Source: Fulvivirga imtechensis AK7 (GTDB lineage: Bacteria; Bacteroidota; Bacteroidia; Cytophagales; Cyclobacteriaceae). Taken from it: a stretch of 64,000 nucleotides of DNA. Below are positions 1-64,000 of the stretch, piece after piece. The stretch covers positions 1 through 64,000 of the forward strand of contig NZ_AMZN01000009.1 of assembly GCF_000331535.1 (NCBI RefSeq). Direction: 5' to 3'. The notes below the pieces were generated by a model, which ran no database searches, was not told the DNA's origin, and saw nothing but the letters and a program-made list of their open reading frames with translations. Made by a program: the position numbers and the translations under genes. How positions within the stretch are numbered: position 1 is the stretch's first letter; each line of letters opens with the position of its first letter.

Positions 1-120
1 TATTTTCTCCGTTGCTCTACGAAAATTCCAGGATGACGTGGTGGATTAACAAATCCCACATTCAAACCGTAGTCGTTATTTTGCCGCGCCCATTATTCAA
101 TAAATCAATGTAGAGTAGTT

Positions 121-202
121 CCACCTCCGACCTCCGGCCACCTCCGCCAGCGGAGGACAGTGCTAATTAGTGTTTGTAAGAAAACTCTAAGTGGCTTTAA
201 GG
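121..202. repeat. Composite dispersed repeat, copy 1
   Basis: Two repeat modules lie side by side. Positions 121-170 match 50721-50770 at the same length with about six differences; this module contains a CCTCCGC/GCGGAGG hairpin at 143-156. Positions 165-202 are the reverse complement of 4603-4643 and of the flank of the copy at 7823-7970 (shared core CTCTAAGTGGCTTTAAG). The element sits just downstream of the egtD homologue. No reading frame in 1-221 looks coding. Confidence 0.75.
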
Positions 203-221
203 GGCTACCCTTCCATGTGCG

Positions 222-1157
222 TTACTTCCGCCAGACCGAATTCACAAAATACTTCCGGGAATCATAAAAATTACGAATGACAGCAAAACCCGTTTGCGTT
301 GCGAGGCTCTCTATATCATTCATACTATATTTCTGCGATATTTCCATATGTATAGCCTCCCATTGTTCGAATTCGATGTTGGAATCCATGATCTCTACAG
401 ACTGCTTCTTTGTGCTCACCAGATAACTTGCAGTAGTACCCGTCACAGGATTGTAGGTAGGGAAATGTTTAAAGCCGGTCAGATCAAAATTGCCATGCAG
501 CTCCCGATTGATCCGCTTTAACAGGTTTAAATTAAAATTTCGCGTTACACCCTCCTGATCATTGTAAGCCCTGAGTATTACATCCGGGTCCTTCATCAGG
601 TCAAAGCCAATAAAAAGCAGGTCACCGTCTCTCAAAGCATCATTCAGCTCCTTTAAAAACTCAATAGCCCTTGAGTCTGTAAAATTACCGATGTTAGACC
701 CCAAAAAAAGCACCACATTTCGCGTACCCCCATTCTCCAGTTGTTTTAACGCTTTGAAATACTCATTTTTTATACATTTCACTTTCAAGGAGGGGAACTC
801 TTCCTCCAGAGAATCCTTCAGTATCTGAAGTACATTACCCGAAATATCAATAGGAACATATTGAAAATCTGCCTCGGAAGAGACGAAATGTTCGAGCAAC
901 ACCTTGGTTTTATAACCATCTCCTGCACCAAATTCTACCAGGTTAAAACGAGGCGCGTCATTTCTGAAAATATCAAGTATGCGGGCTTTGTTTGCTTTTA
1001 ATATTTCATGCTCACTCCTGGTTAGGTAGTATTCCTCCAGGTTCATGATCTGCTGAAAGATAGCATCACCTTCTTCATCGTAGAAATATTTAGATGACAA
1101 TTCCTTTGGGGTCGAGGTAAGCCCTTTCAACACATCACGGGCAAATTGATTATTCAT
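222..1157 (-). CDS. egtD: L-histidine N-alpha-methyltransferase (EgtD-like)
   Basis: This 311-residue protein is a SAM-dependent methyltransferase of the EgtD family, which trimethylates the alpha-amino group of histidine to hercynine, the first step of ergothioneine synthesis in the cytoplasm. The SAM-binding glycine-rich motif EFGAGDG is at residues 75-81, and the N-terminal region with ELSSKYFYDEEGDAIFQQI is typical of the family. Length is close to the usual ~320 residues. It lies 12 bases downstream of an EgtB homologue on the same strand, so the two are almost certainly co-transcribed and the pathway assignment rests on both. Whether the final product is ergothioneine or a related thiol-histidine cannot be read from this window; no EgtE or C-S lyase is adjacent. 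Confidence 0.92.
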   Translation of the reverse strand: MNNQFARDVLKGLTSTPKELSSKYFYDEEGDAIFQQIMNLEEYYLTRSEHEILKANKARILDIFRNDAPRFNLVEFGAGDGYKTKVLLEHFVSSEADFQYVPIDISGNVLQILKDSLEEEFPSLKVKCIKNEYFKALKQLENGGTRNVVLFLGSNIGNFTDSRAIEFLKELNDALRDGDLLFIGFDLMKDPDVILRAYNDQEGVTRNFNLNLLKRINRELHGNFDLTGFKHFPTYNPVTGTTASYLVSTKKQSVEIMDSNIEFEQWEAIHMEISQKYSMNDIESLATQTGFAVIRNFYDSRKYFVNSVWRK

Positions 1158-1169
1158 TCCAATAATAGT

Positions 1170-2423
1170 TTATATATGTTTAGCCAGTCTTATTCCAGAA
1201 AACATCCACCGCAGATGGGGATGGAAAAAATTTCGGTAACTTACTCTGATGTGATCAGAAGGTGTGGCACAAGAGCCTCCTCTCAGCACCATTTGATTAA
1301 CCATAAATTTGCCATTATACTCTCCCACGGCTCCTTCCGGTGCCTGATAGTATGGATATGGCATATAAGCGCTACCGGTCCATTCCCAGACATCTCCAAG
1401 CATTTGAAAACTGCTGCCTTTACGGGCCACCGGCTCAAAATGTTCTGATTCCATAAAATTAGCATCCGAATGGGATCCGGAATGTCGCTTACAAGCTATT
1501 TCCCACTCAAATTCTGTTGGTAATCTGAGCCCTTTCCATTTTGCGTAGGCATCCGCTTCAAAATAACTCACATGGGTAACCGGAGCATATATATCCACTT
1601 CTTTAAGGCCACCATTAAGGGAATACTGGTGCCATCGTCCATCTACCAGGTGCCAATGGTAAGGGGCTATCACCTCTTCAGCCTTTACCCACTCCCATCC
1701 TTCGGAAAGCCAATGCCTGAAGTCAGAATAACCTCCGGCATTAATAAACTCGAGATATTCGCCATTCGTCACCAATCTGTCGCTTATTGCATAGTCGTGA
1801 AGGAATACCTTATGAGCTCCCAACTCATTATCAAAGCAAAAGCCGCTAGCCTGGTATCCCACCTCGTAAATACCGCTTTCTACAGGCAGAAAATCGGGTG
1901 ATTTCATTGATTCGGAGTGCTGCCCGGGCTTGTTTATGTAGATAGGAAACAAAGGATTATTCCCTAAAATATACTTGATGTCATAGAGCAACAGTTCCTG
2001 GTGCTGTTGCTCGTGCTGAATGCCCAGCTCCAGCAGGCCAAGCAATTCTTTATCACTTATGCCTGCATCAAATAGCTCAGACATATGAGTATTAACATAC
2101 CCTCTATACTCCAAAACTTCCTGTACGGTAGGTCTTGTAAGGTTGCCCCTGTTAGTTCGGATCACCCGTTCACCAACACTTTCATAATAACTGTTGAACA
2201 GGTAACCGTATTTGTCATTAAACAGGCTGTAACCTTTTTTATAAGGTTGAAGAATAAAAGTTTCAAAAAACCACGTAGTATGTCCCAAGTGCCATTTTGG
2301 TGGACTTACATCCACAACGGGTTGCACTACATGATCTTCTGGAGAGAGCCTGCTGCATATTTTCCCGGTTGTTTGCCTTACACTGAAAAACCGCTCTTTG
2401 AGTTCAATATCTTCTAATACCAT
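1170..2423 (-). CDS. egtB: Ergothioneine biosynthesis sulfoxide synthase (EgtB-like)
   Basis: This 417-residue protein has an N-terminal DinB-like domain and a C-terminal formylglycine-generating-enzyme (FGE-sulfatase) fold, the EgtB arrangement. EgtB is a non-haem iron enzyme that uses O2 to join a thiol donor to the imidazole of hercynine. The probable iron ligands are His48 (in WHLGHTTWFF) and His137/His141 (in QHEQQHQEL), matching the three-histidine facial triad of the family. The FGE part spans roughly residues 185-415 and ends in the expected RGGS...YRN...GIR pattern. It is the first gene of a two-gene operon with the EgtD homologue. The preceding 414 bases separate it from a divergent subtilase gene and presumably hold its promoter. 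The thiol donor (cysteine or gamma-glutamylcysteine) is not predictable here. Confidence 0.92.
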   Translation of the reverse strand: MVLEDIELKERFFSVRQTTGKICSRLSPEDHVVQPVVDVSPPKWHLGHTTWFFETFILQPYKKGYSLFNDKYGYLFNSYYESVGERVIRTNRGNLTRPTVQEVLEYRGYVNTHMSELFDAGISDKELLGLLELGIQHEQQHQELLLYDIKYILGNNPLFPIYINKPGQHSESMKSPDFLPVESGIYEVGYQASGFCFDNELGAHKVFLHDYAISDRLVTNGEYLEFINAGGYSDFRHWLSEGWEWVKAEEVIAPYHWHLVDGRWHQYSLNGGLKEVDIYAPVTHVSYFEADAYAKWKGLRLPTEFEWEIACKRHSGSHSDANFMESEHFEPVARKGSSFQMLGDVWEWTGSAYMPYPYYQAPEGAVGEYNGKFMVNQMVLRGGSCATPSDHIRVSYRNFFHPHLRWMFSGIRLAKHI

Positions 2424-2837
2424 AGGTCATAGATTTCCTTAAAAATAAAGAAGATGAACCGCAGATACTAAATTAAATCCGTCTAATTCAGCCCCTCCCG
2501 AAATCTAAAACAATAGTAAAACTACTTAGTTAATCAAAAGCGACTAATTTTTAGAAGATATTTCCTGGTGACTTTTGATGATGAAATAGAAAAAGAAAAA
2601 GAAAAATAAAGCCACTGACAACAGACAAAACAGGATACCCATATGTCAAAAAATTTTAGTCAGAATATAAATTTCGTCATCTTCAGGAAACGAAACTTTC
2701 TTTTTATCAGTTAGCTAGCACAGATGTAAGATTGTTTAACAATTAATTGACTTAACCTGAAAAACCATCTGCTTTTTTAGGAGATTCAGCTATATTGGCA
2801 GACTTTTATACATAAAAATCGAATTTCAAATTAATTT
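2424..2837. other. Divergent intergenic region, egtB / subtilase
   Basis: 414 bases between two divergent genes. It contains an A-rich purine tract around 2586-2610 and otherwise AT-rich sequence. No convincing small gene, hairpin terminator or repeat was seen. It should contain promoters for both genes, but I could not single out a persuasive box. Confidence 0.5.
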
Positions 2838-4493
2838 TTGTTTAAAGTGAATATGAAAAACAGTGTTAGAGGGCTCTTTGCGGCAATTCTATTGGTACTA
2901 ACTGTACTGAACAATGCTCAGGCGCAGGGAGAAAAACAGGATAGTACAGATTTCCCACCCAAAGAATGGTCTTTGATGGACCCTGGTGATAACGTGCAGG
3001 GTATTAGTGTTGAGAAAGCGTATTCCATATTAAAAAATAAAAGATCAGAAACGGTAGTGGTCGCTGTGATCGATTCTGGTGTGGATATTGACCATGAAGA
3101 CCTGCAGGGTAAGATATGGATAAATGAAGGCGAGATAGAGGGGAACGGGATAGATGATGATAAAAACGGCTATGTCGATGACCGCTACGGTTGGAACTTC
3201 ATAGGAGGAAAAACCGGCAATGTAGAACAGGACACCTACGAATTGACCCGTATCTATGTTAACCTTAAAGAAAAGTATGGTGATATGGACGCCAGTAAGG
3301 TTAAAAAGAAAAATAAAGCCGAGTACGAGTACTGGTTGAAGGTAAAAGCCGATTTTGAAGAGACGCATGATAAAGCTAATCAGCAGTATGTATTCTATTC
3401 TACCCTTCAAAAAAACATTGTCAGGTTCAATAATCTGCTTAAGGCCTACCTCGATGTAGAGAAGCTCAGCATGGATGACTTGCGAGCTATTGACTCGGAA
3501 GACTCCACTATACTGGCAGCCAGAAATATTATAGGCATCATATTTCAGAATGTAGGTGAAGATGCTGACTTTGAAGCTATCTCCGAAGAACTGGAAGGTG
3601 CGGTGGAGCATTTTGGCAATCAGGTAAACTATGCATTCAATACGGAATTCGATCCCAGGTCTGTAATAGGAGATAATTACGCCAACCCATACGAAAGAGG
3701 TTATGGAAACAATGATGTAAAAGGCCACGACCCCAGCCATGGCACACATGTGGCAGGCATTATAGCGGCAAATAGAGATAACGAACTGGGAATACAGGGC
3801 ATTGCCGACAATGTAAAGATCATGGTGGTAAGGGCTGTACCTGATGGTGACGAAAGAGATAAAGATGTTGCAAATGCCATTATCTATGCCGTGGATAATG
3901 GTGCCAGGATCATCAATATGAGCTTTGGCAAATCCTATTCCCCACAAAAAGAAGCGGTGGATAAAGCAGTTAAATACGCGGAGAGTAAAGGTGTACTACT
4001 GATACACGCAGCAGGCAATAGCTCTAAAAACACAGATAACTCAGACAACTTCCCCAACAAGATTTATGGAGACACGAAAACGACAGCCAGTAATTGGCTG
4101 GAAATAGGTGCATCATCATGGGGAACAAATGAACAGTTCGTTGGATCTTTTTCAAACTATGGCAAGAATACAGTGGACGTTTTTGCCCCAGGTGTAAATA
4201 TTTATTCAACAACGCCTGATAATACTTATCAGTCATTTAATGGTACCAGCATGGCTGCACCGGCAACTGCAGGAGTAGCCGCATTGCTAATGTCGTACTA
4301 CCCTGAGCTAACAGCATTTCAGGTTAGAGACATAATAGTTAAATCATCCAGGAAATTTGATGCCCTTCAGGTGCTTAAACCGGGCAAAGAAGAATTGGTA
4401 GATTTCAAAGACCTGTCTATCTCCGGTGGTTTGATCAATGCATATGAGGCTGTGAAAATGGCTGAGTCAATGACAATCAAAAAGGAGAACTAA
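2838..4493 (+). CDS. Secreted S8 family serine peptidase (subtilase)
   Basis: A 551-residue subtilisin-like protease with an N-terminal signal peptide (hydrophobic residues ~12-28, ending AQAQ). The catalytic triad is Asp79 (VAVIDSGVD), His301 (SHGTHVAG) and Ser471 (NGTSMAAP), and the oxyanion-hole Asn lies in AAGNSS. The Asp-to-His distance, about 220 residues, is much longer than in classical subtilisins. The extra segment (about residues 120-260) is highly charged and probably helical, and such inserts recur in Bacteroidota S8 proteases. There is no C-terminal sorting domain, so the protein is probably periplasmic or lipid-independent secreted. The start could be the fourth-to-sixth codon ATG instead of the first; the signal peptide works either way. 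Confidence 0.92.
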   Translation: MFKVNMKNSVRGLFAAILLVLTVLNNAQAQGEKQDSTDFPPKEWSLMDPGDNVQGISVEKAYSILKNKRSETVVVAVIDSGVDIDHEDLQGKIWINEGEIEGNGIDDDKNGYVDDRYGWNFIGGKTGNVEQDTYELTRIYVNLKEKYGDMDASKVKKKNKAEYEYWLKVKADFEETHDKANQQYVFYSTLQKNIVRFNNLLKAYLDVEKLSMDDLRAIDSEDSTILAARNIIGIIFQNVGEDADFEAISEELEGAVEHFGNQVNYAFNTEFDPRSVIGDNYANPYERGYGNNDVKGHDPSHGTHVAGIIAANRDNELGIQGIADNVKIMVVRAVPDGDERDKDVANAIIYAVDNGARIINMSFGKSYSPQKEAVDKAVKYAESKGVLLIHAAGNSSKNTDNSDNFPNKIYGDTKTTASNWLEIGASSWGTNEQFVGSFSNYGKNTVDVFAPGVNIYSTTPDNTYQSFNGTSMAAPATAGVAALLMSYYPELTAFQVRDIIVKSSRKFDALQVLKPGKEELVDFKDLSISGGLINAYEAVKMAESMTIKKEN

Positions 4494-4503
4494 TCAGTGT
4501 CCC

Positions 4504-4609
4504 TAAGAAAACGTCAATGTCCGCGTTACGCTCGTTCCAAAAATGCTCACGTACCTCAGTACGCTCCACTTTTTGGAACTTCACAAGCCTTGACCTTGAC
4601 GTTTTCTTA
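4504..4609. repeat. Hairpin-forming dispersed repeat (copy 2)
   Basis: A 106-base element with perfect 14-base inverted ends (TAAGAAAACGTCAA at 4504-4517 and its complement at 4596-4609) and a second nested pair (GTTCCAAAAA at 4534-4543 with 4570-4579). The whole element can fold into one long stem. It starts 10 bases after the subtilase stop codon. Related ends occur at 7823-7938, and its right flank recurs at 165-202. It looks like a small non-autonomous, REP/MITE-like element rather than a gene. Confidence 0.8.
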
Positions 4610-4720
4610 AAGCCACTTAGAGGATTCTTACAAACACTAATTAAATTAGTGTCTGTAAGAAAACGCCCATGTCTGCGTTATGCTCGTCCCGAAAATACTC
4701 GCTTTCAGGGACGAGCATGA
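4603..4720. repeat. Flank module and partial third repeat copy
   Basis: Positions 4603-4643 (AAGCCACTTAGAG followed by a CTTACAAACACTAATT stretch) are the reverse complement of 165-202. From about 4637 a second, shortened copy begins (TGTAAGAAAACGCCCATG, then GCGTTATGCTCGTCCC), resembling the left arm at 4504-4535 but without the matching right arm. It contains its own small dyad GCTCGTCCC...GGGACGAGC (4682-4715). No gene is supported between 4494 and 4908. Confidence 0.65.
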
Positions 4721-4908
4721 CGCTCTTTAATCCATTCAACTCTACTTTTTTACCCATCTTTTGAAGCCCTGAATCACCAATCGTACACCTAAAATTTAGC
4801 GCGGGCAGTTCGGAACAGGCAGAATGTCCCTAAAAGAGGTTTTTAAGGGCTGTTTTTAGATGCGGATACAATTTAATCGGTTCTACTATATCTAATTTGA
4901 TCATCACA

Positions 4909-5829
4909 CTAGAATATTGAAGTACCCGTTTTCGTAGTAAAAAGCTCCAATGCTTTCATGCCTGCCAATGAATTTCCCTTAGGATTGAGTCCGGGACTCC
5001 AGACTACTATACTATATTCGCCAGGCAAAATAGCGGCAATACCTCCTCCTACCCCACTTTTTCCGGGCAACCCCACTCGAAATGCAAATTCACCTGCTTC
5101 GTCATAAAAACCGCAGGTTTGCATAATTGCGGTCATCCTTTTAAACTGGCTTTCTGTGATATATCTTTTGGCATCAATCACCCCTTTGCCATGATTGGCA
5201 AATACCCGAAATGCCCTGGCAAGTTCATTGCAGTTCATTTCAATGGAACAAAAATCGAAATAAAGGTCCAGTACTTCCTCTACATCATTCTTGATATTCC
5301 CGAATGACTTCATCAGGTTCACCATGGCTGCATTTTTAAACCCACAGGCTTTTTCAGAGGCTGCAATGGTCTCATTATAGCAGATATCTTCCTGTCCGAC
5401 CAGCTCACGTATAAAGCTCAGCAACTCCTCCTTCGGATTGTTTAAATGTGAGATCATCAGATCAGTGATCACCAGCGCCCCTGAGTTGATAAATGGATTT
5501 CTTGGTATGCCACATTCATACTCCAACTGTACCAATGAATTAAAAGGGTCGCCAGAGGGCTCCACATTCACACGCTCGTAAACCTTTTCACCCAAATGCG
5601 CAACGGTGAGCGCCAGCATAAATACCTTTGAGATACTCTGGATGGAGAACTTTTCATGTGCATCACCTATGTAGTAAGCCTCCTCGTTGAGAAAAAGCAG
5701 GTAGATACCGAATTTTCCTGGATCAACCTTAGCGAGTTCGGGAATATAATCGGCCACCTTGCCGTCTCCCAGAAGTGGTACCACCTCTTTGTGTATTTCT
5801 TCTAATATTTGCTGGTACTTCATAAGCAT
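4909..5829 (-). CDS. glsA: Glutaminase A
   Basis: A 306-residue serine-dependent glutaminase of the beta-lactamase-like fold, hydrolysing L-glutamine to glutamate and ammonia in the cytoplasm. The catalytic SxxK motif is Ser65-Lys68 (QSISK). The conserved RNPFINSGAL segment and the C-terminal GKSGVGGGIAA motif, which lines the active site, are both present. Length matches the ~305-residue bacterial family. The start may be Met3 rather than Met1. It is monocistronic as far as visible. The next gene upstream on the same strand is a secreted peptidase that carries its own terminator between the two genes. Confidence 0.95.
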   Translation of the reverse strand: MLMKYQQILEEIHKEVVPLLGDGKVADYIPELAKVDPGKFGIYLLFLNEEAYYIGDAHEKFSIQSISKVFMLALTVAHLGEKVYERVNVEPSGDPFNSLVQLEYECGIPRNPFINSGALVITDLMISHLNNPKEELLSFIRELVGQEDICYNETIAASEKACGFKNAAMVNLMKSFGNIKNDVEEVLDLYFDFCSIEMNCNELARAFRVFANHGKGVIDAKRYITESQFKRMTAIMQTCGFYDEAGEFAFRVGLPGKSGVGGGIAAILPGEYSIVVWSPGLNPKGNSLAGMKALELFTTKTGTSIF

Positions 5830-5865
5830 ATCGTTACGACCGGCAAAAATATAAAACGTAGCTCA

Positions 5866-5910
5866 AACAAAAAGGCCACCCTGTCGATAGTGCTATCCAG
5901 GATGGCCTTT
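5866..5910 (-). terminator. Terminator downstream of the X-Pro-type peptidase gene
   Basis: The stem AAAGGCCA-C-CCTG pairs with CAGG-A-TGGCCTTT around a 14-base loop (5871-5910). On the minus strand it is followed by TTTTTGTTT, giving a plausible intrinsic terminator 19 bases after the stop codon of the gene ending at 5929. Confidence 0.7.
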
Positions 5911-5928
5911 GATATCAGCTTGATTGGC

Positions 5929-7983
5929 TTACTTCTTATAGATCTCCACCGGAAGGTTCAGCGATTGGTCTTCTCCGATTTCAATGACAGACGAACCATA
6001 AACGGTTATTTCTGCCTTTTGAAAATCAGATTCATCAGCTTTATATATGTTATCAACATATTTCTGAGGATTTCTGTCAATATACGGAAACCACGTGCTG
6101 TGAATTTGTATCATAATGCTGTGGCCCTTCTTGAAGGTATGCAGGATATCCTGTAATGGAAAGTTCACTTCCTCCATTTTTCCCGGAGCAAAGGGCTCCG
6201 GCTCGGCAAAACTATTTCTAAACCTTCCTCTAAATACTTCATGCCTAACCAGTTGCTGATATCCGGGCATTACCACATGCTGAGGGGTGATTTTTGACGG
6301 CTCTGCATCATCAGGGTACACATCAATTAATTTCACTACGAAATCAGCATCAGTGCTGCTTAATGCTACTTTCAAGCGGGCTACGATCTCACCTGCAAGT
6401 AATATGTCATCCTTGAGCGGGTCGGTTTTGAAGGTAAGTACGTCCGGCCTTCTCGAGGCATGCCTTTGATCATCCGTCATGAATCTTCTTGGTGTAAAAG
6501 TAACGGCCTCTGTTTCTGAAGTATACGGCACCGGGTTGTCAGGGTCACTGATATAGCTGAAGGTTGCCTCACTTTCAGCTTCCTCATTGACCAAAAGCTT
6601 CCCACCTTTGGCAAATCTTAATTTGACAGGTTTGATATCTTTCGGTGGCCATACGTCAAACTGTCGCCACTGCTTCAGACCCGTATCAAACATATAGGCT
6701 TCCGGTAGTTGAAGGTTACCTTCACCCTTCAGGTGGTAGTTGAAGAATGGCTTTTCAATATTCTTCTGATAAAATGTAGAGATGCTATCACCAAAATAAA
6801 TGTGGTTCACCGCCTGGTAGCCCCTTTCTCTGGCCCAATCTCCATGGCTCCATGGACCCATCACAATCGTGTTATTAGCCTTCGGGTTGTTTGCTTCCAC
6901 CGTTTTATAAATATTCAATGGCCCGTAGAGATCTTCCGCATCATACCAGCCGCCCACTGTCATCACCGCATGGTCTATTCCATTCAAATGTGGCAGTATG
7001 CTTCTTTTTTGCCAGAATTCATCGTAATTCGGATGCTCAACGGTCTGCTCCCAGAAGAAATCATCAGGATAATACTTCTTTACATTCTTCAACGGCCCAA
7101 GGTTCATATGGAAAGCATAACCATCAGCAGTATTTCCTGCCTCTCTCAATGCATCCCATTTTTCATTATACCAGCTTTCTGTGGTTGGCTCTGTCTGATG
7201 GCCGAATACAGGATAAGCCAAGAGGTAGCTTTGCAGAAATGCTCCCATGTGATGAAAATCATCAAAAAAGAAGTCAGCAATGGGAGCCTGTGGTGAGGAA
7301 GCCACCAAAGCCTGGTGTGCCTCAGGAAGTGCTGCTGCAGTGTAAAAACCAGGATAGGAAATACCCCACTGTCCTACTTTGCCATTATTGTTTTTGATAT
7401 TTTTCAATAACCACTCAATGGTATCGAAGGTATCGGAACTTTCATCTATATCGCTCTTCTTTTTGGGATTGTTACCAGCCACGTGCGGACGCATATTGTC
7501 ATAGTCACCTTCTGACATCCAGCGTCCTCGAACATCCTGGTAAACGAAAATGTACATATCCCGCATCAGATAGGGCGATGGCCCGAGGCTTGTTTTATAA
7601 TTATTTTCACCATACGGGCCAACACTGTATGGCGTACGCTGCATCAAAAAGGGATAATTCTTTGATTTCTCCTTCGGAGTATAAACTACTGTAAAAAGTT
7701 TTACTCCATCCCGCATGGGCACCATATACTCGTGCTTCTCATAATTACTCCGCACAAATAGTGAATCACTGTTTTGAGCGTGCAATGCTCCTGCTATGCC
7801 AACTAATAAAAGTGTAACTAATGGCTTTAAGAAAAGGCCAATATCTGCGTAGCACCTGACCCAAAAATGCTCTTCCCCAAAGAACTTCGCTTTTTGAGAC
7901 CTCATACCGCTATTTGACGGGAACGTTTTCTTAAAGCCACTTAGAGTTTTCATACACATACTAACTAAACTTCTAAGTCTCAT
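5929..7983 (-). CDS. CocE/NonD-type secreted hydrolase (X-Pro dipeptidyl-peptidase, S15)
   Basis: A 684-residue alpha/beta hydrolase of the CocE/NonD-S15 family with a C-terminal jelly-roll (PepX_C) domain from about residue 450. The nucleophile is Ser209 (QWGISYPG). The acid is probably the Asp of GGWYDAEDL and the base the His of GPWSHGDW. Such proteins cleave X-Pro or Ala-type N-terminal dipeptides or act as acyl esterases; the exact substrate is unknown. The signal peptide core (LVTLLLVGIAGALHAQ) lies unusually deep, at residues 55-70. The first ~50 residues are translated from a dispersed hairpin repeat (7823-7970), so the native start was probably displaced when the repeat inserted. The gene begins two bases after the stop of the Asp-box protein gene, suggesting co-transcription. 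Confidence 0.88.
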   Translation of the reverse strand: MRLRSLVSMCMKTLSGFKKTFPSNSGMRSQKAKFFGEEHFWVRCYADIGLFLKPLVTLLLVGIAGALHAQNSDSLFVRSNYEKHEYMVPMRDGVKLFTVVYTPKEKSKNYPFLMQRTPYSVGPYGENNYKTSLGPSPYLMRDMYIFVYQDVRGRWMSEGDYDNMRPHVAGNNPKKKSDIDESSDTFDTIEWLLKNIKNNNGKVGQWGISYPGFYTAAALPEAHQALVASSPQAPIADFFFDDFHHMGAFLQSYLLAYPVFGHQTEPTTESWYNEKWDALREAGNTADGYAFHMNLGPLKNVKKYYPDDFFWEQTVEHPNYDEFWQKRSILPHLNGIDHAVMTVGGWYDAEDLYGPLNIYKTVEANNPKANNTIVMGPWSHGDWARERGYQAVNHIYFGDSISTFYQKNIEKPFFNYHLKGEGNLQLPEAYMFDTGLKQWRQFDVWPPKDIKPVKLRFAKGGKLLVNEEAESEATFSYISDPDNPVPYTSETEAVTFTPRRFMTDDQRHASRRPDVLTFKTDPLKDDILLAGEIVARLKVALSSTDADFVVKLIDVYPDDAEPSKITPQHVVMPGYQQLVRHEVFRGRFRNSFAEPEPFAPGKMEEVNFPLQDILHTFKKGHSIMIQIHSTWFPYIDRNPQKYVDNIYKADESDFQKAEITVYGSSVIEIGEDQSLNLPVEIYKK
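7823..7970. repeat. Dispersed hairpin repeat inserted in a signal-peptide coding region
   Basis: Perfect 13-base inverted ends GGCTTTAAGAAAA (7823-7835) and its complement (7926-7938) enclose about 90 bases. The right flank to about 7970 matches the module at 165-202 and 4603-4643. The copy lies inside the reading frame of the S15-type hydrolase, directly in front of its hydrophobic signal segment, and leaves the frame open. Confidence 0.75.
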
Positions 7984-7984
7984 T

Positions 7985-10900
7985 TCATTTATTTAATGGT
8001 TCATAATCTTTAAAAGGAGAGAATTCCAGTTTTTCTATCTCCTGCCTGTATGCTTTCCATTGGCTCTCATAGAATTCGTTCACTCTTTTCAGCGCCTCCT
8101 CCAGCTTTAGTTCGGCTTGCTCAACCAGTCGCTTTTCGGTTGCTCCCGGCGCCTCCAAAGATGATCCAATGTAGTAGCTGGCCGTATTTATCCGGTCATT
8201 AATACTGGGGTCGGGAGATCGGATGATACCTTGTTTTTCGCTATAATCCTCCCCAACAAAAGGCACTAACAACGATTCAATGGAATCTTTCACGGCCTTG
8301 CTTTTCTCTATAAGCTCTTTGTAAATGTCTTCATCTTTTTCCTTCATTTTCTTGGTGTACTCATCTACAATTTCCTTTGACTCCACGAGCCTTTCTGTGG
8401 CCATTCCTGCAACCTCTTCGCTACGCTCCAACTGCTTTTGCAGGTCGCGCTTCGCCTGCAACGTTGCCATTGACATCTCCACCCTGGGATCAAATCTCAC
8501 ATTGATCATAGCAGAGTCTTTAACATCACCGAAAGTCAATCGTAGCTTATAAGTACCAGGCATAACATCAACCCCACGCGGCTCGGACCTGTTCTTCCCT
8601 GATTTTCTCCTACTAGGCCCTCTTACCCCTTTTTCATTGAGATACCAGTACATCCTGTTTATGCCATTTTCTTCCGGAGCCTTATTTTTTAGCGTTCTTA
8701 TCAACTCGTTTTTACTATTAAACACTTCAAGGATCAAAGAATCATACTTCACTTCACCGGAACTCTTAGCTGCATCTTTCCCGGGCTCTTCAGTCGTTTT
8801 TGACTGTTTCCCTTTTTTGGTCTTCTTGTCTTCCTGCTTTACACCTTCTTCTTTTTTCTTTTCTTCAGGTTTGTTGATAGTGTAAGTGACCATGGCGCCT
8901 GAAGGTCTGTTTTCACCACTGTAAATCGCATCAGCAGCGAAGCGCGTGCCGGAAGGCTGCTGGTTTAAAGTCAGATAAGCATCGGGGGGAGTAAAAAGAT
9001 CCATTTTTTTATTCAGTATCTGAGCCCCCTCTCTGGCCATTGCTCGTAGCGGCCTTATGTCGTCCAGAACATAAGCCGCTCTGCCATAAGTACCGATCAC
9101 CAGGTCATGCTCCCTGGGATGAATAGCCAGGTCCATGGTAGAAACCTTGGGGTAGCCGTTGGTCCACTGTGTCCAGTTTTTGCCTCCATCAATACTTATA
9201 TATAAACCGCCTTCCGATCCCAAAAACATTAAATTTGGTTCTACCGGGTCCTGAATAAAGGATAGTGTGTAATTCCAAACCTGGCTTTCACTTACAATAT
9301 TTCTCCATGTATTACCATAATCTGTAGTGTGGAAAAGGTAGGGTCTGTAATCAGAATTTCTATAGTTATTAACTACTACGAAAGCTTCTCCGGCATTGTA
9401 GATAGATGCCTTTATTTGTGGCACCCACCCCTCCTTCGGTATTCCGGCAATTTTAGATGTCACATTTGTCCAGTTTTTTCCTCCATCCCTGGTCAACTGC
9501 ACCAGACCATCGTCAGTCCCTACCCATATCACACCTTGCCGAACAGGGCTTGGTGAGATGGCCAGAATAGTTGTATTATTTTCAGCCCCGGTAGCATCCA
9601 TTGTCAGACCACCGCTCTCATGTTGTTTTTGCTTTTCCGGGTCATTGGTAGTCAGATCCGGAGAAATAATGTTCCAGGTACTACCTTTATCGATGCTCTT
9701 GTGTACAAACTGGCTACCAAAATAGATAGTGGAGTTATCAAACGGATCCTGGGCAATTGCTGCATTCCAATTGAATCGCAGTTGCATATCCGAATCGGGA
9801 TGTGTAGGCCTTATCATTCTTTGATGTCCGGTTTCCCGGTCGTACCGCACCACAAAACCCTGCTGCGACATAGAATACCCGTATCTGGAGTTGTCGGGAT
9901 CTGGTACTACATCAAAACCGTCTCCGAACGATAATTCCTGCCAGTATGAATTTCTGATACCCTGCGACTTCCAAACATAGGCAGGCCCAGCCCACGAACC
10001 ATTATCTTGCATGCCCCCGTATACATTGTAAGGGTACTCCATATCTACGTTGATGTGATAAAACTGTGCTAATGGCAGGTTTTCCACGAATCTCCATGTC
10101 TCGCCCCTGTCATGCGTAATATTCAAGCCACCATCATTACCATCGATCATAAAAGTCGGATCCTCAGGGTGTATCCACCAGGCATGGTGGTCGGGATGTA
10201 CACCCCGGCTCGTACCGTAGGCGGGCATGAGCTGTGAAAATGTTCTTCCTCCATCCTCGCTTACATTCACATAAGTGTATATGGTATACAACCTGTTGTC
10301 ATTGATGGGATCTACATATATTTCGCTATAATAGAATGGCCTGTTGCCGATCTCGGAAGTATTATCATTGATCTTTGTCCATTTGTAGCCGCCATCATCA
10401 GAGCGATACAATGCATTTTTCTTAGATTCTACCAAAGCATAAACTCTCTTTGGATTACTTCTGGAAACAGCAACTCCAATTCTGCCTAATTCTCCTTTTG
10501 GAAAGCCATCGTCATCGGTGATCTTCTTCCAGGTCTTACCACCATCCACCGTTACATGTAAACCTGAGCCTGGTCCACCGGAATGAAAGGTCCACGGCTT
10601 GCGCCTGTGCTCCCACATGGCAGCAAAGAGTTTATTCGGGTTGGAAGGGTCCATCACCAGGTCGGCAGCTCCGGTTTTTGGATTGATATAAAGCACTTTA
10701 TTCCATGTTTCTCCACCATCAGTTGTTTTATACACTCCTCTTTCTTCATGCTCACCCCAGGGAGAGCCTATAGCCGCAACATAAACAACGTCAGGATTGA
10801 CCGGATGGGTGATGATACGATGGATATGCCGGGTTTTCTCCAGCCCCATCAGTTTCCATGTTTTTCCTGCATCCAGGGACTTGTATATGCCATAGCCTCC

Positions 10901-11260
10901 GTTCAGGCTGTTTCGCGGATTACCTTCACCAGTTCCCGCCCACACTACATCAGGGTTGTTCTGCTGAATGGCTACCGCACCTATTGACATGGATTTCACC
11001 TCATCAAAAACAGGCTTCCAGTCTATGCCCCCACTTTCCGATTTCCAAAGGCCCCCTGAGGCCGTGCCTACATAGATAATATCGGGTTGGGCATGCACAG
11101 CGTCAATAGCTGTTACCCGTCCGCTCATACCGGCAGGACCTATGCTTCTGGGTTTCATGCCCTTTAGCTTATCCATATCAAGTTTTTGAGCACTAGCATG
11201 GCCTATGATACCCGCCATTAAGATCAGTATCAGAAATTTTCTTTGTAGTAGTTTATGCAT
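7985..11260 (-). CDS. Secreted Asp-box (VPS10/sortilin-like BNR) repeat protein
   Basis: A 1091-residue protein with a signal peptide (cleavage after about residue 24, HASAQ) and two beta-propeller-like halves built from at least ten Asp-box repeats of the form S/T-x-D-x-G-x-T-W (for example KTTDGGETW, VTVDGGKTW, ISIDGGKNW). These fold as seven- or ten-bladed propellers in sortilins and many Bacteroidota secreted proteins. Around residues 810-850 there is a Lys/Glu-rich low-complexity linker, followed by a small beta domain and a long C-terminal helical region (about 960-1080). No catalytic glycosidase residues can be assigned, so a role in binding, or as a hydrolase-like surface factor, is an inference. 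The adjacent secreted S15-type hydrolase suggests a joint role in peptide scavenging. Confidence 0.88.
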   Translation of the reverse strand: MHKLLQRKFLILILMAGIIGHASAQKLDMDKLKGMKPRSIGPAGMSGRVTAIDAVHAQPDIIYVGTASGGLWKSESGGIDWKPVFDEVKSMSIGAVAIQQNNPDVVWAGTGEGNPRNSLNGGYGIYKSLDAGKTWKLMGLEKTRHIHRIITHPVNPDVVYVAAIGSPWGEHEERGVYKTTDGGETWNKVLYINPKTGAADLVMDPSNPNKLFAAMWEHRRKPWTFHSGGPGSGLHVTVDGGKTWKKITDDDGFPKGELGRIGVAVSRSNPKRVYALVESKKNALYRSDDGGYKWTKINDNTSEIGNRPFYYSEIYVDPINDNRLYTIYTYVNVSEDGGRTFSQLMPAYGTSRGVHPDHHAWWIHPEDPTFMIDGNDGGLNITHDRGETWRFVENLPLAQFYHINVDMEYPYNVYGGMQDNGSWAGPAYVWKSQGIRNSYWQELSFGDGFDVVPDPDNSRYGYSMSQQGFVVRYDRETGHQRMIRPTHPDSDMQLRFNWNAAIAQDPFDNSTIYFGSQFVHKSIDKGSTWNIISPDLTTNDPEKQKQHESGGLTMDATGAENNTTILAISPSPVRQGVIWVGTDDGLVQLTRDGGKNWTNVTSKIAGIPKEGWVPQIKASIYNAGEAFVVVNNYRNSDYRPYLFHTTDYGNTWRNIVSESQVWNYTLSFIQDPVEPNLMFLGSEGGLYISIDGGKNWTQWTNGYPKVSTMDLAIHPREHDLVIGTYGRAAYVLDDIRPLRAMAREGAQILNKKMDLFTPPDAYLTLNQQPSGTRFAADAIYSGENRPSGAMVTYTINKPEEKKKEEGVKQEDKKTKKGKQSKTTEEPGKDAAKSSGEVKYDSLILEVFNSKNELIRTLKNKAPEENGINRMYWYLNEKGVRGPSRRKSGKNRSEPRGVDVMPGTYKLRLTFGDVKDSAMINVRFDPRVEMSMATLQAKRDLQKQLERSEEVAGMATERLVESKEIVDEYTKKMKEKDEDIYKELIEKSKAVKDSIESLLVPFVGEDYSEKQGIIRSPDPSINDRINTASYYIGSSLEAPGATEKRLVEQAELKLEEALKRVNEFYESQWKAYRQEIEKLEFSPFKDYEPLNK

Positions 11261-11371
11261 AATTGATAGATTGACTTTGAAACTTCTTTATCTATCATCA
11301 ATATGACAATTGTTACCGATTGTAGCAACCTGCCAATATTATTCGTGAGTAATTATTCCATGAATGGTAAG

Positions 11372-12124
11372 CTACGGTATGAATTCAACCTCTTTAAAAC
11401 CAAATTGTTTCAGTCCCTGATTGGTTTCGATCTCCAACAATCCCTGATCGGTAATACCTGTTATCCTGCCATTGAACACCTCACCGGCACGATACAGGAA
11501 GTCCTCACCAAAACGATACATATGATCCAGGTAATCCTGCTTTAGCTCCACTAACTCACCCCTCTTAAGTTGAATATATCGCTTTTCGATGTTGAGGAGA
11601 AGCGCTTCAAATACATCTGAAAGATCAAATGTGTTTCCGGTAATGGTGGACAATGAAATGGCATTTGGATGGGCGAATTCCAACTGATTGATATTCAGCC
11701 CTATTCCTACAATTGCATGTTCGAGTTGCTGACCCTTTATGTTATTTTGGATGAGAATCCCACAAACCTTTTTTTCGCCAAAATAAACGTCATTCGGCCA
11801 CTTTACTTCAAAGCCATTCCTTATGCGGTTGAGGTAATCCAGGATGCCCAGTGAAACTGCAATGTTTAGATCGAATTGCTGAACTATTGAAAGAAAATTT
11901 GGCTTTAGTATAATAGAAAACGTAAGGTTCTTGCCGGGGGTAGAATTCCAACTATTTCCACGCTGCCCCTTACCGGCCGTTTGGTTGTCAGTAATAACTA
12001 TTGTACCCTCAATAACTTTTTGTTTTGCAATAAGAAGGGCCGCTTCATCATTGGTGGAGTGACAAGTTGTCATGAAATTGACCTTTTTGCCCAGAAATAA
12101 TGTTTTGGCAGGAATTTTATACAA
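11372..12124 (-). CDS. birA: Biotin--[acetyl-CoA-carboxylase] ligase
   Basis: A 250-residue BPL_LplA family ligase that makes biotinyl-AMP and transfers biotin to the carboxylase carrier protein. The biotinyl-AMP loop GKGQRGNSW is at residues 51-59 and the KWPND motif at 108-112. There is no N-terminal helix-turn-helix, so unlike E. coli BirA it is purely an enzyme, not a repressor. It is divergent from rsfS with only 42 bases between the two starts. The second methionine (residue 18, in NFMTTCHSTND) is a possible alternative start but would remove a conserved strand. Confidence 0.93.
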   Translation of the reverse strand: MYKIPAKTLFLGKKVNFMTTCHSTNDEAALLIAKQKVIEGTIVITDNQTAGKGQRGNSWNSTPGKNLTFSIILKPNFLSIVQQFDLNIAVSLGILDYLNRIRNGFEVKWPNDVYFGEKKVCGILIQNNIKGQQLEHAIVGIGLNINQLEFAHPNAISLSTITGNTFDLSDVFEALLLNIEKRYIQLKRGELVELKQDYLDHMYRFGEDFLYRAGEVFNGRITGITDQGLLEIETNQGLKQFGFKEVEFIP

Positions 12125-12134
12125 GTATTTTTGT

Positions 12135-12183
12135 TAGTTTTGTTTAGTATAAGTCAAATATAGTTAATGAATGTAAATAACAA
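12135..12183. promoter_or_regulatory. Putative divergent promoters, birA / rsfS
   Basis: The 42-base gap and its edges contain two matches to the Bacteroidota -7 consensus TAnnTTTG. TAGTTTTG lies at 12135-12142 on the plus strand, 24 bases before rsfS. TATATTTG lies on the minus strand at 12162-12155, with a TTG about 18 bases further upstream (12183-12181), about 30 bases before birA. Assignment is by consensus only. Confidence 0.4.
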
Positions 12184-12538
12184 TTTAGCGCCTTCCGAAA
12201 AATTGAGTAATGTAGTGGTGAAGGGTATGCAGGAGAAAAAAGCTTCCAATATAGTTGTAATGGATCTTAGAGAGGTAAAAAATGCAATAGCAGACTTCTT
12301 TGTAGTATGTTCAGGTAATTCTGACACACAATTAGATGCCATAGCAAGTTCCGTTGATGAGCAGGTTTCAAAAATACTTGGACAAGACCCCTGGCATCAG
12401 GAAGGGAAAGATAATAAAGAATGGATGCTGCTGGATTATGTAGATGTAGTAGCCCATATTTTCAAAAAAGAAAAACGTGAATTCTACTCCCTGGAAAGCC
12501 TTTGGGGTGATGCAAAAATAGTTGCCGTTGAAGATTAG
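12167..12538 (+). CDS. rsfS: Ribosomal silencing factor RsfS
   Basis: A 123-residue protein of the RsfS/Iojap (DUF143) family. It binds L14 of the large ribosomal subunit and blocks subunit joining when nutrients are scarce. The family core is visible: the KKASNIVVMDLR strand, IADFFVVCSGNSDTQLDAIA, and the C-terminal WMLLDYVDVVAHIF segment. Length is normal. It lies 69 bases upstream of ftsH, an order often seen in Bacteroidota, and may be co-transcribed with it. Confidence 0.95.
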   Translation: MNVNNNLAPSEKLSNVVVKGMQEKKASNIVVMDLREVKNAIADFFVVCSGNSDTQLDAIASSVDEQVSKILGQDPWHQEGKDNKEWMLLDYVDVVAHIFKKEKREFYSLESLWGDAKIVAVED

Positions 12539-12607
12539 CATAAACTGAACCTTAATCGTCATCTCACGTTAGAATTTGCTAATAAATTAATTTTTTTAAT
12601 ATAGATT

Positions 12608-14671
12608 ATGCCTGACAAGAAGAAAAATATTATTCCTAATAAACCTCAGAAACCGAATTATCAGGTTTGGGTCATTGTGATACTGATCGCGGTGATATTC
12701 GGTATTATGATCTTTAACCAGTCGAGCACTCTGGTACCCATCACCATGAATAAATTTGAGAGCATGATGATGAGCAATGATGTAAGAAGAGTAGTGCTCA
12801 TAAGGAATCAAAAGTATGTAGAAGTTACGCTGAAGCAAGAGGCGCTTGATAACGCTAAATACAGAAATGAATTAGAAAATAGTAGCCCTTTTGGCGTGGG
12901 TGGAGGCCCTCATTATAAACTTAACATAGGCTCTGTCGACAGCTTTATAAGTCAGTACCAGGAGCTGAACGAAAAACTTCCGGCCGACCAGCGGGTAGAC
13001 TATGAAGTAGACGATAAATCAGATATTACCAATTACATTTTCCAGTGGGGATTCTTCATCTTCATTTTATTTGGGTTCTGGTTCCTCATGCGCAGGATGA
13101 CTGGCGGTGGTGGTCCTGGCGGACAGATATTCAACATCGGAAAATCGAGAGCTGCTTTATTCGATGCAGAAAATAAGGTAAAGATCACTTTCGACAATGT
13201 TGCAGGCCTTGACGAAGCCAAAGAAGAGGTGAAAGAGATTGTGGAGTTTCTCCAAAATCCTGGAAAATTCACTAAACTGGGCGGTAAAATACCTAAAGGT
13301 GCATTGCTTGTAGGCCCTCCGGGTACAGGTAAGACGTTGCTGGCAAAAGCAGTAGCAGGTGAAGCTGGCGTACCATTCTTTACCTTATCTGGTTCTGATT
13401 TCGTAGAAATGTTTGTGGGTGTAGGCGCTGCCAGGGTAAGAGACCTGTTCAAGCAGGCCAAAGAAAAAGCCCCCTGTATCGTCTTTATTGACGAGATTGA
13501 TGCCATTGGCCGCTCAAGAGGAAAAGGACAGATGCCTGGCTCCAACGATGAAAGGGAGAATACCCTGAACTCACTACTTGTAGAGATGGATGGCTTCTCA
13601 ACCGATTCGGGGGTAATAATACTCGCTGCTACCAACCGGCCTGACGTGCTGGATTCAGCGCTTATGCGTCCCGGCCGATTTGACAGGCAGATCAGCATTG
13701 ATAAGCCTGATATTGTTGGTCGTGAGGCTATCTTTAAAGTGCACCTGAAGCCGCTAAAGCTCGGTAAAGATGTGGACCCTAAAAAGCTGGCAGCACAGAC
13801 ACCTGGTTTTGCCGGTGCGGAAATCGCCAATGTATGTAATGAAGCTGCCCTAATTGCAGCAAGAAAAGATAAGCCATCTGTGGATATGCAAGACTTCCAT
13901 GATGCGATAGACCGTGTAATCGGTGGACTGGAAAAGAAAAATAAGATCATATCTCCTGAGGAGAAAAAGATAGTGGCCTACCATGAGGCTGGTCATGCAG
14001 TAGCAGGCTGGTTCCTGGAGCATGCTGATCCTTTGGTAAAAGTAAGTATTGTACCAAGAGGAGTTGCGGCTTTAGGCTATGCACAGTACCTGCCAAAAGA
14101 ACAGTTTCTATATCAAACCGAGCAACTTATAGATGCCATGTGTATGGCTTTGGGCGGGCGAGCAGCGGAAGAGATCGTGTTCAACAAAATATCTACCGGT
14201 GCATTAAGTGACCTGGAACGTGTGACCAAAATGGCCTACAGCATTGTTTCTGTATATGGCATGAACAGCAAGATCGGTAATGTGTCTTTCTATGACTCCA
14301 AGCAGTCTGACTACAACTTCACAAAGCCTTACTCTGAAGCTACGGCTGAAACCATAGACCAGGAGGTAAGAAAGTTGATAGATGATGCTTTTGAAAGAAC
14401 AAAAGACCTGCTTTCACATAAAAGAAAGGAATTGGAAGTAGTAGCTAAGGAGCTGCTCGAAAAAGAGATTATTTTCCAATCAGACCTGGAAAGGTTAATT
14501 GGCAAGCGTCCTTTTTCGCATCCAACGAACTATGAAGCCTATACCAACGGGCAGAAAGATGAGAAAGAGAAAAGAGATGAAGATATTTCAAAAAGCTCAC
14601 GAGGCGTAGGGCAATCATCGGCTCCTGAAGAATCTACCCGTCCATTAGACTCCGATTCCAGAGAGCCTTAG
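12608..14671 (+). CDS. ftsH: ATP-dependent zinc metalloprotease FtsH
   Basis: A 687-residue membrane-anchored AAA+ protease that degrades misfolded membrane proteins and short-lived regulators. Two transmembrane helices (about residues 23-41 and 140-157) flank a periplasmic domain. The AAA module has Walker A GPPGTGKT at 236-243, Walker B IVFIDEID and the second region of homology (RPGRFDRQI). The zinc site HEAGH is at 459-463. The C-terminal tail is hydrophilic and rich in Ser/Glu/Arg, as usual. A strong terminator follows the gene. Confidence 0.97.
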   Translation: MPDKKKNIIPNKPQKPNYQVWVIVILIAVIFGIMIFNQSSTLVPITMNKFESMMMSNDVRRVVLIRNQKYVEVTLKQEALDNAKYRNELENSSPFGVGGGPHYKLNIGSVDSFISQYQELNEKLPADQRVDYEVDDKSDITNYIFQWGFFIFILFGFWFLMRRMTGGGGPGGQIFNIGKSRAALFDAENKVKITFDNVAGLDEAKEEVKEIVEFLQNPGKFTKLGGKIPKGALLVGPPGTGKTLLAKAVAGEAGVPFFTLSGSDFVEMFVGVGAARVRDLFKQAKEKAPCIVFIDEIDAIGRSRGKGQMPGSNDERENTLNSLLVEMDGFSTDSGVIILAATNRPDVLDSALMRPGRFDRQISIDKPDIVGREAIFKVHLKPLKLGKDVDPKKLAAQTPGFAGAEIANVCNEAALIAARKDKPSVDMQDFHDAIDRVIGGLEKKNKIISPEEKKIVAYHEAGHAVAGWFLEHADPLVKVSIVPRGVAALGYAQYLPKEQFLYQTEQLIDAMCMALGGRAAEEIVFNKISTGALSDLERVTKMAYSIVSVYGMNSKIGNVSFYDSKQSDYNFTKPYSEATAETIDQEVRKLIDDAFERTKDLLSHKRKELEVVAKELLEKEIIFQSDLERLIGKRPFSHPTNYEAYTNGQKDEKEKRDEDISKSSRGVGQSSAPEESTRPLDSDSREP

Positions 14672-14692
14672 AAACTCTTAAATTTATTGATG

Positions 14693-14750
14693 AGTGACTC
14701 AACAGCCAGTGTAAAGAAGATTCCTTCCGGCTTTTGAGTCACTTTTTTTT
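14693..14750 (+). terminator. Intrinsic terminator after ftsH
   Basis: AGTGACTCAA (14693-14702) pairs with TTGAGTCACT (14734-14743), with an extra GCC/GGC pairing inside, followed directly by a run of eight T. This is a textbook rho-independent terminator. Confidence 0.85.
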
Positions 14751-14774
14751 ATTTTTGCCCAGCAGTTGTACACT

Positions 14775-15554
14775 ATGCCAAAGACAATACAGGCCCTTAA
14801 CGGAAAAAAAATATACTTTGCCTCTGATTTTCACCTCGGTGTGCCCGACAGGGATAGAAGCCTTGAGCGTGAAAAAAAGATTATTCGATGGCTGGATCAG
14901 GTCAAAGACAATGCTCACTCCATATACCTGCTGGGCGATATTTTCGATTTCTGGTTTGAATACCGCCACGCTATACCAAAAGGGTATATACGGCTGCAAG
15001 GAAAGCTTGCAGAACTGACGGATACAGGAATCCCTGTTATATTCTTTACAGGTAATCACGACATGTGGATGTTTGATTACTTCACCAAAGAACTGAACAT
15101 TCCCATTTACCGGGAACCTCAGCAGCTTATTGTAGGTGAGCAAAAACTAATGATCGGGCATGGTGACGGGCTTGGCCCGGGAGACTATACCTATAAAATA
15201 CTCAAGAAGATCTTCAGCAGTAAACTATGTCAATGGTTATTCGCACGCATCCACCCCAACACTGGCATTGCAATTGCTAACTTTTGGTCCAGAAGGAGCA
15301 GGATAAGTAGCTCTGAGGGCGAAGATAAATTTCTTCATGAAAAGGAGTTTCTCTGGCAGTACTGCAAGGATATGGAGCAATGTGAACATCATGATCTCTA
15401 TATCTTCGGCCATCGCCACCTGCCTCTCGATTTGGAAGTAAACCCAAAAAGCCGTTATATTAATCTTGGGGAGTGGGTAAACCACTTTACTTACGGCGCT
15501 TATGATGGTAAAAAATTTGACCTGCTAACCTTTGAAAAGGATAAAGATATTTAA
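14775..15554 (+). CDS. UDP-2,3-diacylglucosamine diphosphatase (LpxH-like)
   Basis: A metallophosphoesterase of about 259 residues, beginning at the ATG at 14775; an upstream in-frame TTG at 14766 is less likely. Five calcineurin-type metal motifs appear in order: SDFHLG, GDIFDFWFE, GNHDMW, HGDGLGPGD and FGHRHLP. The DFWFEY and HGD-GLGPGDY surroundings are those of the LpxH group, which cleaves UDP-diacylglucosamine to lipid X in lipid A synthesis at the inner membrane. Substrate assignment is by family resemblance. Its 3' end overlaps the start of the next gene by about 23 bases. Confidence 0.87.
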   Translation: MPKTIQALNGKKIYFASDFHLGVPDRDRSLEREKKIIRWLDQVKDNAHSIYLLGDIFDFWFEYRHAIPKGYIRLQGKLAELTDTGIPVIFFTGNHDMWMFDYFTKELNIPIYREPQQLIVGEQKLMIGHGDGLGPGDYTYKILKKIFSSKLCQWLFARIHPNTGIAIANFWSRRSRISSSEGEDKFLHEKEFLWQYCKDMEQCEHHDLYIFGHRHLPLDLEVNPKSRYINLGEWVNHFTYGAYDGKKFDLLTFEKDKDI

Positions 15555-16341
15555 AGCTCTCCTGCTTTATTTAGGACTTTTAAGTGCTGGAAACCTGTTA
15601 GCTCAGGAGCTGGTTTTGCAAAGTGCTACAGCGATAAGTGAACCGCTTGTTGTATCCATTGACAGACTGAACAATATCTACATTGCCGATAAAAAAGGGA
15701 ATCTGAAACAGTATACTCATGGCCAGCTCAACCAGGTCTTTTCACCTCAGCAAACGGGTGAAATCACATTGGTGGAAGCATGGAATCCCCTCAAAATATT
15801 TCTGTTTTATGCAGATTTCCAGGAGTACATATTCCTTGATCGCTTCCTTACCAGCGCCCAAAGGTATAGCAGCCGCGACCTCTCCAGCTTCAGTGGCCTG
15901 ATCACGATCAGCGCTGACAACAACCTCTGGGTGGTGGATTATGTGGATTTTGGTTTGAGGAAGTATAACATCAATTTTCGGCAGTTTACCATTGAAACTC
16001 CTTTTGATTTGCTCCTGGACCCTGACAATTATGAAATTACCTTCATTCGAGAATATCAAAATCTGGTGTTTATCAGCGACAAAGCTTCCGGTATCCTTAT
16101 ATTTGATAATATGGGTAACTATCTCAGAAAAATTCCGGTAAAGGGTACAGATTATTTCACCTTTCATAAAGACCAGCTCTACTACCTGACAAATAATGGC
16201 CGTGAGCTGGTAGCACAGCATATATATTCCTCACAAAAGGAAGTGCATTCTCTACCAGAATCTGCCTTGTTTGCAGTCTCCTATGATAAACATATTGCCG
16301 TTATCACAGAAGATTCGCTTAAGATTTATAAAAAAAATTAA
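15532..16341 (+). CDS. Secreted protein, propeller-like, unknown function
   Basis: A 269-residue protein beginning at a TTG codon inside the end of the LpxH-like gene. An N-terminal hydrophobic signal (ALLLYLGLLSAGNLLAQ) supports that start and an exported product. The mature part contains NHL/YVTN-like short beta repeats (for example DRLNNIYIADKKGNLKQY and ADNNLWVVDYVDFGLRKY), suggesting an incomplete beta-propeller. No catalytic residues are recognised. The overlap with the upstream gene suggests translational coupling. In Bacteroidota such proteins commonly sit beside lpxH or nucleotide-metabolism genes, but no function is established. Confidence 0.75.
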   Translation: MKRIKIFKALLLYLGLLSAGNLLAQELVLQSATAISEPLVVSIDRLNNIYIADKKGNLKQYTHGQLNQVFSPQQTGEITLVEAWNPLKIFLFYADFQEYIFLDRFLTSAQRYSSRDLSSFSGLITISADNNLWVVDYVDFGLRKYNINFRQFTIETPFDLLLDPDNYEITFIREYQNLVFISDKASGILIFDNMGNYLRKIPVKGTDYFTFHKDQLYYLTNNGRELVAQHIYSSQKEVHSLPESALFAVSYDKHIAVITEDSLKIYKKN

Positions 16342-16364
16342 AAATACCCCCGTTTTGGGGGATT
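16342..16364 (+). terminator. Hairpin after the secreted propeller-like gene
   Basis: A CCCCC-GTTTT-GGGGG stem extended by AAAT/ATTT lies directly after the stop codon. There is no T run on the plus strand, but an A-rich tract precedes it, so it could also end transcription from the other strand. Confidence 0.5.
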
Positions 16365-17031
16365 TGCGCGGAATAATATTTTCCGATATTGGCCTTAAGT
16401 TCTGATTGATTCAAAAACACTTCCTCACAGAGAAGCCATACGGGTGGATTTGTGGGGAAGTTTTTGCTTTTAGGCCACGAAGGCGCTAAGACACGGGGTA
16501 TGAAAAAAGTTGGCAGAAGCAGTAGGCAAATAGAGCTTGAAGCTTCAAGCTCAGCGTTGTTGGTGAAAACACCAACAATACTGCCAATTTTAGAAATGAT
16601 CATTAAGTTAAGTAAAAAACCTCCTGAAATTCCTGATAGATGAAAACAGGGGAAACATTTATGGTTTCGTTGTCATACCAAATCACCTTCATTTATTGTG
16701 GAAAATAAATCCTACACACTCTTTAGAGAATGTAAGAGGGATTTTGTGAAATATACGGGTCTGATGATAAAATTCGACCTGCAAAAAATCAACAAAGGTG
16801 TTAGAGCATTTTCGGGTGGATTTAAAAGATAGAAACCTACCAGTTCTGGCAACGCAATTCATTAAACAAGTTGTTTAAATCGAGAAAGGTCATTGAGCAA
16901 AACTGGATTACATCCATAGCAACCCTGTTAGAGGCAAATGGATGTTAGCTAATAGAACCCGCTAAGACATCACTTTTTCTTCTGCTAGATTTTTATGAGG
17001 AAATTAGTAGCGAATTCGATTTTTTACCACA
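16365..17031. other. Gene-poor stretch with an interspersed hairpin
   Basis: No convincing gene. It holds a CACGAAGGCGCTAAGACACG-like interspersed word (16478-16497), a 22-base perfect hairpin at 16557-16578 (GTTGGTG / CACCAAC with an AAA centre) that recurs identically at 17053-17074, and one start-less open stretch (about 16650-16830, plus strand) that could be a coding remnant. Confidence 0.5.
16557..16578. repeat. 22-base hairpin repeat, copy A
   Basis: An inverted repeat with arms TTGTTGGTG and CACCAACAA, identical to positions 17053-17074. Confidence 0.75.
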
Positions 17032-17382
17032 TCATATGCAACACTTCGAATGGCTTGTTGGTGAAAACACCAACAAGGGGTTAAGATTGATGGAATCCTT
17101 AATGAAATATTCTTGTGTTGAATCTGGCAATCCAAGAATTAGAATATCCTTGTTCCAGGAATAGCTTCCATTTTTTGCAAATCCAATCTTAGAATGAAAG
17201 TCCAATTCGATCATTACGTATGTCCGATCATTAAATAGCAAAAGTTCAGAAGATACTGGAAAAAGATCTTGCAATTCAACAAAGAAGCAATCTGCAACTT
17301 GTAATTCATCTGATTTATTTGATGGATCAGTGCAAGAGAAAAGAGTGAAAATTAGAACGATGGGGAATAAAGATTTAATCAT
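17032..17382 (-). CDS. Small putative lipoprotein, unknown
   Basis: About 116 residues if the start is the methionine of MIKSLFPIVLIFTLFSC, which gives a short lipoprotein signal with the lipobox cysteine at residue 16; an in-frame ATG 39 bases upstream would give 129 residues. The body is hydrophilic with no recognised domain. The last residues (NPLLVFSPTS) are translated through the 22-base hairpin repeat at 17053-17074, so the original C-terminus may have been replaced or truncated by that element. It may be a decaying gene. Confidence 0.45.
   Translation of the reverse strand: MIKSLFPIVLIFTLFSCTDPSNKSDELQVADCFFVELQDLFPVSSELLLFNDRTYVMIELDFHSKIGFAKNGSYSWNKDILILGLPDSTQEYFIKDSINLNPLLVFSPTSHSKCCI
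17053..17074. repeat. 22-base hairpin repeat, copy B
   Basis: Identical to 16557-16578. It lies inside the 3' end of the small lipoprotein reading frame. Confidence 0.75.
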
Positions 17383-17504
17383 ATCAACAGCTAGAGCAGG
17401 TATCGCAAGCATTATCACCACTGTTCCTTCCAGGTTTTGTTTAGCTGGCTTAATGATGCTGTTATCGATCGTATAACAGCCGTTATACTTGCTCTTTTTG
17501 TTTG

Positions 17505-17846
17505 TCAGGTGTCTTTTATTATTTCTAGAATCTCTTCCTCATTAGATTCCAGAAAACTACGTATTACTAAAATGTTGTTCCTAAGCAATTCTGAAATAGA
17601 CTTAGTCGTCAGGTTTCCAGTCTTTAACCAGATAATCTTTGGTGGAATTCCTCTCACTACATTCAAATCCACAAAATCTGAATCGAAAGTCACCACAGCA
17701 TAACCATGGCTTTTAGCATAGTCAAAAATCATGGCATCTGAAGCATCCTCTAATCCAACATAGCGAACTTGTTTAGAATCAGGAAAATCTAATTCAATCA
17801 GCCGGACTATCTTGGGTGAGATATTCTGGTCAAATAATAATTTCAA
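17505..17846 (-). CDS. DUF5615 PIN-like toxin
   Basis: A 113-residue protein of the DUF5615 (Mut7-C-like PIN) family. It begins MKLLFDQNISPK and carries the acidic residues expected of a PIN-type nuclease site (Asp5, the Asp residues of LEDASDAMIFDYA, and the DSDF motif). It is paired with a DUF433 protein whose stop overlaps its start by four bases (ATGA), the standard antitoxin-first arrangement of this predicted type II toxin-antitoxin family. RNase activity is inferred from the fold, not shown. Confidence 0.85.
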   Translation of the reverse strand: MKLLFDQNISPKIVRLIELDFPDSKQVRYVGLEDASDAMIFDYAKSHGYAVVTFDSDFVDLNVVRGIPPKIIWLKTGNLTTKSISELLRNNILVIRSFLESNEEEILEIIKDT

Positions 17847-18064
17847 GAAGCAATCTTCAGTTTATGTTCTTTATCTGCTGCAAAAGCCAAGCAGGCATTG
17901 ATCATGTCTTCGGTAATCTCTTCAAAATCATCCATGATCTCTTGTTTACTCATACCATTTGCCAGCCAATTCAGCACGTCATAAACTGAAATTCGAGTCC
18001 CTTTGATACAAGGTTTTCCGAATCTCTTGTCGGGTCTGATCTCTATATATTCCTGGTATTTCAT
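17843..18064 (-). CDS. DUF433 antitoxin
   Basis: A 73-residue DUF433 protein, a small winged-helix/HTH-like domain with the conserved GKPCIKGTRISVYDVLNWLANG core. It is the usual cognate partner encoded before DUF5615 toxins and probably also represses the operon. The ATGA overlap with the toxin gene implies translational coupling. Confidence 0.87.
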   Translation of the reverse strand: MKYQEYIEIRPDKRFGKPCIKGTRISVYDVLNWLANGMSKQEIMDDFEEITEDMINACLAFAADKEHKLKIAS

Positions 18065-18403
18065 AAATCAAATATACATAAAATTTGGTTAGATCTTTCT
18101 CAATTGGATGCCCCCATAACAGTCTACTCCTTTTCTTCATGTATCACCTGACAACTGCAATCGAAGAAGGTATTTGCATCAGGATAGGTTATCTTGCTGC
18201 GTTAGAATTCTTACTCATCAGTCATCAGATGAATGCCCTTTCAATAGATTCATCACCCAGGGGCAAAAAAAAGAAGTGCTCCGGTCAAGAGCACTTCCAA
18301 GGTCAAAAACTCAAAATAAATAGGATAAATTCTTAATTCATCCAATAACAACAACGCTAATATAACAATAATTGATAAAAAAAGATTTGTTATGTAAGCT
18401 TTT
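18065..18403. other. Intergenic region between the toxin-antitoxin pair and the secreted protein gene
   Basis: 339 bases. It contains a minus-strand terminator (18264-18297) for the gene ending at 18404. The plus-strand open frame across it (18085-18336) runs through that terminator and has no protein-like features, so it is not called. Confidence 0.55.
18264..18297 (-). terminator. Intrinsic terminator (minus strand)
   Basis: The stem GAAGTGCTC (18273-18281) pairs with GAGCACTTC (18289-18297) around a 7-base loop. On the minus strand it is followed by a run of eight T (18272-18265). It serves the secreted protein gene ending at 18404, about 105 bases upstream. Confidence 0.8.
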
Positions 18404-19072
18404 TTATTTATAACCTGTCAGCAGCGTGTAGCCGACTAATTTACCATTTTTATTATAGGTCTCAGACCTCACAAGCCCCACATCCTCAGCAATATAATCA
18501 ACAGCATTACCTTCCATACTCATCATCATTTTTGTACGGACTTTGTATGTCACCTTAAACGACTCAAAAGTACCGGCTGGCGTTGTGATGTTTTCCTTCC
18601 CTTCTACTTTTCGATCAGTAACGTCAACACTCATATTCATAATATTCCCTTTAATGTTAATCGACCCGTCATCCAGCGTTTTTCCCACATCCAGATCCGA
18701 AGGCCACTCGAGGTTATCTACCTCAATGGTCATTTCCATATCTCTGAAAGCCTGTAGCGATTCTTCGGGAATAAATCTCTCCATATCCATTTTTATTACC
18801 CCATCTGCGCACTCGAGCTCTACCTCTTTTTCGTATACCAGCTCATCTTTTTTGTCATAATTCTTGAAATATATGACAGCCTTCCATCCATCGGATGTCT
18901 CTTCGAGCGACTTGATCTGGTTCACCTGACGTCCGGTTACTTTGTCTTTCGCATTGTAGCTTGTAAGCTCCCACTCAGAGCCCTGCTTTAAATTATAAAA
19001 AGGGTTGCATTGAGACCACGCATACCCCCAGCCAATCCACACAAACAGCAGTATAATTAGTTTTCGTTTCAT
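18404..19072 (-). CDS. Secreted protein, DUF3108/TapB-like
   Basis: A 222-residue protein with a signal peptide (LIILLFVWIGWGYAWSQ) and a mature domain resembling the DUF3108/TapB-like group, beta-sandwich proteins seen widely in Bacteroidota. It starts CNPFYNLKQGSEWELTSY and ends with a RSETYNKNGKLVGYTLL strand pattern typical of that group. It is a single gene with its own terminator. The function is unknown; related proteins are often annotated only as hypothetical. Confidence 0.65.
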   Translation of the reverse strand: MKRKLIILLFVWIGWGYAWSQCNPFYNLKQGSEWELTSYNAKDKVTGRQVNQIKSLEETSDGWKAVIYFKNYDKKDELVYEKEVELECADGVIKMDMERFIPEESLQAFRDMEMTIEVDNLEWPSDLDVGKTLDDGSINIKGNIMNMSVDVTDRKVEGKENITTPAGTFESFKVTYKVRTKMMMSMEGNAVDYIAEDVGLVRSETYNKNGKLVGYTLLTGYK

Positions 19073-19284
19073 AGTTGATAGTATTTAATTTCACTTACAA
19101 TATAAGAAGCATTAGATTATAATAAATGCTTAGCAAATCAAAATAATTTTTATTTCGTTGTGTTCGAAATCGATCAGTTTTGTACATTTAGGAACATGCT
19201 GTTACTCAGTGAATAGTGCTCACAAGCTCTATTCTATATTGGCATCATTTTTATTAAAAAGTTCTTAACCCTAAACAAGCACAC

Positions 19285-20664
19285 GTGGATAAAGAGATTG
19301 GCAAAATTTTGATGATTGATGATGATGAGGATGTGTTACTAGCCGCAAAATTGCTTCTTAAGAAGCATGCTCATCAGGTGATAATAGAAAAGAACCCAAA
19401 AAAGATACCTTTCCTGCTCAACAACGATACTTATGATGTTATCCTGCTGGATATGAACTTCAGCAAGGACATCACCAGTGGTAAGGAAGGCTTTTACTGG
19501 CTCAGCCAGATCCTTGAGCAGGACCCTTCAGCAGTAGTGATCATGATCACGGCATTTGGTGACGTGGAAATGGCTGTAAGAGCCCTGAAAGAAGGCGCTA
19601 CAGACTTTGTATTAAAGCCATGGCAGAATGAAAAGCTGTTAGCTACTATTTCAACAGCAATTAAACTTAAGAAATCATACAAAGAGGTTGATAAGCTCAA
19701 AAAGGCCAAGAAACAGCTTGAGGAAGAGATCAACCAGCCTTTTAAGGACATCATCGGCAACAGTCGGGCTATTAGGGAAGTATTTAATCTGATAGACAAA
19801 GTAGCAAAAACCGATGCCAATGTATTGATACTCGGAGAAAACGGAACGGGAAAGGAACTTGTGGCTCGTGCCATCCATCAGCGGTCTTTAAGGAAGGATA
19901 ACAGTTTCATAGCGGTAGATATGGGTGCGATCACCGAATCACTATTCGAAAGCGAATTATTCGGACATAAAAAGGGCTCCTTTACAGATGCCAAGGAAGA
20001 CCGCCCGGGTCGGTTTGAAGTGGCCAACGGAGGCACCCTCTTCCTGGACGAGATCGGCAATCTGAGCATGCCGCTGCAGTCTAAGCTGCTTACTGTACTG
20101 CAAAGTAGGCAGGTAACGCGAATTGGCACAAATTCACCTGTAGATATCGACATCAGACTGGTATGCGCTACCAACATGCCTATCCATGAAATGGTAAACG
20201 AGAATACCTTCCGTCAGGACCTGCTTTACAGGATCAATACTGTGGAAATAAAGCTGCCTCCACTGCGCGACAGGATAGAGGATATTCCACTATTGGCGCG
20301 CCACTTCGTAGACAGCTATGCTAAGAAATATAGAAAGGATGTGCGCTCTATCAGTGACGATGCCTTATACAGGCTGCAAAAGTATAACTGGCCGGGTAAT
20401 ATTCGCGAACTGCAGCATGCCGTAGAAAGAGCAATTATTATGAGCGACAATGAGGTGCTTGATCCGGAAGATTTTTTCTTCCTTACCCAAAGCAAAGCAT
20501 CATCGCAGGATATAAATACAGATAACCTCAACCTTGATGAAGTGGAACGGTCCGTTATCGAAAGAGCTATTAATATGCACAGCGGCAACATTTCCAAAGC
20601 AGCAAAGGAACTTGGACTAACACGGGCTTCCCTGTACAGGAGGCTGGAAAAACATGGACTTTAG
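19285..20664 (+). CDS. Sigma-54-dependent response regulator (NtrC family)
   Basis: A 459-residue transcription activator starting at GTG. The receiver domain (residues 1-125) has an acidic pocket IDDDED and the phospho-acceptor Asp56 (ILLDMNF). The AAA+ domain has Walker A GENGTGKE (184-191). The sigma-54 contact loop reads GSFTDA (231-236) instead of GAFTGA, a variant common in Bacteroidota activators. A Fis-type HTH closes the protein (SKAAKELGLTRASLYRRLEKHGL region). The gene overlaps the downstream histidine kinase gene by 11 bases, so they form a two-component pair. Targets are not evident. Confidence 0.95.
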   Translation: MDKEIGKILMIDDDEDVLLAAKLLLKKHAHQVIIEKNPKKIPFLLNNDTYDVILLDMNFSKDITSGKEGFYWLSQILEQDPSAVVIMITAFGDVEMAVRALKEGATDFVLKPWQNEKLLATISTAIKLKKSYKEVDKLKKAKKQLEEEINQPFKDIIGNSRAIREVFNLIDKVAKTDANVLILGENGTGKELVARAIHQRSLRKDNSFIAVDMGAITESLFESELFGHKKGSFTDAKEDRPGRFEVANGGTLFLDEIGNLSMPLQSKLLTVLQSRQVTRIGTNSPVDIDIRLVCATNMPIHEMVNENTFRQDLLYRINTVEIKLPPLRDRIEDIPLLARHFVDSYAKKYRKDVRSISDDALYRLQKYNWPGNIRELQHAVERAIIMSDNEVLDPEDFFFLTQSKASSQDINTDNLNLDEVERSVIERAINMHSGNISKAAKELGLTRASLYRRLEKHGL

Positions 20665-22009
20665 TAACACAAGAACTGCCGTATTATTAAGGGTAGGCCT
20701 GCTTACGCTCAATATTTTTGTGCTAGCATATCTTATCTTTAATGATGGCTTTTTTGTTACTGAACTGGTGCTTTTTATCCTGATGGGGCTACAGGTTATA
20801 TCACTGATAAAAACATTGGAGAGAAACAACCAGGAACTTATTCATTTCCTGGAATCGATAAGGCATGACGATCTATCATATTCATATAAAACCGATTCTC
20901 AAAATGAAGACACCAATAAGCTGAATGCCGAACTCAATAAAGTTTTAAAAGACCTGCGCGAAGTAAGGAAAGAGAAAGAAGCTGATTTCCAATACCTTAA
21001 AAATATTGTTCAGCATGTAGGCATAGGGCTGATCACATTTAATAAGGCCGGTGCTGTCCAGATTATGAATACCGCTGCCAAAAAACTGCTGCGTATCAAC
21101 AACATTGAGAACGTTAAGGATCTTGGAGCCATCAGTGAAAATCTGGTCGACATTTTTCTGCGCTTGAGAACAGGCGGGCGCGACCTGATCAGGCTGGAAA
21201 TAGGTGGCGATATAGTACAACTGGCCATATACGCCATTGAACTGACTTTACGGGGCGAGGAATTTAAGCTGGTGTCCGTTCAAAACATCCAGAATGAATT
21301 GGAGGAGAAGGAGATGGAAGCCTGGCAAAATCTTGTGAAGGTGCTCACCCATGAGATAATGAATTCGGTTACACCCATTTCTTCCCTGGCCAACACTGTG
21401 GAAGAAGAGCTAAAACTGCAATTACATAACGATCAGGAGGTGAGCCACATCTCGAGCGAAGAGATAGCTGATATACACCTGGCTATACAAACCATTAAAA
21501 AGAGAAGCCAGGGCTTGATCCGCTTCGTTCAGGATTTCAGAAACCTGACCCATATCCCAAAACCAAAAATTTCAGAGATAAAAGTACGGCCTCTGCTCGA
21601 AGAGATGCTTATGTTGCTGAAAAGAGAAATTGAAGATAACCACATAAAAGCCAATATTCGAGTGGACCCTGAAAACCTGACCATAAATGCTGATAAGGAA
21701 CTTATTGAACAGGTGTTGATCAACCTCATAAAAAATGCAGCGCAGGCTTTCGATGAGCAAACCAATAGACTGGTAGAACTCAAAGCGTATGTTGACGAAA
21801 AAAGCCGGCCTGTAATATCGGTGAGAGATAATGGCAACGGTATCGATGACGAAGCCCTGGAAAAAATATTCATTCCATTCTTCACCACAAAAAAAAGTGG
21901 CTCAGGCATCGGTCTAAGCCTTTCACGTCAGATCATGCGCCAACATCAGGGTATGTTAGGGGTAAAATCCAAACTCGATGAGGGCACAGAGTTCTTTCTA
22001 AGATTTTAG
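20654..22009 (+). CDS. Sensor histidine kinase
   Basis: A 451-residue membrane kinase with two N-terminal transmembrane helices (about 10-29 and 35-53), a PAS-like segment (about 115-215), a HisKA dimerisation helix with phospho-acceptor His233 (VLTHEIMNSVTP) and a C-terminal HATPase domain with N, G1 and G2 boxes (NLIKNAAQAF, DNGNGID, GSGIGLSLSR). With almost no extracytoplasmic loop it probably senses a cytoplasmic or membrane signal. It is the cognate partner of the overlapping NtrC-type regulator and resembles the NtrY-like kinases common in Bacteroidota. Confidence 0.95.
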   Translation: MDFSNTRTAVLLRVGLLTLNIFVLAYLIFNDGFFVTELVLFILMGLQVISLIKTLERNNQELIHFLESIRHDDLSYSYKTDSQNEDTNKLNAELNKVLKDLREVRKEKEADFQYLKNIVQHVGIGLITFNKAGAVQIMNTAAKKLLRINNIENVKDLGAISENLVDIFLRLRTGGRDLIRLEIGGDIVQLAIYAIELTLRGEEFKLVSVQNIQNELEEKEMEAWQNLVKVLTHEIMNSVTPISSLANTVEEELKLQLHNDQEVSHISSEEIADIHLAIQTIKKRSQGLIRFVQDFRNLTHIPKPKISEIKVRPLLEEMLMLLKREIEDNHIKANIRVDPENLTINADKELIEQVLINLIKNAAQAFDEQTNRLVELKAYVDEKSRPVISVRDNGNGIDDEALEKIFIPFFTTKKSGSGIGLSLSRQIMRQHQGMLGVKSKLDEGTEFFLRF

Positions 22010-22058
22010 AAAAATCATATAATTTCCTAGATTTACGGATTAATTTAAAAACAGGTCG

Positions 22059-22295
22059 ATGAACATACAGGAAACCATCACAAAGATACTAGTTGACAAA
22101 CTCGGAATAGCAGAAACGGAAGTTACTCCTGATGCTAATTTTGTAAAAGATCTGGGAATTGACTCCCTTGATTATGCCGAGCTGGTGATGGAATTTGAGC
22201 AAACTTTTGACATCAGAATACCCGATGAAGATGCGGAAAAACTGCAGACTATCAATCAGGCTGTATCGTACATTGACAATAAAATGAAATCCTAG
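22059..22295 (+). CDS. Acyl carrier protein
   Basis: A 78-residue ACP with the phosphopantetheine attachment serine Ser36 in LGIDSLDYAEL, plus the normal four-helix acidic composition. Size and motif fit a type II fatty-acid ACP. It stands alone, 49 bases after the histidine kinase gene, with no fab genes around, so it could be either the main AcpP or a specialised paralogue. Its stop overlaps the convergent YopX-like gene by four bases. Confidence 0.92.
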   Translation: MNIQETITKILVDKLGIAETEVTPDANFVKDLGIDSLDYAELVMEFEQTFDIRIPDEDAEKLQTINQAVSYIDNKMKS

Positions 22296-22639
22296 AACCT
22301 CGCCTTAAAAGAGTCAGGGGATTCATAGTAGTTGCATAACCGTATAGTATCCTCCATTTCTTTATGCAGCAAAGGAATTTTCACATCCGGTGTACCTTCC
22401 TCTATTCTGCACCATGCACTCCGTGCTTCGTCCCAGTGTATAATAGATCGCTTTGAGTCGATGAGCACTATGTCATTTTCATAAAGCTCCGAACCACTTT
22501 TATCATTTACCCCCGAGTATTGCAACAGGATATGACCCTTCTTATGAAGCTCACCTTTTATACAGTCTATTTGGTTTAGCCTTACAATTAGTTTTGCCTC
22601 CGTATTCCAGGCCTTAAATTTGAAAATTCTGGATTTCAT
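22292..22639 (-). CDS. YopX-like protein
   Basis: A 115-residue protein with the YopX pattern: an N-terminal FKFKAWNTEAK segment, then LLQYSGVNDKSGSELYENDIVLID and IIHWDEARSAW strands. YopX proteins are mostly phage or prophage encoded and of unknown function. No other phage gene is nearby, so this is an isolated, possibly domesticated, copy. Confidence 0.65.
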   Translation of the reverse strand: MKSRIFKFKAWNTEAKLIVRLNQIDCIKGELHKKGHILLQYSGVNDKSGSELYENDIVLIDSKRSIIHWDEARSAWCRIEEGTPDVKIPLLHKEMEDTIRLCNYYESPDSFKARF

Positions 22640-22687
22640 AAGCAGTAAAAATTCAGCGGATTAGTATCATTACATCAAGTTACATAC

Positions 22688-23309
22688 TTATTCGCAGCAG
22701 TCATCACCACAGGTAATATTTCCGGAGCTTGCTTTTTCAAAGGCCTCTCTTCCTTCTTTAAAAGCATACCAGGCTATACCAAGGCTACCAATAGCATCTA
22801 CATAAGGTATTCCAATCAGCTCATATAAAAGGCTGGATGCCAACAGAATAAATGAAAGGTAAAAACATGTTTTGGTACCATGCGCATCGGAAATGATAGG
22901 CGCGGATTGCAGCTTCCTGCCTACACGAAGTTTTTCTTTATATAAAAAATACATGGTAAGCATGGATATAACTGCTATAATGATACCTATCCGGGTGGTT
23001 TCAGGTTCTGCTGTCATATAAATATTCACCACAGCTCCTATTATGCGGTGCCAGTTATTTTTAAGGCAACAGCTTCAAATCGATCCCTTTTGTCAACGGA
23101 GTTCCTGCGCATTCTCCAAACCATACGCGCTATGCCTAAACCGGATATTACCTCCACAAAGCTGTCAACACCATACCCAAACAGTGCAAGGGTTTCATCT
23201 TCAGAACCATAAAAAGTGGAAATTCCTCCTTCCACCAGGTTATAAAAGATGGTGGTCAGGCTAAGTACAAGAACCTTCTGTAGCAGCTTTGCTGTCTCAT
23301 CAGATTTGA
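22688..23309 (-). pseudogene. Cation transporter (CDF-like), disrupted
   Basis: Together the segments encode the ~200-residue short cation-efflux-like family. The first part has NLVEGGISTFYGSEDETLALFGYGVDS and ends VALKITGT. The second, in another frame, has IIGAVVNIYMTAEPETT, KLRVGRKLQSAPIISDAHGTKTC and a C-terminal CGDDCCE metal-ligand-like tail. Two lesions are visible. Near the start, an ATG with a good ribosome-binding site (GAGGAGAAAC) runs into TGA after five codons, while the conserved frame lacks a start. At about 23040 the conserved FYLLxxGL segment is missing and the frame shifts, which looks like a deletion of roughly 30 bases. The gene is therefore very likely non-functional, unless the assembly is faulty. 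Confidence 0.75.
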
Positions 23310-23425
23310 TCCATCATGTGTTTCTCCTCTTAGCTATAAAGGAATGTCTGCGACTGAATTTCCACATTCTACCTTACATTCGGGGACAATTATCCCTCTA
23401 ATTTGTTAATTTAATAAATAAAGGA

Positions 23426-25009
23426 TTGAAACAAACGCATACTCGCCCCCCGGTACGCTTTTTGAAAAAGAAAAGGGTACCTCGCGCAGAGGTCTTTGTG
23501 AAACCAAATAACATTTTTTTGCCTGAAAATATATACAATAAAGAAGCAAGCACTGACACTTCGGCAATAGCCTCGACAACACCCGACATGTCTTTTGAGA
23601 AGAGATGCCTCTACTGTGGGGAGGTCAATAATTCAGAAAATTATACTTGTGACTGCATACCGGAAGAATGGTTTAATGAATACAGGATACTAGATGTCAA
23701 ACCTGTTATCACCAGTAAAGAAAAGTTATTACTTAGGCAGTCTTTTTATGACTATCGCTTTGATCACCCTGACGGGATCGTGCAATATTATGGGGTCCCG
23801 TTTCGGGCATATTACCCAAAAGGGCTGGAGCCTGTGGGTATGACCCCCTTATATTATTTACCTCACCTTAGTGATCAATATGGTATAAAAACATTTATTA
23901 AAAACGAAGGCCACAACCCTAGTGGGTGCTTCAAAGATCGGGAAACCCTGCTGACCCTCCTGAACACCAGACGCAGAGGCCTCCGACATGCTGTTATCTA
24001 TTCATCAGGCAATGCTGCTGCCTCAGCCGCCATTTTCGCACAGAAGTTAAATATGCAGCTCATCACATTTGTTGCCGGGGATACTTACCCGGAAAAGATC
24101 AATTTTATCCGCGATCATGGATCAGATGTAGTAGTAATCGGTGATGAGCAGACCAACTTTGAAACAGGGTTCAGGCTTTTCGCAAGACTAAACTCCCGGA
24201 ATGTGTTTTCCGAAAATAACTTTGATAACTGGTCTGTCAGAAACCCTTACAGAGTTCACGGGGATAAAACAACAGCAATTGAGATAGTAAAACAGCTCAG
24301 CGGTGATGACGCCAACTGCACTGTACCCGATTATGTAGTGGTACCAACAGCTAATGGTAGCGGACTGGCTGGAATTTGGAAGGGGTTTCAGGAACTGTAC
24401 GCATTAGGATTAATATCGAAGCTTCCGAAAATGATATCGGCTGGCATTGCCCGCGCCAACCCTGTTTTTCAGGCTGTCAGAAAAAAACAAACACAAATAC
24501 CTGAACGCTGTGATCTTACTAAAGTGGACCCTGAAGATGCCAGCATAGGCAGTACAATCCTGGCTGAGGAAGGCTATGATTCTATTGAAGCCGCTAAAGC
24601 AGTGCTACATTCCGGTGGTTTGGCAGTAGCGGTCAACAACAGTGATGTAAAACTTGTACTGCGTGATTTTCTGGAACAGGAAGAGGATATTGCTTTAAAA
24701 AACAGCATTTTACCTGAGCCGGCTTCTCTTATTTCTATTGCAGCTATCGAAAAAATGAGCCAACACATTAACTTAGCGCCTGATAATATCGTGGTATCAA
24801 TTATCACGGGGCATGGCTTAAAAGCACAGGAGATGATGGAGCAACTGCTTCCTGAAAAGCAAATACTGCATCAAAGAATAGCAAAAATTATTGAAACGAA
24901 GAGGGGCGACATTGCCAAAAAGGCCATCAGCAAGGGGCGTAGAAAAAATGTACCTGCTGATTTTGACGCCATTGCTGCCGTTTTCCGAGAATTAAAAATT
25001 GAAGACTGA
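23426..25009 (+). CDS. PLP-dependent enzyme, threonine-synthase-like (fold type II)
   Basis: A 527-residue protein of the tryptophan-synthase-beta superfamily. The PLP lysine is Lys170 (NPSGCFKDRE), and the phosphate-binding loop is SSGNAAAS (193-200). Four cysteines (61, 64, 75, 77; CLYCGE and YTCDC) form a zinc-ribbon-like element before the catalytic core, as in some threonine synthases. It may use O-phosphohomoserine or a related beta- or gamma-substituted amino acid; the substrate is not predictable. The TTG start at 23426 follows AAAGGA; Met55 is an alternative. It sits two bases before an amidinotransferase-like gene, which suggests a dedicated two-step pathway rather than housekeeping threonine synthesis, since no thrA/thrB is nearby. 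Confidence 0.8.
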   Translation: MKQTHTRPPVRFLKKKRVPRAEVFVKPNNIFLPENIYNKEASTDTSAIASTTPDMSFEKRCLYCGEVNNSENYTCDCIPEEWFNEYRILDVKPVITSKEKLLLRQSFYDYRFDHPDGIVQYYGVPFRAYYPKGLEPVGMTPLYYLPHLSDQYGIKTFIKNEGHNPSGCFKDRETLLTLLNTRRRGLRHAVIYSSGNAAASAAIFAQKLNMQLITFVAGDTYPEKINFIRDHGSDVVVIGDEQTNFETGFRLFARLNSRNVFSENNFDNWSVRNPYRVHGDKTTAIEIVKQLSGDDANCTVPDYVVVPTANGSGLAGIWKGFQELYALGLISKLPKMISAGIARANPVFQAVRKKQTQIPERCDLTKVDPEDASIGSTILAEEGYDSIEAAKAVLHSGGLAVAVNNSDVKLVLRDFLEQEEDIALKNSILPEPASLISIAAIEKMSQHINLAPDNIVVSIITGHGLKAQEMMEQLLPEKQILHQRIAKIIETKRGDIAKKAISKGRRKNVPADFDAIAAVFRELKIED

Positions 25010-25011
25010 TT

Positions 25012-25887
25012 TTGAACACTTTTCACCAATACAACGAAACAGACCCACTAAAGAAAGTAATAATAGGACGCTATCAGGGCTATCGCGCGGAGGAAGCCTA
25101 CGTAGAGATAGTCAATGAGGAACAAAAGAAAGGGCTTCCTGATGTGCAGGAGTTAGGTCCGGAGTTTGAGAGTTTTAAGCATCACCTCGAAGCCCGTGGA
25201 GTAGAAGTACTCGTACCACAATATGTTGGGAAATTTGTATACGATCAATTGACCCCCAGAGATATTGGTATCACCATTGGAAATAAGTTTGTAATGAGCA
25301 ATATGGTCAACCAGAGCAGGAGGTATGAAGCTGCAGGTATTTTCCCTATGATCAACAACATGAAGGGAGAGGAACCGGCCATACTTTTACCACCCGGTAA
25401 CGACATACTTCTTGAAGGTGGCGACATATTAGTGGACAAAGGCAATATTTTCGTTGGTATTTCCCAGCGGACTAATGAGGCCGGTTTTGACTTTCTGGAA
25501 GAAGTATTTGGTGACAGGTTTAACCTGGTACCAGTCTATTGTCGCAGCCTTGACGAAGGGAAAAATGTCCTCCACCTCGACTGTACTTTTAACCCGGTAG
25601 GCCGGCAACATGCCTTGATATACCCTGATGGATTCCGTGAAGTACCGGGTATTATAAAAGATGAATATCAATGGATAGAGATCAATGCTGAAGAACAGGC
25701 GGAATTAGCTACTAACGTAATATCCATTAATCAGGATACTGTCATCAGCCGTGATCATAAAAAATGTCAGCGCGTCAATGACGAGATGAAGAAAGTTGGC
25801 ATTGAGGTGATAGAACTCCCTTTTGATGCAGCGCCTGCTACAGGAGGTTCGTTCAGGTGCTGTACATTACCTTTGGTGAGAGCTTAA
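25012..25887 (+). CDS. Amidinotransferase / arginine-deiminase-like enzyme
   Basis: A 291-residue member of the guanidino-group modifying superfamily (amidinotransferase, DDAH, arginine deiminase). Expected catalytic elements are present: EGGDIL (135-140), the active-site His188 in LHLDCTF, and Cys283/Cys284 in the C-terminal GGSFRCCTLPLVR motif. The family hydrolyses or transfers the amidino group of arginine-like substrates through a covalent cysteine adduct. The start is TTG, two bases after the stop of the PLP enzyme, so the two are translationally coupled. Whether it is a transferase or a hydrolase is undecided. Confidence 0.82.
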   Translation: MNTFHQYNETDPLKKVIIGRYQGYRAEEAYVEIVNEEQKKGLPDVQELGPEFESFKHHLEARGVEVLVPQYVGKFVYDQLTPRDIGITIGNKFVMSNMVNQSRRYEAAGIFPMINNMKGEEPAILLPPGNDILLEGGDILVDKGNIFVGISQRTNEAGFDFLEEVFGDRFNLVPVYCRSLDEGKNVLHLDCTFNPVGRQHALIYPDGFREVPGIIKDEYQWIEINAEEQAELATNVISINQDTVISRDHKKCQRVNDEMKKVGIEVIELPFDAAPATGGSFRCCTLPLVRA

Positions 25888-25904
25888 ACATACAAATAAT
25901 CGCT

Positions 25905-26180
25905 TTATGCGGATCTTTGGTAATTGTACACATCGAGCAGAGCATCCACAATGTTGTGTGCATCTCTAAATCGCTGATTCTTATAAACACATTTTCGAAC
26001 CTCCCCGGTCTCCTTTTGAAATGCTATTCTTCCAAAGATCTTCGACTGCATGTTATAAAATGAGATCATCAAAATAGTATTTCCCTGACCATCGGAATAA
26101 AGGCACTCTACTTTGAACCGGTCGTTGTGCCGGGCCGTGATCTTTCTCAAAAGGATTTCGAGGTCTTCCAACTGTACCAT
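25905..26180 (-). CDS. Small conserved-looking protein, unknown
   Basis: A 91-residue protein with no domain I recognise, convergent with the amidinotransferase gene. It has a balanced, soluble composition with alternating strands (FKVECLY, TILMISFYNM, SKIFGRIAFQ) and a C-terminal helix. Codon use is similar to its neighbours, so a real gene is likely. No signal peptide. Confidence 0.55.
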   Translation of the reverse strand: MVQLEDLEILLRKITARHNDRFKVECLYSDGQGNTILMISFYNMQSKIFGRIAFQKETGEVRKCVYKNQRFRDAHNIVDALLDVYNYQRSA

Positions 26181-26334
26181 TCCGGGGGAAATTTAAACAT
26201 TCTCTCTTATAGATACTGTAACGAGTAAAAAAGTGATCGGGGTATTAACATTACTCCATCGGCCCTTTTTAATAACCCGGGAAAACATGTCGTATATCTC
26301 ACCTGTTTTATTATTAAACAACGAAGGACGGCTT

Positions 26335-27108
26335 ATGGCAAAGGGTGATAATAAAGGTGGCGAAAAATATAATATGTTCAAAGAGTTTGAAGGCTCCCGG
26401 TATTCGGGTATGAAGATTGGCGCCAGCCATAAGTGGTATTACGACCGGGGAGAGTGGCGAGAACGCAAAGTGACCCCGGAAAATTGGGATATTTACTACG
26501 AAACGACAAAAAACAGAGCGGGAAAGGCTCCCGAAGGGTCAGGGGCACCTGTGGGAACAGAATACAACTGGTTGATTGTAGCCCATCAGCGGGTGAGTAA
26601 ACTGGACGCCAACAGCTATATGACCTGTCTCGATGGCAAAAAGTTTAAGGTAGCCCACAAACGGGCCGGCAAAAACAGATGGAATACTAAAGAAAAGACA
26701 CAGCGCAAAAAGGTGATCCAATTTTTAGAGCAAGTGATCCAGAACCTGAAAGAAGCGGATGAAGACGAACAAGTACCATACACTGTTGGAGAAGTAGAAC
26801 GAATATATGGTCTGGAACACAAAAACAAAGCTGAACTTTATGAAGTGGCCGCAGAAAGGAATATACCTAATCGCTCAAAAATGAGTAGAGCGGAACTGTT
26901 AGACGCAATAACGAATACCATCAGCCAAAAAAAGGCTGAGCCAACTGAAACCAAAAGAACCGAACAACCAGATGAAAAGCTTACCAATAAAAGCAAAGAA
27001 GCACTTTACGATTTGGCACAAAAGCGAAGGATTAAAGGCCGCTCTCAGATGAAAAAGAAAGAACTGGTCAATGCATTGAAAGAAAGACAAAAGAAAACGG
27101 TATTGTAA
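26335..27108 (+). CDS. Basic protein with two Rho-N/SAP-like helical repeats
   Basis: About 257 residues from the ATG at 26335, chosen because GAAGGA lies just upstream; the frame is open back to 26233. The N-terminal half is unrecognised and basic. The C-terminal half carries two similar ~33-residue repeats: NKAELYEVAAERNIPNRSKM (followed by SRAELLDAI), and SKEALYDLAQKRRIKGRSQM (followed by KKKELVNAL). Each resembles the Rho N-terminal/SAP fold that binds nucleic acid. A DNA- or RNA-associated role is therefore plausible but unproven. It stands alone. Confidence 0.65.
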   Translation: MAKGDNKGGEKYNMFKEFEGSRYSGMKIGASHKWYYDRGEWRERKVTPENWDIYYETTKNRAGKAPEGSGAPVGTEYNWLIVAHQRVSKLDANSYMTCLDGKKFKVAHKRAGKNRWNTKEKTQRKKVIQFLEQVIQNLKEADEDEQVPYTVGEVERIYGLEHKNKAELYEVAAERNIPNRSKMSRAELLDAITNTISQKKAEPTETKRTEQPDEKLTNKSKEALYDLAQKRRIKGRSQMKKKELVNALKERQKKTVL

Positions 27109-27168
27109 AGTATACTACCAGAATGAGGCATCAATACCCTCTTCTCTTGACAATGTCTTAATTAATTG

Positions 27169-27309
27169 CTACTTTTTGGAATATTTCAAGAATGCAGACT
27201 CAACGCACACATATCCATAAACTCCTACCATACAAGTTTTTACCTTGTAAGGCCCTCGGTTTGCGTAATCTGCAACCCATTTTTGATTGTTAGCCCATCT
27301 AATTTTCAT
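27169..27309 (-). CDS. Possible 46-residue small protein
   Basis: A short frame starting ATGAAAATTAGATGG, preceded by GGGAAG. The product begins MKIRWANNQKWVADYANR and contains two cysteines and several aromatic residues (GVYGYVCVESAFLKYSKK end). Its composition is protein-like and it lacks low-complexity features, but I recognise no family. It could also be the surviving tail of a larger lost gene. Confidence 0.35.
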   Translation of the reverse strand: MKIRWANNQKWVADYANRGPYKVKTCMVGVYGYVCVESAFLKYSKK

Positions 27310-27363
27310 ACAACTTCCCGGCTACAGGTATCAGGATGATGCCTGTGAACAGTTTTTTTACTA

Positions 27364-27401
27364 AAAATACCTCCGTTCCCGGTGCGGGAACAGGGTATTT
27401 T
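27364..27401. terminator. Long perfect-type hairpin 25 bases before the cyanophycinase-like gene
   Basis: Outer stem AAAATACC/GGTATTTT (27364-27371 with 27394-27401) and inner stem GTTCCCG/CGGGAAC (27375-27381 with 27385-27391) around a GTG loop. The T-rich 3' side allows it to work as a terminator. Its position immediately upstream of a start codon also permits a 5' leader role. Confidence 0.5.
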
Positions 27402-27425
27402 ATCTATTAACCAACCCATATCGTT

Positions 27426-28553
27426 ATGAAAATTAAACTAACACACATCCTGCTTTCGTTAGCAGCATTGCTCTTTTTTGGATGCGAAGAAGACGCAGTA
27501 ACAGATCAATCACAAATCGATTCTAAAATAGACTCAAGTGCCAAAAAACCTGGAGGTGGGAATGGCGGTGGGAATGGAGGCGGCGGAAACGGTGGTGGGA
27601 ATGGCCCCAAAGTTTACACAACAGGCGATGCTGCAGACGTCTCTACTTCCACTTCATTCGGAATAGCCCTGATGGGTGGTGCAGACGCCTACACTACTGC
27701 TGAAACAGCGGCCTTCCAGTTCTTGGTTAACAAATCAGGAGGTGGTGATTTCGTGGTGCTGCGAGCATCCGGATCTGACGGATACAACAGCTTTATCTAC
27801 AATGATATCGGAGGAGTCAATTCGGTTGAAACCATTATTGTTGACTCACGGGCTGATGCCGACCATACCACCACGGAAACAATTGTAAAAAATGCAGAAG
27901 CTATCTTCATTGCCGGAGGTGATCAGTCTGATTATGTCAACTACTGGAAGGATACCAAACTTGAAGCTGCCATTAATTACGCGCTTAATACCAAAAATAT
28001 ACCTATTGGTGGTTCCAGTGCGGGATTAGCTATACTTGGAGAGTTCTATTATGGCGCTACAGGCTCCTCAGTGATCTCCAGCGAGGCCCTGAATGACCCA
28101 TACAATTCCGGGATGGCAGGATTGGATGGCGGAAGCTTTTTAAATGTAAATTATCTCTCCAACCTTATCACCGATTCACATTACAATGAAAGAGACAGGC
28201 AAGGCCGCCACTTTACCTTTATGGCTCGCTTAGTACAGGATTTTGGTGTGGCCTACGGAAGTGTTAAAGGGATTGGGGTCGATGAGGCAACTGCTGTTTT
28301 GGTGGAAAGCAACGGGTCTTCCAAAGTATTCGGTTCGGGAAGTGCATATTTCCTGAAAGGCAATGGAGGTACACCCGAAACATGTCAGTCCGGAACACCT
28401 CTAACGTGGTACAGGGGCGGACAGGCTGTATCTGCTTATGTAGTTCCTGGCACGACCAACGGTTCTAATACCTTTAATCTCGCCAGTTGGAGTGGTTCGG
28501 GAGGCACCAGTGAGTATTGGTATGCCAATAGCGGTAGCTTTACGAGAAATTAA
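27426..28553 (+). CDS. Cyanophycinase-like lipoprotein (peptidase family S51)
   Basis: A 375-residue lipoprotein (signal with LFFGC, lipid cysteine Cys20) followed by a Gly/Asn-rich flexible linker (about 43-60) and an S51-type catalytic domain. Visible motifs are the GGADAY start, IFIAGGDQSDYVNYW and the nucleophile elbow IGGSSAGLAILGE. Cyanophycinases cut the Asp-Arg backbone polymer. In heterotrophic Bacteroidota, exported S51 enzymes probably scavenge cyanophycin or act as dipeptidases. No cyanophycin synthetase is present in the window, in keeping with scavenging. The C-terminal ~60 residues form an extra Ser/Gly-rich domain. Confidence 0.88.
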   Translation: MKIKLTHILLSLAALLFFGCEEDAVTDQSQIDSKIDSSAKKPGGGNGGGNGGGGNGGGNGPKVYTTGDAADVSTSTSFGIALMGGADAYTTAETAAFQFLVNKSGGGDFVVLRASGSDGYNSFIYNDIGGVNSVETIIVDSRADADHTTTETIVKNAEAIFIAGGDQSDYVNYWKDTKLEAAINYALNTKNIPIGGSSAGLAILGEFYYGATGSSVISSEALNDPYNSGMAGLDGGSFLNVNYLSNLITDSHYNERDRQGRHFTFMARLVQDFGVAYGSVKGIGVDEATAVLVESNGSSKVFGSGSAYFLKGNGGTPETCQSGTPLTWYRGGQAVSAYVVPGTTNGSNTFNLASWSGSGGTSEYWYANSGSFTRN

Positions 28554-28619
28554 TGTACTCCGAAGCAATCCAGCTACTTTCAGTCGATTTTGACAATAAC
28601 CGACAGGAAGTCATTGATT

Positions 28620-28702
28620 AACCACAGAGGAAACGGAGGAGAACAGAGGTTCACAGAGGAATCTCTCTGCCTTCTCCATAAGCCTCCGTTACCTCTGCGG
28701 TT
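28620..28702. repeat. Inverted repeat of the CCACAGAGG family between convergent genes
   Basis: Arms of 20 bases (28620-28639 and 28683-28702) pair with two mismatches, with CACAGAGG words also in the loop. It lies between the convergent cyanophycinase-like and DUF3347 genes and could act as a bidirectional terminator. The related word CCGCAGAGAGG is seen near 51110-51125. Confidence 0.65.
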
Positions 28703-28717
28703 TTCATTCAAGTATTT

Positions 28718-29302
28718 CTATTTCGAGGCGATAGTCTCTTTCACAGCTCCGCATTTTAGCATTTTATCACCAAAATACGGATTTCTGATCTCCTTACTTG
28801 AACTCAGCCAGTAAGCGCCCTGATTATCAAATGCCATAGGGCAATGCTGTTTATAAAGGGTCATCCCTGTATTTTTTGCTTTAGCGAGTGCATAAATGTT
28901 TTGAGACATCTGGTCAAAGTGTTCTCTGATATACTCCATCTCATCAGTATCAACAATATGCCGGGCATCTTCTTTAAGTCCGCTAACAGCCCGACTACCT
29001 TCTGCTCCTTCGAGAGCAGCCAGCATTTTCTTCGCCCCTTCCTTCGCCTGATCTGCCTCGGTGGCTACCAAAGCATCTTTGACTTCCAGGTAGGAGCTGA
29101 TAACATTTTTAGACTGTTCATCGGAAATTCCCGAAAAATCTGCCGTTGTAGCCTGCTCTCCTTCATGCATGTCCTCATGTTCGTGCCGTTCTTCTGTTGT
29201 AGCTTCTGTGTCTACATTTTCCGCAGGTTTGTTACAGGCAACAACGAAGGCCATAAGGGATAATAACAAGCAAATGTTAAAAATAAGTTTCATAGTTTTC
29301 AT
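28718..29302 (-). CDS. DUF3347 domain lipoprotein
   Basis: A 194-residue lipoprotein (lipobox FVVAC at residues 19-23) with a His/Glu-rich linker (EERHEHEDMHEGEQ) and a DUF3347 domain. The C-terminal portion (HCPMAFDNQGAYWLSS, EIRNPYFGDKMLKCG) closely matches the C-terminus of the adjacent CusB protein, so the two are duplicates of one metal-associated module. It is likely periplasmic and copper-binding, given Cys, Met and His placement. It is the last gene of the metal efflux operon. Confidence 0.85.
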   Translation of the reverse strand: MKTMKLIFNICLLLSLMAFVVACNKPAENVDTEATTEERHEHEDMHEGEQATTADFSGISDEQSKNVISSYLEVKDALVATEADQAKEGAKKMLAALEGAEGSRAVSGLKEDARHIVDTDEMEYIREHFDQMSQNIYALAKAKNTGMTLYKQHCPMAFDNQGAYWLSSSKEIRNPYFGDKMLKCGAVKETIASK

Positions 29303-29327
29303 TGTGTAATATTTAAGGTTTCAAAAA

Positions 29328-31097
29328 TTATTCAATTGTTTCAGATACCTCACCACAGGTAAGCATCATCTCCCCATAATAAGGATTGCGTATCTCATCA
29401 ATACTGCTTAGCCAGTCAGCTCCTTTATCATCATTGGCCATAGGGCAATGTTGTACATAGATGGCCTGTGCAAAAGGCCCAAAGCTTTTCGCCAGTTTCA
29501 CCATGCCCTCCGAGAGCGGGATAAAATGCTTACGCGCCTGATCTATATTGGCCGATGAAATCAATGCTTCCACATTTCTATTTAGAGTGCCCTGCAACTG
29601 CATCCAAAGGTCATGAGCCTCTCCTTCAAAATTCTTCATTGATATTTTATTCAGCCTGGCTTTAAAATCCTTAGCTTCGATCACCGCTTCTTTGTGATTA
29701 GAGGCTACAAGAGCATCTTTTAACGGATAGTAACTAAGTATCAAGTCTTCCAACTCCTTTTTTGCAGCCTCACTTGCCTTTACCCGCTGCACCGGAGCAT
29801 TGGTGATCGTACCTGACACCACCCCATGGTCATGTCCTGTCATAGCTGCACCTCCTTCAGGGTTCATCATACTAGGCTTTCCAGCAAGCTGAGCTGCTGC
29901 ATCAACGGTAAAAGTGCCATTCACCACTACCAGTTCCCCAGTTTCCAATCCTTCCTCAACCACATACCTGTCGCCCAGCGATGGCCCTAATACTACCTCC
30001 CGCATTAAGAAAGAAGGGGTTTCCGATGCCTGATCCTTCACATAGACAACAGATCTTTCGCCCGTCCACATTACTGCTGACTTTGGTAGTGTCAGTTGTT
30101 GATCATCAGCCCGAATCTCTGCCTGCACGATTCCTGTGGCAAACATCTGTGGCTTCAGCTTTTGCCCGGGATTGGCGGTTTCTACCCTTACACGTGCCAC
30201 CCGTGTCTGCATGTTGATCACCGGAGATATGAAGGTGACCTTACCATCAAATTTTTGTCCCGGTAATGAGGCAACGGTAAACTCAACGCGATCACCCAGA
30301 TCAACCCATGGCAGGTCATTTTCATAGGCATCAAACTCCACCCACACCCGCGACAGGTCGGCTATAGTATACAAGGCCTCTCCCCTTTTCAGGTAGTTAC
30401 CCACATTTACTTTCTTTTCCATGACTATACCCGACTGGTCAGCCAGAATATCGATGGTTTCCCGAATGTTGCCTGATTCACCTATACCGTTGATCTGCTT
30501 TTCCGAGAGTCGCAAAGCTTTTAGTTTCTCCACTGAAGCTTTGTACAGGGCAGGCTGAGAGTCCTTAATAGAAAGTGTCTGCAAGAGCTCCTGTTGGGCA
30601 GCTATCAGTTCGGGAGAGTAAATGCTGGCCAGGCGCTGTCCTTTTTGCACATACTCACCTGTAGTATTGACAAAAAGCTGCTCCACACGACCACTAACGT
30701 GAGCAGACTGTGACTTCACCAGCTTTTCATCGGGTACTACCGTGCCATTGAGCCGGATAGCCTTCTCAACAGCCGCAGTTCCTACCTGCATGGTTTGCAC
30801 ATTGGCGAGCTTCACCGCTGTCTCCGTCATGGAAACTGCCATAGCATTGACACCACCGTCATCAGAAGCGAGTGGGATCAGGTCCATACCGCAAATCGGG
30901 CATTTTCCCGGTTCAGACTGACGGATCTGGGGGTGCATAGAACATGTCCAGACAGTTTCATCGGCATGCTCCGCAACAGAATGGTCTGCTTCCTGCTCAT
31001 TGGCATCATTACCAGACCAGAACAGATACCCTAAAAAAAGACCTGTTGCCAATGCTAGCAAAGCAACAAGCCATGGATTTCGAAAGTAGTTTCTCAT
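29328..31097 (-). CDS. cusB: CusB-type RND efflux periplasmic adaptor with metal-binding and DUF3347 domains
   Basis: A 589-residue membrane-fusion protein for copper/silver export. Order: an N-terminal anchor helix (8-27); a heavy-metal-binding domain with WTCSMHPQIR and GKCPICGMDL (Cys52, Cys66, Cys69, Met71); the barrel-sandwich/lipoyl and helical hairpin region; beta-barrel; and a C-terminal DUF3347 domain (about 465-585) with HCPMANDDKGADWLSS. It links the inner-membrane CusA pump to the TolC-like channel encoded upstream. The class I aldolase gene separates it from tolC. Confidence 0.93.
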   Translation of the reverse strand: MRNYFRNPWLVALLALATGLFLGYLFWSGNDANEQEADHSVAEHADETVWTCSMHPQIRQSEPGKCPICGMDLIPLASDDGGVNAMAVSMTETAVKLANVQTMQVGTAAVEKAIRLNGTVVPDEKLVKSQSAHVSGRVEQLFVNTTGEYVQKGQRLASIYSPELIAAQQELLQTLSIKDSQPALYKASVEKLKALRLSEKQINGIGESGNIRETIDILADQSGIVMEKKVNVGNYLKRGEALYTIADLSRVWVEFDAYENDLPWVDLGDRVEFTVASLPGQKFDGKVTFISPVINMQTRVARVRVETANPGQKLKPQMFATGIVQAEIRADDQQLTLPKSAVMWTGERSVVYVKDQASETPSFLMREVVLGPSLGDRYVVEEGLETGELVVVNGTFTVDAAAQLAGKPSMMNPEGGAAMTGHDHGVVSGTITNAPVQRVKASEAAKKELEDLILSYYPLKDALVASNHKEAVIEAKDFKARLNKISMKNFEGEAHDLWMQLQGTLNRNVEALISSANIDQARKHFIPLSEGMVKLAKSFGPFAQAIYVQHCPMANDDKGADWLSSIDEIRNPYYGEMMLTCGEVSETIE

Positions 31098-31165
31098 ATT
31101 ATCTAATTTTAAGCCCTCAGCTACAAGCCCCCTAGTGACCAGTGACTAATAACCAGTGACTATAT

Positions 31166-32239
31166 TTATGCAAGCGTAATGTCCTGGTTGAGGTAGACGT
31201 CCTGCACCGTATTCAGAAGTTCCACACCTTTATTAAAAGGTCTCTGAAATGCCTTTCTGCCTAATATCAATCCCGAACCACCTGCTCTTTTATTAATTAC
31301 TGCTGTTTTGACTGCTTCCTGAATATCAGATTCACCTTTGGAGGCTCCTCCTGAGTTGATCAATCCGATTCTACCGGAATAGCAATTCAGCACTTGGTAC
31401 CTGCAAAGATCAATCGGATGATCCGTGGCCAGTTTATCGTACATATCAGGGTGTGATTTACCAAATTTCAGGTTAGTAAAACCCCTGTTGGTATCCGGCA
31501 GCTTTTGCTTGATCACATCCGCCTGTATGGTTACTCCCAAATGGTTGGCCTGCCCTGTCAGGTCTGCCGCGGTGTGGTAGTCGGTGCCATTCTGCTTGAA
31601 ATTCGAGTTCCGCGTATAGCACCAGAGTATAGTAGCCATTCCCAACTGGTGCGCCTCTTCAAAGGCACTAGCCACTTCCATGATCTGCCGGGTAGATTCT
31701 TCCGAACCAAAGTAAATGGTAGCGCCTACAGCAACCGCCCCAAGTTCCCATGCTTCCCGAACCGACCCAAACATGATCTGATCATAAGCATTCGGATAGG
31801 AAAGCATCTCGTTGTGATTGATCTTCACCAGGAAAGGTATCTTGTGGGCGTATTTCCTGGAAAGCAATGCCAATCCTCCGAATGTTGTTGCCACGGCATT
31901 GCACTGTGCCTCAATGGCAAGCTCCAGTATCTTTTCAGGATCAAAGTAAATAGGGTTGGGAGCAAAAGCGCTACCAGCCGAATGCTCTATACCCTGATCC
32001 ACAGGAAGGATCGAGAGGTAGCCAGTCCCCGCAAGCCGACCTGTATTATATAATGTGGACAGGCTTCTCAACACCTGAGGCGACCGGTTGCTCGAGGCAA
32101 ATATCTTATCCACCTTATCAGGTCCTGTGTGATGCAGCGCCTCCTTTTTAACTGTTTTGCATTCATGCTCCAGTAAATCAGAAGCTTCACTTCCCAGTAT
32201 GGAAGCAATTTTGTCTAGAGTGTGGTTAGCAGTTATCAT
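31166..32239 (-). CDS. fbaB: Class I fructose-bisphosphate aldolase (FbaB/DhnA-type)
   Basis: A 357-residue aldolase of the archaeal-type DeoC/FbaB family, which uses a Schiff-base lysine. The family hallmarks seen are [25 protein letters not shown] and the C-terminal [14 protein letters not shown] phosphate-binding region. It catalyses the cleavage of fructose-1,6-bisphosphate in glycolysis. Its position inside a copper-efflux gene series (84 bases after tolC, 68 before cusB) is unusual, and it may have its own promoter. Confidence 0.9.
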
Positions 32240-32322
32240 AAATTTAAATGTTTTTGATTGGTTAAGAATTCTACATTTAAAATCAGCTTCGCACCTAAAT
32301 TGTTATGTTTTATCACTTTGTT

Positions 32323-33570
32323 TTAGTTGTTTCTCTCTTCTTCTGACACTTCATAGGTCAGGTATTCTATATCCGACATCATTAGCAGGTAATTTTTATA
32401 GGCAGTATAATACCCGCGCTCAAATTGGATCAGCTTCTGCTGTATCTGTAGCACCTCTTCAAAATCAGAAAGGTTGTTAGTATAGTCTGATATGGAAAGC
32501 TCTAAGGTTTTATTAGAGATCTCTATCTCGGATCTAAACAGGTCCATTTGATCCTGCGCCACCTGCAACTGATAGTAAGCTATGTCCAACTGTGACAGAA
32601 AAGTGTTGATCGCATTTTCCTGTTCAAACTGAAATTGCTCTTCCCTCAATTCTGCTTCCTTTACCGCAGCATTATATTTTTTTCGCCAGATGGGCAACCC
32701 TATAGTCACCATAGGCATAATCACATTTTTTCCATTGTCAGACATCGACATGTCTGTTCTTTTATCCACTACTACATAGTCCAAACCTGCCCCCAGGTTC
32801 GGGTAACCGCTTTTTATCGCTACACGCTTGCTCTGCCCAGAAGCCTGCTGCTGGAGTTGATAAAACTGAACGACAGGATGTGCGGGCAAAGTATCAGGTC
32901 TAATATATTCGTGTAATGGTTTAACAGGGATTGAATCGGCTATCACAATTTCCGGTTGGACCTGTTGATTGATCAGCCTTTCAAAGGATGCCTTTAAGGG
33001 TTCCATCCGGTTTTGGAGAATCTTCAACTGCGTTTTCACCTGCTGCTGTTCCAACTGTACGCGAAGAACATTTGCCAGCCGTCCCTCTCCGCTGCTAAAC
33101 CTTGTCTGTGCCAACTTTTCATAACTATCCAGCAGCGCCAGGTTCTTTTGCTCCAGTTCCATGAGTTTTTGTACTTCCCATATTTCGTAATACTGCCCCT
33201 TCACCATTTGAAACAGCTTTCCCCTTGCGTTGATAAACTTCAGGTAATTAGCCTTCGCCTGCAAAGCGGCTACATCGCCACGGGCATCAAGTGTACCAAA
33301 CCAGGGAAACATCTGACTTAAAGAAAACCTCACGCGTTGCGGACCTACACGGGTCTCGACAGGACTAATAAAATACCCAATCGACAGCGTAGGATCCTGC
33401 AGGGTTTTGGCCTGAGGTATTTTTTCCAGTGATGCTTCAAATTCAGCATATCGGGCCTTTAGCTCCGGGTTGTTTTCCGCTGCTATTTCTAAGTACTGGT
33501 TCAGCTCCGCCTGCGCCATTAACTGAGCCAGCGGAATCAAGAATATGATATGGAATAGTAATAACCTCAT
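32323..33570 (-). CDS. TolC-family outer membrane efflux protein
   Basis: A 415-residue outer-membrane factor with a signal peptide (LFHIIFLIPLAQLMAQ) and the long alternating coiled-coil helices of the TolC/CusC fold (for example residues 155-185 and 300-400). It forms the exit duct of the RND metal pump encoded around it. It overlaps the preceding lipoprotein gene by four bases, so it is co-translated with it. Confidence 0.92.
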   Translation of the reverse strand: MRLLLFHIIFLIPLAQLMAQAELNQYLEIAAENNPELKARYAEFEASLEKIPQAKTLQDPTLSIGYFISPVETRVGPQRVRFSLSQMFPWFGTLDARGDVAALQAKANYLKFINARGKLFQMVKGQYYEIWEVQKLMELEQKNLALLDSYEKLAQTRFSSGEGRLANVLRVQLEQQQVKTQLKILQNRMEPLKASFERLINQQVQPEIVIADSIPVKPLHEYIRPDTLPAHPVVQFYQLQQQASGQSKRVAIKSGYPNLGAGLDYVVVDKRTDMSMSDNGKNVIMPMVTIGLPIWRKKYNAAVKEAELREEQFQFEQENAINTFLSQLDIAYYQLQVAQDQMDLFRSEIEISNKTLELSISDYTNNLSDFEEVLQIQQKLIQFERGYYTAYKNYLLMMSDIEYLTYEVSEEERNN

Positions 33571-34280
33571 AAGCTGACCGGGATAAATAATTTAACATCT
33601 TTATCTAACCTCAATGCATCCACATGCCCCATTTCATCTGCTTTCTCATTCCTCACATGCATGTGCAGGTTTGAATTGTGATGGGTAAATATCCCGTGAT
33701 GACCGGTGGAGTAAAATCCGGTGATATAAACCTTCTCATTTTCCAACACTCCCTGATATCCAGCCTTACGATGCTCATCGTGCGTGGCTTTTGATACTGC
33801 CAAAGGTTGGATCACATGGTATTCAGCGGCTGTAGCCTTTCCTTCCAGTCGAAAAGGGAATGGCGATCTTAACCCTTCCTTTTTCGCCAGTCCTGAAAGA
33901 TAATACTCCAGGTCTTTCATGGTCTCCACCGTATCAGGTAAGTTATGCCGGCCCCATGCTTCCACTATTGTATAAACCAGCAGTGTAGCCTGATAGTTAA
34001 AATCATTCAATACGCTAACTCCTCCATTTTGAACCACACTTACATAGGGAGTTCCATTCTCAACCAGTATCTCCCCTTTCAGGGAATCCAACGCCCCGAT
34101 GGCATACAGGCGCCCCATTCCCCGCAGGGTATCCAGATCTACTTTGGCTGAGATGTCATTCTGATGCATCATTTTCCTCAGTTCACCCGCATAGTGTACC
34201 TCCACATCCTGAAGATGCGGAGTATTACAGGCCATTAATGCTCCTGAAAGGAGCAGTGATAAATATTTAAATTTCATCAT
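33567..34280 (-). CDS. Lipoprotein acetolactate decarboxylase homologue
   Basis: A 237-residue protein with a lipobox (LMAC, Cys18) and the fold of alpha-acetolactate decarboxylase. The three zinc ligands of that family are conserved in spacing: His206 and His208 (LHMHV), and His219 (GHVD), plus the substrate-arginine region PFPFRLEG. The bona fide enzyme is cytoplasmic and makes acetoin; this copy is predicted to be membrane-anchored and lies between cusA (overlap of 14 bases) and tolC (overlap of 4). The embedding strongly suggests a role tied to metal export, either as a zinc/copper-binding accessory or a repurposed enzyme. Catalysis is not shown. Confidence 0.85.
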   Translation of the reverse strand: MMKFKYLSLLLSGALMACNTPHLQDVEVHYAGELRKMMHQNDISAKVDLDTLRGMGRLYAIGALDSLKGEILVENGTPYVSVVQNGGVSVLNDFNYQATLLVYTIVEAWGRHNLPDTVETMKDLEYYLSGLAKKEGLRSPFPFRLEGKATAAEYHVIQPLAVSKATHDEHRKAGYQGVLENEKVYITGFYSTGHHGIFTHHNSNLHMHVRNEKADEMGHVDALRLDKDVKLFIPVSL

Positions 34281-37200
34281 TACTGTCGTCTTTAATTGTT
34301 GCTTCCTTCCACCACCCGTACAATACAGGCACTACAAATATGGTTACAATGGCAATGGTCATCCCCCCGAAAATGGGGATTGCCATCGGAACCATAATAT
34401 CTGAGCCTTTTCCTGTAGAGGTCAGGATGGGGACCAGCGCTATCAATGTGGTTGCCGTGGTCATCATGGCTGGCCGCACTCGTCTTTCTGCGGCTTCAGT
34501 TACTGCAGTACGAATTGCAGGAACAGAGCCCCTCACCCCTTTTGCGAAATGCTGATCCAGATATGTAGTCATCAGCACCCCATCGTCAGTGGCTATACCG
34601 AACAGTGCGATGAAGCCTACCCAGACCGCGACACTCAGGTTGATGGTTTTCATCTGGAAAAGTCCGCGCATATTGGTGTCAAAAAATTCAAAATCAGCAA
34701 ACCACGCCTGCCCGTACAGCCAGATCATTACAAAACCCCCTGAAAAAGCCACGGCTATTCCTGTAAACACCATCAGCGAAGTGAGCACCGACCTGAATTG
34801 AAAGTAAAGGATCAAAAAGATGATGATCAGCACCAATGGCACTACAACAAAAAGCCTTTTTTCAGCACGCACCTGGTTTTCGTAAGTACCGGAAAACCGA
34901 TAGCTCACCCCGTGTGGAACTGTCAACTCACCGGCTGCTATTTTATCGTTTATAGCCTTTTGAGCATCATTAACAACATCCACCTCTGCATACTCAGGCT
35001 TTTTATCAAATAGCACATAGCTGGTTAAAAAAGTCTCTTCGCTCTTGATCACCTGTGGCCCGCGTACGAATTCGATATCCGACAATTGCCCCAACGGCAC
35101 CTGAGCCCCTGAAGGCGCCATGATCAGTATCCTTTTTAGCTCCTGCGGATCATCCCGTAGCTCCCTCGGATAACGGATGCGTATGGGGAACCGCTCTCTG
35201 CCCTCAACAGTAGTGCTTAGCTTCATACCTCCAATGGCCGTTTCTATAGAGCGTTGCACCTGCTCCACGGTAAGTCCATAACGTGCTATGGCATCACGAT
35301 CTATGTTGAGCTGTATGTATGGCTTTCCCACCACCCTATCTGCAAAAACCGCTTCTTTCTTTACTGATGGCACCATTTTCAGTACCTCTTCCAGTGCAAA
35401 GCCAAAAGCCTCGATAGTTTCCAGGTCAGGACCGGCTATTTTAATACCCATAGGCGCCCGCATACCGGTTTGTAGCATCACCAGCCTGGTTTCTATGGGC
35501 TGCAACCTGGGTGCGGAGGTTACGCCAGGCAAGTTGGTAGCCTTAACGATTTCATTCCAGATGTCACCCGGATTTTGGATTTCGTCACGCCAATTGCGGA
35601 AATATTCACCATTGTCGTCCGCCATAAGCTGCGTTTTGGGAAGCCTCAGCGCTATGATCTCCTGGCGGCTTAAAGCATCACCGGATCTCAAAAGGAAACG
35701 CCCTTCATCATCTGTTTTAAACCTCATCCTTCTGCCCTTGTCATCTACCGCATATTCCGGCTTATAGTTGATAACATTTTCATACATGGAGATAGGCGCC
35801 GGGTCCAGGGCGCTTTCTACCCTTCCCAGCTTGCCCACCACTACATCCACCTCCGGAATACTGCTTACACGCATGTCCAGCGTTTTTAGTGTCTTGATAT
35901 TTTCTTCCATACCGGCATGAGGCATGGAAGTAGGCATCAGCAAAAATGATCCCTCATTCAGAGATGGCATAAATTCCTTTCCCACACCAGGAAAAGTATG
36001 GACCATCCCCGACCAGGCGGCATTGGTCCTGACATTCACCCCCACAGCGTCAAAGCCAACGGCTAAGAAGCCAAAAACCGTATTAAAACCCTGCCACACT
36101 ACGATGCCAGACAACACGAGAAAGGCAGGTAATAACAGGAATGTCTTTTTATGATCCAGGCACCAGCGAAGTATGATGGTGTAATACCGGATGAGCAGTA
36201 GTGAGCCGCCCAATACCAGGCCGATGAGCAGTACTACAAATATGATATTCAGGAATATACCCCCTCGCACTCCGAGTGGTAGCCAATACATAGCCAATAG
36301 CCATGTTACTGCCAGTACGGTGATGATCACTCCGGCATGCTTCAGGTACCATGCATCAGATGCTGTATAAGCTTTTGCTACACCGGCAAGACCAAAAAGC
36401 AGTAAAACAATGCCTCCCCACACGGAAACGGTAAATACAATCAGCACCCCAAGAGGAAGAAGAGCAATGCTTAGCCATTTTCTCATTGATTTGCCGCTTA
36501 TTTTCAACCCAAAAAACCAATGTGCAAGTGTAGGTAAGATAAACAAAGCAATGATCACTGCTGCTACCAGTGCAAAAGTCTTTGTAAAAGCAAGTGGCCT
36601 GAATAGCTTTCCTTCTGCTGCTTCGAGCGTAAAAACCGGGATGAAACTGATAATGGTGGTTGAAACAGCAGTAACAATAGCGCTGCTCACTTCTGCCGAA
36701 GCGGTGTAAATGGTCTCCAGGAGTGATATGGCTCTACCTTTGTTTTCCTCAATGTATTTAATAACATTTTCAGTGAGGATGATACCCAGATCTACCATTG
36801 TACCTATGGCGATGGCTATGCCACTCAGCGCAACGATATTGGCATCGACACCGGCATATCGCATGCTAATGAACACCATCAGCACCGCCAGAGGTAGCAG
36901 GAAGGATATAACCACAGACGTTCGCAGGTTAACGACCATTACAATGATAACAATGATCGTAATGAGGATCTCCAGGGACAGCGCCTCTTCAAGTGTACCC
37001 AGGGTTTCGTAGATCAGTTGTGTGCGGTCGTAAAAGGGTACGATAGTTACTTTGGAAACAGTACCGTCTTCAAGCGTTTTTACAGGCAGGCCCGACTCCA
37101 GCTCCGCGATCTTCTCTTTCACATTTTTTATCACCTGCAGTGGGTTGGCGCCATACCTCGCTACCACAACACCGCCGGTCACTTCAGCGCCACCTTTATC

Positions 37201-38079
37201 CAGCACTCCTCTGCGCGTAGCCGGTCCTATCGCAACCACAGCCACATCGCCAATTCGGACAGGTACATTATTTATTATTTTTATTACCGCCTTCTCCAGA
37301 TCTTCAACGGTTTTGACATAGCCCAGTCCCCTGACCAGGTATTCCGCCTTGTTGATCTCCAAAGTTTTCGCTCCCACATCGCGGTTGGCATTCTGGACCG
37401 CTGCCATCACTTCATGCAGTCCGATGTTATAAGCCCGCAGCGCTTCGGGCCGAACATCGATCTGGTATTCTTTCACAAAACCACCGATAGACGCAACCTC
37501 TGCCACACCTTCTGATGAGGAAAGTCCGTACCTGACATAAAAATCCTGAATGGTACGTAACTCCTGCGGGTCCCATCCTCCGGTAGGGTTCCCTTTTTCA
37601 TCTCTACCTTCGAGCGTATACCAGTATATCTGCCCCAGGGCGGTAGCATCAGGACCTAGCGCAGGCTGCACACCATCCGGAAGTACACCTGATGGCATGG
37701 AGTTCAGCTTCTCCAACACACGCGACCGTGACCAGTAAAACTCTACCTCTTCATTAAAAATGATGTAGATACTGGAAAAACCAAACATGGACGAACTGCG
37801 AATAGATCTAACTCCGGGAATTCCCAGCAAAGATGTAGTTAATGGATAGGTGATCTGATCCTCAATGTCCTGTGGTGACCGGCCCGGCCATTCGGTAAAG
37901 ACGATTTGCTGGTTCTCTCCCAGGTCCGGGATAGCGTCAACCGGTACAGGGTCTCTTGGCAGGAAGTCAATATCCCAATCAAATGGAGCAGTAACCAGAC
38001 CCCAACCGGCAAAAAGGACAATAAGCAGCGCTGTCACCAGCTTGTTTTCAAGAAAGAAACGTATGATATTATTTAACAT
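34267..38079 (-). CDS. cusA: CusA/CzcA-family heavy-metal RND transporter
   Basis: A 1270-residue inner-membrane proton/metal antiporter, about 200 residues longer than E. coli CusA. The family regions are visible: the DAIPDLGENQQIVFTEWPG N-terminus, the GIAIAIGTMVDLGIILTENV transmembrane proton-relay segment and GIATDDGVLMTTYLDQH near the C-terminus. The added length comes from extra membrane helices around residues 540-660 and an insert near 755-850, both usual in Bacteroidota copies. It is co-encoded with cusB, tolC and DUF3347, so copper/silver is the likely substrate. Confidence 0.94.
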   Translation of the reverse strand: MLNNIIRFFLENKLVTALLIVLFAGWGLVTAPFDWDIDFLPRDPVPVDAIPDLGENQQIVFTEWPGRSPQDIEDQITYPLTTSLLGIPGVRSIRSSSMFGFSSIYIIFNEEVEFYWSRSRVLEKLNSMPSGVLPDGVQPALGPDATALGQIYWYTLEGRDEKGNPTGGWDPQELRTIQDFYVRYGLSSSEGVAEVASIGGFVKEYQIDVRPEALRAYNIGLHEVMAAVQNANRDVGAKTLEINKAEYLVRGLGYVKTVEDLEKAVIKIINNVPVRIGDVAVVAIGPATRRGVLDKGGAEVTGGVVVARYGANPLQVIKNVKEKIAELESGLPVKTLEDGTVSKVTIVPFYDRTQLIYETLGTLEEALSLEILITIIVIIVMVVNLRTSVVISFLLPLAVLMVFISMRYAGVDANIVALSGIAIAIGTMVDLGIILTENVIKYIEENKGRAISLLETIYTASAEVSSAIVTAVSTTIISFIPVFTLEAAEGKLFRPLAFTKTFALVAAVIIALFILPTLAHWFFGLKISGKSMRKWLSIALLPLGVLIVFTVSVWGGIVLLLFGLAGVAKAYTASDAWYLKHAGVIITVLAVTWLLAMYWLPLGVRGGIFLNIIFVVLLIGLVLGGSLLLIRYYTIILRWCLDHKKTFLLLPAFLVLSGIVVWQGFNTVFGFLAVGFDAVGVNVRTNAAWSGMVHTFPGVGKEFMPSLNEGSFLLMPTSMPHAGMEENIKTLKTLDMRVSSIPEVDVVVGKLGRVESALDPAPISMYENVINYKPEYAVDDKGRRMRFKTDDEGRFLLRSGDALSRQEIIALRLPKTQLMADDNGEYFRNWRDEIQNPGDIWNEIVKATNLPGVTSAPRLQPIETRLVMLQTGMRAPMGIKIAGPDLETIEAFGFALEEVLKMVPSVKKEAVFADRVVGKPYIQLNIDRDAIARYGLTVEQVQRSIETAIGGMKLSTTVEGRERFPIRIRYPRELRDDPQELKRILIMAPSGAQVPLGQLSDIEFVRGPQVIKSEETFLTSYVLFDKKPEYAEVDVVNDAQKAINDKIAAGELTVPHGVSYRFSGTYENQVRAEKRLFVVVPLVLIIIFLILYFQFRSVLTSLMVFTGIAVAFSGGFVMIWLYGQAWFADFEFFDTNMRGLFQMKTINLSVAVWVGFIALFGIATDDGVLMTTYLDQHFAKGVRGSVPAIRTAVTEAAERRVRPAMMTTATTLIALVPILTSTGKGSDIMVPMAIPIFGGMTIAIVTIFVVPVLYGWWKEATIKDDSNDEI

Positions 38080-38170
38080 GAAAATTTTATCTATTCAGCT
38101 TTTGGAATAAAAACAAGAAGCCCGTTCAGATTACCATACAAATAATCTGCGGGGTGTGTGAATAGATAAA

Positions 38171-38641
38171 TTATAAAAGGAAGGACTGAACCATCACAAA
38201 AATGTCACGGTCAATCGGAGGGGGTCGATAAGTGGTGATAAAATCGAGTTGTGCATCAGATGCATGTGCAGGAATCTCCACTGAAGTTGTTTGTGGCACA
38301 AATTCAAAACTTTGATCAAACGCCACCTTAGCCAGCGCTACAGCTTCGTAGGCTGCAGGTTCCAGCATGATATCCTGATAATCACAGCAGTCATCTTCTG
38401 ATTTTTCCAAAGCCATCATCTCCCCATGCATGTGACACGGTTTTTTGATGATTTTCTTCATCTCATGTTTACAGGCTTCGGCTTCTCCAAAAAAGCTAAA
38501 TGATTTTAATGAGCCAGCACAATAATGTGCATTCAATTGAAAACCGGTAGTGGTAAAAAGCACCAATGCGGCCAAACTAACAGCCGCCATCCTTCTGGCA
38601 ATATTTGATAAGTACCGGGTCATCTGTGTATTTAAACTCAA
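38171..38641 (-). CDS. HYC_CC_PP-type cysteine-rich protein
   Basis: A 156-residue protein with an N-terminal hydrophobic signal (AAVSLAALVLFTTTGFQL), then the pattern HYCAG ... KKPCHMHGE ... DDCCDYQD, and a C-terminal TTYRPPP motif. These three elements define the family named HYC_CC_PP, which in Bacteroidota sits next to heavy-metal efflux genes. The Cys/His sets suggest metal binding in the periplasm. It is the first gene of the efflux gene series here. Confidence 0.85.
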   Translation of the reverse strand: MSLNTQMTRYLSNIARRMAAVSLAALVLFTTTGFQLNAHYCAGSLKSFSFFGEAEACKHEMKKIIKKPCHMHGEMMALEKSEDDCCDYQDIMLEPAAYEAVALAKVAFDQSFEFVPQTTSVEIPAHASDAQLDFITTYRPPPIDRDIFVMVQSFLL

Positions 38642-38923
38642 ATTAACAGAAATAGTTTCAAATTCACAGGCAATCGTTGTGAAAATTCCCCGCTCCGAGT
38701 AGGTTGTTACCCGATATTCGGAATATCAACGAGTCATTTCAGAAACAAAAACCACTGATGGTACGCCTCATCCTGCACATACATTGCTGTATACCTGCTG
38801 GGGTTATGCGGCATTATATCTGCATATATTTGAAGAGGTTATTTTATCGATTTTCTATTACCAGACACACTAGATCAACCAAAAATCAACGAATATAACG
38901 GGGATATAACACTACTCTCATCT

Positions 38924-39928
38924 ATGACCGAAATATTGTTTTATATCACCGGGGTACTGCTATTAATCATATTTTACCTCGTTTATAAAGCCTTGCGCCT
39001 ACTCTACATTAGCAAAAAACGGCCATTAACAAGTGTAAAAAGCAATGATGTTAATGCTTATCTGATGCTGGCCTTTCTGTTGCTCTTTTTAGGTGGCTTT
39101 TGGGGGTATTCATTCTATGTCAGTGATGAAGGGCTGGCAGAAGCCGCTTCGGAACACGGAGACCGGGTAGATAAGCTTTTTTGGATAGCCACCACTGTTA
39201 TACTTATCCCCTTTACGCTGCTACATATTTTACTATTTTGGGCTGCTTTCAGGTTCCGGCACAAAAAAGATCGCAGTGCCAAATACTACCCTTATAATTT
39301 TAAGTTGGAAATTTCATGGACGGTGATCACTGCAGGTACGTTGATAGCGCTCATTGCTATGGGGATAATTTTATGGTCAGATGTAAAATCGCCACCACCG
39401 AAGGAGGCCGAGGTAGTCGAGATCCTTGGGGCTCAGTATGTCTGGTTCATCCGGTACCCTGGCACCGATGGGAAACTCGGAAAGACCGACTACAGGTTGA
39501 TCGATGACAAGAACAGTTTCGGCATGAACCTGAACGACCCCGCAGCTACAGATGATTTTACGCCCCCAAGGATACATATTCCCAAAGGACAACCGGTGCT
39601 CTTCCTCATTCGATCGAGGGATGTGATCCATAGTGTATTTGCCCCTCATTTCCGGCTAAAAATGGATGCCGTTCCTGGCATGACCACCCAGTTTTGGTTT
39701 ATACCAAAATATACTACGGAAGAAATGAGGAGCAAAACCGGAAATCCCGATTTCAACTATGAAATAGCATGCGCAGAAATATGTGGTCGCGGGCACTTTG
39801 CCATGAAAATGATCATAGTGGTGGAAGAACCTGAAGATTACAGGGAATGGTATCAGCAGCAGCGGTCATGGGTGTCGCAACATCCCGCATATTTATCAAA
39901 TCATGGTAACCAAAATAAATATAAATAG
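38924..39928 (+). CDS. ctaC: Cytochrome c oxidase subunit II
   Basis: A 334-residue subunit with transmembrane helices (near residues 3-22, 45-62, 85-110 and 128-150) and a C-terminal cupredoxin domain. The CuA site is Cys283, Cys287, His291 and Met294 (CAEICGRGHFAMKM), with an upstream His in the SVFAPHFRLKMDAVPG segment. The extra N-terminal helices make it longer than the classical subunit II. It is followed six bases later by subunit I. Confidence 0.93.
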   Translation: MTEILFYITGVLLLIIFYLVYKALRLLYISKKRPLTSVKSNDVNAYLMLAFLLLFLGGFWGYSFYVSDEGLAEAASEHGDRVDKLFWIATTVILIPFTLLHILLFWAAFRFRHKKDRSAKYYPYNFKLEISWTVITAGTLIALIAMGIILWSDVKSPPPKEAEVVEILGAQYVWFIRYPGTDGKLGKTDYRLIDDKNSFGMNLNDPAATDDFTPPRIHIPKGQPVLFLIRSRDVIHSVFAPHFRLKMDAVPGMTTQFWFIPKYTTEEMRSKTGNPDFNYEIACAEICGRGHFAMKMIIVVEEPEDYREWYQQQRSWVSQHPAYLSNHGNQNKYK

Positions 39929-39934
39929 CTCAAT

Positions 39935-41848
39935 ATGTTAGGTGTCATTATCATACTCATCATACTCCTGTTCATATTCAACCGGGCTTATATTCACCGT
40001 ACCAGGATACTTGCTTATTTTATTGAGGATACCAAAGAAGCAAAGGCCATCCGTAGCACAAAAGAGGTTCATGGTGAAAGTTTTGTTACGAAATATATCT
40101 TCAGCACTGATCATAAAATGATAGCCAAACAGTATCTGCTCACCGGTATATTTTGGGCTGTTATCGGAGGGCTTCTTTCATTATTGATCCGGGTGCAGTT
40201 GGGGATGCCGGAAATGGACCTGGACTGGTTGGAACCGGTCCTTGGCCGATGGATCACTGACGGGCGAATAGACCCCGAATACTACCTGAGCGCTGTTACC
40301 ATGCATGGCGCCATTATGATGTTTATGGTACTTACTGCAGGATTAAGCGGCACATTCAGCAACCTGCTCATCCCCTTGCAAATAGGCGCACGCGATATGG
40401 CTTCAGGTTTCCTGAACATGCTTTCCTATTGGTTCTTTTTTATCTCGAGTTGTTTTTTTCTGGCAACATTGGTAGTCGAAACAGGGCCTCCTATGGGTGG
40501 CTGGGTAGTATACCCTCCACTGAGTGTCCTGCCACAGGCAGCGCCAGGTTCCGGCATGGGTATGACGCTGTATATTCTGGGCTTTGTTACGTTCATTATC
40601 TCCATTCTACTTGCCGGGTTGAACTATATTACTACTGTCATCAACCTTCGAACAGTGGGCATGTCGTTCAGCCGCCTTCCTCTAACGGTCTGGGCTCTGT
40701 TTTTTACGGCTATACTTGCGTTGTTCTCATTCCCCGTGCTCCTCACGTCTTTTTTACTATTATTTTTTGACCGCTCTTTCGGGACCAGCTTTTATTTGTC
40801 AGACATCTATATTGCGGGCGAGGCGCTTGCCTATTCAGGAGGCAGCCCACTCATCTATCAGCACTTGTTTTGGTTTTTAGGACACCCTGAGGTATACATC
40901 ATTTTCCTGCCTGCATTGGGTATCACTTCCGAGATCATCTCTACATGCTCCCGCAAGCCTATTTTTGGCTATTGGTTCATGGTTTTAGCAATGCTCGCCA
41001 TTGTCTTTCTTTCTTATGTAGTCTGGGCGCATCATATGTTCACTTCCGGGATGGATCCGTTTTTAGGTACTGTATTTACCATCACTACAGTAATCATTGC
41101 GGTGCCCTCCGCCATTAAAACATTCAACTATATCGCTACACTATGGGGCGGAAGTATTCATTTCACCCCTGCCATGTTATTCTCCATAGGATTGATCTCA
41201 TTCCTCATGAGTGGCGGACTTACGGGTATCATTATTGGCAATTCCCCGCTTGATATTCAACTGCATGACACCTACTACATTGTAGCTCATTTTCACCTGG
41301 TGATGGGCGCCCTGGCCTTTTTCGGCATGTTTGCGGGCATTTATCATTGGTTTCCGAAAATGTTTGGCCGCATGATGAATAAAAAGCTCGGCTACATACA
41401 TTTCTGGATCACGTTTATAGGCACATACCTGGTATTTATGCCCATGCACTTTATAGGCATGGCAGGGTTTCCCAGAAGATACTATACCTTTACTGCTTTC
41501 CAATACATGGATCGCTTCAATAACCTGAACCTTTTTATCACAATAGCCTCTATTATCACATTCGCAGCTCAACTAATTTTCCTCTATAATTTCTTCTACA
41601 GCATGTACAAAGGAAAAAAAGCCCCACGAAACCCCTGGAAGTCTAATACATTAGAGTGGACAACGGAAAAGGTAGTACCCGGTCACGGCAATTGGGAAGG
41701 CAGCATACCCACTGTGTACCGCTGGCCGTATGACTATAGCAAACCCGGAGCTCCGGATGATTTCATCCCTCAGAATATCCCTTTGATGCAGACAAAGGAC
41801 TCTAATACTGAGGAAGAAAATAATATACTGGAAAGACAGCGATTGTAG
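39935..41848 (+). CDS. ctaD: Cytochrome c oxidase subunit I
   Basis: A 637-residue haem-copper oxidase subunit, with an extra N-terminal helix and linker before the ~560-residue core. Ligand motifs in order are TMHGAIMMFM (low-spin haem), FLGHPEVYIIFLPALG (CuB His and the cross-linked Tyr), VVWAHHMFTSGMD (CuB His pair) and HDTYYIVAHFHLVMG (both haems). The Glu of GHPEVY marks an A1-type oxidase. Subunits III and IV and assembly genes are not adjacent, so this is likely a secondary terminal oxidase or a split locus. Confidence 0.95.
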   Translation: MLGVIIILIILLFIFNRAYIHRTRILAYFIEDTKEAKAIRSTKEVHGESFVTKYIFSTDHKMIAKQYLLTGIFWAVIGGLLSLLIRVQLGMPEMDLDWLEPVLGRWITDGRIDPEYYLSAVTMHGAIMMFMVLTAGLSGTFSNLLIPLQIGARDMASGFLNMLSYWFFFISSCFFLATLVVETGPPMGGWVVYPPLSVLPQAAPGSGMGMTLYILGFVTFIISILLAGLNYITTVINLRTVGMSFSRLPLTVWALFFTAILALFSFPVLLTSFLLLFFDRSFGTSFYLSDIYIAGEALAYSGGSPLIYQHLFWFLGHPEVYIIFLPALGITSEIISTCSRKPIFGYWFMVLAMLAIVFLSYVVWAHHMFTSGMDPFLGTVFTITTVIIAVPSAIKTFNYIATLWGGSIHFTPAMLFSIGLISFLMSGGLTGIIIGNSPLDIQLHDTYYIVAHFHLVMGALAFFGMFAGIYHWFPKMFGRMMNKKLGYIHFWITFIGTYLVFMPMHFIGMAGFPRRYYTFTAFQYMDRFNNLNLFITIASIITFAAQLIFLYNFFYSMYKGKKAPRNPWKSNTLEWTTEKVVPGHGNWEGSIPTVYRWPYDYSKPGAPDDFIPQNIPLMQTKDSNTEEENNILERQRL

Positions 41849-42036
41849 GGCTCATTGTACAAATAATTCATCACAACCGGATAAAAAGCTCCACACTATG
41901 TAAAGACGTGACCTTGTAAGTAGTTGTAACAGACATACTCACATCATGGTGCCATTTTTGACCCATTATTTATGTCCTTCGGAGGCCTGATCAGGAGCTT
42001 CCATAATTTAAACTACGAACCATAAAAATCTGTGTC

Positions 42037-43818
42037 ATGAGTAAAACAGTAAGCGACTTTGTCATCAATAGGTTATCAGACTGGGGAATCAAAAGGATAT
42101 TTGGTTATCCCGGTGACGGTATTAATGGACTGATGGGAGCCTTAGCCAGGGCTGAAGAAAAGATGAAGTTTATCCAGGTGCGGCATGAAGAGATGGCAGC
42201 TTTTATGGCTGCGGGGCATGCAAAATACACAGGAGAAGTTAGCGTCTGCCTGGCTACCTCGGGTCCTGGGGCCGTCCACTTGTTAAACGGGCTCTACGAT
42301 GCCAAAATGGACCACCAGCCTGTAGTAGCCATAGTGGGTCAACAGGCGCGTATGGCACTGGGTGGATCGTATCAACAGGAAATAGACCTTATTTCACTGT
42401 TTAAGGATGTAGCTCATGAGTATGTGCACATGGCTTCAACTCCCGAGCAGGTAAGGCATTTAATAGATCGTGCAGTCAGGATAGCTCAGGCAAAACGAAC
42501 TGTTACCTGCGTGATCATGCCTAATGATGTTCAGGAACTGGACATGGTAGAACCTCCAAGGAAACACGGCAGTATCCATTCAGGCATCGGCCATTCTAGT
42601 GTGCGAATGCTTCCTGCTACGGATCAACTTCAGAAAGCAGCCGATATTCTCAATGAGGGTGAAAACGTAGCAATGCTTGTAGGGGCGGGGTGCTTTCACG
42701 CTGCCGATGAAGTGATAGAAACCGCGGAACTGCTGGGCGCAGGGGTAGCCAAAGCGCTTCTGGGAAAGGCCGCCATACCGGACGACCTTCCGTATGTAAC
42801 AGGCGCTATTGGTCTGCTGGGCACCAAACCCAGTTGGGACCTGATGACAGACTGTGATACATTGCTGATGATAGGCACCAGCTTTCCTTACTCCGAATTT
42901 CTACCGAAAGAAGGTAAGGCGAGGGCCATACAAATAGATATTGACGCTAATCAATTGGGCATACGGTATCCCACCGAAGTGAACCTTCATGGTGATAGTA
43001 AGGAGACCCTTCGGGAACTGATCCCTTTGCTAAAAAGAAAGGAGAACCGTGAATGGAGAAATAAAATTGAAGAAAATGTGGCCGAATGGTGGAAGGTACT
43101 CGAAGCCAGAGCCATGAACAGCGCTGACCCGGTAAACCCTCAGCGGGTATTCTGGGAGCTTTCCTCACGTTTACCTGACAACTGTATTCTCTCTGCTGAT
43201 TCGGGATCTGCCGCAAACTGGTTTGCAAGAGACCTGAAAATAAGAAAAGGCATGATGGCCTCTCTCTCAGGGAACCTGGCCACCATGTGTCCCGGTGTAC
43301 CGTATGCCATAGCTGCCAAATTTGCCCACCCTGACAGGCCTTCTATTGCACTAGTAGGCGATGGCGCAATGCAGATGCTGGGCATAAACGGACTGATCAC
43401 TATAGCGAAATATTGGAAGGAATGGACTGATCCAAGACTGATCGTCCTGATCCTCAACAATGGAGACCTGAACCAGGTCACCTGGGAACAGCGCGCACTT
43501 GCCGGAGACCCGAAATTTGAAGCCTCGCAAAACATTCCGGACTTCCCATATGCCGAATATGGCAGATTACTCGGGTTAGAGGGCATAAAGATTGATAGGC
43601 CGGACGATGTGGTGAGCGGCCTCGAAAGAGCATTGTCAGCACAACGCCCTGTGGTTTTGGAGGCTGTGGTTGACCCTAATGTACCGCCACTGCCACCGCA
43701 CATCAAACTTGAGCAGGCGAAGGCCTTTGCATCATCCGTAATAAAAGGCGATGTAGACGCATGGGATATGATCAAAAAAACCTATAAAGATGCGGTAGAA
43801 GAATATCTGCCTCACTGA
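42037..43818 (+). CDS. TPP-dependent enzyme, pyruvate oxidase/acetolactate synthase family
   Basis: A 593-residue protein with the three domains of the TPP family. The catalytic glutamate is in VRHEEMAAFMAAGHAKY (Glu51). The cofactor-binding motif is GDGAMQMLGINGL through NNGDLNQVTWEQR. It resembles PoxB-type enzymes annotated as thiamine pyrophosphate-requiring proteins. Its stop codon overlaps the ATG of the enolase-superfamily gene (43818), so it is the first gene of a three-gene operon. The 188-base leader holds no obvious hairpin. The substrate, probably a 2-oxoacid, is unknown. Confidence 0.87.
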   Translation: MSKTVSDFVINRLSDWGIKRIFGYPGDGINGLMGALARAEEKMKFIQVRHEEMAAFMAAGHAKYTGEVSVCLATSGPGAVHLLNGLYDAKMDHQPVVAIVGQQARMALGGSYQQEIDLISLFKDVAHEYVHMASTPEQVRHLIDRAVRIAQAKRTVTCVIMPNDVQELDMVEPPRKHGSIHSGIGHSSVRMLPATDQLQKAADILNEGENVAMLVGAGCFHAADEVIETAELLGAGVAKALLGKAAIPDDLPYVTGAIGLLGTKPSWDLMTDCDTLLMIGTSFPYSEFLPKEGKARAIQIDIDANQLGIRYPTEVNLHGDSKETLRELIPLLKRKENREWRNKIEENVAEWWKVLEARAMNSADPVNPQRVFWELSSRLPDNCILSADSGSAANWFARDLKIRKGMMASLSGNLATMCPGVPYAIAAKFAHPDRPSIALVGDGAMQMLGINGLITIAKYWKEWTDPRLIVLILNNGDLNQVTWEQRALAGDPKFEASQNIPDFPYAEYGRLLGLEGIKIDRPDDVVSGLERALSAQRPVVLEAVVDPNVPPLPPHIKLEQAKAFASSVIKGDVDAWDMIKKTYKDAVEEYLPH

Positions 43819-44942
43819 TGGGCTTCAGTCTGGCAACAACGGAGATTGCAGAAACCATACAGATCGGGGGTCTTACCGTCACTACCTGCAGCGTACCCAC
43901 TGATGGCCCCGAATCTGATGGCACGCTGACCTGGAACTGCACCACGATAGTACTGGTTGAAATAGAGGCTGGCGGCCAGTATGGTCTTGGGTACACTTAC
44001 GCCAGTGAAGCGACTGCTACTTACATCGTAAAGGAGCTTCAGAAGCATGTGGTGGGAAAGAATATTTTTCACATACCAGCCATTATTGCCGGTCTCAAGG
44101 CCGGGATTAGAAACCAGGGCATGTCTGGCATCGCCATGATGGCCATCTCAGCCATTGATATAGCGCTATGGGATCTAAAAGCAAAAATATTTGGTCAACC
44201 GCTGTTCCGGCTGCTGGGAGCCAGGTCAGAAGGTATGCCGTTGTATGGAAGCGGGGGCTTTACCAACTACTCCACAGAGCAGCTTCAAGGGCAGTTGGCA
44301 TCCTGGGAAGAAAAAGGGATGAAAGCTGTTAAAATGAAAATCGGCAGAGAGCCAAAAAAAGATCCTGAAAGGGTAAAAGTGGCACGGACGGCCCTTTGTA
44401 GTAAAACGGACCTTTATGTAGATGCTAACGGGGCATACAACGTAAAAGAAGCATTATCTATGGCAGAAAAATTTGCCGGACAGCAGGTAACGTGGTTTGA
44501 AGAACCTGTCTCTTCTGATAACCTGGAAGGACTCCGGTACTTACGAGACAGGGCTCCCGCAAGCATCCAAATTGCGGCCGGTGAATACGGATATATACCC
44601 CAATACTTTCAGCACATGATCTTTCCCCGTGCCATCGATGTATTGCAGGCAGATGCCACCAGGTGTGGTGGTATCAGTGGTTTTTTGGATATAGGTACCA
44701 CATGTGCCACGTTAGAAATTCCCTTTTCGTCACATTGCGCCCCATTGGCGCACTTGCACGCAGCACTGGCTCTACCTGAATTTTATATCGCTGAATATTT
44801 CCATGATCATACACGCATTGAAAAGATCTTCTTTGAAAGTGCTGCAACGATAGAAAAAGGATACATGTTTCCCGATGAGCAAAGTCCGGGACTTGGAATA
44901 GAGCTCAAACACAAGGACATAGAAAAATACAAATTACGGTAA
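43818..44942 (+). CDS. Enolase-superfamily enzyme, mandelate-racemase/muconate-lactonising type
   Basis: A 374-residue protein. The KxK base is Lys172/Lys174 (VKMKIG). Metal ligands are Asp202 (DANGAY), Glu228 (FEEP) and Glu256 (AGEYGY). His306 (SSHCAP) suggests the mandelate-racemase subgroup, acting on sugar acids. The protein starts at the base where the upstream gene ends and is followed two bases later by a 2-hydroxyacid dehydrogenase. A dehydratase feeding a 2-keto-acid into the pathway is the simplest reading. Confidence 0.85.
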   Translation: MGFSLATTEIAETIQIGGLTVTTCSVPTDGPESDGTLTWNCTTIVLVEIEAGGQYGLGYTYASEATATYIVKELQKHVVGKNIFHIPAIIAGLKAGIRNQGMSGIAMMAISAIDIALWDLKAKIFGQPLFRLLGARSEGMPLYGSGGFTNYSTEQLQGQLASWEEKGMKAVKMKIGREPKKDPERVKVARTALCSKTDLYVDANGAYNVKEALSMAEKFAGQQVTWFEEPVSSDNLEGLRYLRDRAPASIQIAAGEYGYIPQYFQHMIFPRAIDVLQADATRCGGISGFLDIGTTCATLEIPFSSHCAPLAHLHAALALPEFYIAEYFHDHTRIEKIFFESAATIEKGYMFPDEQSPGLGIELKHKDIEKYKLR

Positions 44943-44944
44943 AT

Positions 44945-47893
44945 ATGCAAGATATATATACCTCACATGACACCCGCTTCTCCACACCTTCATCTGTTGA
45001 TGTAGACATATACAGGCTGGAAAATGACCTTCGTGCAGTGGTGAGTGGCGAAGTAAATTTTGATGATGGAGCCAAAGGATTATACGCCACAGATGCCTCC
45101 AACTACAGGCAGATCCCACTCGGAATTGTTGTTCCGAAACACGAGGAGGATATCATAAATGCTGTAAAAATATGTCATAAATATAAAGCTCCTGTGCTTA
45201 CCCGTGGCGGAGGGACTAGCCTGGCCGGTCAATGCTGTAATGTAGCTGTGGTCATTGACGTTTCGAAATACTTCAACAAAATACTTGATTTTAACCCGGA
45301 AAAAAAGCTCATCAAGGTTCAGACCGGACTGGTCCTGGATGAACTTAATCGATATATTAAAGATTCAGACCTGATCTTTGGCCCTGACCCTGCCACACAT
45401 ACGCATTGCACTATAGGTGGCATGATCGGCAACAATTCTTGCGGCGTGCATTCTGTCATGGCCGAATTTGCCGGAAATGGGGCTCGAATGGAGGATAATG
45501 TAGAATCTCTTACCATTTTAACCTACGATGGTCATAAAATGGAAGTAGGCCCTGTTTCTGGGGAAGAGTTAAAGACTATTATTCAAAAGGGCGGGCGAAA
45601 AGGCGAGATATTTCGGAAGTTGAAGGCTTTAAGTGAGGAACACGAAGACGAAATAAGAGAGAGGTTCCCCGATATACCAAGGCGAGTTTCAGGTTATAAC
45701 CTTCCCGAACTTTTACCCGAAAACAATTTTAACATAGCAAGGGCGCTTGTGGGAACGGAAGGCTCATGTGTGGTGGTACTGGACGCCACACTAAAGCTTA
45801 TTAACAAGCCGAAAGCAGCTTCATTGGTAGTGTTGGGCTACAAAGACATCTATGAAGCGGGAAATAATGTCCCTAAGGTACTGGAGTTCGAACCGGTAGG
45901 ACTTGAGGGCATGGATTATAGGCTGGTAGAGTTTATGAAAAAGAAAGACCTTCACCCCCAGCATCTCAGTCTCCTGCCCGAAGGCGATGGTTGGTTGATT
46001 GCTGAGTTTGGCGCGGAAGATCAGGATAAAGCCAACAAAAAGGCTAATGAGCTTATAGAAGCGTTAAAAAAAGACGACAACCCTCCGAGTATCAGGCTAT
46101 ACGACAACGAAAAAAAACAAGAAGCCATCTGGGACATCCGGGAGTCAGGTTTGGGGGCCACCGCCTGGGTCCCGGGTGAGGTAGAAAGTGTGCCGGGGTG
46201 GGAGGACTCTGCGGTTGCGCCCGGAAGGGTTGGTGAGTACCTCAGGGACCTCAATCAACTGTTCACCGATTATGGCTACCACCCCGCTTTATATGGTCAC
46301 TTTGGCCAGGGATGTATCCATTGCAGGGTCGGCTTTGATCTTTTTACTGCCGAAGGTCTCGAAAAATATCAGGATTTTACCATTAAGGCTACCGAACTCG
46401 TAAAACGGTACGGAGGCTCCATCTCAGGAGAACATGGTGACGGACAGGCCAGAGCAGATCTGCTGGAGATTATGTATGGGGAGAATATAGTACGTGCCTT
46501 CCGGGAGTTCAAAGCCATTTGGGACCCCGACTGGAAAATGAATCCCGGTAAAGTGGTGCAGCCGTATGGCCTGACCACGAATCTGAGGTGGGGTACTAAT
46601 TATAATCCTGATAAGACGAAGACTTATTTCCAATTCCCGGACGATGAGAATGACTTCAGAAGAAGCACTTTACGCTGTGTTGGCGTAGGCAAATGCAGAC
46701 GCAGTGAAGGCGGCACAATGTGTCCCAGTTTTATGGTTACCCATGAAGAAAAACACTCTACCCGTGGCCGGGCCAGGCTTCTTCATGAGATGGTGGTGGG
46801 TGACGTGGTTAAAAACAAGTGGAAAAACGAATCGGTTAAGGAGGCGCTTGACCTGTGCTTGTCATGCAAAGGCTGTAAAGGTGACTGTCCGGTAGATGTA
46901 GACGTGGCCACATACAAAGCGGAATTCCTGGCGCATTATTACAAGGGAAGGATCAGGCCAAGAGCAGCTTTTGCATTTGGACTAATATATTGGTGGGCGC
47001 GCTTAGGCTCGCTCATGCCCGGTGTAGTCAACTGGCTATCACGTGCGCCTGTGATTAAGACGATTATAAAGAAGATGGGAGATATTGCCTCTGAAAGAGA
47101 GCTGCCTAAATTTGCCCCAAATACTTTTCGCCAATGGTATAAGAGGAATAACAACGGTCAGGCTAAAAATAAATCGAAAGTAATTTTGTGGGCTGACACT
47201 TTTAATAATTTCTTTAAACCGGAAACGCTAATTGCCGGCAAAGAAGTGCTGGAAAGGGCAGGCTATCAGGTGGTGATCCCTGAAAAAATTCTTTGCTGTG
47301 GCAGGCCACTTTATGACTGGGGGATGTTAAAACAGGCCAGAAGAATGCTACGTGTGATCATCTCCTCACTCCAGGCGGATATTAGGTCAGGTACTCCGGT
47401 TGTCGGCCTGGAGCCAAGCTGTGTGGCCGTGTTCAGAGATGAACTCACAAACTTCTTCCCTCACGATAAGGATGCCGCAAGGCTTAAGGAGCAGACTTTT
47501 ACACTGGCAGAATTTCTCCTCAAAGAGGATGTTGACTTGCCTGAATACCACAAAAAAGCCCTGATCCACCGGCATTGCCATCACCAGGCGATCATGAAAT
47601 TTGACAGCGATGAGGAAGTACTTAAAAAACTGGGACTGAAATATCAAATTCTCGACTCCGGATGCTGTGGCATGGCCGGCGCCTTTGGTTATGAAGAAGG
47701 CGCCCGTTATGAAATATCTATAAAGGCCGGTGAAAGATACCTGCTACCACATGTCAGAAAAGCCGATCGGGAAACCATCATTATGACTGATGGCTTTAGC
47801 TGCCGTGAACAGATTGAACAATGCACAGATCGAAGCGCAAAACACCTGGCGGAGGTACTTCTGGAGGCTATGGAACGGGGAAAAATGGAATGA
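44945..47893 (+). CDS. FAD-linked / 4Fe-4S 2-hydroxyacid dehydrogenase fusion (GlcD-GlpC type)
   Basis: A 982-residue fusion. Residues ~30-520 are an FAD-binding-4 oxidase (PVLTRGGGTSLAGQCCNVAV, and the C-terminal SGEHGDGQAR). A ferredoxin-like pair of clusters follows (CVGVGKCRRSEGGTMCP, and CLSCKGCKGDCPVDVD). The C-terminal part has two CCG-type cysteine-rich domains (KILCCGRPL, DSGCCGMAGAFGYE). Such fusions oxidise D-lactate, glycolate or related acids and pass electrons to quinone. It closes the three-gene operon with the TPP and enolase-type enzymes, pointing to degradation of a hydroxyacid or sugar acid. Confidence 0.9.
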   Translation: MQDIYTSHDTRFSTPSSVDVDIYRLENDLRAVVSGEVNFDDGAKGLYATDASNYRQIPLGIVVPKHEEDIINAVKICHKYKAPVLTRGGGTSLAGQCCNVAVVIDVSKYFNKILDFNPEKKLIKVQTGLVLDELNRYIKDSDLIFGPDPATHTHCTIGGMIGNNSCGVHSVMAEFAGNGARMEDNVESLTILTYDGHKMEVGPVSGEELKTIIQKGGRKGEIFRKLKALSEEHEDEIRERFPDIPRRVSGYNLPELLPENNFNIARALVGTEGSCVVVLDATLKLINKPKAASLVVLGYKDIYEAGNNVPKVLEFEPVGLEGMDYRLVEFMKKKDLHPQHLSLLPEGDGWLIAEFGAEDQDKANKKANELIEALKKDDNPPSIRLYDNEKKQEAIWDIRESGLGATAWVPGEVESVPGWEDSAVAPGRVGEYLRDLNQLFTDYGYHPALYGHFGQGCIHCRVGFDLFTAEGLEKYQDFTIKATELVKRYGGSISGEHGDGQARADLLEIMYGENIVRAFREFKAIWDPDWKMNPGKVVQPYGLTTNLRWGTNYNPDKTKTYFQFPDDENDFRRSTLRCVGVGKCRRSEGGTMCPSFMVTHEEKHSTRGRARLLHEMVVGDVVKNKWKNESVKEALDLCLSCKGCKGDCPVDVDVATYKAEFLAHYYKGRIRPRAAFAFGLIYWWARLGSLMPGVVNWLSRAPVIKTIIKKMGDIASERELPKFAPNTFRQWYKRNNNGQAKNKSKVILWADTFNNFFKPETLIAGKEVLERAGYQVVIPEKILCCGRPLYDWGMLKQARRMLRVIISSLQADIRSGTPVVGLEPSCVAVFRDELTNFFPHDKDAARLKEQTFTLAEFLLKEDVDLPEYHKKALIHRHCHHQAIMKFDSDEEVLKKLGLKYQILDSGCCGMAGAFGYEEGARYEISIKAGERYLLPHVRKADRETIIMTDGFSCREQIEQCTDRSAKHLAEVLLEAMERGKME

Positions 47894-47952
47894 AGGGTAG
47901 TATCTTAGACCAAATTAGAATATTATTGCACTCCTTAATCTGAAAAACTCCC

Positions 47953-48756
47953 ATGCACCGACTTTGCAACATATACGTTCTGGCAATGGCTTTTGCTATT
48001 ATTTCCTGTACAGCTTCAAAACAAACAACCTCAACTGGCGAACGGCAGTTATCACAGCAGTTGGTTACCAGTGTATTATGGTACCAGCAATCTGCTGAAA
48101 TGGTTGCCTCTTACCTACAGGCATATGAATATGGTAAGTTGGTACTTGCCGCCAAAATAGATACCATCGCTTCTGAGCGACCACTCGCAGTGGTGTTAGA
48201 TATAGATGAAACTGTGCTAGACAACAGCCCCTACGAAGTTAAACAAATAAAAAAGGGACAAGTATACCAATTTGCTACCTGGAAAGCCTGGACGGATCAA
48301 GCCAGAGCAAAAGCGCTGCCAGGGGCTTTAGACTTTATAAACTTTGCCAAAAGCAAAGGGGTCGAGGTATTTTACATCTCAAATCGAAGAGAAAATGAAT
48401 TGAACGCTACTATTCAGAACCTGCAAAACCTTGGATTTCCCAATGCTGATGCCAAACATGTATATCTACGAAGCGCCACCAGTGATAAAACCGCTAGACG
48501 GGATCTTGTCGCTGAAAGCTTCAATATCATCTTATTTGTAGGTGATAACCTCACTGATTACTCTGAAATATATGCCAATCGCGGTGAAAACCTGGGCAAA
48601 GAGGCTATAATGAAGAATAAAGCCGACCTGCTGTATAACTTCATTATGCTGCCCAACCCTATGTATGGAGAATGGGAAAGCGCGATCTACGACAATGACA
48701 ACAGCATCAGTGCGGAAGAGAAGCTAAAGAAAAGGTTAGAGGTTTTGGAGGACTGA
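47953..48756 (+). CDS. 5'-nucleotidase, lipoprotein e(P4)-type acid phosphatase
   Basis: A 267-residue lipoprotein (AIISC, Cys19) of the HAD class B/C acid phosphatase family. The nucleophile motif is LDIDETVLDNSPY, Asp83 and Asp85. The FYISNR and FVGDNLTDYSE motifs give the remaining HAD residues. It dephosphorylates nucleotides at the outer surface or in the periplasm. The last ~40 residues are an extension beyond the family's core. Confidence 0.92.
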   Translation: MHRLCNIYVLAMAFAIISCTASKQTTSTGERQLSQQLVTSVLWYQQSAEMVASYLQAYEYGKLVLAAKIDTIASERPLAVVLDIDETVLDNSPYEVKQIKKGQVYQFATWKAWTDQARAKALPGALDFINFAKSKGVEVFYISNRRENELNATIQNLQNLGFPNADAKHVYLRSATSDKTARRDLVAESFNIILFVGDNLTDYSEIYANRGENLGKEAIMKNKADLLYNFIMLPNPMYGEWESAIYDNDNSISAEEKLKKRLEVLED

Positions 48757-48995
48757 TTTTTTTTCTGTTTGATGTTTGGGGTTTGGGGTTTGTCGGTGAA
48801 GAACTGCGAACTCTGAACTGTGAACGGTAAACTGGCTGATGCTTCTGTCTTCCGACTCCCACATCATTCATCGGATGAGATTTGCTTTGAGAAGACACTC
48901 ATCCGATGAAAGCCACACACCGATCACCGATTACTGATTACTTCACCACTCATGACTCATGACTAACTACTCAATACTCACCCTGCCTACTGCTT

Positions 48996-49448
48996 CTACT
49001 TCCTATCCCTGGTATCTACAATAATCGTCACGGGCCCGTCATTGACAAGGCTTACTTTCATATCTGCCCCAAACTCTCCGGTTTGTACTTTTTTGTCCAG
49101 CTCGCTTTCGATGGCCGCGATAAACTTTTCGTATAGTGGTACAGCCACATCCGGTTTTGCCGCTTTAATGTAGGAAGGCCTGTTTCCCTTTTTTGTACTG
49201 GCATGAAGTGTAAATTGGCTGATCAGTAATATATCTCCGTCAACATTTAGCAGGCTCTCATTCATCACCCCATTTTCATCGTTAAAAATGCGCATATTCA
49301 CGATTTTTCTACTGAGCCAGTCTATATCTTCCTCACCGTCTGCCTCCTCAATGCCCAACAACACCAGCAGGCCTTTGCCTATTTCTCCTTTTATCTTCCC
49401 ATTAATCTTCACTGACGATTCGGATACTCTTTGGATGACTGCAATCAT
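48996..49448 (-). CDS. dtd: D-aminoacyl-tRNA deacylase
   Basis: A 150-residue Dtd enzyme that hydrolyses D-aminoacyl-tRNA, protecting translation. The family motifs MIAVIQRVSESSV, LLISQFTLHASTKKG and NDGPVTIIVDT are all present. Length matches. It lies four bases downstream of an NAD(P)-binding oxidoreductase gene on the same strand. Confidence 0.95.
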   Translation of the reverse strand: MIAVIQRVSESSVKINGKIKGEIGKGLLVLLGIEEADGEEDIDWLSRKIVNMRIFNDENGVMNESLLNVDGDILLISQFTLHASTKKGNRPSYIKAAKPDVAVPLYEKFIAAIESELDKKVQTGEFGADMKVSLVNDGPVTIIVDTRDRK

Positions 49449-49451
49449 TAT

Positions 49452-50108
49452 TTAATAGTTCTGTAGTGCTTTGGATTCGTGAATATGCCTGCCCGGACGA
49501 TTTTCCTTAGCGATAGTATGCATCGCACGAGCCACCTTTATGGCATCAATGGCTTTATATTTTTTCAGAGGCCCGATAAATAAAAATCCGAAAATTTTGA
49601 AAAACACCTGAGCAGCGCTTTCGCCCGGTCTCGACTCCTCTCTTTGTCCCATGAGCAAGGCCGGTCGAAAAATATGGTAGCTGCTGTATCCGACCGTATC
49701 GATAGCTTCTTCTGCCTCTCCCTTCACCCTGTTGTAAAAGATGGATGAACCTTTATCCGCTCCAAGTGCAGAGATCAAAAGATATTGTTTGGCATTATTT
49801 CTTTTTGCCAGATGTGCTATCAGGAGAGGATAATCATAATCTACTTTTCTGAATTTCTCTTTGCTGCCGGCTTTTTTCATGGTAGAGCCTAAACAGCAGA
49901 AAATATCATCGGCAGTCATTCGGGGGGCATACTCCTCCAGTCGTTCAAAATCTACCGTCAGACTTTTCAATTTGGCGCTCTTACCTTCCATAGGCTTCCT
50001 GGTAAGGACGATCACCTCTTCATAATAAGGGTCCTGCAGAAGCAACTCCAAAAGCTTACCCCCTACTAACCCCGTAGCCCCGGCTATAAGTGCAGTTTTT
50101 TTACCCAT
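49452..50108 (-). CDS. NAD(P)H-binding short oxidoreductase
   Basis: A 218-residue protein of the NAD(P)-binding Rossmann (NmrA/HIM1-like) family, beginning KKTALIAGATGLVGGKLLELL with GATGLVG as the dinucleotide loop. The YLLISALGADKGSSIFYNRVKGEAE region holds a Ser/Tyr/Lys-like set (S..Y..K). Related proteins are annotated as oxidoreductase or NAD-dependent epimerase; the substrate is unknown. It shares an operon with dtd. Confidence 0.85.
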   Translation of the reverse strand: MGKKTALIAGATGLVGGKLLELLLQDPYYEEVIVLTRKPMEGKSAKLKSLTVDFERLEEYAPRMTADDIFCCLGSTMKKAGSKEKFRKVDYDYPLLIAHLAKRNNAKQYLLISALGADKGSSIFYNRVKGEAEEAIDTVGYSSYHIFRPALLMGQREESRPGESAAQVFFKIFGFLFIGPLKKYKAIDAIKVARAMHTIAKENRPGRHIHESKALQNY

Positions 50109-50278
50109 AGATGTGGCTGTTTAGTACTCCAAATATATAAAACAGACCGGGGCAGAAAAAATATAAGTTTGAACACATCGTTTATATCTTTATCCGATTA
50201 AACCCGGCTACTTTTAATTTGACTTCGGCTTTATTAAATTAGTACATTCAAAATGTTGTCCACAATAGAACAGGCTTT

Positions 50279-50683
50279 ATGGAAAATATCAACGATAATA
50301 AATTTTTTAGAAGCGCCAGACAGCGGGCGGGAAAAATTTTAGATAATAGAGAAAGGCTCCTCAACCTTCTGAAGGCGTCTGGCGATAAAATAAAAGAAAT
50401 TGACCTGACTAAAATGCGGGAAAATAAATTCGTTGACCGCCTGAAAGTGATTATCAGAATGGTAAAAGCCTATAAAAATGGGGAGTACCGTGGTGTTCAA
50501 ATACAAAATATCCTACTTCTGGTAGCGGCATTACTATACTTTGTAACTCCAATTGACCTTATCCCTGACTTTATTCCCATTACGGGATTTGTTGATGATT
50601 TTGCAGTAGTTGTATGGGTTTACAGTAGGCTACAGGAAGAAATCGACAAGTTTATTCTGTGGGAAAAGCAGACTGCGGATTGA
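50279..50683 (+). CDS. YkvA family (DUF1232) membrane protein
   Basis: A 134-residue YkvA/DUF1232 protein. The signature is at about residues 75-125: IQNILLLVAALLYFVTPIDLIPDFIP, then ITGFVDDFAVVVWVYS, a hydrophobic pair of segments. Function is unknown. It is monocistronic. Confidence 0.87.
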   Translation: MENINDNKFFRSARQRAGKILDNRERLLNLLKASGDKIKEIDLTKMRENKFVDRLKVIIRMVKAYKNGEYRGVQIQNILLLVAALLYFVTPIDLIPDFIPITGFVDDFAVVVWVYSRLQEEIDKFILWEKQTAD

Positions 50684-51130
50684 TGAAGTAATAGAGGTGT
50701 TTTAGAGGAAGTTGAAAGGTCCACCTCCGTCCTTCGGACACCTCCGCCAGCGGAAGACAGTGCTAACTAAATGCACGAAAGGCTAACAAGTAATTTTCCA
50801 ATTATCGAAAGGAGTGGTCTTGTGCAAAAAAACACTGGATTCGGAAAAATATTTGTCTGACAGTTTTTTTACCGTACCTGACGAGGATAGAAGTTCTTGG
50901 ATTTTAAGCAGGATGCTACAGTTTGCTAACGCAAATATGTTTTGCAACAACATATTTTCCAAGAAACATGGTGTCAGACGGTTCAAAACCGTCAGACGCC
51001 TACACTACTACCAGTTAAAACCACCACATCATCCTATGGTTGAAATTAGAGAATTAGTATTTTTAAAGCACTAAATTGAATTAGCTCTTCTAACTTTGAG
51101 GTTCTCTCTTCGACCTCTCTGCGGTTAAAG
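50684..51130. other. Repeat-bearing region without genes
   Basis: 447 bases. It contains the 50-base module at 50721-50770 (match to 121-170), a GACGGTT/AACCGTC hairpin at 50977-50993, and GACCTCTCTGCGGTT near 51110-51125, a CACAGAGG-family word. The open frame at 50814-51074 crosses the hairpin and is not protein-like. Confidence 0.55.
50721..50770. repeat. CCACCTCCG repeat module, second copy
   Basis: Aligns without gaps to 121-170 with about six differences. It includes the CCTCCGCCAGCGGA hairpin core and the following GACAGTGCTAA. Confidence 0.7.
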
Positions 51131-51652
51131 CTAAAACGCCTGTCTGATCTCGTTCTTCACCTCTCGAAGCGCATGTTGGATAGGATCTACCTGCTTTTCA
51201 CCTGCTTTTTCAAATAATTTTCTGGCAAGATCGATACTGGTAGCCTCCTGAGGCAGGTTACTCACCACATCGTTGATCATCAGTATGAGGTCCTCTTTGG
51301 CCGATTTCACCAGATCCCATGATTTTTCGCTCATATACATCTGCTGAGAAACATTGTGATTGTATTCTTCCCGGATTTCATTAAGCAATATCTGCTGGAA
51401 TTCACGCGCTGAATACTGACCGTTATTCAACCTTACCACCAGGTTATCAGGGGTTATTCTTTCCAGGAAAAGACAGATCCTTTCATAAGCATGAAGCCTG
51501 TTGGGTAAAATAGTTTCAATACTTCTACCCCTGATCTCTAAATGATGTTTGGTCAATTCCTTATCCAAGAATGATTTTACCACCAAATACATAGCGTAAA
51601 GTACCGCAGCAGCAGGTATCAAAAGCTTTCCAAATTCTATTGCTAATTCCAT
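51131..51652 (-). CDS. Membrane-anchored conserved protein, unknown
   Basis: A 173-residue protein with one N-terminal transmembrane segment (about residues 8-27) and a soluble helical remainder. The region RGRSIETILPNRLHAYERICLFLERI is charged and conserved-looking, resembling uncharacterised Bacteroidota proteins of this size. No catalytic motif is seen. It is divergent from the sigma factor gene. Confidence 0.7.
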   Translation of the reverse strand: MELAIEFGKLLIPAAAVLYAMYLVVKSFLDKELTKHHLEIRGRSIETILPNRLHAYERICLFLERITPDNLVVRLNNGQYSAREFQQILLNEIREEYNHNVSQQMYMSEKSWDLVKSAKEDLILMINDVVSNLPQEATSIDLARKLFEKAGEKQVDPIQHALREVKNEIRQAF

Positions 51653-51846
51653 AAATAAACTAATGTTTGCACTAATGTACTGGTATCTCGTTAAAATTAA
51701 AAAGCAGCGCTTTTCTTAAGGACAAGCACAAATAAAAATCGTGGATTTATACAGGATGTCATTTTATTCTAAATTAATAACTTAGTCGCTGTTCGGGGCG
51801 TAGATTAAATGAAAATAGCACATTGAGTATAAAATTTTTGTATGGT

Positions 51847-51877
51847 TGTTTACTTTTAAAAAGTTTTAACACTAACT
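51847..51877 (+). promoter_or_regulatory. Shared TGTTTAC-N16-CACTAACT motif, site 1 (sigma gene)
   Basis: TGTTTAC at 51847-51853, 16-base spacer, CACTAACT at 51870-51877. Its right half ends immediately before the GTG start of the sigma factor gene. The upstream side is A/T-rich. Spacing is exactly the same at three other places (53525, 54965, 62695). It looks like an ECF-sigma promoter for autoregulation. Confidence 0.7.
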
Positions 51878-51878
51878 A

Positions 51879-52454
51879 GTGAAGGAAGACAGCAACAACA
51901 TCGTTCAACGGATCAGGCAAGGCGACTCCTCCTGTTTGGAGGAATTGGTCATTGCTTATAAAAACTATTGTACCAATGGCTTAAGAAAGAAAGTGGGCTG
52001 TACGGGAGAAGAAGCGGAAGAGTTGTTTATCGATGCCTTGCTGGAGCTGAGAGATAAAATACTTGAAGGTAAGCTGGACAGGCTGATCAATACCAAGAGT
52101 TATATTTTTGGTATTTGTCAAAATATGTGGTTAGCACAAAAAAGACAGGAGCGAAAAACCCTGGAAAAAAAAAAGGATATCGAAATATACTATAGTGCTT
52201 ACCTCGAGAATGATTTTTTATTTTCTCAAAATGGTGCGGATTATAAGATGCAATTAATAGAAATAGCATATCAGGCACTTGAAAGCATAGATGAAAAATG
52301 TCGCATGATCATCAAATATTTCTATCTTGAGAAAAGAAGCATGGACGAAATTGCTGAATTACTGGATTTTGCAAGCCCCGATGTGGCTAAGACATCAAAA
52401 TCAAGGTGTTTCAAAAAATTAGTGGATAAAGCAAAAGAACTTGAGCAAAGCTAG
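51879..52454 (+). CDS. Sigma-70 family (ECF-like) RNA polymerase sigma factor
   Basis: A 191-residue two-domain sigma factor. Region 2 covers about residues 10-85 (INTKSYIFGICQNMWLAQ segment). Region 4 has the HTH at about 135-185 (MIIKYFYLEKRSMDEIAELL). It lacks regions 1.1 and 3, as in ECF factors. The GTG start at 51879 is needed to keep the first region-2 helix (IVQRIRQGDSSCLEELVIAY). The next gene begins directly after its stop and encodes a membrane protein that could be its anti-sigma. A shared promoter-like motif ends right at this gene's start, so autoregulation is likely; leaderless transcription is possible. Confidence 0.87.
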   Translation: MKEDSNNIVQRIRQGDSSCLEELVIAYKNYCTNGLRKKVGCTGEEAEELFIDALLELRDKILEGKLDRLINTKSYIFGICQNMWLAQKRQERKTLEKKKDIEIYYSAYLENDFLFSQNGADYKMQLIEIAYQALESIDEKCRMIIKYFYLEKRSMDEIAELLDFASPDVAKTSKSRCFKKLVDKAKELEQS

Positions 52455-53174
52455 ATGTCAATTAAAGATGAACATAGGGCGCTAATAGACAGCTACCTCA
52501 GCAATACGCTGAGTGAAAGTGATAAAGCTGATCTGGTACGACTTCTTGAAGAACACCCCGAACTGGAAGAGTTGGTACTCGAGGAGAAAAGGATAGTCAC
52601 TGCCCTGCAAGCAAGTGAAAAGGCTCAACTCAAAAAACACTTAAAAACAGTAGCAAACAATACACCCCAAAAATCGTCCGGCTTTTTTCCTGCCTGGTGG
52701 CTCGCGGCCGCTTCAGCCACACTGATTGTTTCAATAGGCTATTTCTTCTATTTGAATAACAGTTCGCTGGAGATAACATTTAATGAATACTACGAACCAT
52801 ATCCCGCCATCTCAGTTCAAAGAGGACAAATTACGGATATCAACAGCGCTCTAAAATTATATAGCCAGGGCAAGTATAAAGAAGCAATCGAGGCATTCGG
52901 TGACCTGACACTTTCAGACAACCCTACTTACTATCTTTACCTGGGCAACTGCTATTTACAAACAAAGGACCCCAATAAGGCCATTGAAATTTTTAAGACG
53001 GTAAATAGAGAAAGCAACGACACCATTTTAAAACAAAATGCTCAGTGGTATCTGGCACTGGCGTATCTTAAAAAAGAAGACCTACAGCAAACAAGGAAAA
53101 TACTGAAAGAGATTATTCAGAATGAAGGTATCTATGCCGAACATGCAGAAAAGCTGCTCGGGAAGCTGGATTGA
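52455..53174 (+). CDS. Membrane-anchored TPR protein, probable anti-sigma factor
   Basis: A 239-residue protein whose ATG follows the sigma stop codon with no gap. Residues 1-75 are helical and acidic (IDSYLSNTLSESDKADLVRLL), resembling the cytoplasmic sigma-binding part of membrane anti-sigma factors. A transmembrane helix lies at about 79-98 (WWLAAASATLIVSIGYFFYL). The C-terminal part (about 125-235) has three TPR-like repeats (LKLYSQGKYKEAIEAFGDL; YYLYLGNCYLQTKDPNKAIEIF; LALAYLKKEDLQQTRKIL) presumably in the periplasm. Position and topology suggest control of the upstream sigma factor; there is no direct motif proof. Confidence 0.75.
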   Translation: MSIKDEHRALIDSYLSNTLSESDKADLVRLLEEHPELEELVLEEKRIVTALQASEKAQLKKHLKTVANNTPQKSSGFFPAWWLAAASATLIVSIGYFFYLNNSSLEITFNEYYEPYPAISVQRGQITDINSALKLYSQGKYKEAIEAFGDLTLSDNPTYYLYLGNCYLQTKDPNKAIEIFKTVNRESNDTILKQNAQWYLALAYLKKEDLQQTRKILKEIIQNEGIYAEHAEKLLGKLD

Positions 53175-53589
53175 ACCTTTTTGGAGACGGCATTAAAATA
53201 TTCACCACCTACAAGCATGTAAGTAATTAGGCGATATTTGCTTAAAAACATTCCCTTTCCATACGATTTTCTTATATAAACAAGCGTTTCTCATTTCAGA
53301 TCAAACCGAAAGCGGAGACATTATAATCTGGTTAACTTATTTGTAATTATTGGCCATTCGGTACAGCGCCTCAAATTTTAGCAGACTGCATCAGATGTTT
53401 TTTATAGTTCAGTGACTTATGTGTGTATGGCTTAATCCACACAGCTCTGTTTTAATCCACGGAAAAAAATACCGCCTGGCCACTTACCTCATGATGTAAG
53501 AATTTTATTTTTTTCACAAAAACCTGTTTACCTATTTCCATTAGCGACACTAACTTTTTAAAGACAAGCCAAAACTTAAAAGACCCTTT
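53175..53589. other. Intergenic region upstream of the first small HTH gene
   Basis: 415 AT-rich bases with no open frame worth calling. The functional content is the promoter-like motif at 53525-53555 preceded by T-rich stretches; the rest is unassigned. Confidence 0.6.
53525..53555 (+). promoter_or_regulatory. Shared TGTTTAC-N16-CACTAACT motif, site 2 (HTH gene 1)
   Basis: TGTTTAC 53525-53531, CACTAACT 53548-53555, 34 bases before the ATG at 53590. The region after it (TTTTTAAAGAC) is also similar to that following site 3. Confidence 0.75.
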
Positions 53590-53868
53590 ATGAAGTTTGA
53601 ACAGTACCTCAAGAACATCGAAAGACTCGATCAATTGATCAGACTAAAAAATACAGGTTGCCCCGACAGCCTTGCTTCCAGACTCCACCTTTCCAGAAGC
53701 ACCTTATACAGGTACCTGGACCTTATGAAGTCAATGGGCGCACCTATTACTTATGATCTGTTCAGAGAGAGCTTTATCTATGAGTACCCTGTCAATTTCG
53801 CCATGGGTTTTCACGAGGTCTATTGTCCGGAGGAACATCCCTTTTGCCTGGAAGCTAACACTTTTTAA
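53590..53868 (+). CDS. Small HTH protein 1
   Basis: A 92-residue protein whose N-terminal ~65 residues form an HTH_11-like DNA-binding domain (IERLDQLIRLKNTGCPDSLA, then RLHLSRSTLYRYLDLMKSMG). It matches the second small HTH protein at 55021 in sequence and layout. The C-terminal extension (YPVNFAMGFHEVYCPEEHPFC) is unique and has two Cys. It is likely the regulator of the following kinase-like gene and perhaps of the RiPP genes. Driven by shared motif site 2. Confidence 0.72.
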   Translation: MKFEQYLKNIERLDQLIRLKNTGCPDSLASRLHLSRSTLYRYLDLMKSMGAPITYDLFRESFIYEYPVNFAMGFHEVYCPEEHPFCLEANTF

Positions 53869-53970
53869 ACAGCAGTCTCAGCTTTTGAGACTACCGGCTT
53901 TTAATGTTGCTGTAGATTCAGCCTATTCAGGCAACACACTTGAAAATATTTGAATTGAAAAATTTATCCA

Positions 53971-54738
53971 ATGGAAGCATTACAACACACAGAACCCGTT
54001 AAAAATCATTGCATAAAAATGTACGAGTTAGATCAGAACAAAGTGTATAAGGTGGACAGCATACCCAATTCATACGTACTAAAAAAGCACCCGAATGCAT
54101 TGCTAAATGACATTTCATTTAACTCACCATACATCGTAAAATACTACAAGATCATCTACGATATCAATACCGAACATATTTACACGGTAATGGAGAAGGT
54201 AAAGGGCGCTTCAATGGATCAACTGCTACAGCATGGCTGCCCTTCTTATGATGTTATCAAAAACATGATATTTAAGATATTAAAAGGCTTTGAAGTGATC
54301 CACCAGGCTGATGTCCTTCACCGTGATGTTTGCATGAAGAATATTTTTGTAGAATTCTCCTTCCCTACCTTCACTCCAAAGGTCTCAGGCTTTAACATCT
54401 TCGAGCCTTATCACCTGGATAACAGGATCAATACCAGTGACGCTGCTTACCTGGCGCCTGAGGTATGGAACTATTCGGATTACAACGTAAAGTCAGAGAT
54501 ATGGGCCATCGGTATGCTGGTCTATAATATGCTGGATGCTAAATTTAAATTTTCGGCAAGTGCTAAGCACTACAAAGATGCGTTGATAGAGCTGCCCCGG
54601 TGCTTTAGAAATTTCACCCGGGTAGCTTTGGCAGAAAATCCTGCAGACCGGCCAAACTCCATATCAGAACTGGTCGGTATTCTTTATGAGGATCTGGATG
54701 AAGCCGATAAGATTTCGTTTAGGAATCTGGCGGAGTAG
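53971..54738 (+). CDS. Kinase-like protein lacking the DFG aspartate
   Basis: A 255-residue eukaryotic-type protein kinase fold. The catalytic loop HRDVCMKN is at residues 117-124 with Asp119 and Asn124 in the canonical spacing; APEVW is at 162-166; EIWAIGMLVYNML is in the F-helix region. The glycine-rich loop is poorly formed, Lys38/Lys39 are the only candidates for the ATP lysine, and the metal-binding DFG is replaced by SGF (139-141). It is therefore either a pseudokinase or a divergent kinase that does not use the usual Mg2+ site. It lies between two small HTH genes and before the RiPP cluster. Confidence 0.75.
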   Translation: MEALQHTEPVKNHCIKMYELDQNKVYKVDSIPNSYVLKKHPNALLNDISFNSPYIVKYYKIIYDINTEHIYTVMEKVKGASMDQLLQHGCPSYDVIKNMIFKILKGFEVIHQADVLHRDVCMKNIFVEFSFPTFTPKVSGFNIFEPYHLDNRINTSDAAYLAPEVWNYSDYNVKSEIWAIGMLVYNMLDAKFKFSASAKHYKDALIELPRCFRNFTRVALAENPADRPNSISELVGILYEDLDEADKISFRNLAE

Positions 54739-54964
54739 TGTTATTAGCAGATTTTCCTTTTTTTCGGAGGCTATTTTTAGGTATTTTTCGAGATTGAAGT
54801 CAGGTAATTTTATTTATCCTTCAAATTAATCTACAACTTATCTAAGTGATTTAGCATGGGAATCACTTTTTGGTGTCTCATCGGTCAGAATAGTTATAGC
54901 CTAACAACTGCTACTCCTATAGCATCCGCTAGCACTCTTTATAAAAGGAATTTTTTAATAAAAA

Positions 54965-54995
54965 TGTTTACCTAATACTAAAGCTGTCACTACTC
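54965..54995 (+). promoter_or_regulatory. Shared TGTTTAC-N16-CACTA motif, site 3 (HTH gene 2)
   Basis: TGTTTAC 54965-54971, then exactly 16 bases, then CACTACTC (54988-54995); the first five bases of the right half match the other sites. It lies 33 bases before the ATG at 55021. The 282 bases between the kinase-like gene and this HTH gene hold no other signal. Confidence 0.65.
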
Positions 54996-55020
54996 TTTAA
55001 GACCTAACACCTTTTGCATT

Positions 55021-55218
55021 ATGAAATATTCCGAGTATTCGAATGTTTTAGATAGGATTATCTTCTTAGCAGAACGAAAAATGACCGGCACACCAAATGA
55101 GCTCTCTCAAAAATTGAATGTTTCACCAAGTACGATTAAGAGGATGATCCGGACTCTAAAGGATAAAAACATTCCAATTACCTACTGTCGCTACGAAAAT
55201 TCATATATAATACAATAA
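55021..55218 (+). CDS. Small HTH protein 2
   Basis: A 65-residue protein, nearly all HTH domain (LDRIIFLAERKMTGTPNELS, then QKLNVSPSTIKRMIRTLKDK). It is paralogous to the protein at 53590 but without its C-terminal extension. It sits 137 bases before the graspetide-type precursor gene, likely in the same transcript, and may regulate it. Confidence 0.75.
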   Translation: MKYSEYSNVLDRIIFLAERKMTGTPNELSQKLNVSPSTIKRMIRTLKDKNIPITYCRYENSYIIQ

Positions 55219-55354
55219 ATTATTTGAATATTATTTTCAAAGATCATGATTTGATCTTATTGCATATTAATATTGTATAAAGTTATGGCGCCATATTAGG
55301 CGGAAACCGAAAAGCCTCAAATAGAGTAGGTAACAATACAGATAAATCATTATT

Positions 55355-55543
55355 ATGAAAAAGTCCTTAAAAAAATTTGAATCTGAGACTTTAGGAAAGT
55401 CTATTTTGTTTAACACCATGTGTAAAAAAATTCTGGGAGGAAGTACAACTTCAAATGGCCACTCCACATCATCAACAGGATCGGACTGCGATGATGCAAC
55501 AAGTGATCAGGATGTCGATGTGAAAACTCCAGAGATGTATTAG
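55355..55543 (+). CDS. RiPP precursor peptide, grasp-with-spasm type
   Basis: A 62-residue peptide with a leader of about 29 residues ending KKILGG, then a core that starts STTSNGHSTSSTGSD and continues with an Asp-rich block (CDDATSDQDVDVK). The Ser/Thr donors followed by acidic acceptors are the composition expected for omega-ester (graspetide) cross-linking by an ATP-grasp enzyme. The gene is 37 bases upstream of that ATP-grasp gene. A GGGGGC/GCCCCC hairpin lies between them, which would lower maturase expression relative to precursor. The leader cleavage site after GG is inferred. Confidence 0.75.
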   Translation: MKKSLKKFESETLGKSILFNTMCKKILGGSTTSNGHSTSSTGSDCDDATSDQDVDVKTPEMY

Positions 55544-55550
55544 TTGTATA

Positions 55551-55566
55551 GGGGGCATTTGCCCCC
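55551..55566 (+). terminator. Attenuator hairpin after the graspetide-type precursor
   Basis: GGGGGC-ATTT-GCCCCC, followed by TTACG without a T run. It is a short, very stable stem between precursor and maturase genes, suited to partial termination or mRNA protection. Confidence 0.65.
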
Positions 55567-55580
55567 TTACGCAAGAAGAC

Positions 55581-56558
55581 ATGATTGTTATTTATAGTAT
55601 ATCTACTGACGGAACCACCACAGAAGTTATCAATTGGTTAAAGTCAAAAACTAAAATTCCCGTTTTAAGGATCAATACAGATTTAAACAACGTAGCCTTT
55701 GTCCGCTATGATGAACAAGAAAGGGAATTTTTAATATCAAAAAACAACAAAGTTTTTAACTTATTTGACGCTAAAAGTTTTTGGTACAGAAAAGGTGGAC
55801 ACCTTTATTTAACTGAAATCAACACTGAGATCAAACCGTATGATGGATTATATGCAGGTTTACTGTCAAAATTAAAATCGGAACAGGTTTCTCTGAACCA
55901 TTTTATTAAGAGATTCTTGGAGAGAGCATCAACAATAAGCTTGGGATCCGCCTTCAATGCTAGTCCTAACAAATTAAATGTTTTAGATATAGCAAAAGAT
56001 CACGGATTAGCAACCCCCATTACCTTTATTATTGACAATAAAAACGATCTTAGGACTAAGATAAGCCAGTATGGTGAATTAATAACGAAAGCAATATCCG
56101 ATGGTATCTACCTATTTAATCGAGATTATTCTTTCTATTCTTACACAGAACTCGTAAACGAAAACGTCATAAAATCTTTACCGGACAAGTTCTTTCCCTC
56201 TTTATTTCAAGTCAAAATCAAGAAGAAATTTGAAGTTCGTACATTTTTAATTAACAGAGAATTCTATTCTATGGCAATATTCTCACAAAGAAACCGCCAA
56301 ACAGAAATTGATTTTAGGAAATATGATGGAAAGAAACCGAACCGATGTATACCTTTTGTACTACCGAATCACATCAAAGCAAAATTGCTCAAAGTGGCCG
56401 GTGAACTTAAATTAAATACGGGATCGGTTGATCTCATTGTTGACTCACATGATCAATTCATATTTTTAGAAATCAATCCCGTAGGTCAATTTTCAATGGT
56501 TTCTTATCCATGTAATTATTATTTAGAAGAAAAAGTTGCCGATTATTTAATACCCTGA
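55581..56558 (+). CDS. gwsG: ATP-grasp peptide maturase (grasp-with-spasm system, GwsG-like)
   Basis: A 325-residue ATP-grasp ligase of the MvdD-like group. The metal-binding site FLEINPVGQF holds Glu297 and Asn299, and the family's N-terminal segment includes KSFWYRKGGHLYL. Such enzymes activate Asp/Glu side chains with ATP and join them to Ser/Thr hydroxyls or Lys amines of a precursor peptide. The downstream SPASM-domain protein identifies it as the ATP-grasp member of the system annotated as grasp-with-spasm. AT-rich codon use compared with the rest of the window suggests a recent acquisition. Confidence 0.88.
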   Translation: MIVIYSISTDGTTTEVINWLKSKTKIPVLRINTDLNNVAFVRYDEQEREFLISKNNKVFNLFDAKSFWYRKGGHLYLTEINTEIKPYDGLYAGLLSKLKSEQVSLNHFIKRFLERASTISLGSAFNASPNKLNVLDIAKDHGLATPITFIIDNKNDLRTKISQYGELITKAISDGIYLFNRDYSFYSYTELVNENVIKSLPDKFFPSLFQVKIKKKFEVRTFLINREFYSMAIFSQRNRQTEIDFRKYDGKKPNRCIPFVLPNHIKAKLLKVAGELKLNTGSVDLIVDSHDQFIFLEINPVGQFSMVSYPCNYYLEEKVADYLIP

Positions 56559-56563
56559 TTGAA

Positions 56564-56770
56564 ATGCAAAAAGAAAATAAAGTTCGAATATCAGATAAAG
56601 ACAAGAAATCACTACCTGTATTCTGCTATTCTATATACTTCAACGAAATGATTTCTCGCGAAATCGAAAATAAACTTTTCACCTATGGACAAAATAGCGA
56701 AAGCATATACGGCAGATATAGTGCCACAAGACCAATTTCTAAAATCATCAAAATGGAGAACCTAAAATGA
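56564..56770 (+). CDS. Small protein between ATP-grasp and SPASM genes
   Basis: A 68-residue protein, unrecognised. It is charged at the N-terminus (MQKENKVRISDKDKKSLPVF) and ends ISKIIKMENLK; the middle has FCYSIYFNEMISREIENK. It starts five bases after the ATP-grasp stop, and its stop overlaps the SPASM gene's ATG by four bases, so it is translated as part of the operon. It could be an accessory or leader-recognition factor, or a second substrate peptide; Ser/Tyr/Arg richness in SIYGRYSATRP does not decide. Confidence 0.6.
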   Translation: MQKENKVRISDKDKKSLPVFCYSIYFNEMISREIENKLFTYGQNSESIYGRYSATRPISKIIKMENLK

Positions 56771-57891
56771 ACTATAAACTCTCTGATCAATACCTACTTT
56801 TATTTACTGATTGTTTACTGACTAAAGGAGTTGTAAACGCAACAATATGTGATACTACAAGAGGAACAATAGATATAATCCCTGCAGCATATTATGAACT
56901 TTTAGAAGAATTGAAAGTTTATCCACTTTCACATGTTTATGATAAATACAATGAAGGTACTCATGAGCATATTACTGATTTTATTAGATTTTTATTAAAA
57001 AAAGAGTATGCAATTTTACTAAATGACAAAAAATTTTTCCCGGAAATAAAACGGGAATGGCGGTCTCCAGAAAAAATTAATAATGCAATAATCGATATCA
57101 ATTCTCTCAGGCTCGATTTTAGGAGTATAATTGAACAGCTAGATGATCTAAATTGTCAGGTCATACAATTGCGAATATATAGTAACCTATATTCACTTGA
57201 TGAATTATCAATGATCATTAATTTAATGAGAGATACTTCAATAAAAGGCGTAGAAATATTAATTAAGTATGCACCGGAGTATCAGGAGAAAGATTATATC
57301 CTTTTTTTTGAAAGTCATATATTAATTTCCTCACTTCATATACATTCTGCGCCCATTGATAAGACTGTTGGCATTGATTTTGGATATAAGGGCAAGTCTA
57401 AAACAGCTTTGGCTTCAATTAAAACCAAAATCTATTTTATCAAGGAGCAAATTGTAGATTCGACAAAATGTGGAGAAATAAAAAAAAGTTACTTTTGCTT
57501 AAACAGTGTAAGCGACATTATGCATAACTCATGCTACAATAGTTGTCTGAACAAGAAAATTGCTATAGATGTCAATGGAGAAATAAAAAACTGTCCTTCA
57601 ATGACCAAAAGCTTTGGAAATATCAACAAAGATACATTACAGGAGGTTTACAGTCAATCGACATTTAAAGAGTTATGGAACGTAACCAAGGACCAAATTG
57701 ATGGTTGTAAGGTATGTGAGTTTCGTTTGGTATGTTCAGACTGTCGTGCGTTTTTAGAAAACCCACAAAATAAGCATTCAAAACCTCTAAAGTGTGGTTA
57801 TGATCCGTATACTGGAAAATGGCATGAATGGACATCCGACCACCTGATAAAACGTAGAGCAATGCAATACTATCAATTGAAACAACAATGA
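56767..57891 (+). CDS. gwsS: SPASM-domain peptide maturase without a radical SAM motif (GwsS-like)
   Basis: A 374-residue protein. The C-terminal third has the cysteine pattern of a SPASM domain: Cys256, Cys260, Cys276, Cys314, Cys317, Cys323, Cys326 and Cys343 (CYNSC, NGEIKNCPSMT, CKVCEFRLVCSDCRAF). The N-terminal part has no CxxxCxxC radical-SAM cluster, which fits the GwsS family. It probably binds Fe-S clusters and works with the ATP-grasp partner on the precursor peptide; the reaction is unknown. A stretch of this gene is duplicated at 59013-59072. Confidence 0.88.
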   Translation: MNYKLSDQYLLLFTDCLLTKGVVNATICDTTRGTIDIIPAAYYELLEELKVYPLSHVYDKYNEGTHEHITDFIRFLLKKEYAILLNDKKFFPEIKREWRSPEKINNAIIDINSLRLDFRSIIEQLDDLNCQVIQLRIYSNLYSLDELSMIINLMRDTSIKGVEILIKYAPEYQEKDYILFFESHILISSLHIHSAPIDKTVGIDFGYKGKSKTALASIKTKIYFIKEQIVDSTKCGEIKKSYFCLNSVSDIMHNSCYNSCLNKKIAIDVNGEIKNCPSMTKSFGNINKDTLQEVYSQSTFKELWNVTKDQIDGCKVCEFRLVCSDCRAFLENPQNKHSKPLKCGYDPYTGKWHEWTSDHLIKRRAMQYYQLKQQ

Positions 57892-58607
57892 AAAGGCATT
57901 TTTACGTCATCTATGTATTATTAGCTTCATGTACTATGACTACCAACAACGAAGGATTTCAATGGAATTATGAAGCCAAGATTGAGAATAAAAACAACAG
58001 GGAAGACTCTACCAAATGGGATCTTGAGAACTTTGAAATAGATCGGAAAGCCAAAGATCAGCCAGGAGTCTTTCCATATCCAAGATATGATTTGGTAGCA
58101 CCTAATAGCTTTAATGGGTTGGGATATGGGGGAGAATTTTCAGGCATCAATCTTAATAATAAAACCTTTGTTTACAACTACTATTATGTTAATAAAAATG
58201 TTGTGAATGAAAAGTTTATTGATGGATTAGAACATGATGTCTTCTTTACTATAGTCGTCTCCACTGATTTCGTGGATGAGCGTAACTATAGTCACATTTC
58301 TGCCGACCTAAGCTCCAGAAATCACCCCAACTACCTTGCACAGGGATTCATTAAAACGTCAAATAACATCATTCAATATTCTGCTTTTATAACGGGCGAC
58401 AGAGATTCTTATGCAATCATTAACTCTAATTTATTTGATCTTTCGTTGGGGCGATTGATTCTGATAGTTCCCCAAAAAGATCGATCCCTTCGCACAAAAC
58501 AACTTACACTTCCTCTTCTAAGCAAAGACGACCTGGATGGCTACATTCAGTCTCTATTAATGGAGAAGGATGTAATAATGTTATATCAAAATGGCAATGC
58601 AATTTAA
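57888..58607 (+). CDS. Lipoprotein of the RiPP operon, unknown
   Basis: A 239-residue protein overlapping the SPASM gene by four bases. The N-terminal signal has a lipobox (LLASC at residues 11-15). The mature part is soluble and rich in Asn/Asp/Tyr and predicted beta (FVYNYYYVNKNVVNEKFIDG). No known family is recognised. The position, fourth after precursor, ATP-grasp and SPASM, suggests an export or immunity role in the periplasm, but this is inference. Confidence 0.7.
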   Translation: MKRHFYVIYVLLASCTMTTNNEGFQWNYEAKIENKNNREDSTKWDLENFEIDRKAKDQPGVFPYPRYDLVAPNSFNGLGYGGEFSGINLNNKTFVYNYYYVNKNVVNEKFIDGLEHDVFFTIVVSTDFVDERNYSHISADLSSRNHPNYLAQGFIKTSNNIIQYSAFITGDRDSYAIINSNLFDLSLGRLILIVPQKDRSLRTKQLTLPLLSKDDLDGYIQSLLMEKDVIMLYQNGNAI

Positions 58608-59152
58608 AAACGATGTGCGAAATTCCTTCATTCATTTACCGCCCTCAAGATTACTTGGCACAGAATCTAACTTACAGCAAAGTAGGCGAATCATTTGACA
58701 AGATCATGTAAAGAATAAAGCGAAATTTAACAATAGCACTGGCTTTTCTAATAGCTTATGCACTATTTCACAACTGGGACGCTATTAAACAGATATTATA
58801 TCAATGAATGATGAACTATTAAGATAAAATGACATAAGCACATTTCTAGGGAAATCGGTCACAATGGCTGTGGTCCTAATGGGGTTGGTAATTGTGACGA
58901 CAGGAAAATACCTTTAAGGTGTATAAAAACAGCAATCAGCAACAATTTTATTATATTTTGTAGGGATGAATCTGCTCCCTCTATATCTTTATTCATTGAT
59001 CTCATTTCCTGGTGGAGAAATAAAAAACTGTCCTTCAATGACCAAAAACTTTGGAAATATCAACAAGGATACTCCTAGTTTGATCTTGGATTTTTCAATT
59101 TATTTGGGATTGGCGAAATATCGAGCTAGAAATGAAAATTTAAAGCAGCTAT
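58608..59152. pseudogene. Degraded RiPP-gene remnants
   Basis: 545 bases without an intact gene. Positions 59013-59072 match 57576-57635 of the SPASM gene in 58 of 60 bases. A fragment at 58852-58900 reads EIGHNGCGPNGVGNC without a start codon and may be a lost peptide or enzyme end. A start-less stretch at 58712-58807 reads as a small basic plus hydrophobic peptide (RNLTIALAFLIAYALFHNWD). All three suggest a decayed second copy of the cluster. Confidence 0.6.
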
Positions 59153-62100
59153 ATGCCTAGGCGAGTATTTTTTATGCTATTTTCAACACTATGGAGTTTA
59201 TACTTTTCTACTCTTCAAGCAGAGCGTTTAGATAGTTTATTTCAAAGTGCTCTGCTCAACTATAACAATGGGCATTATGATTCCTGCATCTCCATTCTAG
59301 AACCCCAGTTGCCGACTATTAAGGATAATAATCGAAAAATTAGTTTTCTAAATCTGCTTGGTAAATGTTATAAAAGAAGCTTCTTATTAGAAGAAGCGCG
59401 TAAATACTTTCAGAAAGCTATTCAATTAAATGAATCCACCAATAATTCCTATTATGTAGAAAGTATTCTAGGTATGGGTGACACCTACGCGCTGGAACAT
59501 AAGCTTGACTCCACATTATACTATACCCAATTGATAGCTGAAGCTAACGCCAATACAAATAAATATAAAGGTCATTATTTATTTAATTTAGGCAAATCTT
59601 ACCTATCCACCAACAGTGCAAGAGCAGAAGACCTGTTTGTTTCCGCATTAAAATCATTTGATCCACGTGATGACGAAATTTTAATTTTATATGTATGGTT
59701 GGCTGATATGTTAATCGAAGAAAATAGAATCGATGAAGGATATTCCTATATTAGAGAGGCACTTTTAATTCAAGAAAAATTTTACCCTGCCAATAAGATT
59801 CTTCTGGCGTACATTCATCTTGAAATCGGCTTCTATTACCATGCAAAGGGAGATCTAAAAGATGCAATTAAGAGTTACAAAGATACTGAGACAAGGTTTT
59901 TAAGGAATGATAGCACTATAGCTGGTCAATATTATCTAAGTGAAGTTAACCGCCTAATGAACCTTTCCTATGAATTGCTCGGAGACTACGACAATGCTCT
60001 TAGATGTGGTATGAAAAATTTGGTTTTAAAAGAAAAGCTCTCACTTACCAACAAATACAAAATTAGTGAGGCTCTTTTGGGTCTAGCCAAGATATACTAT
60101 CATATAGGTATATCTTCAAAAGCTTTGACTTTAATTGAACAAGCTATCCCCTTTTTCATCGAATCTAAATCTCAAATTTACCTCGCGCAATGTTTTCTTA
60201 TTAAGGGAGCCATATACTTTGAGTCCAGGCACTTTGAAGAGTCAATAATTCAATATGAGTTGGCCAACAGCGCGATTGCTAATTCTAATATTTTAACTAG
60301 TGTGCCATTTATAGTTAATTTCAATAAATCTATGTCTCTTCTCCATATGAGCAAAACATACGAAGCTAAACTTCTATTGGACCAAACCATAACTGACTAT
60401 ACCGAAATTTATGGTGAACGTATTCAACTCGCCAGCTATCTGATGCTACAAGGTTTAATTTTTCAGAAGTTGAAAACATATGATTCAGCAGATTATTCAT
60501 ACAAAAAAGCATTAAAATTATTTACAGACAACAAAATATCTGAGCATCGATCTTTGACATGGATTTTAAACATTTATTTATCATTTCTAATAGATCATCA
60601 CAGCCTGCAAGATGTAGAATATCTCTTAAAAAGAGCATTCAAAAGTAATGCGAGCAATTACGACCTGCAATCGATAGCAACCTTAGACGTAGAAAATTCA
60701 CGTAATGTGTACGAAAGCATTACTACATGCTATTTAGCAGCAAAGTATTTCCAAAAAACCTACCAGTACACAAAAGATAAGAGATACCTTTTAAAATCTA
60801 TAGAGTTAATAACTTCAATTGTTAACTTAATTGAAAATAAAAAAAAATCATACCAGTACCGAATTAGCGATAAATTGTTTAGGGAAAGATTTCATAATAA
60901 AATATATATCCAAGCTATCAGTGTTATCTATGATATAGTCACTTTAGAAAATAACTCCAACTATCTATCTAACGCATTTATGTTCATAGGCAAAGGGAAA
61001 TCCTCCGTTTTGCTGGAAAATTTGAATGAAAATATCGCTTTGGAATTCAGATCGATACCAGACAGTACAAGAATCCAAGAGTCAAGTTTAATAAGTCAGC
61101 TTCTTTATTTGAAAACCTCAATAAAAAACCTTGGCGAGAAAGCCAATGAACTTTCTCAATTAAACTCGTTTAAAACTGAATTAATTGCTGCTGAAATAAA
61201 ATACGACAGCCTCATCACCCACCTCGAACAAAACTACCCCGAATACTACAACCTCAAATACAACTTCGATGTTCTCTCCATCAAAGACGTGCAGCAAAAG
61301 CTAAAAACCAATGAAGCCCTGATCGAATACTTCAATGGAGAAAATCAAACCTATGCCTTCACCATCACCAAAGACACTGCTCACTTTCAAACATTACCTA
61401 TGGTTGAAGAGGCAGGGATAGAAGGATTTAGAGCTGCACTTAATCCGGATTTTATTAACAAAGAGCCTGGTGAGGTTTTTACTGAATATACTGAATCGGC
61501 TTATCATCTTCATCAAAAAATTCTGGCTCCCTTGTTGGAAAATATTGATAACACCAAAATCAATACGCTAAAGATCATCCCTGATGGACTTTTGAGCCTG
61601 GTCCCATTTGAAACGCTGATCACAGCTCCTCACCAGGGAGCAGTTGGCGACTACAAATCGCTGTCTTACCTGATGAAGCAGTTCAATATCAGCTATGGCT
61701 ACTCCGCCACCTCCCTATTCAAAATGAGCGAAATGAAAAAAGAGGACATGGGTAGCAATGTACTGGCATTTGCACCAACTACATCGCTGTCATCAGAAAC
61801 TGCGAGTCTCAACCCACTCCGATGGAACCAAAGCGAAATTGATGACATCACACAGTTCTTTAACACCGATACGGCTGCAGGATTACTTGCTACAGAATCT
61901 AGCTTTAAGGAAAAAATACAGCAATACCCTATCGCGCACCTGGCCATGCATGCAGTGGTGAACAATGAAGACCCCATGTACTCCAAACTCCTTTTTGCTC
62001 CTCCTCAGGATACGCTGGAAGACGGCATGCTGCACACTTTCGAGTTGTACAACATGCGTCTGAATACACAAATGGTGGTACTCAGCGCCTGCAACACCGG

Positions 62101-62491
62101 CTATGGAAAGCTCCAGAAGGGTGAAGGTGTGATGAGCCTTTCAAGAGCTTTTGCCTATGCAGGATGTCCGTCAATCGTCATGAGCCACTGGTCGGTGGAT
62201 GATAAAGCTACTGCTACGCTGATGAAATATTTCTACCAGCACCTGGCTGAGGGAGAAGACAAAGACGTAGCCCTCAAAAATGCCAAGCTGGATTTTTTGA
62301 ATAACAGCTCTCCACTTTACCACCACCCCTATTTTTGGAACAATTTTGTGGTGCTGGGGGATGTGAAGCCGGTGAGGAAAACGGACCATGTCACATATTG
62401 GATATTGGCTATATTCGTAGGCTTGGTCTTGGTAGTTTTCGCCTACTATGCCCTGCTAAAGCATCGTGGAAGAATAGGGATTTTAAAGTAA
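59153..62491 (+). CDS. TPR-CHAT domain protein (caspase-like peptidase fold)
   Basis: An 1112-residue protein with a signal-like N-terminus, a long helical TPR region (about residues 25-560), a coiled linker and a C-terminal CHAT domain (about 750-1065). The expected catalytic dyad is His933 (HLAMHAV) and Cys980 (LSACNTGYG). A transmembrane helix (about 1082-1102) follows the CHAT domain. CHAT proteins are caspase-like proteases, often next to sigma factors and TPR genes in Cytophagales. Base composition changes near 61200: the 5' part is very AT-rich, the CHAT part resembles the rest of the chromosome, so the gene is mosaic. Confidence 0.88.
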   Translation: MPRRVFFMLFSTLWSLYFSTLQAERLDSLFQSALLNYNNGHYDSCISILEPQLPTIKDNNRKISFLNLLGKCYKRSFLLEEARKYFQKAIQLNESTNNSYYVESILGMGDTYALEHKLDSTLYYTQLIAEANANTNKYKGHYLFNLGKSYLSTNSARAEDLFVSALKSFDPRDDEILILYVWLADMLIEENRIDEGYSYIREALLIQEKFYPANKILLAYIHLEIGFYYHAKGDLKDAIKSYKDTETRFLRNDSTIAGQYYLSEVNRLMNLSYELLGDYDNALRCGMKNLVLKEKLSLTNKYKISEALLGLAKIYYHIGISSKALTLIEQAIPFFIESKSQIYLAQCFLIKGAIYFESRHFEESIIQYELANSAIANSNILTSVPFIVNFNKSMSLLHMSKTYEAKLLLDQTITDYTEIYGERIQLASYLMLQGLIFQKLKTYDSADYSYKKALKLFTDNKISEHRSLTWILNIYLSFLIDHHSLQDVEYLLKRAFKSNASNYDLQSIATLDVENSRNVYESITTCYLAAKYFQKTYQYTKDKRYLLKSIELITSIVNLIENKKKSYQYRISDKLFRERFHNKIYIQAISVIYDIVTLENNSNYLSNAFMFIGKGKSSVLLENLNENIALEFRSIPDSTRIQESSLISQLLYLKTSIKNLGEKANELSQLNSFKTELIAAEIKYDSLITHLEQNYPEYYNLKYNFDVLSIKDVQQKLKTNEALIEYFNGENQTYAFTITKDTAHFQTLPMVEEAGIEGFRAALNPDFINKEPGEVFTEYTESAYHLHQKILAPLLENIDNTKINTLKIIPDGLLSLVPFETLITAPHQGAVGDYKSLSYLMKQFNISYGYSATSLFKMSEMKKEDMGSNVLAFAPTTSLSSETASLNPLRWNQSEIDDITQFFNTDTAAGLLATESSFKEKIQQYPIAHLAMHAVVNNEDPMYSKLLFAPPQDTLEDGMLHTFELYNMRLNTQMVVLSACNTGYGKLQKGEGVMSLSRAFAYAGCPSIVMSHWSVDDKATATLMKYFYQHLAEGEDKDVALKNAKLDFLNNSSPLYHHPYFWNNFVVLGDVKPVRKTDHVTYWILAIFVGLVLVVFAYYALLKHRGRIGILK

Positions 62492-62694
62492 CGCATGTTA
62501 TTAGCAGCCAAAATTCAGAATGGAAATAAACCATTCATTATTACAATATAGCTCATACCTATTCGGCCTTTTGAAAAAGTCGGTTCATGATCCATTAATT
62601 AATGTAAAATGTTGAACGTTTACTTGCCCCACATAATCACATAATCTCGCATAGCAATACTTGCTTCATGGTTTAATCCTTTGAATTATACAGA

Positions 62695-62725
62695 TGTTTA
62701 CATAAACCTAAATGCTACACTAACT
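62695..62725 (+). promoter_or_regulatory. Shared TGTTTAC-N16-CACTAACT motif, site 4 (lanthipeptide precursor)
   Basis: TGTTTAC 62695-62701, exactly 16 bases, CACTAACT 62718-62725. It gives a predicted leader of about 200 bases before the ATG at 62929. Confidence 0.75.
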
Positions 62726-62810
62726 ATAGAAGGCCATAGAAATTAACTCTATTTTTATAAATATGAATGCTTTTTATAGTTTGATTTTACCGCTAAACAA
62801 GAAAATTATA

Positions 62811-62871
62811 GAGTCCGATAATACCGGACTCGTACGCCCTAACTTTAGCACAAGTTCTGTACGTACGAACT
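62811..62871 (+). promoter_or_regulatory. Two dyads in the lanthipeptide leader
   Basis: First: GAGTCCG (62811-62817) with CGGACTC (62825-62831), 7-base loop. Second: AGTTC-T-GTACGTAC-GAACT (62853-62871), palindromic with one bulged T. Candidates for an RNA leader structure or a regulator operator. Confidence 0.4.
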
Positions 62872-62928
62872 CAAGCGGTTGTCGAAAAGCTTTATTAGAG
62901 TAGACAAAGAATTAAACCAAACTTAAAA

Positions 62929-63150
62929 ATGAAAAAAGCTCGTAAAAAACTGACACTGAAAAAAGACATGATCACTTCTATGTCGAACCATGAAATCGCA
63001 ACTGTAAAAGGTGGATTCTTATCTATCGGACATACTTGTAGCGATAGAAACAAGTGTGAGAGAATGAACACCAGCCACTGGGGCAATGGTTGTTCAACCA
63101 ACAGTTGTAACCCACACTACAGCACAGAGGGTACATGTCCTATTGAGTAG
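62929..63150 (+). CDS. Class I lanthipeptide-type precursor peptide
   Basis: A 73-residue peptide. The leader (residues 1-29) reads KKLTLKKDMITSMSNHEI then ATVKGG, the standard Bacteroidota GG leader. The core contains five cysteines (GHTCSD, RNKCER, GNGCST, NSCNPH, GTCPIE), with Ser/Thr around each, so up to five lanthionine bridges are possible. A 13-base-pair hairpin and a LanC gene follow. It resembles pinensin-type Bacteroidota lanthipeptides in organisation; the core itself I do not recognise. Confidence 0.82.
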   Translation: MKKARKKLTLKKDMITSMSNHEIATVKGGFLSIGHTCSDRNKCERMNTSHWGNGCSTNSCNPHYSTEGTCPIE

Positions 63151-63169
63151 TAAGAAGCCTCACAAAAGT

Positions 63170-63199
63170 AAACCCTGTCTGCAGAGGCAGACAGGGTTT
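63170..63199 (+). terminator. Hairpin between lanthipeptide precursor and lanC
   Basis: Perfect 13-base-pair stem AAACCCTGTCTGC / GCAGACAGGGTTT (63170-63182 and 63187-63199) with an AGAG loop and no long T run. A likely attenuator, making precursor mRNA more abundant than the maturase mRNA. Confidence 0.8.
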
Positions 63200-63245
63200 A
63201 ATATCTCAAGCATTTAAATCAAAGTTGGCTGTAAAAACGAACAAA

Positions 63246-64000
63246 ATGCACAATTTCCAGATTAGCGAATCGCCCACTCAAAAAACTATAGAAGGCATTT
63301 TACTGGATATCGAAAGAGATGTCAGTAAAAATTTGCCTGAATCTCCCGGATTGCTAAATGGTACATCAGGCGTATTGCTACTTTATATCAACCTCTACCA
63401 TCTCTCAAAAAACCATTCATTTCTTGAAAAATCGCTGGACATGATGGAGTTATCGGTTGATAAACTAAACACGTTCATTAAAAAATCATCTGATCCTTAT
63501 ATAGACTCTTTGGGTCACGGTATCACAGGAATAGGCTGGATTCTGGAAAAACTCAATAAAATTGAGCCCGTTGATACTTGCCTTTTAAACGATTTTGAGG
63601 AGGTGATTCATAACACTGTAAAGAACGATAAACTGCGGGGAAGTTACGATCTCTTTTATGGTGTTTTGGGTAAAGGTGTTTACTTCCTGGAGCGAGATCC
63701 TGATGGTGCATCTGAGCAAGGTCTCAAGCAGGTAGTTGACACACTATGGTACATGTATGAAAAACATGGATGGCAAGATAAGTTCAACAAAAAGGATTGT
63801 CCATCAGACACTGTTTACAATTTAGGATTAGCCCACGGAATAGCAGGGATTACTTCATTTCTGTCGAAACTATCAGTAAGAAATATTTATTCGGATAGGG
63901 TTGATCCTCTACTCCAGCATTCACTCGATTGGCTTCTACGCTACCGTAATGACCAACTGGGTATTTGCCGTTATCCCTCAGTAATTGTAAATGGCGATAT
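63246..64000 (+). CDS. Lanthionine synthetase C family protein (partial, runs off the window)
   Basis: The frame is open for 251 codons from the ATG at 63246 to the end of the window. LanC-type double-helical toroid repeats are visible: SPGLLNGTSGVLLLYINLYH, DSLGHGITGIGWILEKL, GSYDLFYGVLGKGVYFLE and NLGLAHGIAGITSFLS. The His of the last motif corresponds to the catalytic region of NisC. The zinc-binding cysteines and histidine would lie beyond 64000. It cyclises dehydrated Ser/Thr onto Cys in the precursor encoded just upstream; a dehydratase (LanB) should lie further downstream. Confidence 0.9.
   Translation, partial: MHNFQISESPTQKTIEGILLDIERDVSKNLPESPGLLNGTSGVLLLYINLYHLSKNHSFLEKSLDMMELSVDKLNTFIKKSSDPYIDSLGHGITGIGWILEKLNKIEPVDTCLLNDFEEVIHNTVKNDKLRGSYDLFYGVLGKGVYFLERDPDGASEQGLKQVVDTLWYMYEKHGWQDKFNKKDCPSDTVYNLGLAHGIAGITSFLSKLSVRNIYSDRVDPLLQHSLDWLLRYRNDQLGICRYPSVIVNGD

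Follow-up and report, generated by a model that had tools for sequence, protein, structure and literature searches.

A likely self-activating sigma-factor promoter in Fulvivirga imtechensis AK7, repeated before the genes of two peptide systems

Does a short word that recurs in one region of the Fulvivirga imtechensis AK7 genome represent the promoter of a sigma factor encoded beside it, and does it bring the genes of two RiPP systems under the control of that sigma factor? The region lies within a stretch of 64,000 nucleotides, here called the window. An earlier note on this DNA had described four copies of TGTTTAC and CACTA, always 16 bases apart, and had read them as a sigma-factor regulon over RiPP genes. 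The genes of the locus, identified with NCBIfam and Pfam models, and the four motifs are arranged as follows.

51847..51877, + strand: promoter-like motif 1, TGTTTAC-N16-CACTAACT, before the sigma gene; 0 mismatches; same place in 3 congeners
51879..52454, + strand: ECF-type sigma factor, 191 aa; TIGR02937 above cutoff
52455..53174, + strand: putative membrane anti-sigma protein with TPR domain; TPR matches, anti-sigma models below cutoff
53525..53555, + strand: promoter-like motif 2, before HTH1; exact; equivalent site in 3/3 congeners
53590..53868, + strand: small HTH protein 1 (HTH1), 92 aa; HTH_11
53971..54738, + strand: Hanks-type protein kinase, 255 aa; Pkinase 89.4 bits
54965..54995, + strand: promoter-like motif 3, before HTH2 and the grasp-with-spasm genes; exact core, CACTACTC
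55021..55218, + strand: small HTH protein 2 (HTH2), 65 aa; paralogue of HTH1
55355..55543, + strand: candidate grasp-with-spasm precursor, 62 aa; placed 5' of the maturases, without family match
55581..56558, + strand: grasp-with-spasm ATP-grasp maturase; TIGR04192 338 bits, cutoff 230
56767..57891, + strand: grasp-with-spasm SPASM-domain maturase; TIGR04193 325 bits, cutoff 175
57888..58607, + strand: possible lipoprotein (by eye); without family match
59153..62491, + strand: TPR-CHAT (caspase-like) protein, 1112 aa; CHAT 210 bits
62695..62725, + strand: promoter-like motif 4, 5' of the lanthipeptide precursor; exact
62929..63150, + strand: class I lanthipeptide precursor, 73 aa; narrowly misses the cutoffs of the leader models; LanC and LanB genes next on the contig

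An exact scan of the window finds TGTTTAC-N16-CACTA four times and no more, always on the + strand (at 51847, 53525, 54965 and 62695), against 0.0053 copies per window expected from a second-order Markov model. When CACTA is sought within 45 nt 3' of any TGTTTAC on either strand, a spacing of 16 is the only one that occurs, in four cases. Sites 1, 2 and 4 match at all 15 bases of TGTTTAC plus CACTAACT, and the second half of site 3 reads CACTACTC. The scan thus bears out what had been noticed by reading, namely four copies with one spacing, three of them complete at the 15 fixed bases, and (for exact copies) none elsewhere in the window. At up to three mismatches the window contains 55 matches against a shuffle mean of 56.3, which is the chance level, so that weight can be placed on exact or near-exact matches alone.

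The motif is rare beyond the locus. The whole 6.7-Mb genome contains six exact copies, two of them beyond the window, against three for the reversed control, and a scan of the same genome at one mismatch gives no excess (23 matches versus 30 for the reversed pattern), arguing that the signal is local and consists of the cluster in the sigma locus. A genome-wide regulon is not supported by these counts, and the genome-wide scan that the earlier note had proposed points to a rare, local motif and not to a regulon spread over the genome. Across 14 genomes there are 23 exact matches versus 16 for the reversed control; leaving aside the genome of the window (G000), 17 exact matches remain, five of them in sigma loci, and 8 of the 11 examined among the 12 matches outside sigma loci fall within an open reading frame (L075 was left out). 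One extra copy in the F. imtechensis genome (G000:C4, L137 3963-3990) is exact and lies 25 nt 5' of a long gene for a kelch-type secreted protein, which could be a fifth target; genes related to it occur in congeners.

The protein encoded at 51879 scores 47.2 bits with TIGR02937 (cutoff 42.9), the model of the sigma-70 ECF superfamily, and 20.6 bits with the Pfam model for region 4, below the gathering score of 25.7. The proposed order of motif and gene, with copies before the sigma gene, two HTH genes and the lanthipeptide precursor, holds, with the refinement that CACTA of motif 1 ends only 4 nt 5' of the sigma GTG, while motif 4 ends 206 nt 5' of the precursor ATG. The short distance would make the sigma mRNA leaderless or nearly so, and this was counted against a promoter. 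Many ECF promoters carry AAC in the -35 element, and the absence of AAC from the -35 half of the TGTTTAC motif was likewise counted against.

Conservation in other species argues on the other side. Orthologues of the sigma factor at 60-65% identity are found in 3 of 14 congeners searched (G001, F. kasyanovii; G008, F. marina; and G014), and G009 has a homologue at 39% identity. In all three orthologous loci the motif lies 4 nt 5' of the sigma start, with 0-1 mismatch and N16, and a further copy precedes HTH1. The kinase gene is preceded by the motif in two of the three (G001 and G014); the kinase gene of the window has no motif of its own. Each of the eight congener sites counted has N16 and no more than one mismatch and is oriented like the gene that follows it, although the sites are not all independent, because the spacer of the kinase site is common to G001 and G014. 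GTTTAC and ACTA are invariant over the 12 sites in four Fulvivirga genomes. A refined 14-base motif has nine exact matches in these four whole genomes, every one of them in the sigma locus, and at one mismatch 21 matches (12 in the locus) versus 18 for the reversed control; the refined motif was built on the same sites, so that these counts are partly circular and do not constitute independent evidence. The sigma gene of the window and all three congener orthologues are thus preceded by a two-block promoter whose spacing does not vary. Since the motif is kept before the same sigma gene in relatives, the arrangement looks like a small self-activating circuit, and the motif is likely to be the promoter of the local sigma factor, which would regulate its own gene.

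Related two-block layouts are also found before more distant members of the sigma family. Upstream of 20 such homologues, a set in which some genomes are close and two proteins are identical, GGTTAC occurs in 17 cases (0.36 expected from mononucleotide shuffles), and in 11 of those 17 it is followed by N16-GTATWAA. A sigma paralogue in the F. imtechensis genome, at C153, has GGTTAC-N16-GTATAAA. TGTTCAC-N16-GACTAA stands upstream of the sigma gene in G042 and G046; the whole G042 genome has only two copies of this word, at the sigma gene and at the divergent gene. By eye, TGTTTAC-N17-CATTA is present in G036 and at a second, CHAT-linked sigma gene of both G001 and G014. On the sigma tree these promoter classes are clustered, with 8 changes against a shuffled mean of 18.8 and a value as low in 0 of 200 shuffles, a result to which near-copies contribute. 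On the opposing side, ten more nearest-clade loci (L082-L086, L094, L095, L098, L100 and L101) lack an exact TGTTTAC upstream of the sigma gene, and at the five other sigma homologues of the F. imtechensis genome (L009-L013) all three -35 words are likewise missing upstream. The congener loci together with these related -35/N16/-10 layouts uphold the earlier reading of an autoregulated sigma promoter; its extension to a regulon over RiPP genes proved only partly right, as described below.

The grasp-with-spasm set contains the paired ATP-grasp and SPASM maturases, both above model cutoff, and the lanthipeptide precursor is followed on the contig by matches to LANC_like (151.8 bits; LanC) and Lant_dehydr_N (454 bits; LanB). 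The C-terminal domain of LanB extends over two overlapping frames (L077 14505-17656, beyond the window), a frameshift or assembly error. The grasp-with-spasm segment has a GC content of 33%, versus 44% for positions 1-48000 of the window. Directly 5' of the grasp-with-spasm precursor, at 55297-55332, is a match to the cis-regulatory Rfam family RF02914 (DUF805b; 50 bits, gathering 35.6), and no match at gathering score was obtained in L133, L078, L079 or L080. The stretch of about 200 nt that separates motif 4 from the lanthipeptide precursor (62730-62931) is predicted to form a strong hairpin and folds better than most shuffles (z -2.27, with 2 of 200 as good). Just 5' of the CHAT gene, at 59013-59072, is a 60-bp near-copy of part of the SPASM maturase gene with 96.7% identity, which looks like a recombination scar.

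Searches of the congener stretches L078 (12 kb), L079 (18.5 kb) and L080 (18 kb) yielded no homologues of the grasp-with-spasm and lanthipeptide proteins, and the RiPP operons are probably lineage-specific recruits. The same genome has a second grasp-with-spasm cluster, on contig C116, with maturases above cutoff and no motif at up to one mismatch in the 11 kb read. These two results argue that the motif marks the locus and not RiPPs as a class. They also bear on the alternative that the sites are indeed promoters of this sigma factor, but that the copies near RiPP genes are remnants of a duplicated HTH promoter, with the RiPP genes using other promoters. Site 3 lies before HTH2, a paralogue of HTH1; site 4 is separated from its precursor by 206 nt and a 46-aa open reading frame; the cis-regulatory RNA match next to the grasp-with-spasm precursor and the motif-free second cluster fit the same explanation. 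However, sites 3 and 4 match all 12 core positions even though no homologues of these RiPP genes turned up in the congener loci, arguing that the copies were not simply inherited with the core, and successive genes between 55355 (the precursor) and 58607 are separated by at most 40 nt. We consider remnants unlikely. Judged from the sequence, it is plausible that the RiPP operons belong to the regulon of this sigma factor and that both peptide systems are jointly controlled in this strain.

A second alternative takes the motif as an operator for the small HTH proteins instead of a sigma promoter. Two of the four copies are followed by HTH genes, each of the four Fulvivirga loci has HTH1, and one of the two other exact copies in the genome (C12) lies about 150 nt 5' of an HTH paralogue. 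The C12 copy, however, is inside a 90-aa open reading frame and may be a chance occurrence, and the motif is non-palindromic. At 23 HTH loci outside the sigma locus and C12, no copy with 0-1 mismatch is present in the 250 nt upstream, in a count for which 30 of 38 HTH rows had loci and in which HTH2 and one C12 paralogue are not separately included. Related sigma genes likewise have the two-block layout upstream, including those of L081 and L087, where no HTH gene was detected, and an operator of this kind appears quite improbable. Chance similarity or a common repeat would accord with the chance-level counts at one to three mismatches, but can be practically dismissed in the face of four exact copies (0.005 expected) with one spacing on the same strand and of conservation in other species. 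The promoter of the local sigma factor is therefore the preferred reading.

What might control the activity of the sigma factor itself? The protein encoded next to it (52455) has a helical N-terminus, one apparent transmembrane helix at about residues 80-101 (by eye, from sequence and model) and a C-terminal TPR domain, and its predicted model has a mean pLDDT of 84.8. Anti-sigma family models match it only below cutoff, and the 50 matches listed by a Foldseek search with the model showed no folds other than TPR-type ones and did not reach E <= 0.001, so that its assignment as a putative anti-sigma factor rests on position, topology and weak model matches. The TPR-CHAT protein has an apparent signal peptide and a C-terminal transmembrane helix (by eye), and an alignment of 8 proteins shows the CHAT-motif His and Cys unchanged in every one; a search of solved structures with the CHAT domain gave no match.

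The conserved core of the locus consists of the sigma factor, the TPR-type putative anti-sigma factor and the HTH protein, with the kinase and the TPR-CHAT protease present in some. The gene order in G014 is sigma, TPR protein, HTH1, kinase and TPR-CHAT; that in F. marina is sigma, TPR protein, HTH1 and TPR-CHAT, with no kinase found at the locus, and in F. kasyanovii no CHAT gene was found within the 12 kb read. In both congener loci that have it (L079 10349-13674 and L080 3955-6556), the CHAT gene is split over two reading frames. Among five Fulvivirga genomes, a CHAT match lies within 10 kb of 8 of 18 sigma homologues (about 0.43 expected), although three of these eight look like orthologues of one another. 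The corresponding figure for nine genomes is 14 of 32 listed sigma homologues (about 0.95 expected), four of these genomes having been chosen after CHAT had already been seen there. The 3.7-Mb genome of G036 has 65 CHAT-domain matches at E <= 1e-20, a striking expansion.

Starting from the motif, its conservation, the gene order and the CHAT linkage seen in these sequences, the following mechanism can be proposed, and we regard it as the probable explanation of the locus. The repeated word would be the -35/-10 promoter recognized by the ECF-type sigma factor of 51879, which would switch on its own operon and the neighboring HTH (and kinase) genes. The result would be a self-amplifying local regulon, apparently shared by four Fulvivirga genomes. 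The grasp-with-spasm and lanthipeptide genes of this strain would have come under the same promoter, and, because it precedes both sets, they should be induced together. The TPR membrane protein next to the sigma factor is presumed to hold it at the membrane, and we hypothesize that the TPR-CHAT protease cleaves this protein and thereby frees the sigma factor.

Release of an ECF sigma factor by proteolysis is the principle of RseA/DegS-type systems. The Fulvivirga locus resembles these in having a putative membrane inhibitor beside an ECF sigma factor and an exported protease as a possible trigger, and differs in that the protease belongs to the CHAT family and the anti-sigma domain is only putative. 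Release of the RseA/DegS type is also mentioned in a report on CRISPR type III-E (PMC10028731), according to which Csx29, a TPR-CHAT protease, cuts the protein Csx30 that inhibits an ECF sigma factor (CASP-sigma), and three sigma motifs within the CASP-sigma locus itself are read as positive autoregulation. Both loci combine a TPR-CHAT protease, a sigma inhibitor (in Fulvivirga a putative one) and an ECF sigma factor, and the Fulvivirga TPR-CHAT protein shares the His/Cys dyad of Craspase. Unlike type III-E, no Cas7-11 (gRAMP) gene is present among the Fulvivirga locus genes scanned; the Fulvivirga inhibitor has an apparent transmembrane helix as well as a TPR domain, and its CHAT protein looks exported.

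An ECF sigma factor is known to control the lanthipeptide cluster of microbisporicin, where the sigma/anti-sigma pair is MibX/MibW and a shared promoter word, GAACC-N15-GCTAC, precedes several operons, including that of the sigma factor itself (PMC4973701). Both systems thus encode an ECF sigma factor and a (putative) anti-sigma factor with a lanthipeptide cluster and have a promoter word common to several operons. MibX/MibW, however, come from an actinobacterium and use another word, the precursor operon mibA lacks an ECF promoter, and the passages on the cluster mention no CHAT protease. Literature searches found nothing that joins CHAT domain, sigma factor, anti-sigma and Bacteroidetes, or grasp-with-spasm and sigma factor; for TPR-CHAT with sigma factor, the papers found all concern CRISPR, judging by titles, and a sigma-releasing role came up for the CRISPR system only.

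A broader generalization can be offered tentatively, as one that could easily prove wrong: a CRISPR-independent family of membrane TPR-CHAT protease, TPR anti-sigma factor and ECF sigma factor may recur in this bacterial family, each copy reading a TGTTYAC-type promoter of its own and keeping a small regulon nearby, which in this strain would have taken in peptide-antibiotic operons. At the level of the locus, an uncharacterized sigma factor gains a predicted promoter and a list of targets, and TPR-CHAT proteases become linked to ordinary ECF signaling in Bacteroidota. For F. kasyanovii, qPCR of biosynthetic clusters is described in passages of PMC12565237 that make no mention of RNA-seq. For F. 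imtechensis, the arrangement suggests a possible handle for inducing two peptide clusters.
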